Part shown: in pieces, positions 1-64,000 of the stretch
Position numbering within the stretch: position 1 is the stretch's first letter
How the letters are laid out: every line of letters begins with the position of its first letter
DNA from: Akkermansia muciniphila
GTDB taxonomy: Bacteria; Verrucomicrobiota; Verrucomicrobiia; Verrucomicrobiales; Akkermansiaceae
Assembly: GCF_040616545.1 (NCBI RefSeq)
Contig: NZ_CP156688.1
Coordinates: 1,116,001-1,180,000 of the forward strand
Length of the DNA stretch: 64,000 nucleotides
Direction: 5' to 3'
Made by a program: the position numbers and the translations under genes
The notes under the pieces: generated by a model
The model's input: the letters and a program-made list of their open reading frames with translations, nothing else
Told to the model about the DNA's origin: nothing
Databases searched by the model: none

Positions 1-639
1 GGAAGGAGCGGGAAGAGGCTTTTCCTCCACATCCGCCACGGTGACGTTCAAGCCCCGGCTGAGGGCGTGCAGAACGATTCCTCGGCCCACTTTTCCGCAG
101 CCGATGACGACGAGCGTGCGCCCCGGGCCGCTTTCCGCCCCCAGCGCCTCCAGGGCGCGGAAAAAGCTTTCCCCGGTTCCCAGGCAGGTTTCTATCTGCT
201 TGATCCTTCCGGCATCCACCATCCACACGGGCTGCGGGCAGCCCGCATAGCGCTGTGCTCCTGACCGGGTCAGCTCCACATACCCGCAGCGGCTGAGGAC
301 ATGGCTGAGCGCCCCGGCGCAGTCCATGACCACGTCATAGGGGCCTTCCGTCCGTTCCGCCTCCGCCACGGGTATTCCGTACCGGCCCAGCAGCGCGACC
401 GTTTCCGGATCATGGGGCATCACGGGAGAGACGGCTGCCGTCAAGTCCGCTCCCGCCGCCAGCAGGGCGGCGTATTTGGCGCAGGTATTCCGGAACACAG
501 GGGAGGCGTCAATGACGCGGCATCCTTCCAACGGGCGGCTTTCCAACCACGTTTCATACTGGTGCAGAAGCACGGGAAATTCCTCCCGCCGGTAAAAGGG
601 GGACAAATCTTCCAGAATGCACGCCGGGTCCACAGGCAT
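1..639 (-). CDS. SAHH-like NAD-binding protein (3' end outside window)
   Basis: The minus-strand reading frame begins at the ATG complementary to 637-639 (MPVDPACILEDLSPFYRREE) and stays open to the window edge, giving 213 visible residues. Near residues 178-190 it has a Rossmann dinucleotide-binding loop (VVIGCGKVGRGI) followed by a strand ending in an acidic residue (VTVADVEE), the pattern of the NAD-binding domain of S-adenosylhomocysteine hydrolase. The preceding part (DVVMDCAGALSHV, then RIKQIETCLGTGES) also resembles an SAHH-type layout in which a substrate-domain helix precedes the NAD fold. The N-terminal region is shorter than, and unlike, canonical adenosylhomocysteinase, so this is probably a divergent SAHH-fold dehydrogenase rather than the methyl-cycle enzyme. 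The C-terminus is not visible, so catalytic residues cannot be checked. Confidence 0.7.
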   Translation of the reverse strand, partial: MPVDPACILEDLSPFYRREEFPVLLHQYETWLESRPLEGCRVIDASPVFRNTCAKYAALLAAGADLTAAVSPVMPHDPETVALLGRYGIPVAEAERTEGPYDVVMDCAGALSHVLSRCGYVELTRSGAQRYAGCPQPVWMVDAGRIKQIETCLGTGESFFRALEALGAESGPGRTLVVIGCGKVGRGIVLHALSRGLNVTVADVEEKPLPAPS

Positions 640-841
640 GGCGGTATTGTAGGGTCTTCGCCGGAAGGGGACAACCTTTCTCTGCCATGGAGAGAAAGTA
701 TCCATGCAGCTTGCAAAACAGGGGCATGATGGTAATTTGATTCAGCCTTATTTCTTATTGCGCCTGCTGCGGGTCACGGCCCTTGACGTGTTGAACAGCC
801 AGCAGTGTTGCAGAGTGTCCTGATTAAACAAATGGCAAGGT

Positions 842-1180
842 ATGGAGGAAATGGACCATCAACAGAAAAAAGGCACACCGGAAAGGTGGAAAAGAATAGT
901 GACGGTTGATCTTTTTTCCCAAGGGAACAAAGGAGAGAGGAGCTGTTCCACCGTGAGCTATATGATTTTCATCATGCTGATTGTTCCGATGGCGTATTAC
1001 ATTCTTCCAAGGGAGATAGGGGGCAATAGAGGAACGCTGCTGGCAATATCGCTCGGAATATTGATATGGATGGCATCATTCTTCAATGTTTTTACTATAT
1101 ATAAAAAGTCAAAATTTTTATTCACTCTTCTGTATTTATTTCCTATTTGCGGAGTGGTCATTTCATGGATGCTCCGTTAA
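842..1180 (+). CDS. small hypothetical membrane protein, three TM segments
   Basis: A 112-residue protein with a charged N-terminus (about 35 residues, Lys/Arg/Glu rich) and three hydrophobic segments at roughly 39-56, 66-88 and 92-111, ending almost directly after the last one. I recognise no family. The start could also be the ATG at 851; the purine-rich GGAGG at 844-848 is too close to serve that second start well. It stands alone, followed by a bidirectional terminator, with a divergent gene upstream. The coding sequence is clearly more AT-rich than its neighbours, which fits a recently acquired or weakly constrained gene. Function is unknown. Confidence 0.5.
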   Translation: MEEMDHQQKKGTPERWKRIVTVDLFSQGNKGERSCSTVSYMIFIMLIVPMAYYILPREIGGNRGTLLAISLGILIWMASFFNVFTIYKKSKFLFTLLYLFPICGVVISWMLR

Positions 1181-1266
1181 ATTTACATGGAATATTGCGT
1201 CCTGGCTGATACATCAGCCAGCAGGTAATTTTTTGAGAAAAAGCCGTCTCACGGAGATCAGGCTAT

Positions 1267-1303
1267 AAAAAATCCCGCATCCGTCAGGATGCAGGATTTT
1301 ATT
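1267..1303. terminator. bidirectional intrinsic terminator
   Basis: A run of A's, then ATCCCGCATCC, a 4-base loop, GGATGCAGGAT and a run of T's form a stable hairpin with one bulge and A/T tracts on both sides. It lies between the convergent small membrane protein gene (+) and the L,D-transpeptidase gene (-), so it can stop transcription from both. Confidence 0.8.
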
Positions 1304-1327
1304 GAATGGAGTATTGCGGCGCATGGC

Positions 1328-2035
1328 CTAGGATTGCACCGGAGGGGCTTTCTGCACTTCCGGCACGGGCAGGGGAGTCCGCTGGATGGTCACGGGCGTT
1401 CCCACGCTGGTTTGCTTGTAGAGAATTTCCGCGACGTTCCGCGGCAGGCGGACGCAGCCGTGGGAGATGGGATGGCGCCGCACTTTCCCTACGTGCAGGC
1501 CCAGGCCCGCGTTGGTGAGCCGCTGCCAGTAAGGCATGGGGGAACCGTCAAAGCGGCCGCCCTCCGGAACAGGGTCCGTGGATTCAGCGTTGTAGTTGAT
1601 GCATTTGCCTTCGGCATCATACATCTTGCCGTAAAGGTTGGAGGCGTGGTCTTCCTTTTTGGAGATGACCGTGTAGTCCCCCGTCTTGGTCGGATAGGCC
1701 TTGACGCCGGAGGAGAGGGGAAAGTCCATGGCGACCAGGCCGTCTACCAGGTACTGGCCCCGCTGCTCGTCCAGGCAGACGAAGATTTTGCGGGATTTCT
1801 TCGGCTTGCGGTTCAGCAGGGTGTCATCCTTGTACACGTCATACGTTTTCCGGTAGTCCTTGCGGGCTACAAAGTGGGCATACGTGGAGGGATGGAACGG
1901 GTTTTTATACTCCGGGACGGATTTGTCCACGGCACGCGGGTCCGGCAGGGCCGGGTGGCCCTTGCCGGAGTGGGAGCAGGACGTCCACCCCATGAGAACC
2001 ACGGGGAGGACGGCCAGAAGAAAGAGATGCTTCAT
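1328..2035 (-). CDS. L,D-transpeptidase (YkuD-type) with lipoprotein-like signal
   Basis: A 235-residue protein expected to crosslink peptidoglycan stem peptides, or anchor proteins to them, through a cysteine transpeptidase. The YkuD signature is plain near the C-terminus: HPISHGCVRLP, with His192 and catalytic Cys194, preceded by the glycine/histidine strand GLGLHVGK. The N-terminus is a short hydrophobic signal ending in GWTSC at residue 20. This would be a lipoprotein attachment Cys although the -3 residue is atypical; a cleaved signal peptide is the alternative. It lies 30 bases downstream of, and on the same strand as, a LysM lipoprotein gene. Two cell-wall genes in one likely operon support an envelope role. 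Confidence 0.88.
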   Translation of the reverse strand: MKHLFLLAVLPVVLMGWTSCSHSGKGHPALPDPRAVDKSVPEYKNPFHPSTYAHFVARKDYRKTYDVYKDDTLLNRKPKKSRKIFVCLDEQRGQYLVDGLVAMDFPLSSGVKAYPTKTGDYTVISKKEDHASNLYGKMYDAEGKCINYNAESTDPVPEGGRFDGSPMPYWQRLTNAGLGLHVGKVRRHPISHGCVRLPRNVAEILYKQTSVGTPVTIQRTPLPVPEVQKAPPVQS

Positions 2036-2065
2036 AAGCGGTGAAACCGGGGCGGATACCCCGAG

Positions 2066-2569
2066 TTACTTGGAACGCGGAATCGTCAGTTTCTGGTTGA
2101 TGTGAATCATGTCGGACTTGAGGCCGTTGGCCCTCTTGAGGGCTTTGACGGAGGTGCCGTTCCTGCGGGCGATGGCTCCCAGCGTGTCCCCCTTCTTCAC
2201 GGTGTAGGTGCGCGCCTTGGGAGCGGGCTTGCGTGAGGTGCTCTTCTTGGCAGACGCATTGCGGGAGGACTTGCTGCTGGCCGTAGTTTTCCGCGTGGAG
2301 GATTTCTTGCTGACGGAAGGCTTGGCGGGCGGATTGTAAGCGTAGCTGGAAGAGCTGGAGGAGCTCTTCACCGGGCTGTAATGGCCGGATTCATAAGCGG
2401 GATCGGAGCTTTCCGCAATCCACGGCGGGATTTCACCGCTGGCCGGTTCCGCAGTATCATAGCCGGCCGTGGAGGAATTCTGGGTGGAGCAGGAAGAGAA
2501 GGGCAGCACCAGCGCGGCAGCGCAGGCGCAGGTAAAAATGAATGGCGCTTTCATGTGTGCCCTGTTCAT
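2066..2569 (-). CDS. LysM-domain lipoprotein
   Basis: A 167-residue exported protein. The signal segment is hydrophobic and ends in the lipobox-like PFSSC, with Cys27 as the probable lipidated residue. Next comes a low-complexity Ser/Lys/Thr/Ala linker (about residues 65-115) and a single C-terminal LysM domain (YTVKKGDTLGAIARRNGTS through INQKLTIP), which binds the glycan backbone of peptidoglycan. The basic linker could cross or contact the cell wall. It is encoded just upstream of the L,D-transpeptidase, probably in one transcript. A second Met at residue 6 is an alternative start. There is no catalytic domain, so a scaffold or targeting role is inferred. Confidence 0.85.
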   Translation of the reverse strand: MNRAHMKAPFIFTCACAAALVLPFSSCSTQNSSTAGYDTAEPASGEIPPWIAESSDPAYESGHYSPVKSSSSSSSYAYNPPAKPSVSKKSSTRKTTASSKSSRNASAKKSTSRKPAPKARTYTVKKGDTLGAIARRNGTSVKALKRANGLKSDMIHINQKLTIPRSK

Positions 2570-2623
2570 ACTAATTTATGATTTCGGATTCAAGGCGCTA
2601 GCGCGGATTGCCGGGATTTTTTT

Positions 2624-3439
2624 TCAGCCCTTGTCCAGATTATAAAAGGTTTCCGCATTTCGCGTCGTTACGCGCGCCAGTTCCTCCAGTTCCATGCCTC
2701 TGGAAGCGGCGATGAAACGGGCCGTATGGATGAGATGGGCGGGTTCGTTCATGCGGCCCCGGAGGGGTTCCGGGCTGAGGTAGGGGGAGTCCGTTTCCAG
2801 CATGATGCGGTCTTCCGGGCACCAGCGCGCGGTTTCCGCCGCCACGGGGGCGTTTTTAAAGGTGGCCACCCCGGTGAAGGAGACCATGCCGTCCAGTTCG
2901 TCAAAGATTCGCGCGGCCTGGGCCGTGTTTCCTATGAAGCAGTGGAACACGGGACGCACGCGGCCCGCGTGGTTCCGGGCAATCGCCAGAGCGTCTTCAA
3001 AGCTTCCGGAGCCTTTCCGGTCCCGCGTGTGCAGCACGATGTTGAGGCCCAGGCGCGCCGCGAGGTCAAAGTGCTGTTCCAGCAGGTCCTGTTGAAGGCG
3101 GCGGAATTGTTCCGTATCCCACCCTTCCGGCGCTCCGTGGAAGTAGTCCAGCCCCGTCTCCCCGATGGCGGCCAGGGGGGCGCCCTGCGCCTTCCGGAAG
3201 AGTTCGTCCGCCCAGCCCTCCGGCGCGTCATGGGCGTCGTCCGGATGGATGCCCAGCGCGCAAAAGACCACGCCCGGGAACTGGCGCGCCCACGCTGCGT
3301 TCGCCTCCCAGTCATCCGGGCGGGCTCCCAGCGTAATCATGCGGTCAATGCCTTCCCGGAGGGCATGCTCCACATAGGCTTCCCGGCGGGACTGGTCGAA
3401 TTGCGCGGAAGCCAGATGGCAGTGCGTGTCAATAATCAT
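2624..3439 (-). CDS. TatD-family metal-dependent DNase
   Basis: A 271-residue TIM-barrel hydrolase of the TatD family, which acts as a metal-dependent deoxyribonuclease (3'-5' exonuclease in E. coli). The start chosen is the Met of MIIDTHCHLASAQFD, because the H-x-H metal motif (THCHL) normally sits within the first ten residues; the frame is open a further 49 codons upstream but that part has no family similarity. Other family marks are the glutamate in AAIGETGLDYF, histidines in FHCFIGN and LHTRD, and the late aspartate in LETDSPYLSPEPLRG. It follows the LysM gene on the same strand after about 55 bases and is divergent from the lpxR-like gene. Confidence 0.92.
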   Translation of the reverse strand: MIIDTHCHLASAQFDQSRREAYVEHALREGIDRMITLGARPDDWEANAAWARQFPGVVFCALGIHPDDAHDAPEGWADELFRKAQGAPLAAIGETGLDYFHGAPEGWDTEQFRRLQQDLLEQHFDLAARLGLNIVLHTRDRKGSGSFEDALAIARNHAGRVRPVFHCFIGNTAQAARIFDELDGMVSFTGVATFKNAPVAAETARWCPEDRIMLETDSPYLSPEPLRGRMNEPAHLIHTARFIAASRGMELEELARVTTRNAETFYNLDKG

Positions 3440-3563
3440 GGCGTAAGAAACCCTGGCAGGGCGGGGAAAGTTTGTGGATATTTCCCGGTTTTGAAAAGTG
3501 CAAACGCAGGGCATGCCTGATTTTTCCTTGCCACGCGCAAATGAAACGCACAAACTGCCGCCC

Positions 3564-4625
3564 ATGAATTGTACGGCTTTGTGCATGTGCGCCGGCCTGT
3601 TGTCGGTGGCTTCCCTTCAGGCAGGAACCCAGCAGATAGAAGCGCCGCAGGAGGGCCCCGTCATCAGTTTCCATCTGGAAAACGACATGTTCGTGGGAGA
3701 TGACGATAACTATACCAACGGCATCCGCTTTGCCTGGATGTCCGGCACCACGTCCCGGAGCCACACCTTTTCCGGCATGCTGGGAACGGTGCTGGGGGGG
3801 ACGAACGCTTCGGCTTCCTGGCGGCGTTTCATGGGCATGAACGGTTCCCCCAACCTGCGCCAGCAGTGGGGGCTGGACCTGACCCAGCTCATGTACACTC
3901 CGGAGCAGAAGGCCACCTATCCCCTCTACAACCAGCACCCCTATGTGGGCAACCTGACGCTGGGCCTGACCTCCCTGGTCAAGAATGAAGACAGGGCCAA
4001 TTCCCTGGAACTGCAACTGGGCACCACGGGAACGAATTCCCTGGCGAAAGGCTCCCAGCATTTCATTCATAAGCTGTGGGGCATGGAACAATGGCCCGGC
4101 TGGTCCAACCAGCTTCCCGGAGAAATGACGGCCAATCTGTTTTTCAAGCGTTACTACCGCCTGCGCGGGCTGGAGAAGCGCTACAGCTCCGGCTTTGAAA
4201 CGGACGCCCTGGCCTACTGGCACGCGGACGCGGGCACGGTGAAGGTGCAGGCGGGTGGCGGCATGTCCTTCCGCTTTGGCTACAATCTGGGCAATACTTC
4301 CCCTGAAAACAGCATCCGCGGGGCCACCAGCGCCGCGCCGCCCTTCGTTTACAACAGGACGAACGTCGCCAACTGGGGGTATTACGGCTACCTGCACGCC
4401 GCCGTGCGCGCCGTGGCCCATGACCTGTACCTGGACGGCACGGTGTTCCGCTCCTCTCCGGAGTACGTGAACAAGTATCCCGTGGTGGGGGAATGGGGTT
4501 ATGGCTTCGGCCTCCGGTACAAGCGCACGGAACTGCTGTTCGGCCTCCATTACATCACCAAGGAGTACACGCAGCAGGAATCCATGCAGTGCGTGGGCGT
4601 CCTTCAGTTAAGACATACTTTTTAA
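3564..4625 (+). CDS. lpxR: LpxR-family outer-membrane lipid A 3'-O-deacylase
   Basis: A 353-residue protein with a signal peptide (MNCTALCMCAGLLSVASLQA) and the hallmark N-terminal block of the DUF2219/LpxR family: ISFHLENDMFVG, then DDDNYTNGIRFAW. In LpxR the Asn-Asp pair and the Thr of the YTNG turn belong to the calcium and active-site region at the membrane face of a 12-stranded barrel. The rest alternates aromatic-rich strands and ends in a terminal aromatic (RHTF), as expected for an outer-membrane barrel. The frame opens 22 codons earlier, but the Met directly before the signal peptide is the sensible start. Removing the 3' acyl chains would modify LPS immunogenicity. Assignment is by motif. 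Confidence 0.85.
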   Translation: MNCTALCMCAGLLSVASLQAGTQQIEAPQEGPVISFHLENDMFVGDDDNYTNGIRFAWMSGTTSRSHTFSGMLGTVLGGTNASASWRRFMGMNGSPNLRQQWGLDLTQLMYTPEQKATYPLYNQHPYVGNLTLGLTSLVKNEDRANSLELQLGTTGTNSLAKGSQHFIHKLWGMEQWPGWSNQLPGEMTANLFFKRYYRLRGLEKRYSSGFETDALAYWHADAGTVKVQAGGGMSFRFGYNLGNTSPENSIRGATSAAPPFVYNRTNVANWGYYGYLHAAVRAVAHDLYLDGTVFRSSPEYVNKYPVVGEWGYGFGLRYKRTELLFGLHYITKEYTQQESMQCVGVLQLRHTF

Positions 4626-4764
4626 CGGCTGCGTTTTCCGCAGGCGGTCCATAAACGCAACGGCAGCTTGCAAAGGTGAAGTTTGCTGTTAGAATTAGAA
4701 TTGCGGATTCGTATGTAACAGGACAATCCGTTTTTGCATACCAACGTTGACACATACTTACTTC

Positions 4765-7700
4765 ATGAGAACGACCAGATCCTGGCTTTTATCCTGTACC
4801 GCGCTGGCGGTAGGCTCCGCCATGTGCGGCCTCGGAGCCCCGGGCGATTCCGCCCCCGCGCCCGCCCCCACCGGGCTGGAATGGGAGCAGGAACAGAACC
4901 TGCATTTGAACAAGGAGGCCCCCACGGCCTTTTTTGCGTCTTTCAGCGATTTGCAGTCCGCCCTGAAGGTGCTGCCTGAAAACAGCAAATGGCGCAAGTC
5001 CTTGAACGGCCAGTGGAAGTTCCACTGGGCAAAGGACCCCCAGAGCCGCCCGGCCGATTTTTACAAGCCGGATTACGACGTGAGGGACTGGAAGGAAATC
5101 AAGGTGCCCGCCTCCTGGCAGACGCAGGGCTACGGCACCCCCATTTATTCCAACCAGCCGTACCCCTTTGAACGCTCCTGGCCCTATGTGATGAAGGAGC
5201 CCTCCAACAAGAATTACACGTCCTACAAGGAACGGAACCCCGTAGGCTCCTACCGCCGCACCTTTGAAGTGCCCGCGGACTGGGACGGCAGGGAGGTGTA
5301 CATGCAGTTTGACGGCGTGGATTCCTTCTTCTACCTCTGGATCAACGGGCAGTACGTGGGCTTTTCCAAGGACTCCCGCAATCCGGCCCGCTTTGACATC
5401 AGCCCCTACCTCAAGAAGGGGGAAAACGTGGTGGCCGCGGAGGTGTACCGCCATTCCGACGGCGCGTACCTGGAATGCCAGGATATGTTCCGCCTGTCAG
5501 GCATTTTCCGCAACGTTTCCATTTTTGCGGTGCCGAAGGTCCACATCCGCGACTTTTTCGCGCAGACCAATCCGGTGGACCAGAGGGACTGGGCCCTGAA
5601 CATTGACCCCGCCAAGCCCGGCACCATGAACGGAGACTGGCGCCTCCAGGTGGACGTGGACGTGCGCAACCTGTTCCCGGCAACCGAGAAGCTGGAAGGG
5701 TGCACCGTATCCATGGCCCTGTATGACGCTTCCGGCAAGCTGGTGGAGCCCGTCAAGCCCAAGGACGCCCCGTATGACGGCGTGCTGGAAAAGCCCTTGC
5801 GCATCACCGGCATGAAGGATTTCAAGACTTCCCTGCTGGGCATTTACGCCAAGCCCAAACTGTGGTCCGCGGAGGACCCCAACCTGTACACGCTGGTGCT
5901 GACGCTGAAGCGTGACGGCAAGACGGAGGAGATGGTTTCCTCCCGCGTGGGCTTCCGCAACGTGGTGATTAAGGACAGCGTGTTCCTGGTGAACGGCCAG
6001 CCGGTCAAGGTGAAGGGCGTGAACCGCCATGAAAGCCATCCGGAAACCGGGCACTACGTGACCCCGGAGCAGATGGAGGAGGAGGTGCAGATGATGAAGC
6101 GCGCCAACATCAACCACGTGCGCTGCTCCCATTATCCCGCAGACCCCTATTTCTACTACCTTTGCGACAAGTACGGCATTTACGTGCAGGATGAGGCCAA
6201 CATCGAGTCCCACGGCTACTACTACGGCAAGGAGTCCCTTTCCCACCCCATCGAATGGATGCCGGCCCACGTGGACCGCATCATGGCGATGGTGGAGCGC
6301 AACAAGAACCACCCCAGCGTGATCATGTGGTCCCTGGGGAATGAAGCCGGCCCCGGCCAGAACTTCCGCAGCGCGGAAAAGATCGTGAAGGCCAGGGACA
6401 TGTCCCGCCCCACCCACTATGAACGCAATAACGACATTGTGGACCTGGGCTCCAACCAGTACCCCTCCGTGGACTGGACGCGCTCCATGGCGGCCAACAA
6501 GAACTTCCCCAAGCCCTACTACATTTCCGAGTACGCGCACAACATGATGAACGCCATGGGCAACCTGGCGGATTACTGGGAGGCCATTGAGTCCTCCGAC
6601 CGCATCATGGGCGGCGCCATCTGGGACTGGGTGGACCAGGGCCTGTACAAGACGCTGCCGAACGGGGAAAAGATGCTGGCCTACGGCGGGGACTTCAACG
6701 ACCATCCCAACAGCGGGCAGTTCGTGTTCAACGGCACCATCCTGGCGGATCGCACGCCGGAACCGGGCTACTTTGAAGTGAAGCACGTTTATCAGAACAT
6801 CTCCACGTCCCTGACGGACGACGGCAAGATCGCCATCTTCAACAAGAACTTCTTTACGGACCTGTCTCCGTACGACATTACCTGGACCCTGACGGAGAAC
6901 GGGAATGTGGTGGCGGAAGGCAAGCTGGATACGCCTCCGGCCGGACCCAGGGAGAAGATCGTGGTGCCCGTACCGGACATCCCGCAGCTGAAAAACCGTA
7001 AGCCGGGAGCGGAATACGCCCTGCGCATCGGCTACAAGCTGAAGAAGGACAAGGACTGGGCCAAGAAGGGCTATGAACTGGCCTTTGACCAGCTCCAGCT
7101 TCCCGTGCAGGGAGACATGCCCATGTTCAAGGCTCCTTCCGGCAAGGTCACCCTCAGCGCGGACAAACACACCGTGTCCGGCAAGGATTTCTCCGTGCAG
7201 TTTGACGCGGCCACCGGGGAACTGGCCCAGTTCACCGTGAACGGCAAGCCCCTGTTCAAGACGCCCATGGCGGTGAACGCCCTGCGCGCCGCTTCCAGCA
7301 ATGAGCCGGGCGTCATGGCCAAGAGCATGGCCAATGGCCTCCGTGAGCTGAAGCATGAACTGCTCAGTTATGAAGCCGTGGACAACGGCACCAGCGTCAC
7401 CGTCAAGCAGTCCGTCAAGGTAAGCGGCAAGCAGGCTGAAAACATCAGCGGCTACGGCGACACCAAGACCGCCATCACGCCCAGAAAGCAGCCTCTGAAC
7501 GACACGAACACCCATTTCATCAACAATCTGGAATGGACTATCTACCCGGATGGAACCGTCGTCTGCCAGTCCGTGCTGCTGCCGCGCGGCAATCCCCTGG
7601 AGCTGCTGCGCCTGGGGTATGAACTCCAGCTTCCGGCGAACATGGGCAACGTGACCTACTACGGCCGCGGGCCGGAGGAAAACTATGCGGACCGCAAGAG

Positions 7701-8559
7701 CGGCATGCCCCTGGGCGTGTACAAGACGACGGCCCGGGATTCCTTCTTCCCGTACGGCAGGCCGCAGGATTGCGGCAACCATGAAGACACCCGCTGGGTG
7801 GCCGTCACGGATGACAAGGGGCAGGGCCTGCTCTTCGGTTCCGTGGGCGCCCCGTTTGCCTTTTCGGCCATTCCCTACACCACGACGGACCTGATTCTGG
7901 CCAACCACCCCGTGGAGCTGCCCAAGACGACGGACAAGACCGTGCTGATCCTCTCCTCCGCCACGCGCGGCCTGGGGGGCGCCTCCTGCGGCCCCGGCCC
8001 CATGGGCAAGGACATCATCAAGGCCAACAAGCCCTACCCGCTGTCCTTCTTCATGCGTCCCGTCACCTCCAAGTCCTACAAGGGTGAAATCCGCGTGCCC
8101 GCGGCCCAGCTGGACATGACCATGCTGACCCGTACGGACAAGTACACCGTCAAGAGCGTTTCCAGCCAGGAGCAGGGAGAGGCGGACGCCGAGTTCGCCA
8201 TTGACGGGGATCCCGGCACCTTCTGGCACTCCGAGTACAACAAGACCGTGACCAAGCACCCGCACGTGCTGGCCGTGGACCTGGGCAAGGAGCGGGAGTT
8301 CTCCGGCATTACCTACCTCCCCCGCCAGGACGGCAGCGGCAATGGCCGCGTGAAGGATTATTCCGTGGAAGTGAGCACGGACGGTGAAAAATGGCAACCT
8401 GCCGCCAAGGGAGCCTTCCCGGACAGCCCGGACCTTCAGGAAGTGAAGTTCCAGGCGCCCGTCAAGGCGCGCTACTTCCGTTTCTCCGCCCTCAGTGAAA
8501 CGAAGGGCCGGGATTACGCCGCCGTAGCGGAACTGGATATCATTCCCGTCAAGAAATAA
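4765..8559 (+). CDS. secreted GH2 beta-galactosidase with C-terminal F5/8C (CBM32-like) domain
   Basis: A 1264-residue exported LacZ-type enzyme cleaving terminal beta-galactosides. It starts with a hydrophobic signal (about 1-26; an in-frame TTG six codons earlier is less likely). Domain order: GH2 sugar-binding fold (about 55-235), immunoglobulin-like domain, TIM barrel (about 400-690), linker domain, beta-galactosidase small-chain domain (about 800-1085), and a discoidin/F5-8C domain (about 1125-1263; IDGDPGTFWHSEY, then ARYFRFSAL). The acid/base glutamate is in SLGNEAGPG (about E527) and the nucleophile in ISEYAHNMMNAMGN (about E589). The length exceeds E. coli LacZ mainly through the carbohydrate-binding tail. 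In this organism mucin core galactose is a plausible substrate; that is inference. Confidence 0.93.
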   Translation: MRTTRSWLLSCTALAVGSAMCGLGAPGDSAPAPAPTGLEWEQEQNLHLNKEAPTAFFASFSDLQSALKVLPENSKWRKSLNGQWKFHWAKDPQSRPADFYKPDYDVRDWKEIKVPASWQTQGYGTPIYSNQPYPFERSWPYVMKEPSNKNYTSYKERNPVGSYRRTFEVPADWDGREVYMQFDGVDSFFYLWINGQYVGFSKDSRNPARFDISPYLKKGENVVAAEVYRHSDGAYLECQDMFRLSGIFRNVSIFAVPKVHIRDFFAQTNPVDQRDWALNIDPAKPGTMNGDWRLQVDVDVRNLFPATEKLEGCTVSMALYDASGKLVEPVKPKDAPYDGVLEKPLRITGMKDFKTSLLGIYAKPKLWSAEDPNLYTLVLTLKRDGKTEEMVSSRVGFRNVVIKDSVFLVNGQPVKVKGVNRHESHPETGHYVTPEQMEEEVQMMKRANINHVRCSHYPADPYFYYLCDKYGIYVQDEANIESHGYYYGKESLSHPIEWMPAHVDRIMAMVERNKNHPSVIMWSLGNEAGPGQNFRSAEKIVKARDMSRPTHYERNNDIVDLGSNQYPSVDWTRSMAANKNFPKPYYISEYAHNMMNAMGNLADYWEAIESSDRIMGGAIWDWVDQGLYKTLPNGEKMLAYGGDFNDHPNSGQFVFNGTILADRTPEPGYFEVKHVYQNISTSLTDDGKIAIFNKNFFTDLSPYDITWTLTENGNVVAEGKLDTPPAGPREKIVVPVPDIPQLKNRKPGAEYALRIGYKLKKDKDWAKKGYELAFDQLQLPVQGDMPMFKAPSGKVTLSADKHTVSGKDFSVQFDAATGELAQFTVNGKPLFKTPMAVNALRAASSNEPGVMAKSMANGLRELKHELLSYEAVDNGTSVTVKQSVKVSGKQAENISGYGDTKTAITPRKQPLNDTNTHFINNLEWTIYPDGTVVCQSVLLPRGNPLELLRLGYELQLPANMGNVTYYGRGPEENYADRKSGMPLGVYKTTARDSFFPYGRPQDCGNHEDTRWVAVTDDKGQGLLFGSVGAPFAFSAIPYTTTDLILANHPVELPKTTDKTVLILSSATRGLGGASCGPGPMGKDIIKANKPYPLSFFMRPVTSKSYKGEIRVPAAQLDMTMLTRTDKYTVKSVSSQEQGEADAEFAIDGDPGTFWHSEYNKTVTKHPHVLAVDLGKEREFSGITYLPRQDGSGNGRVKDYSVEVSTDGEKWQPAAKGAFPDSPDLQEVKFQAPVKARYFRFSALSETKGRDYAAVAELDIIPVKK

Positions 8560-8588
8560 CTCCTGCGGGTTCAACCCGTTTGAACAGG

Positions 8589-8626
8589 CGCCCCGCCGCT
8601 CTTCAGGAAGCGCGCGGGGCGTTTTT
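8589..8626 (+). terminator. intrinsic terminator of the GH2 gene
   Basis: CGCCCCGC and GCGGGGCG form an 8-bp GC stem directly followed by five T's, about 30 bases after the beta-galactosidase stop codon. Confidence 0.88.
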
Positions 8627-8635
8627 ATTGCCGTC

Positions 8636-8797
8636 ATGCTGCCTGAAGCCTTGGTTGAGCGTTACAAACCCTTTGCGGCAACTGATGACCATGCGGCTGT
8701 CGGCCGTACTGATTTTTTAGAACATATGTTCGCCGGGGTTCAGGAGTACCGGCAGTTGCCGCTAAGGCTTGCGGCGCTCTCCGGCGGCAGGATGTGA
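8636..8797 (+). other. short unassigned ORF (53 codons) in the GH2-PEP-CTERM gap
   Basis: Between the GH2 terminator and the next gene there is an uninterrupted 53-codon frame starting MLPEALVERYKPFAATDD and ending SGGRM. It has no recognisable domain or signal peptide, and it begins just after the terminator T-tract, so it would need its own promoter. It may be a chance frame, a small protein or a remnant. The rest of the 8560-8890 gap holds only the two flanking terminators. Confidence 0.2.
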
Positions 8798-8828
8798 CAG
8801 GGGGGCCATGCGGCAGTCATGCGCCTGT

Positions 8829-8865
8829 AAAAAAGCCTCCGCACAGGGTGTTCCCGTGCGGAGGC
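8829..8865 (-). terminator. intrinsic terminator of the PEP-CTERM gene
   Basis: Read on the minus strand, GCCTCCGCAC, an 11-base loop and GTGCGGAGGC followed by six T's form a textbook terminator about 25 bases after the stop of the PEP-CTERM protein gene. Confidence 0.9.
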
Positions 8866-8890
8866 TCAAGGAGGGGAGGAAAAGGGCGCT

Positions 8891-9559
8891 TTACCGCCGT
8901 CTGCGCATCATCAGGGCAGCCAAGCCAAGCAGGCTCAGCGTAGCGGTGGCGGGTTCGGGAACCACCAGGTTGAAATCGTCGCCCAGGAGGGGAGTGATGT
9001 ACCAGTCATAGCCTTCGGCAGCGGCTTCCTCCTGTGAGCCGAAGAAGAACTGCATGTCGTCTCCCACCACTCCCGGGTACAGGGCCAGTTCGCCTGTCGT
9101 CACGTTCCGGAACGCAAACAGGGAAAATTCGGCAGAGGAATCATCATTGGTGATCAGCAGCACAATAGGCTTTCCTTCCAGTCCTGAGGCTACGGTGCCG
9201 GAAAGGGAGAACTGGCCGTTATTGGTGATGGCGCCGGGATATTCCGGAGAGACGGCGGAAAGGCTGCTGGCGAAACTCTGCCTGATTTCCACCATCTGGC
9301 TGTAGCTCAACTGGTCCACGGGCGTGTTGTCCCTGGACCATTGGATGTTTCCGTTGACCAGGTCAAAGGACCATGTACTGCTGGTCAAATGGCCGAGCAT
9401 GGCGGACCCGTTTGCCAGAGAATGTCCGGAAGCGTCAAAAATGGGCGTAACGGGGGCGTCTCCGTAGTCGTTTTCATTATAAACGGAGAGAGTCGTAGCG
9501 GAGGCGGCTCCGGTCAGGACCAGGCCGGCGGCGGCGCACAGCAGGAAGGAATGTTTCAT
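8891..9559 (-). CDS. PEP-CTERM sorting-domain secreted protein
   Basis: A 222-residue exported protein. It has an N-terminal signal peptide (MKHSFLLCAAAGLVLTGAASA) and a C-terminal PEP-CTERM tail: VPEPATATLSLLGLAALM then an Arg cluster at the very end. In other Gram-negatives such tails direct processing by exosortase and anchoring or export with extracellular polysaccharide. The central region (about 25-195) is rich in Ser, Gly, Asp and aromatics and looks like a beta-rich extracellular domain. I recognise no enzymatic motif. Its own terminator sits downstream, and 15 bases separate it from the upstream secreted-protein gene on the same strand, so they may be co-transcribed. Surface role inferred. 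Confidence 0.82.
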   Translation of the reverse strand: MKHSFLLCAAAGLVLTGAASATTLSVYNENDYGDAPVTPIFDASGHSLANGSAMLGHLTSSTWSFDLVNGNIQWSRDNTPVDQLSYSQMVEIRQSFASSLSAVSPEYPGAITNNGQFSLSGTVASGLEGKPIVLLITNDDSSAEFSLFAFRNVTTGELALYPGVVGDDMQFFFGSQEEAAAEGYDWYITPLLGDDFNLVVPEPATATLSLLGLAALMMRRRR

Positions 9560-9573
9560 TATGGTAATAATAG

Positions 9574-10605
9574 TTACTGGGGATTGGACAAGGTAGTTGC
9601 CTGGACAGTCGTACAGGCGGGCAGCCTGGTGCCGGAAAGGATGTTCAGAATGCCTTCCACCACCGTGGAGGATACGTTTTCACCCGTGTTTTTGTTTTTC
9701 CATTGGCTGGAGGAGGAATCGTAATAACACGGCTCCAGGGGGCCTCCCGCAGTGAGGGGCACGTAAACCACGTCGCCGGAAGGGTCGGGCAGGGTGGTGT
9801 GGAGGGACATGCTGTGAAGCGTCTGGGGGACGGCCAGCCCCGTATGGAGCAGCGTGCCTTCCTGGGAGAGCTGGAGCTTCTGGTGATTCTGCACCACCTC
9901 CCCAATGACGAAGGCCTGCACGTCATTGCCCGCTTTCCGGACGACTTTGAGAGGTTCATGGTTGAACACGGGGAGAAGGCCCATGTCGTCCCGGGAGCCG
10001 CGGCGCATCCATTTGTTGTCCGCCGCGGAGTGGTAAACTGCAATCTGGATGGTGGGGGATGTGGAAATATAAACGGAATCCGCCGTGCCGGAAGTGCCGC
10101 TCTTCAGGCTGAACGTATTGTCCGCGCCCAGAACGTCGTTCAGGGTACGCGCCTTGCGCAGGACGTAGGAAACGGGCTTGGTGTTTTTAACCAAGTCCGC
10201 CGTGATTTTATCGTCCACGGTTACTTTATTCCCCGTCCAGGAGGGAGCGGGCTTTTTCCAGGCATCCCTGTTGAGGGGAAGGGCCATCGCCTCGTCTCCG
10301 AAAATGAGTTCCAGAACATAAGCGGAATCCGCATCCATCAGGTCATTGAAATTAACGTCCGGGTCCGTGATGGTGATTTTATTACCGGAAACGGTAATGT
10401 TGCCTTCCTCAAGCGTGTGCCGCATCAGGGCTTCCGGATGCACCCCCAGCCCCAGGTACCCGGTGGTCTTGGCGTGCAGGTCCGTCTGGATGTAGCCGCA
10501 GGGTGTGCTGTAAGCCGTTTCCGCATGGACGGAAGCGGCCGTTCCCGACAACAGGGCGCAGGCGCAGAAAGAGGCTGGCAGGCAATGTACCGGATTCATG
10601 AACAT
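9574..10605 (-). CDS. uncharacterised secreted protein (TIGR02597-like verrucomicrobial family)
   Basis: A 343-residue protein with a signal peptide (about 1-28, ending SVHA). After cleavage it begins AYSTPCGYIQTDL, resembling the 'PVGYV' opening of a family of exported proteins I recall from Verrucomicrobia (TIGR02597-like). That match is from memory and should be treated as tentative. The body is Thr/Asp/Val-rich, apparently all-beta, with repeated short strands (NITVSGNKITIT, NKVTVDDKITAD). There is no PEP-CTERM tail and no catalytic motif that I can name. The upstream 80 bases are AT-rich, fitting a promoter region. It probably shares a transcript with the PEP-CTERM gene 15 bases downstream. 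Confidence 0.6.
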   Translation of the reverse strand: MFMNPVHCLPASFCACALLSGTAASVHAETAYSTPCGYIQTDLHAKTTGYLGLGVHPEALMRHTLEEGNITVSGNKITITDPDVNFNDLMDADSAYVLELIFGDEAMALPLNRDAWKKPAPSWTGNKVTVDDKITADLVKNTKPVSYVLRKARTLNDVLGADNTFSLKSGTSGTADSVYISTSPTIQIAVYHSAADNKWMRRGSRDDMGLLPVFNHEPLKVVRKAGNDVQAFVIGEVVQNHQKLQLSQEGTLLHTGLAVPQTLHSMSLHTTLPDPSGDVVYVPLTAGGPLEPCYYDSSSSQWKNKNTGENVSSTVVEGILNILSGTRLPACTTVQATTLSNPQ

Positions 10606-10868
10606 TAAATCATTAAGAGGAAAGGGAATGATTTGTCAATTAAGAAAGGAAAAAACATTCCGATTTTTTAATTTTATTTGTTAGAGAGTGTGTTCCGGAG
10701 GGAGAAGGCATGGCGGCTTCTGCCGGCAGCCGGGAACACGGAAAACGCTGGAATCGTTGATTTCAGACGTGCCCGCGGCATTTTCCGCCGCTGTCCGGAA
10801 TGCAAGGCTGTCCGGAGAGTTTTTCTCCCTTCACCGGGAGGTTTCCTGTGCCGCGCGTAGTTCTGCCC

Positions 10869-13800
10869 TTAAGGCGCGTTTTCCCCTTCCCGGGAGATTT
10901 TCAGACGCAGGAAGCGCCTCCGGGGGCCTTCCGCGTTCATGGGAACGGTATCCCGGAAGGTGGCGGAGCTTTTGCCCTCCGTCTCCACTTCCGTTATTTC
11001 CGTCCAGGTGCGGAGGTCTTCAGAGGCTTCCACCAGATGCCTGATTCCCGTGGCTTCCGGATTGACGGGCCAGTCCAGCGCCAGAAAAGTGCCGCCGCCC
11101 GCTTCCTCCGTGGAAACCTGCACCACGCTCCCGCAGGGTTTGAGAGGGTCCAGGCCCGTGGCGTATTTCAGCAGGTTGGGAATGCCGTCCCCCGCAGGGG
11201 AGTCATTGGGCCCCGTCTGGTCCGTGTCTGGGTCACGGGAGGTGATTTCATCCTCTTTCCATTCATCCCAGGTGCGTTTTTGCCCCCGTTGAACCACGGT
11301 AGCGGAGCGGACGGTTCCAAAGGAGGAAAAGGAGAATCCGGCCGTGCGGGAGCTTTCCCCGGGATTGGCCGCTACGGCAATGGATACGGTTCCATTACCC
11401 GTTTCCGCTCCTTGCATTCCGGTGATGTTCACCCAGTCCGCCGTTTTGGAAACGGTCCACGCGGCATCACAGGTGACGGAGAAAATGGCCGTTCCCCCGT
11501 TTTTGGGAAGAACGTGGGCGCCGGGGGACACGGCCAGGGCGGGAGCCCTGCCGGACTGGATGATGGTGACCACGGCCGGCTGGACGCCGGGAACGGTAAC
11601 GGTGATGGCGCCGGTGCGTTCTCCCGCGCCTTCCCAGCGGTCCGCGCTGTACGTGAACGTGCCGTTTCCGGAGCCGGAAACCGGAGAAACGGTGATCCAG
11701 TCTGCGGAGGAGGAGACTGTCCAGGAATCATCACTGGAGACGGTGAACGTGGCGGCCGTCACTCCTTCCGCCTCCACGCGGATGGTTTGGGCGGCGGGAA
11801 CGTCCAGGGAGGGGAGGAATTCACCATGCGGAATGCGGAGGAAGAAGATATTCTCATCCCCATTGAGCCCTTCATATAGTACGCCGATGTGGCCGTCTCC
11901 CGCCTCGCATATGTCGGAATAGCCGGCGCAGGGGCGGGAATCATAGAGAACCTGGCGGTTCGCGGGCCACGTGGCGCCTTCGTCAAAGGAGGCTTTGAGG
12001 GTCATCAGGGCGCGGGGGGCGGCGGTTTTGGCGGGGTTGGAGAAGAGAAGGGCCCTGCCGATGTTCCCGGAGTTTTCCACGGCAAGCTGGCTGGCCTGGC
12101 AGGCGGCGGGCTCCGGCAGCGCTTTCAGGTTGGTGGCGTGGGCTGTCCACGTTTTCCCCATGTCGTCCGTCGTGAAGACTTTTCTGTAGCCGCTCTTGTT
12201 TTCATTGCGGGCGTTGAGCATCAGGCGCCCGTCGCTCAGCTCCGTGACCACGCATTCGCTGGAGCTGGCCCCGATGCCGAGCGTGCCGGATTTTCCGGTA
12301 TCCTCGCTGATCCAGGTCTGGCCGCGGTCCAGGGAATAAATGATGCAGGACTGGGGCGTGCCCGCGCCGCTGGTACCCGTCCATATCTGGGAGGGGAAGA
12401 CAATGGGGCGCACGCCATTGACCGTTTTTTTCATCGTAATGCCGTGGCCCGGGCCCTGGAAGAAGGATTTCCAGGCCCTGTTCTTGATGTCCCCGTTAAT
12501 GCTCCGGGGCTTCGTTTTCACGAACTCCCCGGTATCCGGGTCTGCGGACCCCCATGTCTGGCCGTTATCCGTGCTGTATGCCACTACGTACTGGACGGTT
12601 TCCAGGCTTTCCACATCCACGTTGGCCTTGGAGGAGGCCAGCCCGTGCCTGGCGATGCCTGCCACCCACAGGGTGCCGTTGACTTCATCCAGCAGGATGC
12701 AGGGGTCGCTGACGCCGTAGCCGGAGTTGTAATCATTGGCGGAATTGCCCGTGGGGTTGAAGTTGACGGCCACGTTGACGGGCGTCCAGGTGCGGCCGTT
12801 GTCCGTGGAGCGGCTGCACCCCGTGTCAATATTGGCCTGCATGTCGTTCCGGCCGTCGTAGCGGATGTCAAAGACGGAGACCAGGTCTCCGTTCCTGGCG
12901 CGCACAATGCCCGGAATGCGGAATTTCCTGGAGGTCTTTCCTTCCGTGGGTCCCCCGTAAACGGGGTCGTTCGCCTTGGCGATGGCATAGCCTATCCGCT
13001 GCCGGGCCGTCACTCCGCCGGTAACATCCGTCGTTTCCCCGTCCACGGTAACGGAGGCGATTCTGGCGCCCACCTTGTGGTCCATGCTGGCGGAATCCTT
13101 GAGTTTGACGCTGACCCAGAAGTAGTATTGCTGGCCGTCCGTGAGCGCCCCCGGAGTGACGGAGAAGGTCATGACGGGGGCCGGCGGCTGGGCGGGGCTG
13201 GCCAGGATGCCGGGGGAGCTCATGGCGCCGTGGCCGCTGCTGCCGTAGGCGGGTGTGGAGTAAATGTTGTTGGCGTCCCCGGTGTAAAGAGAGACGCTTT
13301 CAATGTCTCCCAGGTCATCGGACGGGCCCATGTCCACGGTGACGGCCATGCCGGCATAAGTGGAGGGAGTTTCCGTCAGGGAAAAACGGAGAATGCCGTT
13401 GGCCTCCATGCGGATCATGGCGGGCCACGCTTCTGCCGCGCTGGAAAAAGGCTTGAATTCGGAAAAGGCCAGATCATCCAGGAGGACACCTGTATTGGCG
13501 GGGGCCTCGCAACGGAAGATCAGGACGGCAGTGCCGGAAGGGATGGTTCCCGTCACCTGCTGGGTCATGGGGTTGCCGCCCGTTTTCAGGGAGGAGCCGT
13601 CCGCAACCAGGGTTTCCTTCCCTTCCCGGTCCGCGGCATGGATGGTGAAGGAGAAGGGATTGGCGGACGTCCAGCGTTCCCCCGTCAGGGAAAGCATTTT
13701 TTTAACGGCCAGGGGAGCAGGCAGGGTCAGCGTGGCCGTGCTTTTCGTCCCCGCACCCAGGCCTATGAGCCGCAGGCAGTTGGGCTGGGAAGACCAGCGG

Positions 13801-14000
13801 TTATTGGCAATGGCGGCATGGCCGCTTTCCGCCGTCATGGTTCCCAGCGCGGTCGTAAGGGAGGTGAATCCGCCCGTCTGGAAGGAATCAAAGTTTTCAG
13901 AAACGGCCTCGTCCGCCCGCAGCGCCATGACGGAGCCCAGGTACAGGAAAAACAGGATGGCGGCGGTGAAAGTGCGGCGGAGAGTGTGGAAGACGTTCAT
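10869..14000 (-). CDS. secreted multidomain sialidase (GH33-type, BNR/Asp-box repeats, BACON-like domains)
   Basis: A 1043-residue exported exo-alpha-sialidase that should release terminal sialic acid from glycoproteins. Layout: signal peptide (about 1-30), N-terminal beta-sandwich (about 33-190), a second beta domain (to about 330), a six-bladed propeller starting at the FRIP arginine motif (RKFRIPGIVRARNGD, about residue 360), two tandem BACON-like repeats (about 735-905; each has a WTVS..ADW pattern), and a C-terminal region beginning with a Ca-binding-like segment (DPDTDQTGPNDSPAGDG) common in verrucomicrobial secreted enzymes. Asp boxes are visible: STDNGRTW, STDNGQTW, SLDRGQTW, TTDDMGKTW, SFDEGATW. 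BACON domains are thought to bind mucin or glycans. No PEP-CTERM tail is present. Confidence 0.92.
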   Translation of the reverse strand: MNVFHTLRRTFTAAILFFLYLGSVMALRADEAVSENFDSFQTGGFTSLTTALGTMTAESGHAAIANNRWSSQPNCLRLIGLGAGTKSTATLTLPAPLAVKKMLSLTGERWTSANPFSFTIHAADREGKETLVADGSSLKTGGNPMTQQVTGTIPSGTAVLIFRCEAPANTGVLLDDLAFSEFKPFSSAAEAWPAMIRMEANGILRFSLTETPSTYAGMAVTVDMGPSDDLGDIESVSLYTGDANNIYSTPAYGSSGHGAMSSPGILASPAQPPAPVMTFSVTPGALTDGQQYYFWVSVKLKDSASMDHKVGARIASVTVDGETTDVTGGVTARQRIGYAIAKANDPVYGGPTEGKTSRKFRIPGIVRARNGDLVSVFDIRYDGRNDMQANIDTGCSRSTDNGRTWTPVNVAVNFNPTGNSANDYNSGYGVSDPCILLDEVNGTLWVAGIARHGLASSKANVDVESLETVQYVVAYSTDNGQTWGSADPDTGEFVKTKPRSINGDIKNRAWKSFFQGPGHGITMKKTVNGVRPIVFPSQIWTGTSGAGTPQSCIIYSLDRGQTWISEDTGKSGTLGIGASSSECVVTELSDGRLMLNARNENKSGYRKVFTTDDMGKTWTAHATNLKALPEPAACQASQLAVENSGNIGRALLFSNPAKTAAPRALMTLKASFDEGATWPANRQVLYDSRPCAGYSDICEAGDGHIGVLYEGLNGDENIFFLRIPHGEFLPSLDVPAAQTIRVEAEGVTAATFTVSSDDSWTVSSSADWITVSPVSGSGNGTFTYSADRWEGAGERTGAITVTVPGVQPAVVTIIQSGRAPALAVSPGAHVLPKNGGTAIFSVTCDAAWTVSKTADWVNITGMQGAETGNGTVSIAVAANPGESSRTAGFSFSSFGTVRSATVVQRGQKRTWDEWKEDEITSRDPDTDQTGPNDSPAGDGIPNLLKYATGLDPLKPCGSVVQVSTEEAGGGTFLALDWPVNPEATGIRHLVEASEDLRTWTEITEVETEGKSSATFRDTVPMNAEGPRRRFLRLKISREGENAP

Positions 14001-14184
14001 GGTGAAAAGGGAAAAAAGATTCCAAGAGTACGTGATAGCGGAAAGGGTGGAGAAAGAAAACAGAAATGGGAAAGTGCGGGGGAAATTAATAAAATTTTAA
14101 CGTTTTTTCTGGTCTGTTTTATTTGCGCTGCGAACGTGGTTCCATTAAAGTGAATCTGTTTAAAAGACGGAGACCCCCTTTTTC

Positions 14185-16860
14185 ATGTTTTCAGAAGCGC
14201 ATTCGGACAGCCAGCGGGCAGACAGGATTCTGGCCTCCATCCGGAGGGAGGAATCCCGCCCCGGCCGCGGCCTGTTGAAAATCTTCTTCGGCATGGCGCC
14301 GGGGGTGGGAAAGACGTACGCCATGCTGGAGGCGGCCATTCAGGCGGCGGACAAGGGCGTGCAGGTCATGACAGGCGTGGCGGAATCCCATGGCCGGGAG
14401 GATACGATGCGCCTTATCGGCAGGCTGCCGCGCCTCCCCATGAAAAAAGTGGTTTACCGGGGCGTGGAGATGGAGGAGTTTGATCTGGAGGAGGCGCTGC
14501 GCATCAAGCCCCAGCTCATTCTGGTGGACGAGCTGGCGCATACCAACGTCCCCGGAATGCGCCACAGGAAGCGCTACCAGGACGTGGAGGATTTGCTGGC
14601 CGCAGGCATAGACGTTTACACCACGCTGAACGTGCAGCATCTGGAAAGCCGTTCCGATACCGTGCATGACATTACCGCCGCTCCCGTGCAGGAAACCGTG
14701 CCGGATTCCGTGCTGGCGGAGGCGGACTGCATCCAGCTGGTGGACATTACGCCGGACCAGCTGCGGACGCGCCTTCAGGAAGGGAAGGTGTACAGCGCTC
14801 CCCAGGCTTCCGCCGCCCTGGACCATTTTTTCAAGGAGTCCAACCTGACGGCTCTCCGGGAGCTGGCCCTGCGCATCATGGCGGAGAAGGTGGACCATGA
14901 GCTGACGGAGGTGCGCACCATCTCCGGGGACCGCTCCATCTGGCGCAGTGGGGAACGGCTGATGGTGGCGGTGGGGCCCAGCCCGTTTTCCGCCCGGCTG
15001 GTGCGGTGGACTCGCCGCATGGCCTACGCCCTGAACGCTCCGTGGATTGCACTTTCCGTGGATACGGGCGTGCCGCTGTCCCCCGAACAGCAGCAGCGGC
15101 TGGACGCCAATCTGGAACTGGCGCGGCGGCTGGGGGCGGAGGTGGTCGTGATGCCCGGCTCCGACCTGGCGGAAACGCTGCTCCGCATGGCCTTTTTAAG
15201 AAACGTCAGCCAGATTGTAGTGGGAAAACCGCAGGAGACCTACCTGTGGGGGCTGGTGCGGCCCATGTCCCTGGTGGACAAACTGGTGAAGGGGAGCGAC
15301 CAGATTGACATTTACGTGGTTCCCGCCGCTCCCGGCCCGGTCCGGAACCGGTGGAAGAGCTGGCACCGTGAAACGGAAAAATATGGCCGGGATTACTGGC
15401 TGGCCGCAGGCGTAACGGCGGCGGTCACGGGCCTGGGGCTGTTGATGGCGGCGTTTACGGGATATTTTGCGCCGGGTTTTCTTTACCTGGCCGGCGTGGT
15501 GGGGCTGGGATTTTTCATCCGCTCCCGGTGGGCCATGCTGATGGCCGCCGCGCTGAGCGCCCTGCTGTGGAACCTGCTGTTCATCCCCCCGGTTCTGACC
15601 TTCAAGATAGAGCGGCTGGATGACGCCCTGCTGTGCGTGTTTTTCTTCCTGGTGGCCCTGTCCACCGGGCGTCTTACATCACGGCTGAGGGTGCGGGAGC
15701 AGGAGGAGCGGGAGCGTGAAAAGAAGACGAACGCCCTGTTCCTGTACTCGCGCGCGCTTGCCTCCGCGGCGGATGTTCCGTCCCTGATTTCCGTGGCCGT
15801 GGGCCAGATGAGCCAGATCATGGGGGTGCGCCTGGCGGCCATGACGCCGGAAGACAGCGGCAGGCTGAAAATTTGGGAGCCCGGCGGAGCTTTTCCCATG
15901 GATGAGAAGGAATGGAGCGTGGCGGCCTGGTGCATGGAGCACCGCCGTCCCGCAGGCAGGTTTACGGATACGCTCCCGGTGGCGGAAGGATTTTACCTCC
16001 CCATGATATCCGGGGAACGCTGCATGGGCGTGCTTGGCGTGAGACCGGGGGAAGGGGAGCGCCTTACGGCCGGACAGAAGGATTTGCTGGAAAGCATGGG
16101 CGCGCAGCTGGCCATGGCGCTGGAGCGCGAAGAATTGCGGGCGGAACGGGCGCGTACGCGGCTCATGGAGGAATCTGAAAAACTGCACCGTTCCCTGCTG
16201 GACAGCGTTTCCCATGAGTTCAAGACGCCTCTGGCCGTGATTGAGGGCGGCTGTGAGAAGCTGGCCGGGCGCGCCGCGTCCGCGCCGGAGGAACGGGAGG
16301 AGTACGGGGAAATCCTGCTGGCCGCGCGCCGCCTGCGCCGTCTGGTGAAGAATCTTCTGGACGTGAGCCGCCTGGAATCCGGCGCCCTGAAACCCAGACT
16401 GGACTGGTGCGACCTGGGGGACGTGATTGAAGGGGCGCTGGCCGCCACCAGGGAGGCGCGCCGTAACCATCCCGTGTCCGTCGCCCTGCCGCCGGATTAT
16501 CCGCTGGTGAAGGCGGATTTCTCCCTGATGGAGCAGGTGCTGGTCAATCTGCTGCTGAATGCCTGCGTTCATACTCCTGCGGGAACCCCCATTACGCTGA
16601 AGGGCGGAGCCGATCCCGCGCGCGGCCAGGTCTGGCTGGATGTCCATGACCTGGGGCCGGGCATTCCCCCCGAACGGGCGGAAACCATATTTGAACGTTT
16701 CCGGACGACGCGGCCCGGCGGCCTGGGCCTGGGGCTTCCCATCGTGCGCGGTTTCATGGAGGCCCAGCATGGGGCCGTCTCCCTGGTGCCCGTTTCCGCC
16801 GGAACCTGTTTCCGCCTTGTCTTTCCCCTGGTGGAGCATGATCATGTTCCTGAAGAATAA
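14185..16860 (+). CDS. kdpD: osmosensitive K+ channel sensor histidine kinase KdpD
   Basis: An 891-residue sensor kinase controlling the high-affinity potassium pump. Domain order matches E. coli KdpD in kind and length: KdpD domain with Walker A (GMAPGVGKTYAML, about 32-44) and Walker B-like LILVDELAHTN, a universal-stress-protein-like domain (about 250-380), four transmembrane segments (about 405-500), a GAF-like region, then HisKA and HATPase. The phospho-acceptor is the His of SVSHEFKTPL (about H677). ATP-binding boxes follow: N-box NLLLNACVH, G1 VHDLGPGIPPE and G2 GLGLGLPIV. It is the first gene of the locus and is followed 15 bases later by kdpE. The sensor genes precede the pump genes here, unlike the E. 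coli order. Confidence 0.96.
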   Translation: MFSEAHSDSQRADRILASIRREESRPGRGLLKIFFGMAPGVGKTYAMLEAAIQAADKGVQVMTGVAESHGREDTMRLIGRLPRLPMKKVVYRGVEMEEFDLEEALRIKPQLILVDELAHTNVPGMRHRKRYQDVEDLLAAGIDVYTTLNVQHLESRSDTVHDITAAPVQETVPDSVLAEADCIQLVDITPDQLRTRLQEGKVYSAPQASAALDHFFKESNLTALRELALRIMAEKVDHELTEVRTISGDRSIWRSGERLMVAVGPSPFSARLVRWTRRMAYALNAPWIALSVDTGVPLSPEQQQRLDANLELARRLGAEVVVMPGSDLAETLLRMAFLRNVSQIVVGKPQETYLWGLVRPMSLVDKLVKGSDQIDIYVVPAAPGPVRNRWKSWHRETEKYGRDYWLAAGVTAAVTGLGLLMAAFTGYFAPGFLYLAGVVGLGFFIRSRWAMLMAAALSALLWNLLFIPPVLTFKIERLDDALLCVFFFLVALSTGRLTSRLRVREQEEREREKKTNALFLYSRALASAADVPSLISVAVGQMSQIMGVRLAAMTPEDSGRLKIWEPGGAFPMDEKEWSVAAWCMEHRRPAGRFTDTLPVAEGFYLPMISGERCMGVLGVRPGEGERLTAGQKDLLESMGAQLAMALEREELRAERARTRLMEESEKLHRSLLDSVSHEFKTPLAVIEGGCEKLAGRAASAPEEREEYGEILLAARRLRRLVKNLLDVSRLESGALKPRLDWCDLGDVIEGALAATREARRNHPVSVALPPDYPLVKADFSLMEQVLVNLLLNACVHTPAGTPITLKGGADPARGQVWLDVHDLGPGIPPERAETIFERFRTTRPGGLGLGLPIVRGFMEAQHGAVSLVPVSAGTCFRLVFPLVEHDHVPEE

Positions 16861-16875
16861 ATACCCCCCTGCCTG

Positions 16876-17574
16876 ATGAGCGACCTTCCCGCAGATATCC
16901 TGATTATTGATGACGAACGGCAGATACGCCGTCTTCTGAACCTCACGCTGGCCGGGGCAGGCTACCATGTCCGCGAGTGTGAGAACGGACAACTGGGCCT
17001 GAGCGAGACCGCGCTGAAACGGCCTGACGCCATTATTCTGGACCTGGGCCTTCCGGACATCAGCGGCCTGGAAGTATTGAAACAGCTTCGGGAATGGACT
17101 CAGGTGCCCATTCTGATCCTGACGGCCTGGGACAGGGAGGATGAGAAGGTGGACGCCCTAGACGCCGGGGCGGACGATTACCTGACCAAGCCGTTCAGCG
17201 GCCGTGAATTGCTGGCGCGCCTGCGCGTGATGCTGCGGCGCAACCGTCCGGACAGGGAGCCCTCCGTGTTCCGGCTGGGATCCATTGTCGTGGACCTGAG
17301 TTCCCGGCGCGTGGAGAAGGGGAAGGAGGAAATCCACCTGACCTCCAAGGAATACGGCATTCTGCGCCTGCTGTTGCTTCACCAGGGTAAGGTGATGACC
17401 CACCGCCAGCTGCTCCGTGAAATCTGGGGCCCCCAGCATGAGGAAGATACGCACTACCTCCGGGTGCACATTGCCCACCTGCGGCAGAAGCTGGGGGATT
17501 CCGATCCGGAAAACCGCATCATCCGCGCGGAATCCGGCCTGGGGTACAGGATTGTGGCAGACGGGGCTGAATAA
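16876..17574 (+). CDS. kdpE: KdpE response regulator (OmpR/PhoB type)
   Basis: A 232-residue response regulator that, phosphorylated by KdpD, activates the kdp pump genes. The receiver domain (about 6-120) shows the acidic pair IIDDERQ, the phospho-acceptor in ILDLGLPD (about D56), Thr in ILTAWD and the Lys of DYLTKPF. The C-terminal winged-helix domain (about 130-230) has the OmpR-type pattern LTSKEYGILRLLLLHQGKV, REIWGP and THYLRVHIAHLRQKLG. It is separated from kdpD by 15 bases and is almost certainly co-transcribed with it. About 150 bases then precede the outer-membrane barrel gene. Confidence 0.96.
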   Translation: MSDLPADILIIDDERQIRRLLNLTLAGAGYHVRECENGQLGLSETALKRPDAIILDLGLPDISGLEVLKQLREWTQVPILILTAWDREDEKVDALDAGADDYLTKPFSGRELLARLRVMLRRNRPDREPSVFRLGSIVVDLSSRRVEKGKEEIHLTSKEYGILRLLLLHQGKVMTHRQLLREIWGPQHEEDTHYLRVHIAHLRQKLGDSDPENRIIRAESGLGYRIVADGAE

Positions 17575-17728
17575 TTCTTTTTTCCATTCCCGCGGGCCGG
17601 GAAAAATTGCGGCGTTCCAACCGTGGCATCCGGAAAAATATATTTTTTCATAACGGTTGCAGGGCATGGCTTAACTTCACGCAGGTCAATATGCTGTGTA
17701 GGATTCAGGACGTATTCGATACGTCTTT

Positions 17729-18508
17729 ATGAAGATTACACACATCGCAAGAAACATAGGGGCCGCAGCCCTGGGCTGCGCCATGATAACAGGAACCGCC
17801 TGCATGGGCGGAGAAACGTCTTTCCCGGCTGCTCCCTCCCTGGCGAGAGTACAGGAGGCCGCCATACCCTCCACGGACACAGACTGGGCCTTTTCCCTTT
17901 CCGCGGGGTGGTCCAGCAAATATGTGACGGAAGGGCTGGACTGCCTGCCGGGCAGCGGCATTTGGGAAGTGGCTCCGAGCATTTCCTGGAAGGACCTTAC
18001 GCTCAGCGCCTGGTACGCCGGAGGGGATTCCGCCAATTACGATGAACTGGACCTGGTGCTGGGCTACGCCTGGAAGCTGGGAAAGTGGACCGTCAATCCC
18101 TGGTATGAGCACCAGTTCTATTTCACGCAGGATTACAATGTAGCCAATCCGGCTCTGACCGTCTCCTATGCCGTGACGGACTGGCTGACCGTGGGAGCGG
18201 AAACCCAGGTAAAAGTGGAGCATCAGGATTTTGAAGCCTATTACAGCGCCTTTGTGCAGCTGGAATGGTCCCCTCTGGAAAACGTGACCGTGGCCCCCAT
18301 GGTCAGGTACGGGTATAACGGCGGTTATAACGTGGACTATGATGACGGCTCCAACTGCATTGACTGGAGCCTGGGCGTGACGTGGCGGTTTGCGGAACAT
18401 TATTCGCTTTCCGGCTCCGTCAACTATTCCCAGGCGGCCACGGTGCTGCGCCGCAGGGACGCCGGGGACGAGTTCTGGGTGGGCTTCCGCCTGGGCGTGG
18501 AATTCTAA
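17729..18508 (+). CDS. outer-membrane beta-barrel protein inside the kdp locus
   Basis: A 259-residue exported protein with a signal peptide (about 1-26) whose body is a series of amphipathic, aromatic-rich strands: FSLSAGWSSKYVTEGLD, LTLSAWYAGG, ELDLVLGYAWKLGKW and others, ending in a strand with a terminal aromatic (FRLGVEF). These are the marks of an outer-membrane barrel. The opening strand resembles small putative porins of the TorF/MipA-like type, but I cannot assign a family firmly. It lies between the KdpDE sensor genes and the KdpABC pump genes and has its own terminator-like hairpin, so a potassium- or osmolarity-linked porin is an attractive inference. Substrate is unknown. Confidence 0.72.
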   Translation: MKITHIARNIGAAALGCAMITGTACMGGETSFPAAPSLARVQEAAIPSTDTDWAFSLSAGWSSKYVTEGLDCLPGSGIWEVAPSISWKDLTLSAWYAGGDSANYDELDLVLGYAWKLGKWTVNPWYEHQFYFTQDYNVANPALTVSYAVTDWLTVGAETQVKVEHQDFEAYYSAFVQLEWSPLENVTVAPMVRYGYNGGYNVDYDDGSNCIDWSLGVTWRFAEHYSLSGSVNYSQAATVLRRRDAGDEFWVGFRLGVEF

Positions 18509-18531
18509 CGGCGTACGGACGGCATGAAAAC

Positions 18532-18581
18532 GGGCTTCCGGAGGGAAATTAACAATTTCTTAATGTCCGGAAGCCCTTTGT
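18532..18581 (+). terminator. hairpin after the barrel gene, before kdpA
   Basis: GGGCTTCCGG and CCGGAAGCCC form a perfect 10-bp stem around a 25-base AT-rich loop (itself with AAATT..AATTT), followed by TTTGTT. It probably terminates or attenuates read-through into kdpA, implying that kdpABC has its own promoter in the next 40 bases. Confidence 0.6.
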
Positions 18582-18621
18582 TAACTACCCGAAATTTCCG
18601 GAATATGTATAGAGTAGCGTT

Positions 18622-20322
18622 ATGTCCTCACACGACTTGTTAATCATTGTCCTATTCATAGGCATACTGGTCGCCTTCACCCCGTTGCTCGGGAAGTGGC
18701 TGGCGAATGTTTTACAGGGAAAGCGGACCTGGCTTTCCCCGGTTCTGGGCCCCGTGGAGCGCTGCACGTACCGTGTGGCCGGCGTGGACCCCTCCCGCGA
18801 AATGGACTGGAAAAAGTATCTGACGGCCGTTCTTCTGTTTAACGCCGCCGGATTCCTCATCCTCTTCCTTTCCCTGCTGTGCCAGAAATGGCTGCCGCTG
18901 AATCCCGCCGGCACGGAAAACATGCGGTGGGACATTGCCCTGAATACGGCCATCAGCTTTATGACCAATACGAACTGGCAGTTCTACTCCGGCGAAGGGC
19001 CGGAGGGCATCAGCTACTTTGTGCAGATGACCGGGCTGGGCGTCCAGAACTTCGTCAGCGCCGCCACGGGGATTGCCGTCATGGCTGCCCTGATCCGCGG
19101 GCTGAAAAGGAAATGCGCCTCCACCCTGGGCAACTTCTGGGCGGACCTGACGCGCAGCACCCTGTACTTCCTGATTCCGATTTCCGTAGTCGTCGCGCTT
19201 CTGCTGGTCTCCCAGGGAGTGGTGCAGTCCTTTGACGGGCCCGTCACCGTGCCGGGCATGGATGGCGTGGAACAGGTGATCCCCAACGGTCCGGCGGCCT
19301 CCCAGGTGGCCATCAAGCAGCTTGGGACGAATGGCGGCGGCTTCTTCGGGAACAACAGCACGCATCCCTTTGAAAACCCCACGCCCTTCAGCAACATGGT
19401 TGAAATGCTCTCCCTGCTCCTGATCGGCTGCGCCTGCCCGTACGCCTATGGCGTGATGATCGGAAAAAAGAAGCAGGGCTGGATCATCTTCGGCGCCATG
19501 ATGCTTCTGCTCGTGACGACTATCGGGCTGTCCCAGTGGGCGGAACACGCGGGCAACCCGCTGTTCCCCGGCATGGAAATGCTGGAGGGCAAGGAAGTGC
19601 GCCTGGGTGTTACGAACAGCTCCCTCTGGTCCGTGGCTACCACGGCTTCCTCCAACGGTTCCGTGAACTGCATGCATTGCAGCATGTCTCCGCTGGGCGG
19701 CGGCATCGCCCTGTTCAACATGCTGCTGGGTGAGGTGATCTTCGGCGGCCTGGGCTGCGGCCTGTACGGCATGCTGATGTTCGCCATGATTACCGTGTTC
19801 CTGTGCGGCCTGATGGTAGGGCGCACCCCCGAATTCCTGGGCAAAAAAATTGAAGCGCGGGAAGTGCGCTGGTCCATGGTGGGTGTTCTGCTGCCCGGCA
19901 TAGCCGTCCTGGTCATGAGCGGGCTGGCCGCCGCTACGGAAGTGGGACGTGAATCCATCTGCAACGCCGGACCTCACGGGCTGACGGAAATCCTGTACTG
20001 CTTCGGTTCCCAGGCCGGGAACAACGGCAGCGCCTTTGCGGGCCTGGCCGTGGGGGATACGCCTTTCTATTCCGTGCTGGGCGGCCTGGCGATGCTGCTG
20101 GCGCGCTTCGGAGCCATCATTCCGGTGATGATCATTGCGGGCAGCATGGTATCCAAGAAAACCGCGCCGCCGGCCCAGGGCACCATGGCGACGGACAACC
20201 TGATGTTCATGGTCCTGCTGGTGGCCGTGGTGCTGATTGTAGGCGCCCTCACCTTCTTCCCGGCCCTGGCCCTGGGGCCCGTTCTGGAGCATTTGCTCCT
20301 GTATTCGGGAACCATGCTGTAA
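18622..20322 (+). CDS. kdpA: potassium-transporting ATPase subunit A
   Basis: A 566-residue integral membrane protein, the K+-selective channel-like subunit of the KdpFABC P-type pump in the inner membrane. The four selectivity-filter-like loops are recognisable: GLGVQNFVSAATG, TNGGGFFGNNSTHPFENP, TASSNGSVN and GNNGSAFAG. Length is close to the usual 557-565. The start at MSSHDLLIIVLFIGILVAF gives a normal first transmembrane helix. No KdpF-like short hydrophobic frame is visible in the 113 bases upstream. kdpB follows after 30 bases, so kdpABC form one operon. Confidence 0.97.
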   Translation: MSSHDLLIIVLFIGILVAFTPLLGKWLANVLQGKRTWLSPVLGPVERCTYRVAGVDPSREMDWKKYLTAVLLFNAAGFLILFLSLLCQKWLPLNPAGTENMRWDIALNTAISFMTNTNWQFYSGEGPEGISYFVQMTGLGVQNFVSAATGIAVMAALIRGLKRKCASTLGNFWADLTRSTLYFLIPISVVVALLLVSQGVVQSFDGPVTVPGMDGVEQVIPNGPAASQVAIKQLGTNGGGFFGNNSTHPFENPTPFSNMVEMLSLLLIGCACPYAYGVMIGKKKQGWIIFGAMMLLLVTTIGLSQWAEHAGNPLFPGMEMLEGKEVRLGVTNSSLWSVATTASSNGSVNCMHCSMSPLGGGIALFNMLLGEVIFGGLGCGLYGMLMFAMITVFLCGLMVGRTPEFLGKKIEAREVRWSMVGVLLPGIAVLVMSGLAAATEVGRESICNAGPHGLTEILYCFGSQAGNNGSAFAGLAVGDTPFYSVLGGLAMLLARFGAIIPVMIIAGSMVSKKTAPPAQGTMATDNLMFMVLLVAVVLIVGALTFFPALALGPVLEHLLLYSGTML

Positions 20323-20352
20323 GGCATATTCACCAACAATCCAGATTTTACG

Positions 20353-22467
20353 ATGATGAAAGAAGAAAAAAAGAATCAATCCTGGTGCACCGGGGCCATG
20401 CTGAAAACGGCCTTCAGGGACGCGCTGCGCAAATTTGACCCGCGCGCCCTGTCTAAAAACTTCGTGATGTTCGTCACGGCCATCGGCGCTCTGATTGCCA
20501 CAATTGTCCTTGTCAGGGATATCGCTGCCGGGCAGCCCTTCGGCTTTACCCTGCAAATCACGCTCTGGCTCTGGTTCACCGTCCTGTTCGCCAACTTTGC
20601 GGAAGCATTGGCGGAAGGCCGCGGAAAGGCCCAGGCGGACGCCCTGAAAAAAATGCGCGTCTATGTGAACGCCCGCCTCCTGACGGACAAGGGCACGGAG
20701 GAAATCGTCTCCGTTTCCGAGCTGCGCAAGGGACAGAAAGTGCTGTGTGAGGCCGGGGACGTCATCCCGCTTGACGGCGAGGTGATTGAAGGCATCGCCA
20801 GCGTGGACGAATCTGCCATTACCGGGGAATCCGCCCCGGTCATCCGTGAAAGCGGGGGCGACCGCAGCGCCGTAACGGGGGGCACCCGCGTGATCAGTGA
20901 CGGCATCGTCATCCGCATCACGGCGGAACCGGGCAATACCTTCTTGGACCGCATGATCGCCATGGTGGAAGGCGCCAGCCGGCAGAAAACGCCCAATGAA
21001 ATAGCGCTGGGCATCCTGCTGGTGGCGCTGACCATCGTCTTCATTGCCGTAGTGCTTTCCCTCCCAGCCATGGCCGGATACATTGAAGATTCCGCCCGGG
21101 CGCTGGGCTTCAGGGCGGACGGCCATATCTCCCTGCCCATCCTGGTCTCCCTGCTGGTGTGCCTGATCCCGACGACGATCGGCGGCCTGCTAAGCGCCAT
21201 CGGCATCAGCGGCATTGACCGGCTGGTGCGCCGGAACGTGCTGGCTACGTCCGGCCGTGCCGTGGAAGCGGCCGGGGACATTGACGTGCTGATGCTGGAC
21301 AAGACCGGAACTATCACCTTCGGCAACCGCATGGCGAATGAATTCCTGCCTGCGCCCGGCGTGGAGGACCAGCAGCTGGCGGAAGCCGCCCAGCTCGCCT
21401 CCCTGTCTGATGAAACGCCGGAAGGCCGCAGCATCGTGGTGCTGGCCAAAAAGCAGTTCGGGATCCGGGGGCGCCACATGGACGCGGACCACATCTCCTT
21501 TGTTCCATTCTCCGCTTCCACCCGCATGAGCGGCGTGGACATGGCGGAGCACGATGGCCAGCCGGCCGTTTCCATCCGGAAGGGCGCTGCGGAAAGCGTG
21601 GCGCAGTGGGTGAAGGACCAGGGCGGAACCTTCCCGCAAGAGGTGGAAATGACTGTGCAGAACGTCGCGCGGGCGGGCGGCACGCCTCTGGTGGTGGCCC
21701 GGGGAAGGGACGTGCTGGGCGTCATCTATCTGAAGGACATCGTCAAGGGCGGCATCAAGGAACGCTTCGCCCGGCTCCGGGCCATGGGCATCCGCACCGT
21801 CATGGTGACCGGGGACAATGCCCTGACTGCCGCGTCCATTGCGGCGGAGGCCGGGGTGGACGACTTCATTGCGGAAGCCACGCCGGAAATGAAGCTGGCG
21901 CGCATCCGTGAAGAACAGGCGGAAGGCCATCTGGTGGCCATGACGGGGGACGGCACAAACGACGCTCCCGCCCTGGCCCAGGCTGACGTGGGCGTGGCGA
22001 TGAACACCGGCACGCAGGCCGCCCGGGAGGCCGGCAACATGGTGGACCTGGACAGCAACCCGACCAAGCTGATTGAAATCGTGGAAATCGGCAAGCAAAT
22101 GCTGATCACCCGCGGCGCGCTGACCACCTTCTCCTTTGCCAATGACGTGGCCAAGTACTTCGCCATCATCCCCGCCATGTTTGCCGGTCTCTTTGTAGCT
22201 GCCGGCATGGCCCAGGGACCGCTCTCCGCCCTGAATGTGATGGGCCTGCACTCCCCGCAGAGCGCCATCCTCAGCGCCGTGATCTTCAACGCCCTCATCA
22301 TCGTGGCGCTGATCCCGCTGGCCTTGAAAGGGGTCTCCTACCGTCCGGCGGGAGCGGCCTCCCTGCTGAAACGCAACATCCTCATTTACGGGGTAGGCGG
22401 CCTGATTGCGCCTTTCATAGGCATCAAGCTCATTGACATGGCCGTCACCGCCCTGCACCTCGTCTGA
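20353..22467 (+). CDS. kdpB: potassium-transporting ATPase ATP-binding subunit B
   Basis: A 704-residue P-type ATPase catalytic subunit that energises K+ uptake. The phosphorylation motif is [13 protein letters not shown] (Asp about 316), the actuator loop is AITGESAPV, and the hinge motif is [21 protein letters not shown]. The nucleotide-binding domain carries KGAAESV. Transmembrane helices flank these domains as in KdpB. Two adjacent ATG codons open the gene; either may be used. The length is slightly over the E. coli protein (682), with the extra residues in the N-terminal lead and around the extracytoplasmic segment [15 protein letters not shown]. Downstream kdpC starts after 29 bases. 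Confidence 0.97.
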
Positions 22468-22496
22468 ACAAATCAAACCCAACCTGCTGAATCATT

Positions 22497-23063
22497 ATGA
22501 AATGGACATTTCCCAATCTGCGCCTGTTTCTGGCGCTGGCCGTCATCACCGGCGGCATTTACCCCCTGGCTGTCACGCTTGTCAGCCTGGTTCTGTTCCC
22601 CCACCAGGCGCACGGTTCCCTGATCCGGAATGAACGGGGGGAAGTCATCGCCTCGGAGCTCATCGCCCAGCCCTTCACCTCCGCCCGGTACTTCTGGCCC
22701 CGGCCCTCCGCCGGGGACTACGCTACCATGCCTTCCGGAGCCAGCAACCTCTCCTGGACCTCCGGGGAGCTGGTCAAGACAGTGGCAGAGCGCAGGGCGG
22801 CCCTGCTGAAAGCCCACAACCTGCCGGAGGAAACGCCTGTTCCGGCGGATATGCTCTTTGCGTCCGGCAGCGGACTGGAATCCTTCATCTCTCCGGAAGC
22901 GGCGGAATTCCAGTTGAACCGTGTGGCCGCCGCGCGCGGACTGCCCCCGGAAAAAATCCGGGAACTGGTGGCGGAACACTTTGTCCGGGGAGGAATTCTG
23001 GGGGAAAACGTGATCAACGTGATGACCCTGAACGCCGCGCTGGATAAATTGCCCCGTGGTTAG
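22497..23063 (+). CDS. kdpC: potassium-transporting ATPase subunit C
   Basis: A 188-residue subunit with one N-terminal transmembrane helix (about 7-31, RLFLALAVITGGIYPLAVTL) and a periplasmic domain. Family marks include GSLIRNERGEVIASELIAQ, the ARYFWPRPSA segment, and DMLFASGSGLESFISPEAAEFQ. KdpC is needed for assembly and high-affinity K+ capture by KdpA/KdpB. It is the last gene of the kdp operon and is followed by a large hairpin ending in a T-run. Confidence 0.96.
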   Translation: MKWTFPNLRLFLALAVITGGIYPLAVTLVSLVLFPHQAHGSLIRNERGEVIASELIAQPFTSARYFWPRPSAGDYATMPSGASNLSWTSGELVKTVAERRAALLKAHNLPEETPVPADMLFASGSGLESFISPEAAEFQLNRVAAARGLPPEKIRELVAEHFVRGGILGENVINVMTLNAALDKLPRG

Positions 23064-23080
23064 CGGTAGGGAACGCCACG

Positions 23081-23175
23081 CCGCCCCGGTCCGGAGAATA
23101 ATCCCGGCGGAAAATCGCCCGGCGTCAGCCGGCGCCTTGGTTCCGCATCTTTCTCCGGCAGCCGGGGCGGTTTTT
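23081..23175 (+). terminator. large branched terminator closing the kdp operon
   Basis: CCGCCCCGG (23081-23089) pairs with CCGGGGCGG (23162-23170), and CCGGAGAA (23091-23098) pairs with TTCTCCGG (23151-23158). Inside lies a smaller CCGGC-GTCA-GCCGG hairpin, and TTTTT follows the outer stem. This gives about 17 bp of stem and a structured 50-base loop, larger than an ordinary terminator. On the minus strand it has no T-tract, so it serves kdpC rather than the convergent GH27 gene. Confidence 0.7.
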
Positions 23176-23214
23176 ACTGATGAAGCGGCGGAAGGCAGCC
23201 TCCCGGCCCACGGG

Positions 23215-24819
23215 CTATTTTTTACCCTCCAGAAGGAACAGGGCCGCCCCGTGCGGGTTGAGCTGCACATTCATTTCCTGGCGCGCCGTGCCGGCGTTTT
23301 CCTGCTTCCACACGTCGCGGACATGTTGGGGAGATTTCAGTTTAAGCCGGGAAAGGGGAACCTTCACGGTCTGGCGTTCATTGCCCGTATTGAAAAATCC
23401 GACGGCAGTACGGCCTTCTCCCAGGGGCTTGATCCAGACTTCGCAGCCATCTTGGGCTAAAACCTTTTCCGAGGGGCCGTGAAACGTCTGGTTCACGGCA
23501 ATCACTTCCCGGTTGCACAGGATGCCCCGCGTGAAATCGTCCAGGTGCTCCAGATCACAGGAAATAATCAGGGGGGCGGAGATCATGGCCCAGAAGGACA
23601 TTTGAAAATACTGCTCGTCCGGCGTCAGACGGGTGGGCTGGAACGTGGTGTTCGCCTTCCCGACCTTGCCCAGGCGGCCGATCTGGAGCATGTCCGGATC
23701 ATTCCAGTGCCCCGGTCCGGCATAAGGCTGCCATTTTTCCTGGGAGGAGGCGATCTTCTTCAAGCTCCCCCAGTGATCCTCAATATCCCCGGTGGTACGC
23801 CAGACGTTGGCCGTTTTGCTGATGGGGGCGGCAATCTCAAACGGAGTGGAATTGGAAACGCTCAGGACAATGTCCCGGCCGCTCTTCTTCAAATCGGCGG
23901 AAATTCTTTCCGTGCTCGGCACGTCGATCAGGTACCAGTCCATCTTGACGTAGTCAAAACCCCATTCCGCCCACTGCTTGGCGTCCTGGGAAACCATCCA
24001 TACGGGGCCGATTTTGGCGGCTCCCAGCCGCTGGGAACCGGGACAGCCTCCGAACAGCTGGTCGGGCTGCGGGCGCTTGTTTTCAGGCAGGGCCAGAGAG
24101 GAATAATCCCCCTGGGAATTGGGGGAAGTGCCGCCCATGTAACCGGCATAAGTGCCCATCCAGGGGGTGGAATAAATCCCCGCCTTCAGCCCCAGGCGGT
24201 GGATTTCACGGCACATGGACTTCATGTCCGGAAAACGTTTGTTGGGCTGGATGGCGCGGTACTTGCCGCCCCGACTGCCCTGCCAGCAATCGTCAATGTT
24301 GACGTAGGAATAACCGTACTGGGCCAGTCCGGACTCCACCATCAACCGGGCGGTTTTCAGGATATTTTCCTGGCTGACGCCGCCGCTGTAGGAATACCAG
24401 CTGCTCCAGCCCATGGGAGGCGTCAGGCAGATCTCCTTTCCGATGCGGACGGTCAGGGTCCCGGTGGTTTTACCGTGGCTGTTGCTCGCCTGCACGGGAA
24501 AGGAGTAAGTGCCCGGGCGGCTGATTCTGCCGGTAATGACGCCGGTTTCCCTGTCCAGCTTCAATCCCGGAGGAAGCTTGGCGGCCGCAAAACTCATCGG
24601 ACGCTTCCCGCTCGCGCTGATGGACATCTGGATGGGCGCGCCGGGGGTGGCGCCGAAAAGCCGCGGTTCATTAATCAGGGGAGCAGGGGATTCCGGAGGT
24701 GTCAGGCGCACGCCCGGTTCCGGAGCCGGATACGGGGAAGGCATCTCCCTGCCGGAGGCGGCTGTATGGGCCAGGAGCAGGGCGGAGCAGAGAAGCGGAA
24801 GAAAAGGAATGCGGATCAT
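23215..24819 (-). CDS. secreted GH27-type alpha-galactosidase with N-terminal Ig-like domain
   Basis: A 534-residue exported glycosidase. After the signal peptide (about 1-22) and a proline-rich segment comes a putative Ig domain (about 55-125, with PPGLKLDRETGVITGRI typical of He_PIG folds), then a GH27/melibiase barrel starting TPPMGWSSWYSYSGG. Family motifs: YVNIDDCWQG, the nucleophile in DYVKMDWY (about D294), the acid/base region VWRTTGDIEDHW (about D345) and GPGHWNDPDML. A C-terminal beta-sandwich completes the enzyme. It should remove terminal alpha-galactose (or alpha-N-acetylgalactosamine) outside the cytoplasm, for example from blood-group structures. The gene is monocistronic and convergent with kdpC. 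Confidence 0.9.
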   Translation of the reverse strand: MIRIPFLPLLCSALLLAHTAASGREMPSPYPAPEPGVRLTPPESPAPLINEPRLFGATPGAPIQMSISASGKRPMSFAAAKLPPGLKLDRETGVITGRISRPGTYSFPVQASNSHGKTTGTLTVRIGKEICLTPPMGWSSWYSYSGGVSQENILKTARLMVESGLAQYGYSYVNIDDCWQGSRGGKYRAIQPNKRFPDMKSMCREIHRLGLKAGIYSTPWMGTYAGYMGGTSPNSQGDYSSLALPENKRPQPDQLFGGCPGSQRLGAAKIGPVWMVSQDAKQWAEWGFDYVKMDWYLIDVPSTERISADLKKSGRDIVLSVSNSTPFEIAAPISKTANVWRTTGDIEDHWGSLKKIASSQEKWQPYAGPGHWNDPDMLQIGRLGKVGKANTTFQPTRLTPDEQYFQMSFWAMISAPLIISCDLEHLDDFTRGILCNREVIAVNQTFHGPSEKVLAQDGCEVWIKPLGEGRTAVGFFNTGNERQTVKVPLSRLKLKSPQHVRDVWKQENAGTARQEMNVQLNPHGAALFLLEGKK

Positions 24820-25008
24820 AGGAACAACTGAAACTGGAGACAGGAAAATAAGGAATTGCAGTTAAAATACGGATTTTTTAAAAAATGCCGGGCACATGAC
24901 AATATTACAGGCAGTTTGAAGGGTCAAAAAAAATCTGGATAACAGGAAAAATCCTGCTTTCCCATTCAACGGTTGGAGTTATTCTTATGTCTAAATTACC
25001 AACATACC

Positions 25009-27591
25009 ATGCTTAACAATCTAACAACAAAATTTCAGGAAGCGCTGATGCAGGCGCAGCAGACTGCGGGGCGGCTCGGGAAGCCGGAAATTTCCTCTCT
25101 GGACGTTCTGGTGGCGTTGCTGGAGCAGGACGGCGGCATCCTGTCCCCCATTCTCCGGAAAGCCTCCTGTGATCCGGGCCTGCTGCTGCAGGCGGCGCAG
25201 AGGGAAGTGGCCCGCGAACCCTCCCAGAGCGGCGCGACCACGCAGCCCCGCATGGGGCGTGACCTGGAGACGGTGATGAACGCCGCGGAAGAAGAGCGCA
25301 AAAAGCTCAAGGACGACTACCTCAGCGTGGAACACTTCATGCTGGGCGCCTTGGACACGCAGAACAAGGTGCACCAGCTGACGGACACCTTTGGATTGAC
25401 CAAGGACAACTATCTGGCCGCCATGAAGGAAGTGCGCGGCAACCAGCGCGTGACGGATGATAATCCGGAAGGCAAGTACCAGACGCTGGAAAAATACGGC
25501 ACGGACCTGACGGCCCGCGCCCGCGCCGGAAAGATTGACCCCGTCATCGGCCGTGACACGGAAATCCGCCGCGTCCTCCAGATCCTTTCCCGCCGGACCA
25601 AGAACAACCCCGTGCTCATTGGGGAGCCCGGCGTGGGCAAGACCGCCATTGCGGAAGGCCTCGCGCGCCGCATTGTCAACGGGGACGTGCCGGAAAGCAT
25701 GCGCAACAAGCGTATCATCTCCCTGAACATCGGGTCCATGCTTGCGGGGGCCAAATACCGCGGCGAATTTGAAGAGCGTCTGAAATCCTTCCTCAAGGAA
25801 GTAACGGACTCCAACGGTGAGATCATCCTGTTCATTGACGAGCTGCACACCATCGTGGGGGCGGGCGCCAGTGAAGGGGCCGTGGACGCCTCCAACCTGC
25901 TCAAGCCTGCGCTGGCCCGCGGCGAACTGCGTACCATCGGCGCGACGACGTTGGATGAATACCGCAAGTACATTGAAAAGGATGCCGCCCTGGAACGCCG
26001 GTTCCAGCCCGTCATGGTGGCGGAACCCAGCGTGGAAGACACCATTGCCATCCTGCGCGGCCTGAAGGAGCGTTATGAAGTGCACCATGGCGTGCGCATT
26101 ACGGACGGCGCCATTGTGGCGGCGGCCACCCTTTCCGACCGTTACATTTCCGACCGTTTCCTGCCTGACAAGGCGGTGGACCTGGTGGACGAAGCGGCGG
26201 CCAGACTCAAGATTGAGCTGGACTCCATGCCCACGGAGATCGACCAGATTGAACGCGAGGGCATGCAGCTTGAAATGGAGCGGCAGGCCCTGGCTAAGGA
26301 AAAGGATGCCGACAGCAAGGCCCGGCTGGAAAAAATCACCAAGGACCTGGCTGACCTGAAGGAAAAATCAGGCTCCATGATTGCCAAATGGAAAAGTGAA
26401 AAAGCCGCTCTGGACGCCGTGCGCGTGGAACAGGAAAAAATAGAAGCCTTGAAACTGGAAAGTGAACGGGCCAAGCGGATGGGGGACCTGACCCGCGCCT
26501 CCGAAATCACGTACGGTGAACTCCCGGCAGCCGAACAGGCCCTGAAGGAAGGCAAGGAAAAGCTTAACAAAATGCAGAAGGAAGACGGAGGCTTGCTGAA
26601 GGAGGAAGTCACGGAGGCGGACATCGCCAAGGTGGTGGCCACCTGGACGGGCATTCCCGCCGACCGCCTGCAGGAAGGGGAACGCGTCAAGCTGGTGCAC
26701 ATGGAAGAACGCCTGGGCGCTCGGGTGATCGGGCAGAAGCAGGCCGTCAAGGCCGTGTCCGACGCCGTGAGGCGTGCCCGCGCGGGACTTCAGGATGAAA
26801 ACAAGCCCATCGGCTCCTTCCTGTTCCTGGGGCCCACGGGCGTGGGCAAGACGGAGCTCAGCAAGGCGCTGGCGGAATTCCTCTTTGACAATGAAAACGC
26901 CATCGTCCGCATTGACATGTCGGAATACATGGAAAAGCACTCCGTAGCGCGCCTCATTGGAGCGCCTCCCGGATACGTGGGTTATGAAGAAGGCGGCCAG
27001 CTCTCTGAAGCCGTGCGCCGCCATCCGTACTGCGTGGTCCTCTTTGATGAAATTGAAAAGGCCCATCCGGACGTCTTCAACGTGCTGCTCCAGGTACTGG
27101 ATGACGGCCGCATCACGGACGGGCAGGGGCGTACGGTGGACTTCCGCAACACGGTCATCATCATGACCTCCAACATAGGCAGCCAGTACATCCTTAATGA
27201 ATCCAACCCGGAACAGCGGGAAGCCAAGGCCCTGGATGCCCTGCGCGGCCACTTCAGGCCGGAATTCCTGAACCGCATTGATGAAATCATCATCTTTGAC
27301 CGCCTGACGGCGGAAGAACTCAAGGGCATTGTGGACATTCAGCTTAAGCGTGTCCGCAAACGCCTGGAAGCCAAGGGCCTGTTCCTGCGCATGACTCCGG
27401 AGGCTACGGCCCTGGTGGCGGATCATGGCTTTGATCCCGTCTACGGAGCCCGTCCGCTCAAGCGCGCCATCCAGCATGACCTGCTGGATCCCCTCAGCCT
27501 CAAGCTCCTGGAAGGGGAATTCCCGGAAGGAACGGAAATCGTGGTGAGGGAAAAGGGCGGCAAGCTTGACTTTACCAAGGAAAAGAAATAA
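25009..27591 (+). CDS. clpB: ATP-dependent chaperone ClpB
   Basis: An 860-residue AAA+ disaggregase that works with DnaK to solubilise aggregated proteins. Start chosen at the ATG giving [17 protein letters not shown], the usual ClpB N-terminus; the frame extends 12 codons upstream to a TTG. Features in order: Clp N-domain (about 1-145), first AAA module with Walker A GEPGVGKT and Walker [10 protein letters not shown], the coiled-coil middle domain (about 400-520, Lys/Glu rich), second AAA module with GPTGVGKT and [15 protein letters not shown], and the C-terminal small domain. The middle domain distinguishes ClpB from ClpA/ClpC. No obvious CIRCE element is visible in the AT-rich 190 bases upstream. 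Confidence 0.97.
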
Positions 27592-27630
27592 CCGGAAAAC
27601 CTGCTTCTCCGGCGCATTGCCGGGAAACCA

Positions 27631-27660
27631 TAAGGGCGCTCCTGATAGGGAGCGCCCTTA
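27631..27660. terminator. bidirectional hairpin between clpB and the metalloprotease gene
   Basis: TAAGGGCGCTCC, a 6-base loop and GGAGCGCCCTTA form a perfect 12-bp stem 39 bases after the clpB stop. The flanking T-tracts are short, but the convergent gene arrangement makes a shared terminator the natural reading. Confidence 0.75.
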
Positions 27661-27714
27661 TGCTATGAATGCCTGAACCTGGCGGATAAAGGAAAACCCG
27701 GGAGCGCCATGCCG

Positions 27715-28683
27715 TCAGCAACGGCGTCTCCGCAACGTCAGCGCGGCCAGCCCCAGAAGGGCAAGCGCGGAGGTGCAGGGTTCCGGAACCATATTCCAGC
27801 CCATGGAGCGCATCAGTTCCATTTCCCCCTCCGTCAGGGTGCGGTGGTAGGTATCCGGAGAAAGGGAATACTGCATGAGGGCGTCCGGATCGCTCGCGCT
27901 GTCAATATGGGCCATGCTGGACCCTTGCTGCCATGTGGAGGGATTATAGGCGGTCAGCCCGGTATCGGCCAGCGACAGGGTTTCTCCCAGTGTAAACGCC
28001 GTATTTCCGTTCCCCGCCTTTTCCACGATGGACTGGCCTTCCCGGTTGGTTAACAGGGAATCATACCGGGTATACAGCATGGTGCTGTATGCGACTGAAG
28101 CATTCCCGGACTGGACCTGGAAAGTGCCGGTCTGTGTGGCCAGGGAAAGGAACCCTACGGTATGCCCCACCTCATGGGTCAGGATGCTTTGAAAATCATA
28201 TTTTCCCGTATACTCCGCAGATAAGGCGGCTCCGTAATAAAGGGAATCCAGATGGGCGGTGTTGCACTGGATGTAAATATCATACCCCGCGCCGGACCTT
28301 GTGCCTCCATCACGCCAGACGGACTCCGCCAGGGTGGAAACCTGCTGCGGTCCGTTGGACTGGTAGTAAAAATAAGGAGAATAGGCGGAGGCCAGGGTGG
28401 AGGAATTGGCTCCGTCGTACCAGGTGAGGCCCACGGTAAGCGTCCTGCCGGGAGTGGAATTGATTAAGCTGTCCCAGGTGGACAGCGCCCGTAGGGCGGC
28501 GTCTATCTGGCCCTGGTCCCATGTATGGGTGCTTGACGAATCAAAAAATCCCTGGTCGCCGGAATCCAGGAAGGTGCAGGAAAAAGTGGAGCCTACACTG
28601 GCTGTTTGTACAGCGGATGAAAGAGGGATGCTTCCCAGGCAGCAGACAGCGTAAATAATTCCAATCCAGAATGATCTTTTCAT
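27715..28683 (-). CDS. secreted zinc metalloprotease with PEP-CTERM tail
   Basis: A 322-residue exported protein. It has a signal peptide (about 1-24), a catalytic domain carrying the zincin motif LTHEVGHTVGF (His170, Glu171, His174), and a PEP-CTERM tail at the end (VPEPCTSALALLGLAALTL then RRRR and a terminal Cys). The third zinc ligand is probably a His downstream (candidate: SSMAHID). The NF038122-type family of PEP-CTERM metalloproteases known to me matches this layout, but the assignment is by memory. The protein may be anchored or processed at the surface and could act on mucin or surface proteins. The Cys after the Arg cluster is unusual for such tails. The gene stands alone. Confidence 0.78.
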   Translation of the reverse strand: MKRSFWIGIIYAVCCLGSIPLSSAVQTASVGSTFSCTFLDSGDQGFFDSSSTHTWDQGQIDAALRALSTWDSLINSTPGRTLTVGLTWYDGANSSTLASAYSPYFYYQSNGPQQVSTLAESVWRDGGTRSGAGYDIYIQCNTAHLDSLYYGAALSAEYTGKYDFQSILTHEVGHTVGFLSLATQTGTFQVQSGNASVAYSTMLYTRYDSLLTNREGQSIVEKAGNGNTAFTLGETLSLADTGLTAYNPSTWQQGSSMAHIDSASDPDALMQYSLSPDTYHRTLTEGEMELMRSMGWNMVPEPCTSALALLGLAALTLRRRRC

Positions 28684-29228
28684 AAATGGCGAAATAATAA
28701 AAACTTCCTATATATAGCAGAAAAAATCCTTCCGTCCATTCGAAAACCGGCGGCTCCGGCCTCCTTCAGGGAAGATGGGAAGGCATTCCGTCTCCATGGA
28801 AAGAGCGCGCCATGCAGGGGGGAGGGCAGAAACCGGGGGAAGGCGCCCGGGTCCCTTCAGAAAAAGTAGAACCCCCCTCCTTTCCTGATAGAAGGGGAGA
28901 CTCTCCCCCTTTCTTCTCCGTGCCCTATTTCCTCTTGGTTGAGGATATGGATAACGGCGTAAAGGAAGCCTCCCCTCTTGGCAGGGGACATTGGAGAAGA
29001 AAACAGATCGTCGTGAGGAAGAAAACCCCCCACTCCTTTTTTACCCTGTTGTGCGGTAAAACTGGTTGTCTGGGATGAGGAGGGGAGTGTGGAGTGAGGG
29101 AATGTTCAAAAAAATGACGTCGTTTTTGGAGAGTATGACAAAAGCCTAAAACATTCATAATGTTTATGTTGCCAGGTAACGTGACAAACTGGATGAAAGG
29201 TTCCTTTGAAAAAACGACTCGAAAAAAA
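28684..29228. other. intergenic region upstream of the rRNA operon, no gene seen
   Basis: About 545 bases with no convincing coding frame. It holds an imperfect inverted repeat around 28890-28915 (GGGGAGA / CTCTCCCC), a TTTTACC..GGTAAAA repeat near 29038-29061 and an imperfect palindrome around GACGTC at 29110-29130. These could be regulator sites or remnants; none is assigned. Confidence 0.5.
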
Positions 29229-29256
29229 TTGACAGTGGGGTTGATTTTGATAGACT
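29229..29256 (+). promoter_or_regulatory. candidate rRNA operon promoter
   Basis: A perfect -35 hexamer TTGACA (29229-29234), a 16-base spacer and TAGACT (29251-29256, four of six matches to TATAAT) lie about 390 bases before mature 16S. It is preceded by an A-run resembling an UP element. This is the best sigma-70-like site in the gap; the intervening 390 bases would be transcribed leader. Confidence 0.6.
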
Positions 29257-29645
29257 TCTCGGCACGCCAACACGGCGACGGGATGAAAAGCCCGGCAGCG
29301 GAAGGCCTGGAAAACAGGAGCTGAAGCGGCTGGGGCCGGCCACCCGGAAGAGGGCTTGAAAGAGAGCTCCGATAAGAAGATTTCAAGGGAATGACTACCG
29401 AACCCGCCGAGGGTTTTCCGGAGGTCGTCGAGAGACGGTCGAAGGAGAAAAAACCCGAAGGAGCGACCTTGCTCCGAGAGGGGCGGATTGGTAGAAGCAA
29501 GGGAAAGAAAAAAGGTCGTGACGCGCGCCGTGCTTGGCAGAGCGAAGATGTCCTCGAGAGACACAACTTGAGGGAAGAGCTGACTGAAGCATGGCGCAGA
29601 TGAAATCGAAAGATTCCATTTGGTCCAGCAATTTCAAAAATTATT

Positions 29646-31160
<1,515 letters not shown>

Positions 31161-31327
31161 TGGAGTAAGTGCATTAGAAGTGCACAGGTCGGATCTCTTC
31201 CTGAGGGAAGAGGGAGCGGAACCCGTGAGGGCCCGCAACGAACCAAAGATGTGTAAACAGCCAGTTCGCTTGGAGCGAAACTAGGCACGACGTGCGTGAC
31301 GACCTTTTTTCAAACCGAACCGCAACT

Positions 31328-31403
31328 GGGGGTATAGCTCAGTTGGTAGAGCGCCAGCTTTGCAAGCTGGATGTCCGGGGTTCGAGTCCCCGTGCCTCCA
31401 CCA
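31328..31403 (+). tRNA. tRNA-Ala (TGC)
   Basis: Full cloverleaf: acceptor GGGGGTA pairs TGCCTCC, the D-arm has AGCTCAGTTGGTAGAGC, anticodon stem CCAGC/GCTGG holds loop TTTGCAA (anticodon TGC), and the T-arm is GGGTTCGAGTCCC. The gene ends in an encoded CCA. It lies in the 16S-23S spacer, the usual place. Confidence 0.97.
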
Positions 31404-31491
31404 GTTTCGGTAAGAGGGCGGCCAGGGCGCCAGGTAAAAACTATTAACTATTACCTGTTCGCTGTTAACTGCCTCTGCGAGACCCAAAGCC

Positions 31492-31568
31492 GGGCCTGTA
31501 GCTCAGTTGGTTAGAGCACGCGCTTGATAAGCGCGGGGTCACAGGTTCAAGTCCTGTCAGGCCCACCA
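31492..31568 (+). tRNA. tRNA-Ile (GAT)
   Basis: Acceptor GGGCCTG pairs CAGGCCC, anticodon stem CGCGC/GCGCG holds loop TTGATAA (anticodon GAT), the T-arm is CAGGTTCAAGTCCTG, and CCA is encoded. It is the second tRNA of the 16S-23S spacer, about 90 bases after tRNA-Ala. The order Ala then Ile is the reverse of the common Ile-Ala order of many bacteria. Confidence 0.97.
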
Positions 31569-31780
31569 AAAGCAAATCGATTATTGAGGGAAGAACGAAA
31601 ATTGACATCTGCGTGGCAAAGAAAACAATTGCTGAGAAGCAATTGCTTTCCAACAAAGTGGGTAGTTGAAAAACAACTACAATACACAATTTAAAACATG
31701 CATACCAAGAAATAAGACAATACAGTAAGTCACGAAAGGGCTTTGTGGTATTGTGGAAGTGGTAAAAAACTTTTGCAATA

Positions 31781-34617
<2,837 letters not shown>

Positions 34618-34858
34618 ATTACATCACTCCCGTTCGTGAATAACAACTTACCGTTGTCCTGTTCATACGATGTATGTTAAAAAAAAGTAACACCACCAGC
34701 CACGCAGATGTCAGTTTACGCTGACTTTCCTCAAGAGGCCACTCCTCTTTTAGAAATCTTCTTAAAGCCACACAAAACACATACAAAAAATCCCCCCCTC
34801 AAAGCCCCCAAGGGCTCCCGGGCAGGCAGGATGAAGAGAAACCCTCTTCCCCCTGAAG

Positions 34859-34973
34859 CCCGGTGGCCAGAGCGCAGTGGTCCCACCCGGTCCCGTTCCG
34901 AACCCGGAAGTGAAACGCTGCCGCGCCAATGGTAGTCGGACGATAGGTCCCGCAAGAGTAGGTCGCCGCCGGG
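34859..34973 (+). rRNA. rrf: 5S ribosomal RNA
   Basis: The core GTGGTCCCACCCGG, CCGAACCCGGAAGTGAAACG and GATGGTAGT-like region (CAATGGTAGTCGGACG) is 5S. Helix I pairs CCCGGTGGC with GCCGCCGGG, fixing the ends at about 115 nt. A T-run follows immediately, then the operon terminator. Confidence 0.95.
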
Positions 34974-34985
34974 ATTTTTTTCATC

Positions 34986-35027
34986 AAGCCCCGCCAGTTC
35001 AAAAACTGACGGGGCTTGCTCTTTTCT
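34986..35027 (+). terminator. rRNA operon terminator
   Basis: AAGCCCCGCCAGTT, a short A-rich loop and AACTGACGGGGCTT pair (one mismatch) and are followed by GCTCTTTTCTT, just after 5S. Confidence 0.85.
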
Positions 35028-35117
35028 TGATATGAACCATTAAGAGTTCCAGGGGGTAAAACAAAAGAAATAAGCAAGCCAGCACGCACTGAACACAATC
35101 ATTCATCCGGTTCAGAG

Positions 35118-35627
35118 ATGAACTGCGAAACTCCCTCCGGGATCAAAACGAATCCGGACTTTAGCCTCGCGGAAGGTCTACTCTCACTTGCTCCCTTACC
35201 GGAGCGGCAGCATGGAACTGCCGGCGCTGACCCTGGGCGCGGAAAAGAGCGTATACACATTACCTGCACGGGAGTGGACAATCTGCAGATCAGCGGGACC
35301 AGCCTGACGATCAATTTGAGCGGGGTCGGCCCGGACCTGCTGGGCGATTACAACTTCTTCTCCTTTACGTTCAGTGAGGGGAACAGTACCGCCCCTTTAA
35401 TCTGGCGGACCTAGCAGTCACGGCCGTCAACGGCGATCAAACCTACACGGGCTATGCCGACACCCAGGACGGGGCCATAACGCTGTATTTCGGCAATCCG
35501 GAGGCATGCACCGGCAGCCTATACCGTTGCGAAGACGGATATGATGCTCAGTGTGCCGGAGCCCGCCACGGCGACGCTCAGCCTACTGTCCCTGGCAGTT
35601 CTCGCCTTCCGCCGCCGCAGGAACTGA
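35118..35627 (+). pseudogene. decayed PEP-CTERM protein gene
   Basis: Three adjacent pieces in two frames read as one secreted protein's end. The first is VDNLQISGTSLTINLSG..NFFSFTFSEG, in the frame of 35118. It is followed after a shift near 35390 by LADLAVTAVNGDQTYTGY..ITLYFGNPEACTGSLY, and after a second shift near 35510-35525 by TVAKTDMMLSVPEPATATLS with LLSLAVLAFRRRRN and a stop. The last piece is an intact PEP-CTERM tail. The N-terminal signal peptide is missing or corrupted, and a further piece (ELPALTLGAEKSVYT) near 35212 is in a third frame. Genuine decay is likely. Because two shifts compensate, sequencing indels remain possible. Confidence 0.72.
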
Positions 35628-35732
35628 ACTGGTCTTTTTTCACCACCCGCCTTCTTATGTCCATGGCCGGCAGTTGACGATTGAAAAGGAAAATTCCGGC
35701 AGTTATAATTGCCATAAGCAATTTTAACCCGC

Positions 35733-37298
35733 ATGAGATTTTTCCTGCCCTTCCTGTTCCTGTGCCTTGCTTCGGCATGTTCCGCAAAAGAGCTGAAGAT
35801 TTTTTTGCTGACGGGCCAATCCAATTCCCTGGGAGCAGTGAAGGGCAGTCCCGCTTCTCCGGAGCTGTTGAAGAAGTATGAACCGGGGAAGACGCTGTAC
35901 TGGCATGAAAACTTCGGCCAGAGGGAAGGGGTGTTCCCCGGCGCTTCCACGTCCTGGGAGCAGGTCCGGCCCGCGATGCCGCGCTATAACGGCAGCATGT
36001 GCATGGGGCCGGAGTACGGGTTTGCCTTTACGTTGGAAAAGAACGGCTGGTTCAGGGATGCGGACGTGGCCATTGTGAAAGCCTCCCGCGACGGAGGGGA
36101 CAATTCCCATTGGCAAAGGAACGGACAGGCTTACAAGGCGCTGGTGCAGGCCGTTAAGAATGCCTGCGCCGCCGTGGACAAATCCAGGCACTCCCGGGTG
36201 GAGTTTGCCGGATTGCTGTACTTGCAGGGGGAAAGCAACGGCGGAGGCTCCGTTCCGGCAAGCGCCTCCCGTTTTATGGAACTTCTGGGCAATCTGGCGG
36301 CGGACCTGAAACCGTATGGGGATACGGCCGCCCTGGCCGCACAAAAAGCCGTCATTGGAGAGAATGCCAGCTGGAGCAGCAAAAATGAGAATGATCCGGA
36401 GACGGGCAATGTCACCGGGGGGCTGGAAGGGCGTGATACGGAGGTCCAGGGAAAAACCACCCACCGGCTCATGAAAGAGCTGGCCGCTTCGCGGCCGTCC
36501 CTGGGGTATGTCCCTACCCGTGATCTTCCCAAGCTGACCGCCGGGGACAACATGGGGGTGCATTACAGCGGCAAATCCCAGATCAGCATAGGCGCGCGCT
36601 TTGCCTATGAAGCGGCCCGGCTGGCCGGGAAGGATGCCGGTTCCGTCCGCAGCGGCCGTTATGAAGTTCCCCTGGGTTCTCCGGACGCCTGGATGAACCG
36701 GAAAATGCCGGGCACGAACGTGTGCGTCTGGAACGTGGCTTCTTCCGTAAAGCCCAGCCTGGTATCGGGCGTGGTGAAGTTGTTCGGCATCCATGTGGAA
36801 GATACCGCCGTTGATACCGTGGTCATTCAGAGTGCGGGCGCTTCCGGGGACCGTCTGGTGCTGGGGCCGGGCGGCATCCGCCTGGCGGAGGGGAAGAATT
36901 TGCTGCTCAGGACTAATGTACAGCTCGCGGGCCGCCAGTCCTGGCATATTCCGGGCGGCTCCGCCGTGGTGATTGAGCCCTTGGCGCCAGCCGGCGGCCT
37001 GGACGGGAAAATTCTTCCCGTCCGTTTGTCCGGGCAGGCGGAGATCCGGATACTCCGCGCGGAAGGCGCCTCGGAAGCGGCGGGAATGGCCCGCGTCGTG
37101 TTAAAGCGGGTGCAGGCTGCCTCCCTGAAATGTTCCTGGACGTTGTCCGGAAAGGTGGAAATGTCCCTGGAGGAGATGAAAGGGCAGGCTCTGAATCCGG
37201 GCAGGATACTCGTCAAGGACGGCGCCGTTCTGAATCTGAATGGCGTTAAACTGCCCGCGGGCAGCATCGTCAACCAGGGCGGCACGGTGAATCCGTAA
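35733..37298 (+). CDS. secreted SGNH-fold carbohydrate esterase (sialate O-acetylesterase-like)
   Basis: A 521-residue exported protein with a signal peptide (about 1-18). The SGNH blocks are present: GQSNSLG (nucleophile Ser30), YLQGESNGGG, and GDNMGVHYSG with the Asp272/His277 pair. This is the layout of the sialate O-acetylesterase/DUF303 families, which remove acetyl groups from sugars. The C-terminal half (about 300-521) is an all-beta region of unknown role, with no PEP-CTERM tail. In this genome removing O-acetyl groups from sialic acid would help the sialidase at 10.9-14.0 kb; that substrate is inferred. The gene is alone, with a decayed PEP-CTERM gene upstream and nrdR 288 bases downstream. 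Confidence 0.82.
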   Translation: MRFFLPFLFLCLASACSAKELKIFLLTGQSNSLGAVKGSPASPELLKKYEPGKTLYWHENFGQREGVFPGASTSWEQVRPAMPRYNGSMCMGPEYGFAFTLEKNGWFRDADVAIVKASRDGGDNSHWQRNGQAYKALVQAVKNACAAVDKSRHSRVEFAGLLYLQGESNGGGSVPASASRFMELLGNLAADLKPYGDTAALAAQKAVIGENASWSSKNENDPETGNVTGGLEGRDTEVQGKTTHRLMKELAASRPSLGYVPTRDLPKLTAGDNMGVHYSGKSQISIGARFAYEAARLAGKDAGSVRSGRYEVPLGSPDAWMNRKMPGTNVCVWNVASSVKPSLVSGVVKLFGIHVEDTAVDTVVIQSAGASGDRLVLGPGGIRLAEGKNLLLRTNVQLAGRQSWHIPGGSAVVIEPLAPAGGLDGKILPVRLSGQAEIRILRAEGASEAAGMARVVLKRVQAASLKCSWTLSGKVEMSLEEMKGQALNPGRILVKDGAVLNLNGVKLPAGSIVNQGGTVNP

Positions 37299-37586
37299 CG
37301 GGCAGGCGGAGAGAAGCCTCGTGCGGTCCTTCTCCCCGGCAGCTCTTTTCCGTCCCGGAGGGAGGAAAATGCGTCTTCATGACGGGGCCGGGGAGTTTAC
37401 GGGGCGCCGCTTATTCACAATTCCGGCATGGCGGGGAATCCGTGCAGCAGTGCGGACGGCGCTGTTTCAATCCCCTGTTTATTCACAGGAAGCCGTGTTC
37501 CGAAAAAGCTGATGATGAAGGCTTCTGTACCATATTTGGCGTACTTTTTCCTTTATGGATGCGTTATGTAGTAGTATGGTCATGCC
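37299..37586. other. intergenic region upstream of nrdR
   Basis: About 290 bases without a credible gene; the short frames here lack family features. The last 70 bases are AT-rich and probably hold the nrdR promoter. I found no clear NrdR-box pair, although an imperfect GTACC-ATATTTGGC-GTAC repeat lies near 37528-37543. Confidence 0.4.
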
Positions 37587-38078
37587 ATGAGATGCGTTCA
37601 GTGCGGTCATTTGGAGGACAAGGTCATTGACTCCCGTATGTCCAAGGACGGGACGACCATCCGCCGCCGCCGCGTCTGCCTGCGGTGCGATTACCGCTAC
37701 ACGACTTATGAGCAGATCGAGCGCACGGAACTGCGCGTGGTGAAGAGGGACAACCTGCGGGAGGCCCTGAACCGCGAGAAGATTTTGCGCGGGCTGGTGA
37801 AAGCCTGTGAAAAACGGCCCGTGAGCATGGACCGCCTGGACCGCGCCGTGGAAGAAATCATTTCCGAATTGCACCGCGACCATCTGCGTGAAGTCCCCTC
37901 CAGCGAGATCGGCAAGAAGGTGATTGAAAAACTGTACGCCATTGATCCCGTGGCCTACATCCGCTATGTGTCCGTGTACCGCCAGTTCTCCAATGTGGAG
38001 GAATTCATTCAGGAGATCACGCAGATGCGCCACCAGACGCTGATTGACCCCCTCCAGCGCAAGCTTCCCATCCTTTAA
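37587..38078 (+). CDS. nrdR: transcriptional repressor NrdR
   Basis: A 163-residue regulator of ribonucleotide reductase genes. The N-terminal zinc ribbon has two Cys pairs (MRCVQCGH, then CLRCDYRYTTYE), followed by the conserved DSRMSKDGTTIRRRR basic segment and an ATP-cone domain (about 50-140, VVKRDNLREALNREKILRG). Length is typical. It binds (d)ATP and represses nrd operons; no ribonucleotide reductase gene is in the window. A gene of unknown function starts nine bases after its stop, so the two are probably translated from one mRNA. Confidence 0.96.
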   Translation: MRCVQCGHLEDKVIDSRMSKDGTTIRRRRVCLRCDYRYTTYEQIERTELRVVKRDNLREALNREKILRGLVKACEKRPVSMDRLDRAVEEIISELHRDHLREVPSSEIGKKVIEKLYAIDPVAYIRYVSVYRQFSNVEEFIQEITQMRHQTLIDPLQRKLPIL

Positions 38079-38087
38079 GTTCCTTTT

Positions 38088-38615
38088 ATGATCGGCTTCA
38101 GAAACAACAGACCGCTGCTCAAGCTTGGTGATTGCCTGATCGCCGGGTATGGGGACCAGTGGCTGGCTGATGCCCTGGAACATGCCGCCCGGCGGGCAGG
38201 AACCACCCTGCCGTTCAAGGAGGACCTGATCGCCTCCGTCCGGTATTATCTGGAGCATGAGTGTGATTTGTCCGTGATGGGGGTGTCCGAACTGTACGCC
38301 CGCCTGCGCCGCATGCTTAAGGAGGTGGGCCTGGATCACCTGGCCAGGGAGCTGAAGGAGGAAACCCCTCCCATGACGGTCAGCGTGGCGGACATCGCCC
38401 GCAGCGTGCCGTTCTGGCTGTTTTTTGCCTGTGAGCTGAAAAAACAGGTGGAGGAATTGCAGGGGCACGGCATTACCAAATACTGCTTTACCGGAAGGAA
38501 GGAATGCGTGATGGCCCTCCAGGGAAGAAAGCGGTGGGACCGTTCCTGCCAGACCCTGCTGGAAGACCTGGATTTTCTCCTTTCCCGCTATGAGGAGCAG
38601 GAAAGGAACCATTGA
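38088..38615 (+). CDS. hypothetical protein co-transcribed with nrdR
   Basis: A 175-residue soluble protein with no signal peptide or membrane segment. It starts MIGFRNNRPLLKLGDCLIAG and is mostly helical and charged. The segment from FKEDLIASVRYYLEHECDL to MLKEVGLDHLARELKEE has the spacing of a helical domain reminiscent of an ATP-cone, but that is weak. One cysteine pair in the C-terminal part (CFTGRKEC, eight residues apart) is noteworthy. It lies nine bases behind nrdR and only nine bases from the convergent nitroreductase stop. Guilt by association suggests nucleotide sensing or nrd regulation; no function is assigned. Confidence 0.7.
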   Translation: MIGFRNNRPLLKLGDCLIAGYGDQWLADALEHAARRAGTTLPFKEDLIASVRYYLEHECDLSVMGVSELYARLRRMLKEVGLDHLARELKEETPPMTVSVADIARSVPFWLFFACELKKQVEELQGHGITKYCFTGRKECVMALQGRKRWDRSCQTLLEDLDFLLSRYEEQERNH

Positions 38616-38624
38616 CCGGAAAGC

Positions 38625-39479
38625 CTACCGGAACCTGATTTCACGCCGCTTCCGTTCCGGCATGCGCTTGAGCTGTACGGTTGGCGTACCAAGGACAAGG
38701 GCCTGGTGCACCGCGTGGCCTTCCGGCAGGTGCAGGGAGCGGAGAAGAGGTTTGTACCTGAACGCCCTGCATCCCAGAACCAGGCCGCCCATGTAGCAGC
38801 TTCCCAGCCCCTGCGCCGTCAGGGCCAGCATGATGTTCTGGGAGAGGACCGTGGCGTCTTCCCGCGCGGTTTGTGACGCCGGGCCGGTCAGCAGAAGCAG
38901 TGCCGGGGCTCCGTACAGAACAGGATCTTCCCCCCGCTCTGCCGCCTGCCTGCGCAGGGGCTGCGTGGCGCTTTCAGAGAGTACGGCTTCGTAATCCTGC
39001 GGGGCCATGAAGAGCCGGGCCAGGAAACGCGTGACGGGAAAACTGGCCAGTCTTTCCAGTCTGCTGTACATGCGCAGGAGGGCCTTTCTGACGCCGGAAA
39101 GGGTTTCCGGGTCTTCCACGGCCATCAGGTGGATGCTTTGGGCGTTCAGACCGGACTGGGAGTATTCCGCCACGCGGCGCAGGCTGTCCCAGGCTTGACG
39201 GCTGACGGGGGTTGGCTTGAAATGCCGCACGCTCCTGGTTTTCATGAGCAGGTTCAGCACTTCCGTTTCACCCGGAATGGGGCCGATGGGCGCCGTGTTT
39301 TTTACCCTGGCGTGGGTGATGGCCTGCCGCGGGCAGACGGCTACGCAATGACCGCAGTCAATGCAGTGCTGTTCCGCCGCTCCCTCCAGGGACTCAAAGC
39401 CGCAGAAGCGGGTGAGGAAGCAGGCCTGTTCACATAAATGGCAATGGATGCACTTGTCCCGGTCAATGGTCAATTTCAT
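38625..39479 (-). CDS. ferredoxin-nitroreductase fusion protein
   Basis: A 284-residue protein. The N-terminus holds two 4Fe-4S clusters (CIHCHLCEQAC and CIDCGHCVAVCP); the remainder is an FMN-dependent nitroreductase fold (TRSVRHFKPTPVSR, SGLNAQSIHLMAV, LTAQGLGSCYMGGLVLG). Such proteins reduce nitro or quinone-like substrates using electrons delivered by the ferredoxin part. Start chosen at MKLTIDRDKCIHC, where the ferredoxin domain begins; the frame opens 76 codons further, but that part overlaps the divergent HxlR gene and its operator. It is divergently arranged with the HxlR-type regulator, the classic layout for a regulated oxidoreductase. Confidence 0.88.
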   Translation of the reverse strand: MKLTIDRDKCIHCHLCEQACFLTRFCGFESLEGAAEQHCIDCGHCVAVCPRQAITHARVKNTAPIGPIPGETEVLNLLMKTRSVRHFKPTPVSRQAWDSLRRVAEYSQSGLNAQSIHLMAVEDPETLSGVRKALLRMYSRLERLASFPVTRFLARLFMAPQDYEAVLSESATQPLRRQAAERGEDPVLYGAPALLLLTGPASQTAREDATVLSQNIMLALTAQGLGSCYMGGLVLGCRAFRYKPLLRSLHLPEGHAVHQALVLGTPTVQLKRMPERKRREIRFR

Positions 39480-39539
39480 GGCTGTGTGTATTGGAATTCC
39501 GGCCAGCATAGGAGGACAGGGAGTTTTTGACAAGTAGGC

Positions 39540-39572
39540 ACTATTTTGTAATATAGTATCAAAAAAGATACT
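39540..39572. promoter_or_regulatory. overlapping inverted repeats in the HxlR/nitroreductase promoter region
   Basis: In the 99-base divergent gap, ACTAT (39540-39544) and ATAGT (39553-39557) form one inverted repeat, and AGTATC (39555-39560) and GATACT (39567-39572) form a second that overlaps it. The region is AT-rich and ends six bases before the HxlR start codon. It is a strong candidate operator for the HxlR protein itself. Confidence 0.6.
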
Positions 39573-39578
39573 GTAACC

Positions 39579-39911
39579 ATGAAAAAGCCTTCCTCCTCTT
39601 ACCGTTGCCCCTGCGGCGTCACGCTCTCCCTGATTGGCGGAAAGTACAAGATTGTGATTCTCTGGCACCTTTACCAGAAGGCCCCCGTGCGGTTCAACGA
39701 GCTGCATCGGCTGATTCCGGAAGCTACCACCAAGATGTTCACCCAGCAGCTCCGGGAGCTGGAAGCGGACGGGCTGGTGGAGCGCAAGGCGTACCCCGTC
39801 ATTCCTCCCAGGGTGGAGTATTCCCTGACCGCTTTCGGCAGGAGCGTCCTGCCCGTGCTGGAAGCCATGAATGAATGGGGCGCGTCCTACCTGGCCGGAC
39901 GCGGGGAATAG
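39579..39911 (+). CDS. HxlR-family transcriptional regulator
   Basis: A 110-residue winged-helix regulator. Family marks: CPCGVTLSLIGGKYKIVILWHL, FNELHRLIPEATTKMFTQQL, then the wing LVERKAYPVIPPRVEYSLT. HxlR/YodB-type proteins sense reactive electrophiles or quinones, often through an N-terminal Cys; Cys10 and Cys12 are at that position here. It is divergent from the ferredoxin-nitroreductase gene and probably represses it and itself through the overlapping inverted repeats just upstream. It is convergent with the sulP gene after six bases. Confidence 0.92.
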   Translation: MKKPSSSYRCPCGVTLSLIGGKYKIVILWHLYQKAPVRFNELHRLIPEATTKMFTQQLRELEADGLVERKAYPVIPPRVEYSLTAFGRSVLPVLEAMNEWGASYLAGRGE

Positions 39912-39917
39912 CCGCCC

Positions 39918-41597
39918 TTACAGGTGCTTTGGCGCGGGACCGTGGATGATCTTGCGGGCGCGGCGCAGGGCGGCGTCAATATTCTCGCAGATATTATAGC
40001 GCTTCAGTTCCCGGTAAAAGGGCGCGTGGCGGATGACGTCCAGGGGCTGTGGCTGCACGCCGCAGACCAGCAGGGTGGAGCCGTGCTCCCGGCACTGGTG
40101 GCAGAAGTCGGAAAGGACGTTCAGCCCGGTGGCGTCCAGCGCGGGAACCAGGCGCATGCGCAGGATGACCACCTTGGTGTCATGCTCCAGCGTTTCCAGC
40201 ACCTGGTCCTTGAACTGTTCCACGGCGCCGAAGAAGAAGGGGCCTTTCACGTCAAAAACTTCCACGCCTTCCGGAATGTCCAGCTTGGCGGCGGAGCGGC
40301 CTTCGTCGTCTTCTTCGTCATTGTCCAGCAGTTCGTTCTTGATGGCGGAGACGTCGCTGATCTGGGCCATGCGGCCCATGAAGAGCAGGGCGGCCAGCAC
40401 CACGCCCACCTCCACGGCTACGACCAGGTCCACAAAAACGGTCAGCAGGAACGTGATTACCAGCACCGCCGCATCCTGCCGCGGTCCTTTAAGCAGGCGG
40501 CTGAACGTGTGAATTTCACTCATGTTGTAGCATACCACCGTCAGGATGCCCGCCAGCACGGCCAGGGGAATTTGCTGCGCGTACTGGGCAAAGGCCATCA
40601 GAATGGCCAGGAGGGTCAGCGCGTGAATCATGCCGGAAACCGGGCTTTTGGCCCCCGCCTTGATGTTGGTGGCGGTGCGGGCGATGGCTCCCGTGGCCGG
40701 AATGCCGCCGAACAGGGCGGACCCGATGTTGCCGATACCCTGGGCGATGAGTTCCATATTGGGCTTGTGGCGTCCTCCGGTCATGCCGTCCGCCACGGAG
40801 GCGCTCAGCAGGGATTCAATGGCCGCCAGAAGGGCGATGGTGAAGGCCGGAGCCGTCAGCGCCCCCAGATTGTGCCACTCAATGTGGGGCAGTGAGGGAA
40901 GGGGGAGGGTGTTCGGCAGGCTGCCGAAGGCCTGGCCGATGGTCGTAACGGGCAGGGAGAAGACCACGGAAACGGCTGTCATGCCCAGCATGCCCACCAG
41001 CATGGCCGGCACTTTGGGCCAGAAGCGGCGGCTCAGCAGGGTGATGGCCACGGTTCCCGCGGCTAGTCCCAGCGCCGCCCAGTTGATGGTGTGGAAATAA
41101 TTAAAGTAGCACGCCCATTTTTCAATGAAGTCGCCGGGGATTTTTTCTGTAATGGTGAGGCCGAAGATGTCCTTGATCTGCGTGGAAAAAATCACCACGG
41201 CAATGCCGGAGGTAAATCCCGTGGTGACGGGGAACGGAATGAAGCGGATGAGCGCCCCCATGCGGCAGAAACCCAGAATGATGAGGAAGAGGCCCGCCAT
41301 CAGCGTGCACACCAGCAGTCCGGACACGTGGTACTGTTCCAGCACGCCCATAATGATGATGACGAAAGCGCCGGTGGGGCCGCCTATCTGGTACTTGCTT
41401 CCGCTGAACAGGGAAATGAGGAACCCGGCCACGATGGCGGTGACGAGGCCCTGGGTGGGGGAGAGCCCGCATGCAATCGCAAAGGCCATCGCCAGCGGGA
41501 TGGCTACCACGCCTACGGTCAGCCCTGCGAAGAGGTCCGCCAGAAAGGTTTGCTTGGTATAGGTCTTGAGAGAGGAAAGGAGAGCAGGTTTGAACAT
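39918..41597 (-). CDS. SulP-family anion transporter with STAS domain
   Basis: A 559-residue SLC26/SulP carrier. It has about 12 hydrophobic segments, including GLTVGVVAIPLAMAFAIACG, the family motif around GPTGAFVIIIMGVLE, and a cytoplasmic STAS domain (about 450-555; PALDATGLNVLSDF with a Thr at the position often Ser). Substrates of relatives include sulfate and bicarbonate; none can be fixed here. Release of sulfate from mucin makes a sulfate or anion role plausible, but that is inference. The start is at MFKPALLSSLKTYTK, the usual lead-in to the first helix; 25 upstream codons are unlikely to be used. argH lies upstream on the same strand. Confidence 0.92.
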   Translation of the reverse strand: MFKPALLSSLKTYTKQTFLADLFAGLTVGVVAIPLAMAFAIACGLSPTQGLVTAIVAGFLISLFSGSKYQIGGPTGAFVIIIMGVLEQYHVSGLLVCTLMAGLFLIILGFCRMGALIRFIPFPVTTGFTSGIAVVIFSTQIKDIFGLTITEKIPGDFIEKWACYFNYFHTINWAALGLAAGTVAITLLSRRFWPKVPAMLVGMLGMTAVSVVFSLPVTTIGQAFGSLPNTLPLPSLPHIEWHNLGALTAPAFTIALLAAIESLLSASVADGMTGGRHKPNMELIAQGIGNIGSALFGGIPATGAIARTATNIKAGAKSPVSGMIHALTLLAILMAFAQYAQQIPLAVLAGILTVVCYNMSEIHTFSRLLKGPRQDAAVLVITFLLTVFVDLVVAVEVGVVLAALLFMGRMAQISDVSAIKNELLDNDEEDDEGRSAAKLDIPEGVEVFDVKGPFFFGAVEQFKDQVLETLEHDTKVVILRMRLVPALDATGLNVLSDFCHQCREHGSTLLVCGVQPQPLDVIRHAPFYRELKRYNICENIDAALRRARKIIHGPAPKHL

Positions 41598-41683
41598 GGC
41601 TGCCGGAGGGTGGCCGGCCACGGTGTAACGCCGCAGCCGGGGGGGGATGGAGGCGTCCCCTGTCCTGCGCACGGAGGCGCGCC

Positions 41684-41725
41684 GCGGAGACGGACGGCGG
41701 GCTCTCCGTTCCGTCCGCTCTCCGC
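41684..41725 (-). other. strong hairpin between argH and sulP
   Basis: GCGGAGACGGACGG (41684-41697) pairs with CCGTCCGCTCTCCGC (41711-41725), 14 bp with one bulge. On the minus strand it lies 9 bases after the argH stop and before sulP. No T-run follows, so it is more likely an RNA-stabilising or attenuating hairpin than a complete terminator. Confidence 0.55.
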
Positions 41726-41733
41726 AGGCAGTG

Positions 41734-43101
41734 TTATTTGGAAAGAATGTCTTCCCAGCTGGCGATGCGGCGGCGGGTATTCCCGGAATTGGGAGCCCCG
41801 GGGTTGGTACGCTGGGCGAACGCTTTTGTCAATTCAAATACGTCCCGCGCGTCTGTTCCGTACGCGTCTGAAATGGAGGCGAACTGTTCGTCGCTCAACT
41901 GGTTGAGGGGCGTTCCCGTGGAAATGCTCATGGCGACGGCCTTCCCGACCAGTTCGTGGGCCTTGCGGAAGGGGACGCCGCGGCGCACCAGGTAATCCGC
42001 CAGGTCCGTAGCCAGCAGCATGGGATCGGAAGCCGCTTCCAGGGCGCGCGCCGTATTGACCGTCATGGCGGCGATCATCTCCGCGTTGACGTCCAGGGCC
42101 AGCTTGATCGTGTCAATGGAATCAAACAGGGGTTCCTTGTCTTCCTGAAGGTCGCGGTTGTAGGTCAGGGGGAGGCCCTTGACTGCCACCATCACGGCGG
42201 TGAGGTTGCCGTACAGGCGCCCCGTCTTGCCGCGGGTCAGTTCCGCCACGTCCGGATTCTTTTTCTGGGGCATCAGGGAGGAGCCCGTGGTGTGGGCGTC
42301 GGAAAGGGTTGCAAAGCCGAATTCCGCCGTGCACCACAGGATGACGTCCTCGCTCATGCGGGAAAGGTGGGCGCCGATCACGGCCAGGTCAAACAGGGTC
42401 TCCATGATGTAGTCCCGGTCCGCAATCGCATCCATGGAATTCTCCGTTACGGCGTCAAAGCCCAGTTCCGCGGCAATTCCGCGGCGGTCCAGGCAGATGG
42501 TGGAACCGGCAATGGCGCCGGAACCCAGCGGAGAAACGTTCAGGCGCCTGCGGCAGTCCGCAAGGCGGTCCGCATCCCGGTCCAGCATTTCCACGTAAGC
42601 CAGCAGATGGTGGCCCATCGTGACGGGCTGGGCGCGCTGGAGGTGGGTATAGCCCGGCATCATGGCGTCCGCGTACTCCTTGGCCTTCATGACCAGCGCG
42701 CGCTGTAAATGGCGCACTTTTTCCAGGATTTCGTCAATCTCCGCGCGGCAGTAGAGCCGCGTGTCCGTGGCCACCTGGTCATTGCGGGAGCGTGCCGTAT
42801 GCAGCTTGGCCCCCGGAGCGCCGATGCGCCGGGTCAGCTCGCTTTCAATGTTCATGTGCACGTCTTCCAGCTCCCGGCTCCACGTGAAGTTCCCGGCCTC
42901 AATGTCCTTCAGGATGTCCTGAAGCCCGGCTTCAATGGCGTTGAATTCCTCCTGCGTGAGCAGGCCTGCCTTGAGCTGTGCCCGCGCATGGGCGATGGAT
43001 CCGGCAATGTCCTGGCGGAAAAGCCTCCAGTCGTAGGAGACGGATTCGCCGTAGCGTTGAACCAGATCAGCGGTGGGTTTAGAAAATCTGCCTTTCCACA
43101 T
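41734..43101 (-). CDS. argH: argininosuccinate lyase
   Basis: A 455-residue enzyme cleaving argininosuccinate to arginine and fumarate, the last step of arginine synthesis. Family signature GSSLMPQKKNPD is present. Other marks are the N-terminal WKGRFSKPTADLVQRYGESV, LHTARSRNDQVATDTRLY and GYTHLQRAQPVTMGHHL. The Met directly before WKGRF is chosen as start; another Met lies three codons upstream. Length is normal. No other arginine gene is in the window. Upstream, on the other side of a 40-bp palindrome, is the divergent AAA ATPase gene. Confidence 0.96.
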   Translation of the reverse strand: MWKGRFSKPTADLVQRYGESVSYDWRLFRQDIAGSIAHARAQLKAGLLTQEEFNAIEAGLQDILKDIEAGNFTWSRELEDVHMNIESELTRRIGAPGAKLHTARSRNDQVATDTRLYCRAEIDEILEKVRHLQRALVMKAKEYADAMMPGYTHLQRAQPVTMGHHLLAYVEMLDRDADRLADCRRRLNVSPLGSGAIAGSTICLDRRGIAAELGFDAVTENSMDAIADRDYIMETLFDLAVIGAHLSRMSEDVILWCTAEFGFATLSDAHTTGSSLMPQKKNPDVAELTRGKTGRLYGNLTAVMVAVKGLPLTYNRDLQEDKEPLFDSIDTIKLALDVNAEMIAAMTVNTARALEAASDPMLLATDLADYLVRRGVPFRKAHELVGKAVAMSISTGTPLNQLSDEQFASISDAYGTDARDVFELTKAFAQRTNPGAPNSGNTRRRIASWEDILSK

Positions 43102-43179
43102 GACCCACATGTTGTGCCCCAGGAGCTTCCGTTTTAAAAGCCTGAAATGGGTAATGGAGTCAGATTCAACATGGATTTC

Positions 43180-43257
43180 TCTACTAAGTTCTAGTAAAAT
43201 TTTACTAGAACTTAGTAGAACTTGATAGAAAAGGATTGAAAGTTCTACTGAGTTCTA
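43180..43257. repeat. 40-bp perfect palindrome with iterated AGTTCTA motifs
   Basis: Positions 43180-43219 form a perfect inverted repeat of 40 bases centred at 43199/43200 (half-site TCTACTAAGTTCTAGTAAAA). Within 43187-43257 the 7-mer AGTTCTA occurs five times: plus at 43187, minus at 43206 and 43216, plus at 43241 and 43251. Two adjacent copies in each pair are exactly ten bases apart, one helical turn. It lies between argH and the divergent ATPase gene, 43 bases before the latter's start codon. It looks like an operator array or protein-assembly site; it lacks a T-tract. Confidence 0.85.
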
Positions 43258-43299
43258 CTTGAAATGTCTTAGAAGTATGTTTACCGTGGAAGGGTTATT

Positions 43300-44475
43300 A
43301 TGGATGAAATAAAAAATCCGTTTTCACCAGGCGCCGGCTCTCCTCCTCCCGAACTGGTCGGAAGGTCCGGAATTATCAGGCAAACGGAAGTTCTGTTGGG
43401 ACGTACTTTGAACAGGAAGCCGGAAAAGAGCATGCTCCTGACTGGCTTGAGAGGGGTAGGCAAGACAGTGCTGCTTAATGAAATGGAACGTTTGGCCCAG
43501 CGGCATGGATACCATACGATTTCAATTGAAGCGCATGAAAACAAATCTTTAGGCGCCTGCCTTGCCCCCTACTTGCGGAAGTTGTTTTTTGAATTCAATA
43601 GATTGGCCGGAGCAAGTGACAAGGTGAAGAAGGGGCTGATTGCACTTAGAAATTTCATTGGGACTATCAAAATTAATTATGGGGATTTTGGATTGGACCT
43701 GGACCCTTTACCGGGAGTAGCGGATAGCGGGGATCTTGAAAATGATTTGCCGGAGCTTTTTCAAGCCTTGTCGGAAGCCGCTTTGGAGAAGCAATCTGCC
43801 GTGGCTATACTTATTGATGAAATTCAATATTTCAAGGAGAAGGAGTTAAGCGCGCTTATCATGGCCATGCATAGAATTCAGCAGCGGCAGAGTCCAATCG
43901 TCCTGATGGGCGCCGGATTGCCCATTTTGCCGGGATTGGCCGGGGATTCCAAATCCTATGCCGAACGTTTATTCAGTTTTCCTGATGTGGGGGCTTTATC
44001 CCGGAAAGATGTCGCCCGCGCTTTACAGGAACCTGCCAGAAGAGAAGGCGCCGTATTCACGGATGAAGCCCTTGATAAAATATATAGGCTTACTCATGGG
44101 TATCCGTATTTTTTACAGGAATGGGGGTATCAGGCATGGAAGCAGGCGCAAACCGAACAGATTACATTGGATGTCATTAATCAGGCAACGGAGAAAGTGA
44201 TAGAGCGGCTGGATCAGAATTTTTTCCGGGTGAGGTTTAACCGGCTTACCCCCGGAGAGAAAAAATTCCTGAGGGCCATGGCAGAGTTAAGGTCGGAAAG
44301 AATGAGAGCGGGAGATATTGCACAGGTTTTGGGTATTACCGTGAACAAGATAGGCCCCAATAGAGCTCATTTAATGAAAAAGGGGATGATCTATAGTCCT
44401 TCATATGGAGAATTGGCATTTACGGTACCCTTATTTGGCGATTTCATGTTGAGAACCATTCCCGAAGAGCACTAG
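43300..44475 (+). CDS. AAA ATPase (ORC1/Cdc6-like AAA_16) with C-terminal winged helix
   Basis: A 391-residue cytoplasmic ATPase. The N-terminus (NPFSPGAGSPPPELVGRSG) leads to Walker A GLRGVGKT (residues 49-56). Walker B is ILIDEIQYF (Asp173/Glu174) and a sensor-1-like PIVLMGAGLP follows near 195. The lid shows the RLFSFPDVGALSRKDVARAL pattern. Residues about 320-391 look like a winged-helix domain (GDIAQVLGITVNKIGPNR). I recall similar proteins annotated only as 'ATP-binding protein' in many bacteria, often in variable regions. The start has a good ribosome site (GGAAGG). It is AT-richer than its neighbours. ATP-dependent DNA binding is inferred; function is unknown. Confidence 0.8.
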   Translation: MDEIKNPFSPGAGSPPPELVGRSGIIRQTEVLLGRTLNRKPEKSMLLTGLRGVGKTVLLNEMERLAQRHGYHTISIEAHENKSLGACLAPYLRKLFFEFNRLAGASDKVKKGLIALRNFIGTIKINYGDFGLDLDPLPGVADSGDLENDLPELFQALSEAALEKQSAVAILIDEIQYFKEKELSALIMAMHRIQQRQSPIVLMGAGLPILPGLAGDSKSYAERLFSFPDVGALSRKDVARALQEPARREGAVFTDEALDKIYRLTHGYPYFLQEWGYQAWKQAQTEQITLDVINQATEKVIERLDQNFFRVRFNRLTPGEKKFLRAMAELRSERMRAGDIAQVLGITVNKIGPNRAHLMKKGMIYSPSYGELAFTVPLFGDFMLRTIPEEH

Positions 44476-44526
44476 TAAATGGGGAGCTGGTTTAATTGAG
44501 TTTCATTAAAAGAAAGCAACGGCAGC

Positions 44527-45222
44527 ATGTGTGAAGATGATGACAAGCCTCTCAAACGGGAGGATTTGCGGAAACGCGCGGAGGCCAGGGCGGCGGAGCT
44601 GGCCGCGGAAGGGATGGAACTGCATCCCGTAACGGCTTCCGGGCGCAACCTGGCCAAGAAGTTCTGGGGAAAGGAATGGATGAAAAGCCTGGGCGCGTGC
44701 GAGGTGTACGGCATGCGGCTGGCTCCGGGGCGTACGTATTTGCGTTATGGCTGTGTTCTGGACGTGAAAGCGGCTCCCGGACGCATGGACGCCCTGGTGA
44801 TGGGAGAGCATTTGTATGAAGTGCGCGTGGAAGCGGAGCCACCGGATGAAGAAGCGCTGGCGCGGCTCCGCGGGCGGTGCGCCGGGCATGTCGGCTCCTG
44901 GATTGACCTGCTGAAAGGGAATGTGTCTCCGGAGCTGATGGAAATCCTGTGCAGCCCGGAGGGTGGGCTGTTTCCCCGGCCGGAAGAGTGGCGTTTTTCC
45001 TGCTCGTGCCCGGATTGGGCGGATTTATGCAAGCATGCGGCGGCGGTGTTATACGCCTTTGGCGTGATGCTGGACGAACAACCTGAGTTGCTGTTCACGC
45101 TGCGCGGCATGGAGCCCTCCGCCCTGATTCCGTCTGCTCCGGTTTCCTCTCCCGAAGGGGAGGATTCCCTGGGAGGGGATTCCAGCTCCCTTTCGGACAT
45201 CTTCGGCATCAGGCTGGATTGA
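44527..45222 (+). CDS. orphan SWIM zinc-finger protein
   Basis: A 231-residue protein with the SWIM motif CSCPDWADLCKHAAAV (CxC-x6-CxH) at about residues 158-173. The region before it has the usual SWIM-protein lead (GRNLAKKFWGKEWM, RTYLRYGCVLDVK). SWIM proteins of this type are normally encoded beside an SNF2-family helicase. No such gene follows here: the next gene is a convergent membrane protein. It starts 51 bases after the AAA ATPase and may share its transcript. The C-terminal tail is Ser/Glu/Asp rich. Role in DNA or protein binding is inferred from the motif only. Confidence 0.82.
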   Translation: MCEDDDKPLKREDLRKRAEARAAELAAEGMELHPVTASGRNLAKKFWGKEWMKSLGACEVYGMRLAPGRTYLRYGCVLDVKAAPGRMDALVMGEHLYEVRVEAEPPDEEALARLRGRCAGHVGSWIDLLKGNVSPELMEILCSPEGGLFPRPEEWRFSCSCPDWADLCKHAAAVLYAFGVMLDEQPELLFTLRGMEPSALIPSAPVSSPEGEDSLGGDSSSLSDIFGIRLD

Positions 45223-45239
45223 CTCCAGCTTCCGTGTGG

Positions 45240-46730
45240 TCACGGCTCTGGTACGGATTTGAACAGCCACGCGGGCAGGGGGTGCCCGTCCTTTTTTCTG
45301 AATTGGCGGCAGGTGGATTCCCCAGGATGATCAAGCATGCCTCCCTCCTGGTCCTGTCGGTGCTCCTGCATGATGGCTGTGCGGATGGAGAAGGTGCCCG
45401 CTTTTTCCGCCACGCACGCCAGGGATGGCAGGGCCGTCCATGCCAGGTAAAGAACCAGCACGGTCCGGAACCGCAGGCTCCCTTTGCGGAAGGCGTGAAG
45501 AAACAGCAGGGAGAGGAAGGGGTAGAGAGCCGCGGGGGCTTTGAACAGGAGTTCATTGTTCATGATGCCCGTGCGGAAAAAAAGACTGCATGCCATCATC
45601 CCCAGCGTGATGTAGTACCACGGCAGTTTCCGGCACGCCGGAAAGAGCAGGGCCCCCGGCAGCAGGACGCCCAGAGCCAGGGCAGGCAGGAAGCTGGCGT
45701 ATTTGACGGAGTCCGGATAGAGCAGGAGCTGCCGCTGCCCGTAGTGGTAGATTTCCGCATACTGCCCGGCAAACAGGCAGGAGAACTGCCCTCCTCCGTC
45801 CAGATGAGCGTAAAAGACGGCCATGACCATGGTGAACAGGATGGCTGCCCAGAAAACCGGGTGGAGAAGCAGGGCCCTCAACCGGAGCAGGGGGGCTTTC
45901 CCCGCCGGGCAACGGCGGAAAATGGTTTCATTCACCATGTACGGCAGGAGCAGAAGGGCGCCCAGCGGGGAGGACGGCAGCAGGAGCGCGCCCATGAAAT
46001 AATATCCGGCGGCAGGCAGGGAGCGGGTCAGAATAAGCACGGCGCACAGCAGGGCCGGAACGGCATGGTTGAATGTGTTGAAGATTTGCGCGGGAATGCC
46101 GATGAACAGGACCATCTGTGCATGGTATTCCGGAAAGAGGGAGGAGAGGGGCATCCCCAGGCAGTCCAGTGCAGGGGCCGGAGACCCCAGGCAGAAGAGA
46201 ATCAACGCCCACCAGGCTGTCTTGCGGATGCCCCAGCGCGCGGCTGCCGCCAGCAGAGCCAGTTCCAGCCCCAGGAAGGTCCACAGGGCCAGCAGCCAGG
46301 GGGACCATGACGCCGGGGAGAAGGTGGCGGCCAGAGCCGGAGGCAGCCAATGGCCCAGATAATAGATGAAATGGCCGCCGTCCGGCATGAGCAGGGGCCA
46401 CGGGCCAGCCGTGAGCTGCCCATAAACGGCGTTGCGGACCGCAAAGTCCGCGTGCTGCTGGCAGTGGCCCGTAAAGCCGCACAGCAGCACCAGCAGCAGG
46501 CATGCCATGGTGAGCCCGGCCAGCGCGGCCAGCCCGCGGCCCGTCAGCGGGAGCCGGTGCGCCGGGAGCTTCCGGGCGCATGCGTACAGTCCGTATGCCA
46601 GCCCGGCGCATAGCGGCGCGGAGAAAGCCGGATGCAGCCATCCCCACAGGAAGAGGCCCGCGGGAAGCGCCAGATACGCCAGCCCCGCACACAGTAAGGG
46701 GCGTGTGGGCAGGGAAGGGCTGAAGGACAT
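45240..46730 (-). CDS. polytopic membrane protein, paralogue of the 59.3-60.8 kb gene
   Basis: A 496-residue protein with about ten or more hydrophobic segments. It shares a recognisable block with the protein at 59333-60802: here VRNAVYGQLTAGPWPLLMPD followed by GGHFIYYLGHWLPPALA, there VRNACLRELVASPWPVVFPD followed by GDVLIYNTGFWLLPALAG. An aspartate-glycine pair and Trp/Pro spacing are conserved, which is suggestive of the extracytoplasmic catalytic loop seen in GT-C type glycosyltransferases; that is speculation. The start is an ATG ten codons inside the frame. It is convergent with the SWIM gene (17 bases) and precedes a separate eno transcription unit. Confidence 0.6.
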   Translation of the reverse strand: MSFSPSLPTRPLLCAGLAYLALPAGLFLWGWLHPAFSAPLCAGLAYGLYACARKLPAHRLPLTGRGLAALAGLTMACLLLVLLCGFTGHCQQHADFAVRNAVYGQLTAGPWPLLMPDGGHFIYYLGHWLPPALAATFSPASWSPWLLALWTFLGLELALLAAAARWGIRKTAWWALILFCLGSPAPALDCLGMPLSSLFPEYHAQMVLFIGIPAQIFNTFNHAVPALLCAVLILTRSLPAAGYYFMGALLLPSSPLGALLLLPYMVNETIFRRCPAGKAPLLRLRALLLHPVFWAAILFTMVMAVFYAHLDGGGQFSCLFAGQYAEIYHYGQRQLLLYPDSVKYASFLPALALGVLLPGALLFPACRKLPWYYITLGMMACSLFFRTGIMNNELLFKAPAALYPFLSLLFLHAFRKGSLRFRTVLVLYLAWTALPSLACVAEKAGTFSIRTAIMQEHRQDQEGGMLDHPGESTCRQFRKKDGHPLPAWLFKSVPEP

Positions 46731-46829
46731 GGCGCGGAACTGGACTGGGCTTTTTGACAAGACGGAATCTGAAAACCCAGCATTGCATATTTTGTCCCAA
46801 AGAAAAGGTTGCAGTTGCCCCGGAGAATG

Positions 46830-46867
46830 AAAAATCCCCGGCCGCCGGGAGGCAGCGCGGGGATTGG
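46830..46867 (-). terminator. eno terminator
   Basis: On the minus strand, AATCCCCG and CGGGGATT pair around a GC-rich loop and are followed by TTT, about 30 bases after the eno stop codon. Confidence 0.75.
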
Positions 46868-46897
46868 GATTGCTTTAACCAGTTCCGGCAAAGGGGA

Positions 46898-48238
<1,341 letters not shown>

Positions 48239-48341
48239 CTAATTTACGGGTCTTGTGTATCCCGTATCCGGTGCGCATGCAAGCTTTTTCTCCATCGCAG
48301 GCACCCCGGCTGGTCCGGGAAGTTCCTGCCGGGAACCGCTC

Positions 48342-49175
48342 TCAGCCGCGGTAATGCTCTTTCAGCCAGGCTATTTCCTCGCCGTGTCCGGCGTCGTCCC
48401 GTGGCGTTTCCAGGAAGAAGGGCAGTTCCCGCAAGGCGGGATGGTTGATGATGTTGATGAAGGCCTGTTCTCCCAGGCTCCCCTTGCCGATGGTTTCATG
48501 GCGGTCCTTGAAGGAGGAGAACGGCGTCATGCTGTCGTTCAGGTGGATGGCATGCAGGCGTTCCAGGCCCAGCACGGAATCAAACTGTTCCAGCACGGCG
48601 TCCAGGCTGTTGACGATGTCGTACCCGGCGGAGTAAACGTGGCAGGTGTCCAGGCAGACGCCCAGCTTATCCTTCAGTTCCACCCGCTCCATGATGGCGG
48701 CCAGTTCTTCAAAGGTCCTGCCGACTTCGCTTCCCTTGCCGGACATGGTTTCCAGCAGGACGGTGGTTGTCAGTTCCGGCGTGAGCACGCCGTTCAGTTG
48801 TTCCGCCACCAGTTCAATGCCGCGTTCCGCTCCCTGTCCCAGGTGGCAGCCGGGATGAAAGTTGTAGAGGTTGCCCGGCAGATGCTCCATGAGCGCCAGG
48901 TCTTCCTGAAGCACCTGGGCGGCGAAGCGGGTGACGTTGGGATCTGCGGAGCAGGGGTTCAGCGTGTAGGGGGCGTGCGCCAGCAGGGTACCGAAGCTGT
49001 TGTCCCCGGCCAGTTTCAGGAAGCGGGCAATATCCTGACCGTCAATGGCCTTGGCCTTGCTTCCGCGGGGATTGCGCGTAAAGAACTGGAAGGTGTTGGC
49101 GCCAATGGAGAGGGCTACCTTGCCCATGGCTTCGTAACCTTTTGCGGAGGAGAGGTGGCATCCGAGATATAACAT
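48342..49175 (-). CDS. nfo: endonuclease IV (apurinic/apyrimidinic)
   Basis: A 277-residue TIM-barrel nuclease that cuts the backbone at abasic sites. The start at [14 protein letters not shown] is the usual N-terminus of the family; the open frame reaches eight codons further. Zinc-site motifs are visible: [73 protein letters not shown] and FFLETP. Length is normal. It is monocistronic or weakly linked to eno and divergent from the fucosidase gene. Confidence 0.95.
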
Positions 49176-49311
49176 GGCGGTGGTTGCTGAATGGATCAAA
49201 AGTTTAGCATGCCGTGAGGGAGAAGAGAGATAAAAGAGGGTGCATGACTTTATCGGAAAGAATAAATCCGGCGGGGACGTAGATGATGCGGAACCGCATT
49301 TAAGTATTTTT

Positions 49312-51429
49312 ATGAAGAGATTAAGCCAGTTGACTCCAGCGGCGGCGCTGGGGGCTTTCCTGTTTGCCGCATGTTTTCCGGAGGCCGTGGCGAAGGACGC
49401 CCTTGCTCCGCTGGCGCCCGTTCCATCCGCGGGTCAGCTGGCCTGGCATGACATGGAGATGTACGCCTTCGTGCATTTCACGATCAATACGTTTACCGGG
49501 AAGGAATGGGGCTATGGCGACGAGAAGCCGGAGCTGTTCAACCCTTCCGATTTTGATGCGGACGACCTTGTTAAAACGCTGGCGGACGCCGGGCTGAAGG
49601 GCGTGGTGCTGACCTGCAAGCACCATGACGGGTTCTGCCTGTGGCCCACCCGGACCACCCGGCACAGCGTCGCCTCCTCTCCCTGGAAGCAGGGAAAGGG
49701 CGACGTGGTGAAGGATGTTTCCCGGGCATGTAAAAAATACGGCCTCAAGTTCGGCATTTACCTGTCTCCCTGGGACCGCAACGCTTCCTCCTACGGCACG
49801 CCGGAATACATCAGGATGTACCGCGAGCAGTTGAAGGAATTGTCCACGGGTTACGGCCCCCTTTTCCTGGCCTGGTTTGACGGAGCGAACGGGGGTGACG
49901 GCTATTACGGCGGCGCACGGGAGAAGCGCTCCATTGACAGGAGCACCTATTACCAGTGGAAGACGACGTGGGGGGAATTGAAGAAACGCCAGCCGCGCGC
50001 CGTCGTTTTTTCCGATGTGGGGCCGGACCTCCGCTGGGTGGGGAATGAAAGCGGCTATGCGGGCTACCCCTGCTGGGCCACGTACACGCCCGTTCCCCTC
50101 CAGGCGGGTACGGAACCGGCTCCCGGAACCGTCCGCTACCAGCTGGGAACGGAAGGCACGGTGGACGGGAAGTACTGGATTCCGGCGGAAGTGGACGTTT
50201 CCATCCGTCCGGGCTGGTTCTGGCATGAACATGAGAATTCCCGGGTGAGGACGCCTGAAAACCTGTTGAATTTGTATTTTAACAGCGTGGGAAGGGGCGC
50301 CAACCTGAATTTGAATGTGCCTCCGGACCGCCGGGGGAGGATTCATGAAGAGGATAAAAAGTCCCTGGCCGGGTTCCGTGCCCTGCTGGATGAACTGTAT
50401 TCACGCAATTTCGCTTCCGGGGCGCAGGCGCAAGCTTCCTCTGCTTCTAATGGATACGGGGCCAAATGGGTCCTGGACCGGAAACGGACCACGTATTGGG
50501 CGGCAGGCCCGGAGGACGGCCAGCCCTCCGTTACGCTGAAACTGCCGGAAATGTCCGCGTTTGACGTTATCCGCCTTGCGGAACCGGTACAGCTTGGGCA
50601 GCGGATACGCAAGTTCCGCGTGGACGTGCGTGAAAACGGCCGGTTTGTCAAGTGGGTGGAAGGTTCCAGCGTGGGCGCGCGGGTCATCCTGAAAGGGAAG
50701 CCCGTGACGACGGATGAGGTGCGCGTGGTTGTGGAGGATTCCAAGGCCGTTCCGGCCCTAAGCGAAGTTTCCCTGTGGAAGTATCCGGTTCTCCTCCACG
50801 CCCCGGAAATCAAGGGAGACAGGGACGGGCAGGTGACGCTGTCGGCTGCCGCCGGAACCGTAACCCGGTACACGACGGACGGCAGCGAGCCTGGCCCGGA
50901 TTCCCCCGTTTATGAGAAGCCCTTCATGCTGCCATCCGGAGGAACGGTAAAGGCGGTGAGCGAATACCGCGGCAAGGTTTCTTCCGTAACGGCCTGCGTC
51001 ATTCCGGTGCCTGTGCGGGGCTGGAAAGTGCTGGCGGGGGAAAGGAAGGCCTCTGCGCCGGAACTGGCTTTTGACGGGGACCCCGACACCCTGTGGAATA
51101 CGCATGCCGCCCAGGGGGAATTGCCGCCGCCCCAGGCGCTGGACATTGACATGGGCCGTGAGGTGAATACGGCCGCGGTGATCTACACGCCCCGCAGGGA
51201 TTCAGCCAGGGGAACGATTGACCAGTATGCCGTTTACCTCAGCCGGGACGGAAAGGACTGGGGCGCTCCCGTGGCGGAAGGGGAGTTTTCCAACATACGG
51301 GCCAATCCCGTTCCGCAGCGGATTGATTTGAAGGCCCCCGTCAGGGCGCGCTACCTGCGCTTTGTGGGCAAGCGGGTGCTGGAAGGCAGCCATGTGGCGG
51401 TGGCTGAGCTGGGCGTGGTGGAGAAATAA
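49312..51429 (+). CDS. secreted GH29 alpha-L-fucosidase with F5/8C domains
   Basis: A 705-residue exported enzyme. The start at [11 protein letters not shown] gives a signal peptide (about 1-27). The catalytic barrel (about 40-370) has [17 protein letters not shown] and the nucleophile in [11 protein letters not shown] (about D190). It is followed by a discoidin-like domain (about 375-490), a chitobiase C-terminal-type segment (about 500-570; [18 protein letters not shown]), and a second F5/8C domain (about 575-704; [13 protein letters not shown]). It should release terminal alpha-fucose from mucin or blood-group glycans. It has a divergent endonuclease IV gene upstream and no visible terminator downstream. 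Confidence 0.93.
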
Positions 51430-51486
51430 GCCGTTCCGCTTTCCTTTTCCGGCGTTTTCTTGACGGATGCGGGGAAGCGGGGCAAG

Positions 51487-52551
51487 ATGGACCGCATGGA
51501 ACAAGTCAGTCTCATGGAGTTGGCCAAGCTGGCCGCGGAAGGCCAGGTGGAAGCGGAAGCCTTTGCCCAGGTTGCCCAGTGCGCGCAGAAAATGACCAAG
51601 AGCAACAAGCCGTACCTGGACGTGACGTTTGCGGATGCGGAAGGGACCATGGGGCTGAAGGTATGGGAGGACAAGCCCTGGTTCCGCACGCTGGCCGCCC
51701 TGCCGCTGCGCACGTTCGTGAGCCTGCGCGGCCAGTGGACCAAAGGGGGCTTCGGCATGGAAGCGGCCGATCTGGAAGTGCGTCCGCTGGACGAACAGGA
51801 GAAGGAAAGTTTTCTGGCCGGGTCCGGAACCCTGAAGAAGAAGCAGGAGGCGGACCTGAAGGAGATTTGCGTGCTCATCAAGGGCATGAACGACCCGCGC
51901 ATCAGGGCCCTGTGCATTGAGTTCATTGACCAGTTCGGGGAGCGTCTCCAGCGCGCCGCCGCCGCCAGGTCCTACCATCATGCGCGCCGCGGCGGCCTGG
52001 TGGAGCACGTGGCGGGGATGATGCGCACGGCTTCCGCCGTCTGCCAGGCAAATCCGGAGCTGAACCGCGACCTTCTGCTGGCCGGGTGCCTGTTCCATGA
52101 CTGTGGGAAGCTGTGGGAAAACTGCTACCCCAAGGAGGATTTCACCATGCCGTATTCGGAAGCCGGGGAATTGCTGGGGCACATTCCGCTGGGAATTGAG
52201 CTGGTCAACAATCTGTGGAAACGCATCATGGCCCTTCCGGAAGCGGAATCCTGGAAGACGCTGGACCCCGCCTCCCCGGACGTGCGCATGCACCTGCTGC
52301 ACCTGATCGCCTCCCATCACGGGGAACTGGCGTTCGGCTCCCCCGTGTTCCCCAAGACGCCGGAGGCGGTAGCCCTGCATTACATTGACAACCTGGACGC
52401 CAAGCTGGAAATGTTCCGCGGCGCCTATGAGACGAGCGAGGCGCTGGCCCCCAAGGTGCTCCAGCGCAAGGCCCCGCTGCCTGCCAACGTGGTTCTTCCT
52501 CTGCCTTCCGTGCTGCCCCTGAATCCGGACGGCGCGGATGCCATGCCGTAA
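51487..52551 (+). CDS. YhaM-like 3'-5' exoribonuclease (OB fold plus HD domain)
   Basis: A 354-residue protein. An N-terminal OB-fold nucleic-acid-binding region (about 10-100; KSNKPYLDVTFADAEG) is followed by an HD hydrolase domain with YHHARRGGLVEHVAG, LLAGCLFHDCGKLWE and, further on, LIASHHGELAFGSP. This is the layout of YhaM/Cbf1-type exoribonucleases. The exact substrate is inferred from the family. Two in-frame Met codons (MDRMEQV) can serve as start; the frame also extends to a TTG upstream. comEC starts 12 bases after its stop, so the two are likely one operon. Confidence 0.85.
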   Translation: MDRMEQVSLMELAKLAAEGQVEAEAFAQVAQCAQKMTKSNKPYLDVTFADAEGTMGLKVWEDKPWFRTLAALPLRTFVSLRGQWTKGGFGMEAADLEVRPLDEQEKESFLAGSGTLKKKQEADLKEICVLIKGMNDPRIRALCIEFIDQFGERLQRAAAARSYHHARRGGLVEHVAGMMRTASAVCQANPELNRDLLLAGCLFHDCGKLWENCYPKEDFTMPYSEAGELLGHIPLGIELVNNLWKRIMALPEAESWKTLDPASPDVRMHLLHLIASHHGELAFGSPVFPKTPEAVALHYIDNLDAKLEMFRGAYETSEALAPKVLQRKAPLPANVVLPLPSVLPLNPDGADAMP

Positions 52552-52563
52552 GCGTTGGCCTGC

Positions 52564-54675
52564 ATGGAAAAAGACGGCCGTCCGCTGCGTCCGTGGCCGG
52601 AACGGATGATGGCCGCCGCGCCATTGCTGGTTCCGGCCCTGGCCATGCTGTGCGCCTGCGCCGCGGCAGCGGCCTCTCCCTGGTTCTGGGTTCCCTGCGT
52701 GTGCCTGGCGGGGTTGCCGTGCCTGTTCCGCGCTCCGGGCATGGGCCTGCTGGCTCTTGCCCTCTCCATCTGGGCCGGGGCGTCCTTGCTGTCTTATGAC
52801 CGGGAATACCGGGCCGTCCCCGTGGAAGCGGGGCGGCGTTTTACGGCGGAGGGAGCCGTTTATTCCGTATCCGGCAGGTCCGCGCTGTTTCGTCCCGACG
52901 GTTCCCGGTGGTTTTACATCGTCTCCGCTCCGGACGGGGCGTGCCCCCTGGCTGCGGGGCGCCGTTACCGGGTGGAGGGAGAGGCGTATCCGCTGCTGCC
53001 GCCAGGCGGTCCCGGCATGTTTGACCGGGAGCGGTGGGGATATCTGCGCGGCATTGCCGCCGGAGTGCGGCTGGACCAATTTTCCAACCTGGGGGCAGGA
53101 GGCTGGCGCAGCCGGATTCAGGCGGTTTCCCTGCGGCTCCGTGAAGGGGCGGGGGAGCTGCTGAGGGAGGGCGCGCCGCCCGGTGATGAAGCCCGCCAGG
53201 TGATGGTCTCCGCCGTTCTGGGAGACAAGACGGACGCCAGCCCGGAAACGATGGCCAAGTTCCTGATGAGCGGCTGCATGCACGTCTTCGCCGTCAGCGG
53301 CATGCATGTGGGCGTGGCGGCCCTGCTGGTTCTGGGAATGCTCCGGCTGCTGCGCGTGCGTCCCGCCGCGGCGCGGCTGGCCTGCCTGCTGTTGCTGGCG
53401 CTGTATGTCTTTGTCACGGGAATGTCCGTTTCCGCGCTGCGGGCCTTCATCATGGCGGCCGTCTGGCTGGCCGCTCCCGTTCTGCGGCGGAAGGCGCATC
53501 CGGCCAATATTCTGGCCCTGGCCCTCATCATCCTGTGTTTGATGGACCCGCTCCAGGTCTTTCAGCCGGGGTTCCAGCTTTCCTTTTGCGTCTTTGCCGT
53601 GATTGTCTGTCTTGCCTGGTGGCTCCGCCGGGAAAAAACCGTATGGTCTCCGGATGCGTTCATCCCTGTCCGGATTTACAATCTGCGGGAAAGAAGCATG
53701 GTGCGGCTGGAAAAGGCGGCCAGGGGCGCCCTGCTTGTTTCCGTGGGGGCGTGGCTGATGTCCATCCCGCTGACGGCCTGGCATTTCGGCACCTGGAACC
53801 TGTACGCGCCCCTGGCCAATATTTGCCTGAGCGTGCTGGTTTTTCCGCTGATGGGCGTCTCCCTGGCCGGGCTGATGCTCTCCTGGTGCCCGGGAGCCCT
53901 GGCTATTTGCAATGCGGCGGCGGCTTCCCTGGCTTCAGCCATGCTGGCGGTGACCGGAGGCGTAGCCTCCCTGCCGTGCAGTTACTTTCCCTCCCTGCCG
54001 CCTGCCGCAGAAAATGAAGCCGTTATTGTTCCCCTGCAAAAAGATGCCTGGTCCATGGCGGTCTCCAATCCGGCGCTGGTAGTGGACTCCGGAACGGAAG
54101 GCATGGTGCGCTACGCCCTGATTCCCGTGCTGAAAGCGCGCGGCATCCAGCCTGCCGGGGCGCTGGCGACCAGAAGGGGCAAGGCGGAGCGCGCGGGAAT
54201 GGAAACCCTGCTGGAGGAATACCCCGGCATCCGGAACTGGGGAGAAGCCGGGGCCGGAGATTCCCCCCGGAAGTGGCGGTTCCGGCAAGGGAATGAACTG
54301 GCCGTGGCGGATTTGCCGGAACCGTTGCCTACCGGGATTCACCAGGACAGGTGCAGGGTGCTGGCATGGACGTGCCGGGGGCGGCGTGTCCTGATCATCG
54401 GGAATGCCGGATTTTCCTCTCTGGCCCGTGCGGAAGAAGTGCCGCATGCGGATGTGCTGGTGATAGGGCGCCACCCGCGCGACCCCGTCTGCAGCGCCGC
54501 ATGGATAAAAGCCACGGGCGCCCGGACGGTTGTATTTACTACGGAATACACGTGTCCGGTACCGGAGGGGACAGATGCGTACCGTTTGCGGGAGACCGGA
54601 ACCCTTTACCTGCGGATGGAGGAGGACGGCGTGCGCGTTACGCCCTGGAAGGGCACGGAACGCCGTACAGGGTAA
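52564..54675 (+). CDS. comEC: ComEC/Rec2 DNA-uptake channel with degenerate C-terminal MBL domain
   Basis: A 703-residue inner-membrane competence protein. N-terminal helices and an OB-like region (about 90-180) precede the competence domain with the HVFAVSGMHVGVAALLVLG motif (about 237-255) and further helices. The C-terminal part (about 500-700) has the strand order of the metallo-beta-lactamase nuclease domain but not its ligands. Where SH-x-D-x-DH is expected it reads ATRRGKAERAG, the 'GD' strand is LIIGNAGF, and the HHG position reads GRHPRD. So channel function is plausible, but nuclease activity is not. The start is an ATG 12 bases after the exonuclease stop. Its 3' end overlaps miaB by 38 bases, convergently. 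Confidence 0.88.
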   Translation: MEKDGRPLRPWPERMMAAAPLLVPALAMLCACAAAAASPWFWVPCVCLAGLPCLFRAPGMGLLALALSIWAGASLLSYDREYRAVPVEAGRRFTAEGAVYSVSGRSALFRPDGSRWFYIVSAPDGACPLAAGRRYRVEGEAYPLLPPGGPGMFDRERWGYLRGIAAGVRLDQFSNLGAGGWRSRIQAVSLRLREGAGELLREGAPPGDEARQVMVSAVLGDKTDASPETMAKFLMSGCMHVFAVSGMHVGVAALLVLGMLRLLRVRPAAARLACLLLLALYVFVTGMSVSALRAFIMAAVWLAAPVLRRKAHPANILALALIILCLMDPLQVFQPGFQLSFCVFAVIVCLAWWLRREKTVWSPDAFIPVRIYNLRERSMVRLEKAARGALLVSVGAWLMSIPLTAWHFGTWNLYAPLANICLSVLVFPLMGVSLAGLMLSWCPGALAICNAAAASLASAMLAVTGGVASLPCSYFPSLPPAAENEAVIVPLQKDAWSMAVSNPALVVDSGTEGMVRYALIPVLKARGIQPAGALATRRGKAERAGMETLLEEYPGIRNWGEAGAGDSPRKWRFRQGNELAVADLPEPLPTGIHQDRCRVLAWTCRGRRVLIIGNAGFSSLARAEEVPHADVLVIGRHPRDPVCSAAWIKATGARTVVFTTEYTCPVPEGTDAYRLRETGTLYLRMEEDGVRVTPWKGTERRTG

Positions 54676-56014
54676 AGCCCGTGCTTTCCTCAATCCGGAT
54701 GGGGAGGAGCTGCCCGGCGAGGTCCGGAGCGGCGTCTACGATTACGGGCTTGTTCTGGGAGGTGCGGCCGGAAAGGCGCTCTTCATTGGTCTTGGACGGC
54801 CCTTCCAGCAGGACCTCCTGCACGGTGCCCACCAGTTCCCGGTTTTTCCGGATGGCGATTTCATTGACCACGGCCAGCAGGTCCTGGTTGCGCGCCTCCT
54901 TCACTTCTTCCGGAATCTGTCCCTCCATGGCGGCGGCAGGCGTGCCGCGGCGCGGGGAGTAGCGGAAAATAAAGGCGTTGTCAAACTGCACCTGCTCCAC
55001 GGCCTGCCTGGTCAGCAGGTAGTCTTCTTCCGTTTCTCCGGGAAAGCCCACGATGATGTCCGTAGTGATGGACAAATCCGGGCGCGCCTGCTTCATCCGG
55101 GCGCAAAGGTCCAGGAAGGTTTCATTCCTGTACGGGCGGCGCATCATCTTCAGGATGCGGTCACTGCCGCTCTGCATCGGGAAATGGATGTGGCTGCACA
55201 GCTTGGGAAGATAGGTGAAGGCCTGCACCAGGTCCTGGCGGAAGCCGATAGGATGGGGGGAGACGAAGCGGATGCGTTTGAGCCCTTCCACTTCATGCAC
55301 GGCCTCCAGCAGCTGGACAAAGCCGCCCTTGCCGTCCGCCGCGGGCATTTCCCTGCCGTAGCGGTTGACGATCTGGCCCAGCAGGGTCACCTCCTTCACT
55401 CCGGCGTCCGCCAGCATGTTCACTTCCTCCACAATGTCCCGGATGGGACGGCTGCGCTCCGTGCCCCGGGTGTAGGGGACGATGCAGTAGGCGCACTTCA
55501 TTTCACACCCCTGCATGATGGAGACGTAAGCCGTGGAGCGCGCGCCGGGGTTCAGGTGGTCCCTGATCCGGTTCTGGGAATCCGCCTCCTCCGCCACGTC
55601 GCACACGCGGGTGCCGGAAAAAGCGGTTTGCAGTTCATCCATGCGGCGTTCCTGGCGTGCGCGGAGGATGCCGTCCACGTGCTCAAACACGCGGTGGTAC
55701 TTCTGCGTGCCGACCACCAGGTCCAGGCGCGGAAGCTCCTTGAACAATTCATCCTTTTTGCTCTGGGCCATGCAGCCCATCATGCCGTAAACCACGTGCG
55801 GGCGGTGCTGCTGCTGTTTGGACAGCAGGCCCATTTTACCCAGGGCCTTCTGTTCCGCCTGCTCGCGGATGGAGCAGGAGTTGAACAGGATGACATCCGC
55901 CTCATTCTCCCGGTCCGTCAGGGTATAACCCTTCTGGACGAACATGCGGGCCACCTGTTCGGAGTCCCGCTCGTTCATCTGGCAGCCGTAGGTTTTAATG
56001 TAAAGCGTGGGCAT
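54638..56014 (-). CDS. miaB: tRNA-2-methylthio-N6-dimethylallyladenosine synthase
   Basis: A 458-residue radical-SAM methylthiotransferase modifying A37 of tRNAs. The N-terminal UPF0004 domain opens IKTYGCQMNERDSEQVA, with further Cys in LFNSCSIREQA and GMMGCMAQ. The radical-SAM CxxxCxxC is CEMKCAYC (about residues 171-178), and a C-terminal TRAM domain follows. The ATG is used because the two-codon-longer frame begins with TTG. The RNA m5U methyltransferase gene ends six bases upstream, so both tRNA/rRNA modification genes are in one operon. The 3' end overlaps comEC. Confidence 0.96.
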   Translation of the reverse strand: MPTLYIKTYGCQMNERDSEQVARMFVQKGYTLTDRENEADVILFNSCSIREQAEQKALGKMGLLSKQQQHRPHVVYGMMGCMAQSKKDELFKELPRLDLVVGTQKYHRVFEHVDGILRARQERRMDELQTAFSGTRVCDVAEEADSQNRIRDHLNPGARSTAYVSIMQGCEMKCAYCIVPYTRGTERSRPIRDIVEEVNMLADAGVKEVTLLGQIVNRYGREMPAADGKGGFVQLLEAVHEVEGLKRIRFVSPHPIGFRQDLVQAFTYLPKLCSHIHFPMQSGSDRILKMMRRPYRNETFLDLCARMKQARPDLSITTDIIVGFPGETEEDYLLTRQAVEQVQFDNAFIFRYSPRRGTPAAAMEGQIPEEVKEARNQDLLAVVNEIAIRKNRELVGTVQEVLLEGPSKTNEERLSGRTSQNKPVIVDAAPDLAGQLLPIRIEESTGFTLYGVPCPSRA

Positions 56015-56020
56015 GGGCAA

Positions 56021-57244
56021 TCAGATCTTCTTTTTTAACGTGACCACGCATTCCAGATGCTTGGTCTGGGGGAACAGGTCAAAAGGCTGCACGGCAGTGA
56101 CGGCGTAGCCGGCCTTGTCAAACTCCGCCAGGTCCCGTATCTGCGTGGCGGGATTGCAGGAAACGTACACCACCTTTCCGGGACCGAAGGAGAACAACTG
56201 GTTCAGGAACTCCATGCTGCATCCCTTCCGGGGAGGATCAATGACTACGGCGGTCTTTTCCGCGGGAAAATCCACCTGGGAGAAAATGGCCCCGGCGTCC
56301 GCCGCCAGGAACTCCGCGTGTTCAATGCCGTTGCTCCGGGCATTGCTCCGCGCCCAGTCCGCGGAAGTCTCGCTCACCTCCACGCCCAGCACCTTCCTGA
56401 ACTTCTTCGCCAGGCTCAGGGCAAACAGGCCGGAACCGCAATAGGCGTCCACCAGGAACTCCTCCCCGTCCATGCTCGCCTGCTGGGCCACGTAATCCGT
56501 AAACAGCGGAAGAATGAAGGGATTGTTCTGGAAAAAATCCCCAGCCAGGAAGTGGAATTCCAGGTCGCCCACGCGCTCGCAGGCCACGGCGTTGTTATTG
56601 GTGATGACGCCCCCCTCCGAGGCGCGGAGCAGGATGGTGGCGCCGCGCTTGAACCGCGCCGCGGCCTGGTAAACGCTCTTGCGGGCCAGCAGCAGCACCT
56701 CGTTGATGCACTCCATGGCAATCGGGCACTGGGGCACGTCCACCACTTCCCTTCTGGACCCCGCCTTCAGAAAGCCGATGGCCGGCTTCCCGCCTTCCCT
56801 GGGCTTGTCAAAATGGGGCGTAATCTTGGAACGGTAGTTGTATTGCCGGGGAGAGGCGATCGCCGGATTGACGGGCAGTTCCAGCCCGGCCTGGAGGCGC
56901 AGCAGGTCCGCCACCTGCCGGGTTTTCCAGAGGAGCTGCCGGTCATAGGAAAAATGCTGGTACTGGCAGCCTCCGCAGGTGCCGAACAGCCGGCAGCCGG
57001 GTTCCACGCGGTCCGCGCTGGGGCGCAGCACCTCCACCAGGTCCGCGGAGGAATAATTCTTGTCATTGCGCCATATGCGCGCCTTCACGCGGTCCCCCGG
57101 CAGGGCAAAGGGGACGAAAACCACCCAGCCGTCCACGCGGCCGATGCCGTCGCCCGCATTGGAAAGGGCGTCAATATCCAGTTCAAGCTCCTGGTGGTAG
57201 GAAAAAGGTTCGGGGTGGAAGCCTTTGGGAATGGTCGCGGTCAT
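56021..57244 (-). CDS. 23S rRNA/tRNA m5U methyltransferase (RlmD/TrmA type)
   Basis: A 407-residue SAM-dependent methyltransferase of the RumA/TrmA family. The N-terminus is a TRAM RNA-binding domain (about 14-75; VFVPFALPGDRVKARIW), followed by Cys residues that can bind a 4Fe-4S cluster (CRLFGTCGGCQYQHF, then CPIA). The catalytic domain shows FFQNNPF, VDAYCGSGLFALSLA, VIDPPRKG and the nucleophile Cys in VVYVSCNPATQIRDL. The cluster pattern points to RlmD/RlmCD rather than TrmA; the target position cannot be fixed from sequence. It is directly upstream of miaB, and a lipoprotein gene precedes it after 19 bases. Confidence 0.93.
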   Translation of the reverse strand: MTATIPKGFHPEPFSYHQELELDIDALSNAGDGIGRVDGWVVFVPFALPGDRVKARIWRNDKNYSSADLVEVLRPSADRVEPGCRLFGTCGGCQYQHFSYDRQLLWKTRQVADLLRLQAGLELPVNPAIASPRQYNYRSKITPHFDKPREGGKPAIGFLKAGSRREVVDVPQCPIAMECINEVLLLARKSVYQAAARFKRGATILLRASEGGVITNNNAVACERVGDLEFHFLAGDFFQNNPFILPLFTDYVAQQASMDGEEFLVDAYCGSGLFALSLAKKFRKVLGVEVSETSADWARSNARSNGIEHAEFLAADAGAIFSQVDFPAEKTAVVIDPPRKGCSMEFLNQLFSFGPGKVVYVSCNPATQIRDLAEFDKAGYAVTAVQPFDLFPQTKHLECVVTLKKKI

Positions 57245-57263
57245 GATGATGGGAGGGAACGTG

Positions 57264-57587
57264 TTACGGAGCGGTGGGAGTATTCAGTTTGCCGTCCAGG
57301 TCGTACAGCAGGGTATCCGGAAGCTGGGGGGTGCGCAGTCCGGGGCGAAAGTCGCCAGGAAGAACGGCGGGGCCGGGTGCGGACTCTTCCCCGTCTTCCT
57401 CCGGAAGAATGGCGGATTTCACCGGAGCGGGGGCCCAGGGGGCCGGGCGCTCTGCCGCGGGGGCGGGTTCCGGCTGGACGGCCGGAGCGGGGGCGGGTTC
57501 CTGAGAGGCCGTTTCCTTATTGGAGGCGCAGGAAGCGGCGCAGGCCAGCCCGGCAAGCAGACAGGAGCGGATCAGGAGCTTGTTCAT
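57264..57587 (-). CDS. small proline/alanine-rich lipoprotein
   Basis: A 107-residue exported protein. The start at MNKLLIRSCLLAGLACAASC gives a short lipoprotein-type signal with a probable lipidated Cys at residue 20 (AASC). The rest is Pro/Ala/Glu rich (about residues 28-60) and then ends with DLDGKLNTPTAP, with no recognisable domain. Such tails often span the periplasm. It lies 19 bases upstream of the RNA methyltransferase and may share its transcript, but a functional link is not suggested. The frame extends 12 codons upstream of the chosen Met. Confidence 0.65.
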   Translation of the reverse strand: MNKLLIRSCLLAGLACAASCASNKETASQEPAPAPAVQPEPAPAAERPAPWAPAPVKSAILPEEDGEESAPGPAVLPGDFRPGLRTPQLPDTLLYDLDGKLNTPTAP

Positions 57588-57701
57588 GGCGCGGATTCTT
57601 ACAGCTTCATTCCCGCTTGGCAATCGAATTTCCGCTTTATTCCCCTTCTTCCCCTGCGTGGGGGAACGGGATAAGGGAAAAAGGCTTCCGTGAAACGCGG
57701 C

Positions 57702-58631
57702 TTAAATGCGCTCGCTCGTTTTTGTCCGCGGATGGCGGAAGTGGGGGATGCGGTGCGCCTGCCTGCGTTTTTGGCGCATGTGGCGGAGCATGCGGAAGAA
57801 AATGAACGTCCCCGCCAGAAGCAGCAGCATGATGCTCCACCAGTCCCAGCCCACCGGGGCGTCCGGCAGCCCTACGCGGCCTATCATGGGGAGCTTGAGG
57901 GCGGGGCGCAGCAGGTCAAAACCCGCGTTCAGTCCCAGCAGGCTGACTTCAACCCCTTCCGCCAGGCCCAGGCTGACTCCTCCCAGGCCCCATAAATTCA
58001 TGCGGATGCCCGTGCCGCTCTCCGTCCGTCCGGCAATGCCGCCGGGCAGGTAATCCTTCCCCACCGCATGGGGCGGAAGCTCTACCGTCAGTTCCGGCAC
58101 CTCCCTCATCAGCGCGGCGGTGAAGGTGTTGCTGTTGGGGCCGGGAATGAGCCGGTACGTATCCGCCTCAGGGTATTCCCGCGCTGTGCAGCTGATGGCG
58201 GGAATGGCTCTTTCCGCCGCTTTTCCGCGCAATTCCTGAATCAGGTCCGGTTCCGCGCCAAACCACTTGCGGTCCGGAATGTCCCTGGTGATGGAAACGC
58301 TGGTTCCCCTGGAAGGGAGCTGGTAGCCCATCACCTGGTAAACGGTGTAAAAGCCGGCGTTCTTCTCCTTCACGGCTATCCAGGTATGCACGCCGAAATA
58401 CTTGCGCCAGCCGAAGGCGCGTGCCGAATACACCTGGACGACGGCTTCCGGCTCTTCCTCCGGTAGCGGAGCCAGGCCGCTGCTGCTGCGGTCCGCGGTT
58501 TGCCAGTCTTCCGCGGGGTGGAAGTAGACCAGGGCGCCGCACAGGACCAGGAGCGCCATGGACAGCCAGAAAATGAGGCGCCATTTGTTCCGTGAAGGGT
58601 GCCTGCGGTTATAGGGGTTGGAATGGCGCAT
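57702..58631 (-). CDS. DUF3750-family membrane protein
   Basis: A 309-residue protein with one N-terminal transmembrane segment (about 18-40, LIFWLSMALLVLCGALVYF) and a second near the C-terminus (about 265-285). The extracytoplasmic domain between them matches DUF3750 by its conserved blocks: VYSARAFGWRKYFGVHTWIA, YTVYQVMGYQLPSRG, DRKWFGAEPDLIQEL, and YRLIPGPNSNTFTAALMREV with PPHAVGKDYL. The Cys/Asn/His-containing PGPNSNTF block looks like an active-site or ligand loop, but no activity is known to me. The start at MRHSNPYN is chosen because nine upstream codons lack features. The C-terminal tail is strongly basic. Confidence 0.85.
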   Translation of the reverse strand: MRHSNPYNRRHPSRNKWRLIFWLSMALLVLCGALVYFHPAEDWQTADRSSSGLAPLPEEEPEAVVQVYSARAFGWRKYFGVHTWIAVKEKNAGFYTVYQVMGYQLPSRGTSVSITRDIPDRKWFGAEPDLIQELRGKAAERAIPAISCTAREYPEADTYRLIPGPNSNTFTAALMREVPELTVELPPHAVGKDYLPGGIAGRTESGTGIRMNLWGLGGVSLGLAEGVEVSLLGLNAGFDLLRPALKLPMIGRVGLPDAPVGWDWWSIMLLLLAGTFIFFRMLRHMRQKRRQAHRIPHFRHPRTKTSERI

Positions 58632-58722
58632 GGCGAATGTATATACCTTGAACTTCAAATGAAGGCAATGGCGGAATCTTGAAGTTTGACTTCTCTGCGG
58701 AGAGGCTTATTTTCATGGGAAT

Positions 58723-59271
58723 ATGATCAAGTTTGCCGTTCCCGTGCTTTGTGCCGCCGCCATGGCGGGCATGCTGGCTCCTGTTTCCGCCCTGGCACAG
58801 CAGACGCCCCCTCCCGCCGTGAATGAATCGGGCAGTCCGGTCTTTGACAAGCTGCGCAATGAAGCCATCACAAAAAAAGTTCCCCTGGTTATCTACCTGA
58901 CGGGCTCTTCCTGGTGCGTGTACTGCAACATCTTTACGAACAAGCATATCAAGGAACGCGACTTTAAGATGGAATCCGGCAAAAAATTCATCTTCTGGAT
59001 GGTGGATACCGGGCAGGAGCCTGGAAGGTCTCCGGGGTCTTTCACCTTCAAATTCATTCCGGAGGAAGCGGGCAAAGTCGTGGGCTGCCTGGGATCCAGG
59101 GCTCCTTATGTGGTCTTTGGCCCTCCCGCCGTGATCATTCTGGACCCCGTTTCCGGAAAAGTGATTAAAAGGATGGTGAGCCAGGGGGACATGGACAAGG
59201 AAGGCAAATCCCTGCCCGCGGTTATCGGGGAATGCTGGAAAAAGTTTCAGGAGGGGGGTAAGGCTGCCTGA
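58723..59271 (+). CDS. periplasmic thioredoxin-fold protein
   Basis: A 182-residue exported protein with a cleavable signal (about 1-25, ending ALAQQ). The thioredoxin-type redox motif WCVYC (Cys65, Cys68) is preceded by PLVIYLTGSS, and a cis-proline follows in GPPAVIILDP. It resembles small DsbD-gamma/thioredoxin-like proteins of the periplasm that reduce or shuffle disulfides. One more Cys at about residue 125 (VGCLGSR) and a late Cys (GECWKK) are present. It is divergent from the DUF3750 gene and followed by a terminator. Partners are unknown. Confidence 0.8.
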   Translation: MIKFAVPVLCAAAMAGMLAPVSALAQQTPPPAVNESGSPVFDKLRNEAITKKVPLVIYLTGSSWCVYCNIFTNKHIKERDFKMESGKKFIFWMVDTGQEPGRSPGSFTFKFIPEEAGKVVGCLGSRAPYVVFGPPAVIILDPVSGKVIKRMVSQGDMDKEGKSLPAVIGECWKKFQEGGKAA

Positions 59272-59293
59272 ATGTCCGCCTCTTTTGAGGGAA

Positions 59294-59329
59294 AGCCGGA
59301 ATGCGGAATTCCTCTTCCGGCTCTCTTTT
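59294..59329 (+). terminator. terminator of the thioredoxin-fold gene
   Basis: AGCCGGAA and TTCCGGCT (8 bp) are separated by a 13-base loop and followed by CTCTTTTCC, 23 bases after the stop codon. Confidence 0.75.
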
Positions 59330-59332
59330 CCG

Positions 59333-60802
59333 CTAAAAACGGTAGATGAAGCGCAGCCACGGCTGCGGGGTGCCGGAGTAATAGGGGTACCATCGGTGCC
59401 CGGGATGGTGCATGGTGGAACCCCATTCATCCTGACGGAGCGCCTGCGGCGCATAAGTAAGCAGCCGCCATTCCCGGCAGGCGAAGGAAGAAGGCCGGGA
59501 GCATGAAGCGGAGGGTGCCAGGGATGCCTGGAGGGCGGCGGAAGAACAGCAGTAATAGGGAATGTTGAACCGCGGCGCTAGCCCGAACGCCAGCAGGAGC
59601 CATATCCACATCCGGAGGCGGGGGTGCCGCATCCAGGTGGAAGCCAGAAAGGCGAGCAGGCAGGCCATTGCCGGAACGCTTCCCTTGCAGAGCAGGTCGT
59701 TGACGTCCCCGTTCACGTAAAAGAAAGGCAGAATCAGTCCGGTTGCCAGCGTGCAGATGAAGAGGGGATTCCTCCGGAAATCCCGCCAGCAGAACAGGGC
59801 GTATACCAGAAAAGAGGTACCCATGAGCAGAAAATCTCCCGGATGCGTATAAAAGGGCCGTATGCCCGTATGGGAGGATGGCGCGTTTACCGCCCCATAA
59901 TAAAGGAGGAAGCACGCCCCCAGCAGGACGGCTGCCGGAAAGGAGGGATGGAACAGGATGCGCCGGGAGGCGCGGCCGTCTTTCCATTGCCGGAACCACT
60001 GGCAGGCCGCCAGAGGCAGCCCCACCAGGGCCGCGAGGGGGGAATAAAAGGCGGTGGATGCAAACAAAAGAGGGATCCAGTGCAGGGGCATGCGCCCCGA
60101 AGCCAGGAAGATGAAGAAAAGCATGACGGGAATGGAGGCGTTTGCACTGCACATGATTTGCTCCGCCGTGCCGAAGTAATGCAGGCGGAACAGGTCCAGC
60201 CCCAGCCAGCACTGGACATTCAGCAGGGAGCCGAACATCACCATCAGCAGGGCGAGCGGCAGGGAACGGCGGCCGGAGAAAACGCAAAGCCACAGCCACG
60301 CCAGAAAGAGGCCCCATGCCCCCCACAGCACGACAAATGCCCGGGCAGCCCCCAACCCCGCCATTTTGCCTGCCAGGGCCGGAAGCAGCCAGAAACCTGT
60401 GTTGTAAATCAAGACATCTCCGTCCGGAAAAACGACGGGCCACGGACTGGCGACCAATTCGCGCAGGCAGGCGTTCCTGACGATATGGTCCGGGTGCTGA
60501 TTGACCCATTCCCCCCATCCGGACAGCGCCATCAGGGCGATGAACGCGGCCAGGACGAGAAACGAAGAGCGGGTGAAGAGGGGAAAAGCGGGGAGGGAAC
60601 CCCTTTCCGGCGGTTCCTTGCGCCTTCCGGGAGCCAGTCCCGCGGCCATCAGGAACATGAGCGGAAGAGCGGCGTACCAGTGCATCCATCCCGCCATGAA
60701 AACCAGCACGGGCAGCATAAGCCATGCGCAGGTATGCCACTTCAGCGCAGTCACGCTGAAAGCTTGTTCCGGGCACGGGGCATCGGCGGCGGGGGAGTGC
60801 AT
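59333..60802 (-). CDS. polytopic membrane protein, paralogue of the 45.2-46.7 kb gene
   Basis: A 489-residue protein with about ten to twelve hydrophobic segments. It shares with the 45.2-46.7 kb protein the early block HIVRNACLRELVASPWPVVF-PDGD, followed by a Trp-Leu-x-Pro-Ala-Leu helix, a mid-protein segment (SPLAALVGLPLAAC here, SPLGALLLLPYMVN there), and a C-terminal soluble tail beginning HHPG. Conserved Asp-Gly in an outer loop after the second helix suggests a GT-C-like transferase or a polymer-handling protein; no family is recognised. It is alone, convergent with the thioredoxin-fold gene and divergent from the HU gene. Confidence 0.6.
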   Translation of the reverse strand: MHSPAADAPCPEQAFSVTALKWHTCAWLMLPVLVFMAGWMHWYAALPLMFLMAAGLAPGRRKEPPERGSLPAFPLFTRSSFLVLAAFIALMALSGWGEWVNQHPDHIVRNACLRELVASPWPVVFPDGDVLIYNTGFWLLPALAGKMAGLGAARAFVVLWGAWGLFLAWLWLCVFSGRRSLPLALLMVMFGSLLNVQCWLGLDLFRLHYFGTAEQIMCSANASIPVMLFFIFLASGRMPLHWIPLLFASTAFYSPLAALVGLPLAACQWFRQWKDGRASRRILFHPSFPAAVLLGACFLLYYGAVNAPSSHTGIRPFYTHPGDFLLMGTSFLVYALFCWRDFRRNPLFICTLATGLILPFFYVNGDVNDLLCKGSVPAMACLLAFLASTWMRHPRLRMWIWLLLAFGLAPRFNIPYYCCSSAALQASLAPSASCSRPSSFACREWRLLTYAPQALRQDEWGSTMHHPGHRWYPYYSGTPQPWLRFIYRF

Positions 60803-60956
60803 CTCCCCCGGACCTTAATGGGTCCGGCGCATGGGGGCAAGGAGGAAACTTGCGGGCCGGAAGGGAAAGGGCCGCCCGCCCGGTCCTGGTGGCAGGAATG
60901 CGGGCGCGCCGTCTCCGCTTTACCGGAAAAACGTGGCATCCCATGCTGGGCGCCTT

Positions 60957-61229
60957 ATGAATAAAACAGAATTCATTCGGGAATTGCAGCGGGAACTGGG
61001 AGAAGGCGTAACCTCCCGGCAGGCGGAACAGGCGCTGAACGCTGTGCTGGACACAATTGCAAAGACGGTCCGGAAGCGGTCTCTGGTTAAATTCCGCGGC
61101 TTCGGGTCGTTCGCCGTCAAGCACCGCCATGCGCGTGTGGTGCGCCATCCGGAAAACGGCAGTAAACTGTTTGTGCATGAATCAAGCACCATGAAATTCC
61201 GGCCTTCCTCCCGCCTGTGGAAGAAGTAG
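60957..61229 (+). CDS. HU-family DNA-binding protein
   Basis: A 90-residue histone-like protein. The start at MNKTEFIRELQRELGEGV is the usual HU/IHF N-terminus; 42 further upstream codons overlap low-complexity sequence and are not real. The core motif is KFRGFGSFAVKHRHARVVRHP, with the DNA-binding arm following (residues about 55-75). It forms dimers that bend and compact DNA. Its tail (SRLWKK) is basic. The sequence is closer to HU than to IHF but this was not aligned. Confidence 0.93.
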   Translation: MNKTEFIRELQRELGEGVTSRQAEQALNAVLDTIAKTVRKRSLVKFRGFGSFAVKHRHARVVRHPENGSKLFVHESSTMKFRPSSRLWKK

Positions 61230-61356
61230 GGAAAGGAAGGCCGGGGCCCGTTCCATTTTGCCATTGACTTCCCTGTCCGGCACGGGCCTTAATGGATAAG
61301 GCAGGCGCGCCAGGCGCCTGCCTGGAAAAAGACTGATCCTTGCCCTTTCGCTGACC

Positions 61357-63492
61357 ATGACGCCGGACTCCGTTCATTTGCTGACCCGTTCCTCCCAGAT
61401 GACCCTGTTCAAGGATGAACAGGGACGTGTGCGCCGCGCCTATTACGGTCCGCGGCTGCGTGAACCGGAGGATGCCCTGGCAAACGCCGCGGACGCGCCC
61501 CTTCTGTACTCCGCCCTGGGAGACTCCGTGGCAGGGCTTCCCAATGCGTCGGAGGAATACTCCATTTGCGTAACCCAGGCGGACGGAGCCCTCTCCCTGC
61601 GCCTGGAATGCCTGGGGTGGGAGGTGCTGGAACTGGATGACGACCGGGAAGAAGCCGTCTTCTACGGGAAAGACCCTTCCTACCCCGTGAGGGTGGAAAT
61701 ACACGTGCGCTCCCACCGGGAATCGGACGCCTTCCTTCAATGGGTAGTGGTACGGAACGAGGGGAGGGAAGGCATACGCCTTCACCGCGTTGCGTCCGCA
61801 CAAATGAATCTGCGCGCGGAACGGTACTTTGTCACCAGCTTCCGCGGCACCTGGGGCGGCGAATCCCTGATGAGCGAGGAGGAAGTGGCGCGGGGCCATG
61901 AACTTTCCCTGGTTTCCGGCACCGGAACCCGCGCCGCCCAGGAGGGAAGCCCCGGCTTCATCATCTCCCTGGACGGCCCGGCGCGGGAGGATGCGGGGGA
62001 AGTAATTTTGGGGGCGCTGGCATGGTCCGGCAACTACCGCATATGGTTCCGGCACAGCCCGTACCACTACCTCTTTGCCGGGGCGGGGCTGGACGCGGTT
62101 CCCGCGCCTTACCTGCTGGATGGCGGCGGGACGTTTGAAACGCCTCCCCTTATCCTGGTGCACAGCGGAAACGGCAAGGGGGAAGCTTCCCGGCGCATCC
62201 ACCGCTGGGCGCGCCGTTACGGCCTGCGCGGCGGCGCTACGGAGCGGCTTACCCTGCTGAACTCATGGGAGGGAGTGTACTTCACCTTCACGGAAAAAGT
62301 GCTGCATGGCATGATGAAGCGTGCGGCGGAGCTGGGCGTGGAGCTCTTTGTGCTGGATGACGGCTGGTTTGGCAACAAATTCCCGCGCAATGACGCCCGG
62401 GCCGGGCTGGGGGACTGGCAGGTGAACCGGGACAAATTGCCCCATGGGCTGGAAGGCCTGGTGCGCCAGGCGGAAAAGCTGGGGATACGCTTCGGCATCT
62501 GGGTGGAGCCGGAAATGGTGAACCCCCGGTCGGAACTTTACCGGAAGCATCCGGAATGGGTGATCGGCCTTCCCCACCGGGAAAACAGGCTGGAACGCAG
62601 CCAGTACCTGCTGGATTTGAGCAACCCGGACGTGCACGCCTACATTCTTGACGCCATGCGGAAACTGCTGGGAGAACATCCGGGCATTTCCTATGTCAAG
62701 TGGGACTGCAACCGCAAAATCTCCGATCCCGGCTCCTCCCGGCTGGACGCCAGCCATCAGGGGAACCTGTCCATTGACTATGTGCGCGGCTATGAAACCA
62801 TCCTTGATGCGCTGGCGACGGAATTCCCGGATGTGGTATTTCAGGCCTGTTCCTCCGGCGGAGGACGCGCGGACTACGGGACCATGTGGAGGCATCACGA
62901 ATTTTGGACGTCCGACAATACGGACGCCTGTGAACGCGTATTCATGCAGTGGGGCATCGGGCACCTGTTCCCGGCCATCTCCATGGCCGCCCATGTGACG
63001 GCCTCCCCCAACCATCAGACAAAGCGCGTTACGCCGCTCAAATTCCGCTTTGACGTGGCCATGTCGGGCCGTCTGGGCTTTGAGCTCCAGCCCTGTGACA
63101 TGACGAAGGAGGAAGTGGAATTTTCCAAACGGGCGCTGGCGGAATACAAGCGCATCCGCCCCGTAGTCCAGTTCGGGGACCTGTACCGCCTGTCTTCCCC
63201 GTATGAAAGCCGGGTGGCTTCCCTGATGTACGTATATAAGAATAGGGCCGTCGTCTTCGCCTGGCTGATGGATAAATGGCTGGCGGATTCCCCGCCGCCC
63301 CTGCGCCTGAAAGGCCTGGACCCTGCCGCCAGGTATTTGGTGAGGGAAATCAACCTGGATGAAAACGGTTCCCTGGCCAACGTCCATGAACGGGTGCTTG
63401 GCGGTGATTACCTGATGGACGCCGGAATCCGCATCAACTGGAAAAAGGCGTTCCAGTCCGTCTGTATGGAAGTGACGGAAACGGGCAGGTAA
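61357..63492 (+). CDS. GH36 alpha-galactosidase, cytoplasmic
   Basis: A 711-residue enzyme with no signal peptide, hence probably intracellular. It has an N-terminal beta-supersandwich, then a barrel with LDDGWFGNKFPRNDARAGLGDW, IWVEPEMVNPRSELYRKHPEW, the nucleophile in SYVKWDCNR (about D450) and the acid/base in FWTSDNTDA (about D520). These are classical GH36 motifs. It would hydrolyse alpha-galactosides such as melibiose or galactose-capped oligosaccharides taken up after extracellular trimming. It complements the exported GH27 enzyme at 23.2 kb. Length is typical of GH36 from gut bacteria. A possible promoter region lies in the 127 bases after the HU gene. Confidence 0.94.
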   Translation: MTPDSVHLLTRSSQMTLFKDEQGRVRRAYYGPRLREPEDALANAADAPLLYSALGDSVAGLPNASEEYSICVTQADGALSLRLECLGWEVLELDDDREEAVFYGKDPSYPVRVEIHVRSHRESDAFLQWVVVRNEGREGIRLHRVASAQMNLRAERYFVTSFRGTWGGESLMSEEEVARGHELSLVSGTGTRAAQEGSPGFIISLDGPAREDAGEVILGALAWSGNYRIWFRHSPYHYLFAGAGLDAVPAPYLLDGGGTFETPPLILVHSGNGKGEASRRIHRWARRYGLRGGATERLTLLNSWEGVYFTFTEKVLHGMMKRAAELGVELFVLDDGWFGNKFPRNDARAGLGDWQVNRDKLPHGLEGLVRQAEKLGIRFGIWVEPEMVNPRSELYRKHPEWVIGLPHRENRLERSQYLLDLSNPDVHAYILDAMRKLLGEHPGISYVKWDCNRKISDPGSSRLDASHQGNLSIDYVRGYETILDALATEFPDVVFQACSSGGGRADYGTMWRHHEFWTSDNTDACERVFMQWGIGHLFPAISMAAHVTASPNHQTKRVTPLKFRFDVAMSGRLGFELQPCDMTKEEVEFSKRALAEYKRIRPVVQFGDLYRLSSPYESRVASLMYVYKNRAVVFAWLMDKWLADSPPPLRLKGLDPAARYLVREINLDENGSLANVHERVLGGDYLMDAGIRINWKKAFQSVCMEVTETGR

Positions 63493-64000
63493 GTTTTCGT
63501 CTCTATTAGGAGGTTACGGCGTGATGAAGATATGAATAACCAAAAATTTATACGAAAATAATAAAGTCACTTCTCTTGCATAGCTCGACGGTTGATATGT
63601 TATGTCAATGCTTTGATTGCTGGGAAATTTGCTGATAGACCGATAAGATTTCATGAATGCGGTTGCCATGCAACCAGGGAAATGATCAATCAGATTTGTC
63701 ACAATTGTATTTGTGCCGGTTGAGTTGGTTCTGATGGTCATTTCTAAATAACGGAATGTCGAATATTACCAAAAGTGTGCTCCGGCTGCGGAAAGGAGTT
63801 CGCCTATATAAGTGACGGGAAATTCCTGGCAGGATTTATATATTCCCTCTCTCGGCGATGATTTGAATGATGACCACATAGAGTCTAAAGTCCGTCTCTC
63901 TGGTGATGATGCTCAGGGTAGAGAGAGGCCTCATGACCTCGACCCATGCTGCTCACTATCAGCAAGCTGATGAGTGTCACGCTCTATTGGCAGCATTCTT
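63493..64000. other. AT-rich 3' region, no confident gene
   Basis: Base composition drops sharply after the GH36 gene. A minus-strand frame at 63514-63741 (75 codons) lacks any motif and may be chance. On the plus strand, 63775-63861 reads VCSGCGKEFAYISDGKFL, a zinc-ribbon-like Cys pair with a possible continuation GFIYSLSRR and a stop, but with no start codon in frame; it may be a fragment of a decayed gene. A CTCTCT..AGAGAG repeat lies near 63895-63930. The region may belong to an accessory segment extending beyond the window. Confidence 0.4.

Follow-up and report, generated by a model that had tools for sequence, protein, structure and literature searches.

Several described systems bear a partial resemblance to the locus reported here. 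Plasmid Rep proteins act on autoregulated operators, in which in-phase direct repeats and inverted repeats lie at the promoter of the binder's own gene. Orc1/Cdc6 proteins combine an AAA+ module with a winged helix and recognize origin recognition boxes that stand inverted beside their gene. To our knowledge, no phased operator array has been described for the archaeal MNS/ATPase_2 ATPases. STAND regulators, such as MalT and the mycobacterial IniR, undergo an ATPase-driven assembly on promoter DNA, IniR being a protein of 818 residues with a sensor domain and a different DNA-binding domain (PMC5760070).

In a 64-kb stretch of Akkermansia muciniphila DNA, called the window below, an ATPase gene is preceded by repeat arrays that recall each of these systems in part. 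The arrays share with the Rep operators the in-phase direct and inverted repeats at the promoter of the adjoining gene, but the gene is mostly chromosomal and solo, no Rep protein accompanies it, and the family array is symmetric (3+3). As with Orc1/Cdc6, an AAA+ and winged-helix protein is encoded beside inverted boxes, whereas the units here measure about 10 bp, are phased and continuous, and cover the gene's own promoter, with no indication of an origin role. The ATPase domain is also related to that of the STAND regulators, although, unlike IniR, the protein has no separate sensor domain. The best full-length folds are those of the archaeal MNS/ATPase_2 ATPases PABY2304 of P. abyssi (2qen, Z 23.8) and SSO1545 of S. 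solfataricus (2fna, Z 23.3), both matched across 324 residues, yet their identity to the window ATPase is only 18%. We propose that the palindrome and its phased sites are probably a dedicated autoregulatory operator of this ATPase, which would assemble along one face of the helix.

Results

Two repeat arrays precede the ATPase gene

The features of the locus are the following.

43168–44525, no strand: foreign island of about 1.36 kb with the arrays and the ATPase gene, flanked by argH and a SWIM-domain gene
43179–43230, no strand: array A, layout 2+3, with left units CTCTA (43179–43183) and TTCTA (43189–43193), a 12-bp gap, and right units TAGAA (43206–43210, 43216–43220 and 43226–43230)
43180–43219, no strand: perfect palindrome of 40 bp that forms the symmetric core of array A
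43243–43274, no strand: array B, promoter-proximal, layout 2+1, with TTCTA (43243–43247 and 43253–43257), a 12-bp gap and TAGAA (43270–43274)
43259–43264, + strand: putative −35 box TTGAAA, which falls within the gap of array B, in a register shared with TTGAC(A/T) of other Akkermansia copies
43282–43287, + strand: putative −10 box TACCGT, after a 17-bp spacer and 12 bp before the start codon, a weak match to the consensus
43300–44475, + strand: ATPase of 391 aa, AAA+ (AAA_16/ATPase_2, ORC1/CDC6-like) with a lid and a C-terminal winged helix
44242–44466, + strand: winged-helix domain (residues ~315–389), putative reader of the units, AlphaFold2 pLDDT about 90 here

A preliminary description of this DNA had reported a 40-bp palindrome overlapping five AGTTCTA sites set 10 bases apart within pairs, and these observations held in full. 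The palindrome is exact (arms 20+20, 100% match), and the second-longest perfect palindrome of the window measures 18 bp. AGTTCTA occurs in five exact copies, at 43187(+), 43206(−), 43216(−), 43241(+) and 43251(+), clustered here against a chance expectation of 1.94 for the whole window, and the 10-bp distance was found for both 43206/43216 and 43241/43251. Beyond that description, the core TAGAA yields seven exact sites and one near-site, which form two arrays with an identical inner gap (TTCTA-12 bp-TAGAA). TTCTA-N12-TAGAA has exactly two matches in the 3.06-Mb genome, arrays A and B; a looser third site of the same genome falls within a prophage.

No RNA element came near its gathering score in an Rfam scan, and the DNA at 43170–43300 resembled phages at chance level only. 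A dispersed repeat (REP/MITE) is not supported, as the genome searches did not return many copies at unrelated sites. At the corresponding locus of genome G010 (L002), array A, upstream of the ATPase, has been enlarged by GGTAAGAAGA repeated in tandem, suggesting expansion and contraction of the array units.

The ATPase resembles archaeal MNS and ORC proteins

The protein is annotated in other genomes merely as an "ATP-binding protein". It scores 67 bits with the AAA_16 profile (cut-off 32.6), while its ATPase_2 match (E 7e-7) stays under the cut-off at 29.8 bits (33.2 needed) and its TIGR02928 (Orc1/Cdc6) score of 33.3 bits is far under the cut-off of 181.3. The winged-helix domain attributed to it earlier was borne out by a confident AlphaFold2 model (pLDDT 90.8) comprising an AAA+ domain, a lid and a winged helix. 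The nearest solved folds to this model (residues 6–385) are the two archaeal MNS ATPases named above, followed by archaeal ORC2 (A. pernix ORC2, Z 21), and the top Foldseek match is 2qby. It is a solo AAA+ protein of MNS/ORC-like type whose winged helix is C-terminal. Matches in PADLOC were weak, mostly partial and of the P-loop type (best mad8, E 3e-6), and those in PHROGs were likewise weak and of the P-loop type.

The array architecture is a trait of the ATPase family

Across 90 homologue loci, the 150 bp upstream of the start codon gave a mean self-similarity of 9.32 at lag 10, whereas dinucleotide shuffles gave 3.84 (z 46), and a lag-20 signal was likewise seen; no such signal was present 300–450 bp upstream or downstream. 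Aligned on its center, the family array has up to three 10-bp units NNNTA(T/G)AANT per side, inverted around a 6-bp spacer, and is typically centered 35–50 bp before the start codon (median 42; 37 for array B). With an architecture-specific score, 79 of the 106 loci lay at the shuffle floor and 88 had p ≤ 0.05. Under a strict core definition, arrays were present at 35 of the 106 ATPase promoters, whereas all 912 promoters belonging to other ORFs of these contigs lacked them. When 12 other genomes were searched in full, the best 4-unit match (0–2 mismatches) was the ATPase promoter in 11, as verified from the coordinates of the loci, and the other 4-unit matches carried 2–3 mismatches at the frequency of the controls. 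A Protochlamydia plasmid copy (L271) that did not enter model building shows the same 2+3 layout by eye, and about 15–25% of the loci, mostly deep branches, have no clear array. Our literature search of openly licensed papers found no description of this array.

We give almost no credence to chance AT-rich repeats or an ordinary hairpin or terminator as the source of this pattern. The sequence is indeed AT-rich and promoter-like, but the empty control promoters and the lag-10 z score stand against chance. As for an ordinary terminator, which the preliminary description had also dismissed, the T-run is missing 3′ of the palindrome and the upstream argH points away, so none is expected there.

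The preliminary description had also linked the ATPase to its own repeat, such that relatives with the gene and no such repeat would speak against the link. The exact AGTTCTA did prove special to G000 and G010. Most relatives, however, keep the geometry with another half-site, and the absence of AGTTCTA therefore does not refute the link to the ATPase.

In G004 (L073, G004:C1:1281124), the pair motif has a chance match inside what looks like a CRISPR array (repeat GTTTCAATCCACGCACTCGTGAGAGTGCGAC), in a spacer-like segment, and a 39-nt repeat occurs four times at 68–69 bp spacing close to an ATPase copy at L226:5838–6081.

The ATPase gene lies on a foreign island and has spread horizontally

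The island stands in place of ~120 bp of intergenic DNA found in genomes without it, and the GC content of the ATPase gene is 47%, versus 62% in both neighboring genes. The site is empty in G009, of the same species, as well as in G004, G008, G005, G006 and G007, and relatives of the ATPase are patchy in Akkermansia (14 of 76 genomes). In G010, a copy occupies the same location with a synonymous divergence of 0.61, compared with 0.22 for argH and 0.39 for the SWIM gene; this excess over the neighbors, together with a dN/dS of 0.03 (strong purifying selection), points to a protein that is under selection and whose transfer history is separate from theirs. The ATPase is 60–69% identical to proteins from many phyla; relatives were found on hundreds of genome contigs from these phyla (up to 69% identity), on 117 of 72,556 plasmids and on some viral contigs, the homologue loci numbering at least 583.

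Most copies are solo chromosomal genes beside varied housekeeping genes, and the survey of neighbors found no conserved partner gene, whether for replication or partition or as a transposase or recombinase. A few copies (among loci L105–L201) adjoin restriction-modification or MADS-like defense genes, most adjoining unrelated housekeeping genes. At L009, L012 and L007, different homologues adjoin guaB (IMP dehydrogenase, read by eye), upstream or downstream, and the guaB flank is a possible insertion hot spot for them.

The preliminary description had named iterons, parS-like clusters and an autoregulated operator as candidates. An operator linked to the ATPase is well supported by an array that lies at the promoter in most homologues tested and, in 11 of 12 genomes, at a single location; iterons and parS are not supported, given an array on the ATPase's own promoter and no replication or partition partner gene. 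We consider it highly improbable that the arrays serve replication or partition, with the ATPase as an Orc1/Cdc6-like initiator at ORB-like boxes or else as a factor in partition. The nearest folds do include ORC/Cdc6 proteins, archaeal origins also adjoin orc genes, and some copies are on plasmids, but these plasmids are very few, the array spans a promoter, and the genes are mostly solo and chromosomal, with varied neighbors and no replication partner.

Further arrays occur downstream of the gene and in prophages

Several relatives in Akkermansia from other hosts, rumen copies among them, carry further palindromes of 63–78 bp and of the same design downstream of the ATPase gene. In G028 (L223:4669–5394, G028:C11), the homologue is followed directly downstream by a palindromic unit of 76 bp that is repeated 9.6 times in tandem; elsewhere in that genome, a single copy of the unit was found, on contig C98. 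Such extra arrays could titrate the ATPase or aid recombination.

These arrays, the strong horizontal spread and the empty sites would all suit a role of the arrays as binding sites for mobility, that is, terminal repeats or recombination scars whose overlap with the promoter is secondary. We nevertheless regard this as unlikely: the window shows no target duplication and the island replaces ~120 bp, the downstream array is missing in most phyla, no transposase or recombinase partner exists, and the array keeps a fixed position before the start codon.

An array of the form TTCTAAC-TTCTA-12-(T/G)ATAAC precedes prophage lysis genes in seven genomes of the close group, six of which lack the ATPase.

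G000:C1:2793176–2793218 (L258, L083): prophage array
G004, G005, G007, G008, G009 and G012 (L253–L260, L265): prophage arrays
L266:3967–4002: array of the same design on a viral contig

The prophage arrays sit just before a muramidase, an amidase or a small ORF, their units being conserved while the 12-bp gap varies, and no ATPase relative turned up in those stretches of prophage that were read around similar arrays. The arrays may be remnants, may serve a phage regulator as its operator, or may be targeted by the ATPase.

Their presence in genomes without the ATPase speaks for another regulator, such as a phage or host factor, that would control the ATPase gene through the arrays, the ATPase itself not being the binder. 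This is decidedly unlikely, as the array accompanies the ATPase on plasmids and throughout many phyla, which would not be expected to have a host factor in common, and there is one array per genome. The prophage array also shares its design and nearly the same half-site with the ATPase promoter arrays. The ATPase could on this basis be a transmissible silencer that also binds the array before the lysis genes (TTCTAAC..TTCTA-12-TATAAC) and blocks phage lysis, with related arrays marking the promoters of other invaders, an idea that we consider very doubtful.

Half-sites vary while the geometry is constant

The half-site differs by branch (TAGAAC in the window and G010; TATAAC, CATAAAT and TATATT elsewhere) and the geometry is constant, as expected of a protein and a site that co-evolve. 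Unit distance among homologues tracks winged-helix distance beyond what the AAA domain accounts for (partial r 0.14, permutation s.d. 0.06), suggesting a positive but weak covariation of protein and site. The two top-ranking columns are residue 369, in the wing, and residue 346, where the recognition helix begins. A single-residue code linking Asn/Lys349 to TAGAA, resting on 5:1 independent pairs, at first seemed strong, but a scan showed that other columns share it, and residue 349 is at most a suggestive lead.

The array overlaps the promoter

A TTGA(C/A) box was found at 15 of the 16 Akkermansia loci, mostly 17 bp from a −10-like box and with an array unit within the spacer. In nearly all Akkermansia copies, the −35-type box (TTGAC(A/T) or TTGAAA) sits in the gap between the array arms. 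The −10 box, poor in the window, reads TACTAT in G010. Outside Akkermansia, sigma70 boxes showed no single fixed register.

In the proposed autoregulation, which we derive from sequence and fold, the winged helix of each ATPase protomer would read one 10-bp unit. Since the units recur every 10 bp, the protomers would stack on one face of the helix, two to three per arm, in an assembly depending on the nucleotide state. In Akkermansia, both the −35 box and the −35/−10 spacer fall under the array, so that RNA polymerase would be shut out once the ATPase is bound and the ATPase would repress its own gene. Binding at array B would place a protein across the core promoter, which makes autorepression the likely simplest mechanism, activation by the ATPase being less likely.

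Discussion

Autorepression of this kind would keep the amount of ATPase safe whenever its gene is transferred horizontally to a new host. For these phylum-spanning ATPases, known only by their "ATP-binding protein" label, a fixed DNA target across the family would give a first testable function together with a ready assay. The constant geometry and changing half-sites further provide dozens of natural protein–site pairs for the reading of DNA by AAA+ winged-helix proteins, and such pairs also bear on helical-phase assembly in the bacterial relatives of ORC/Cdc6 and STAND proteins.
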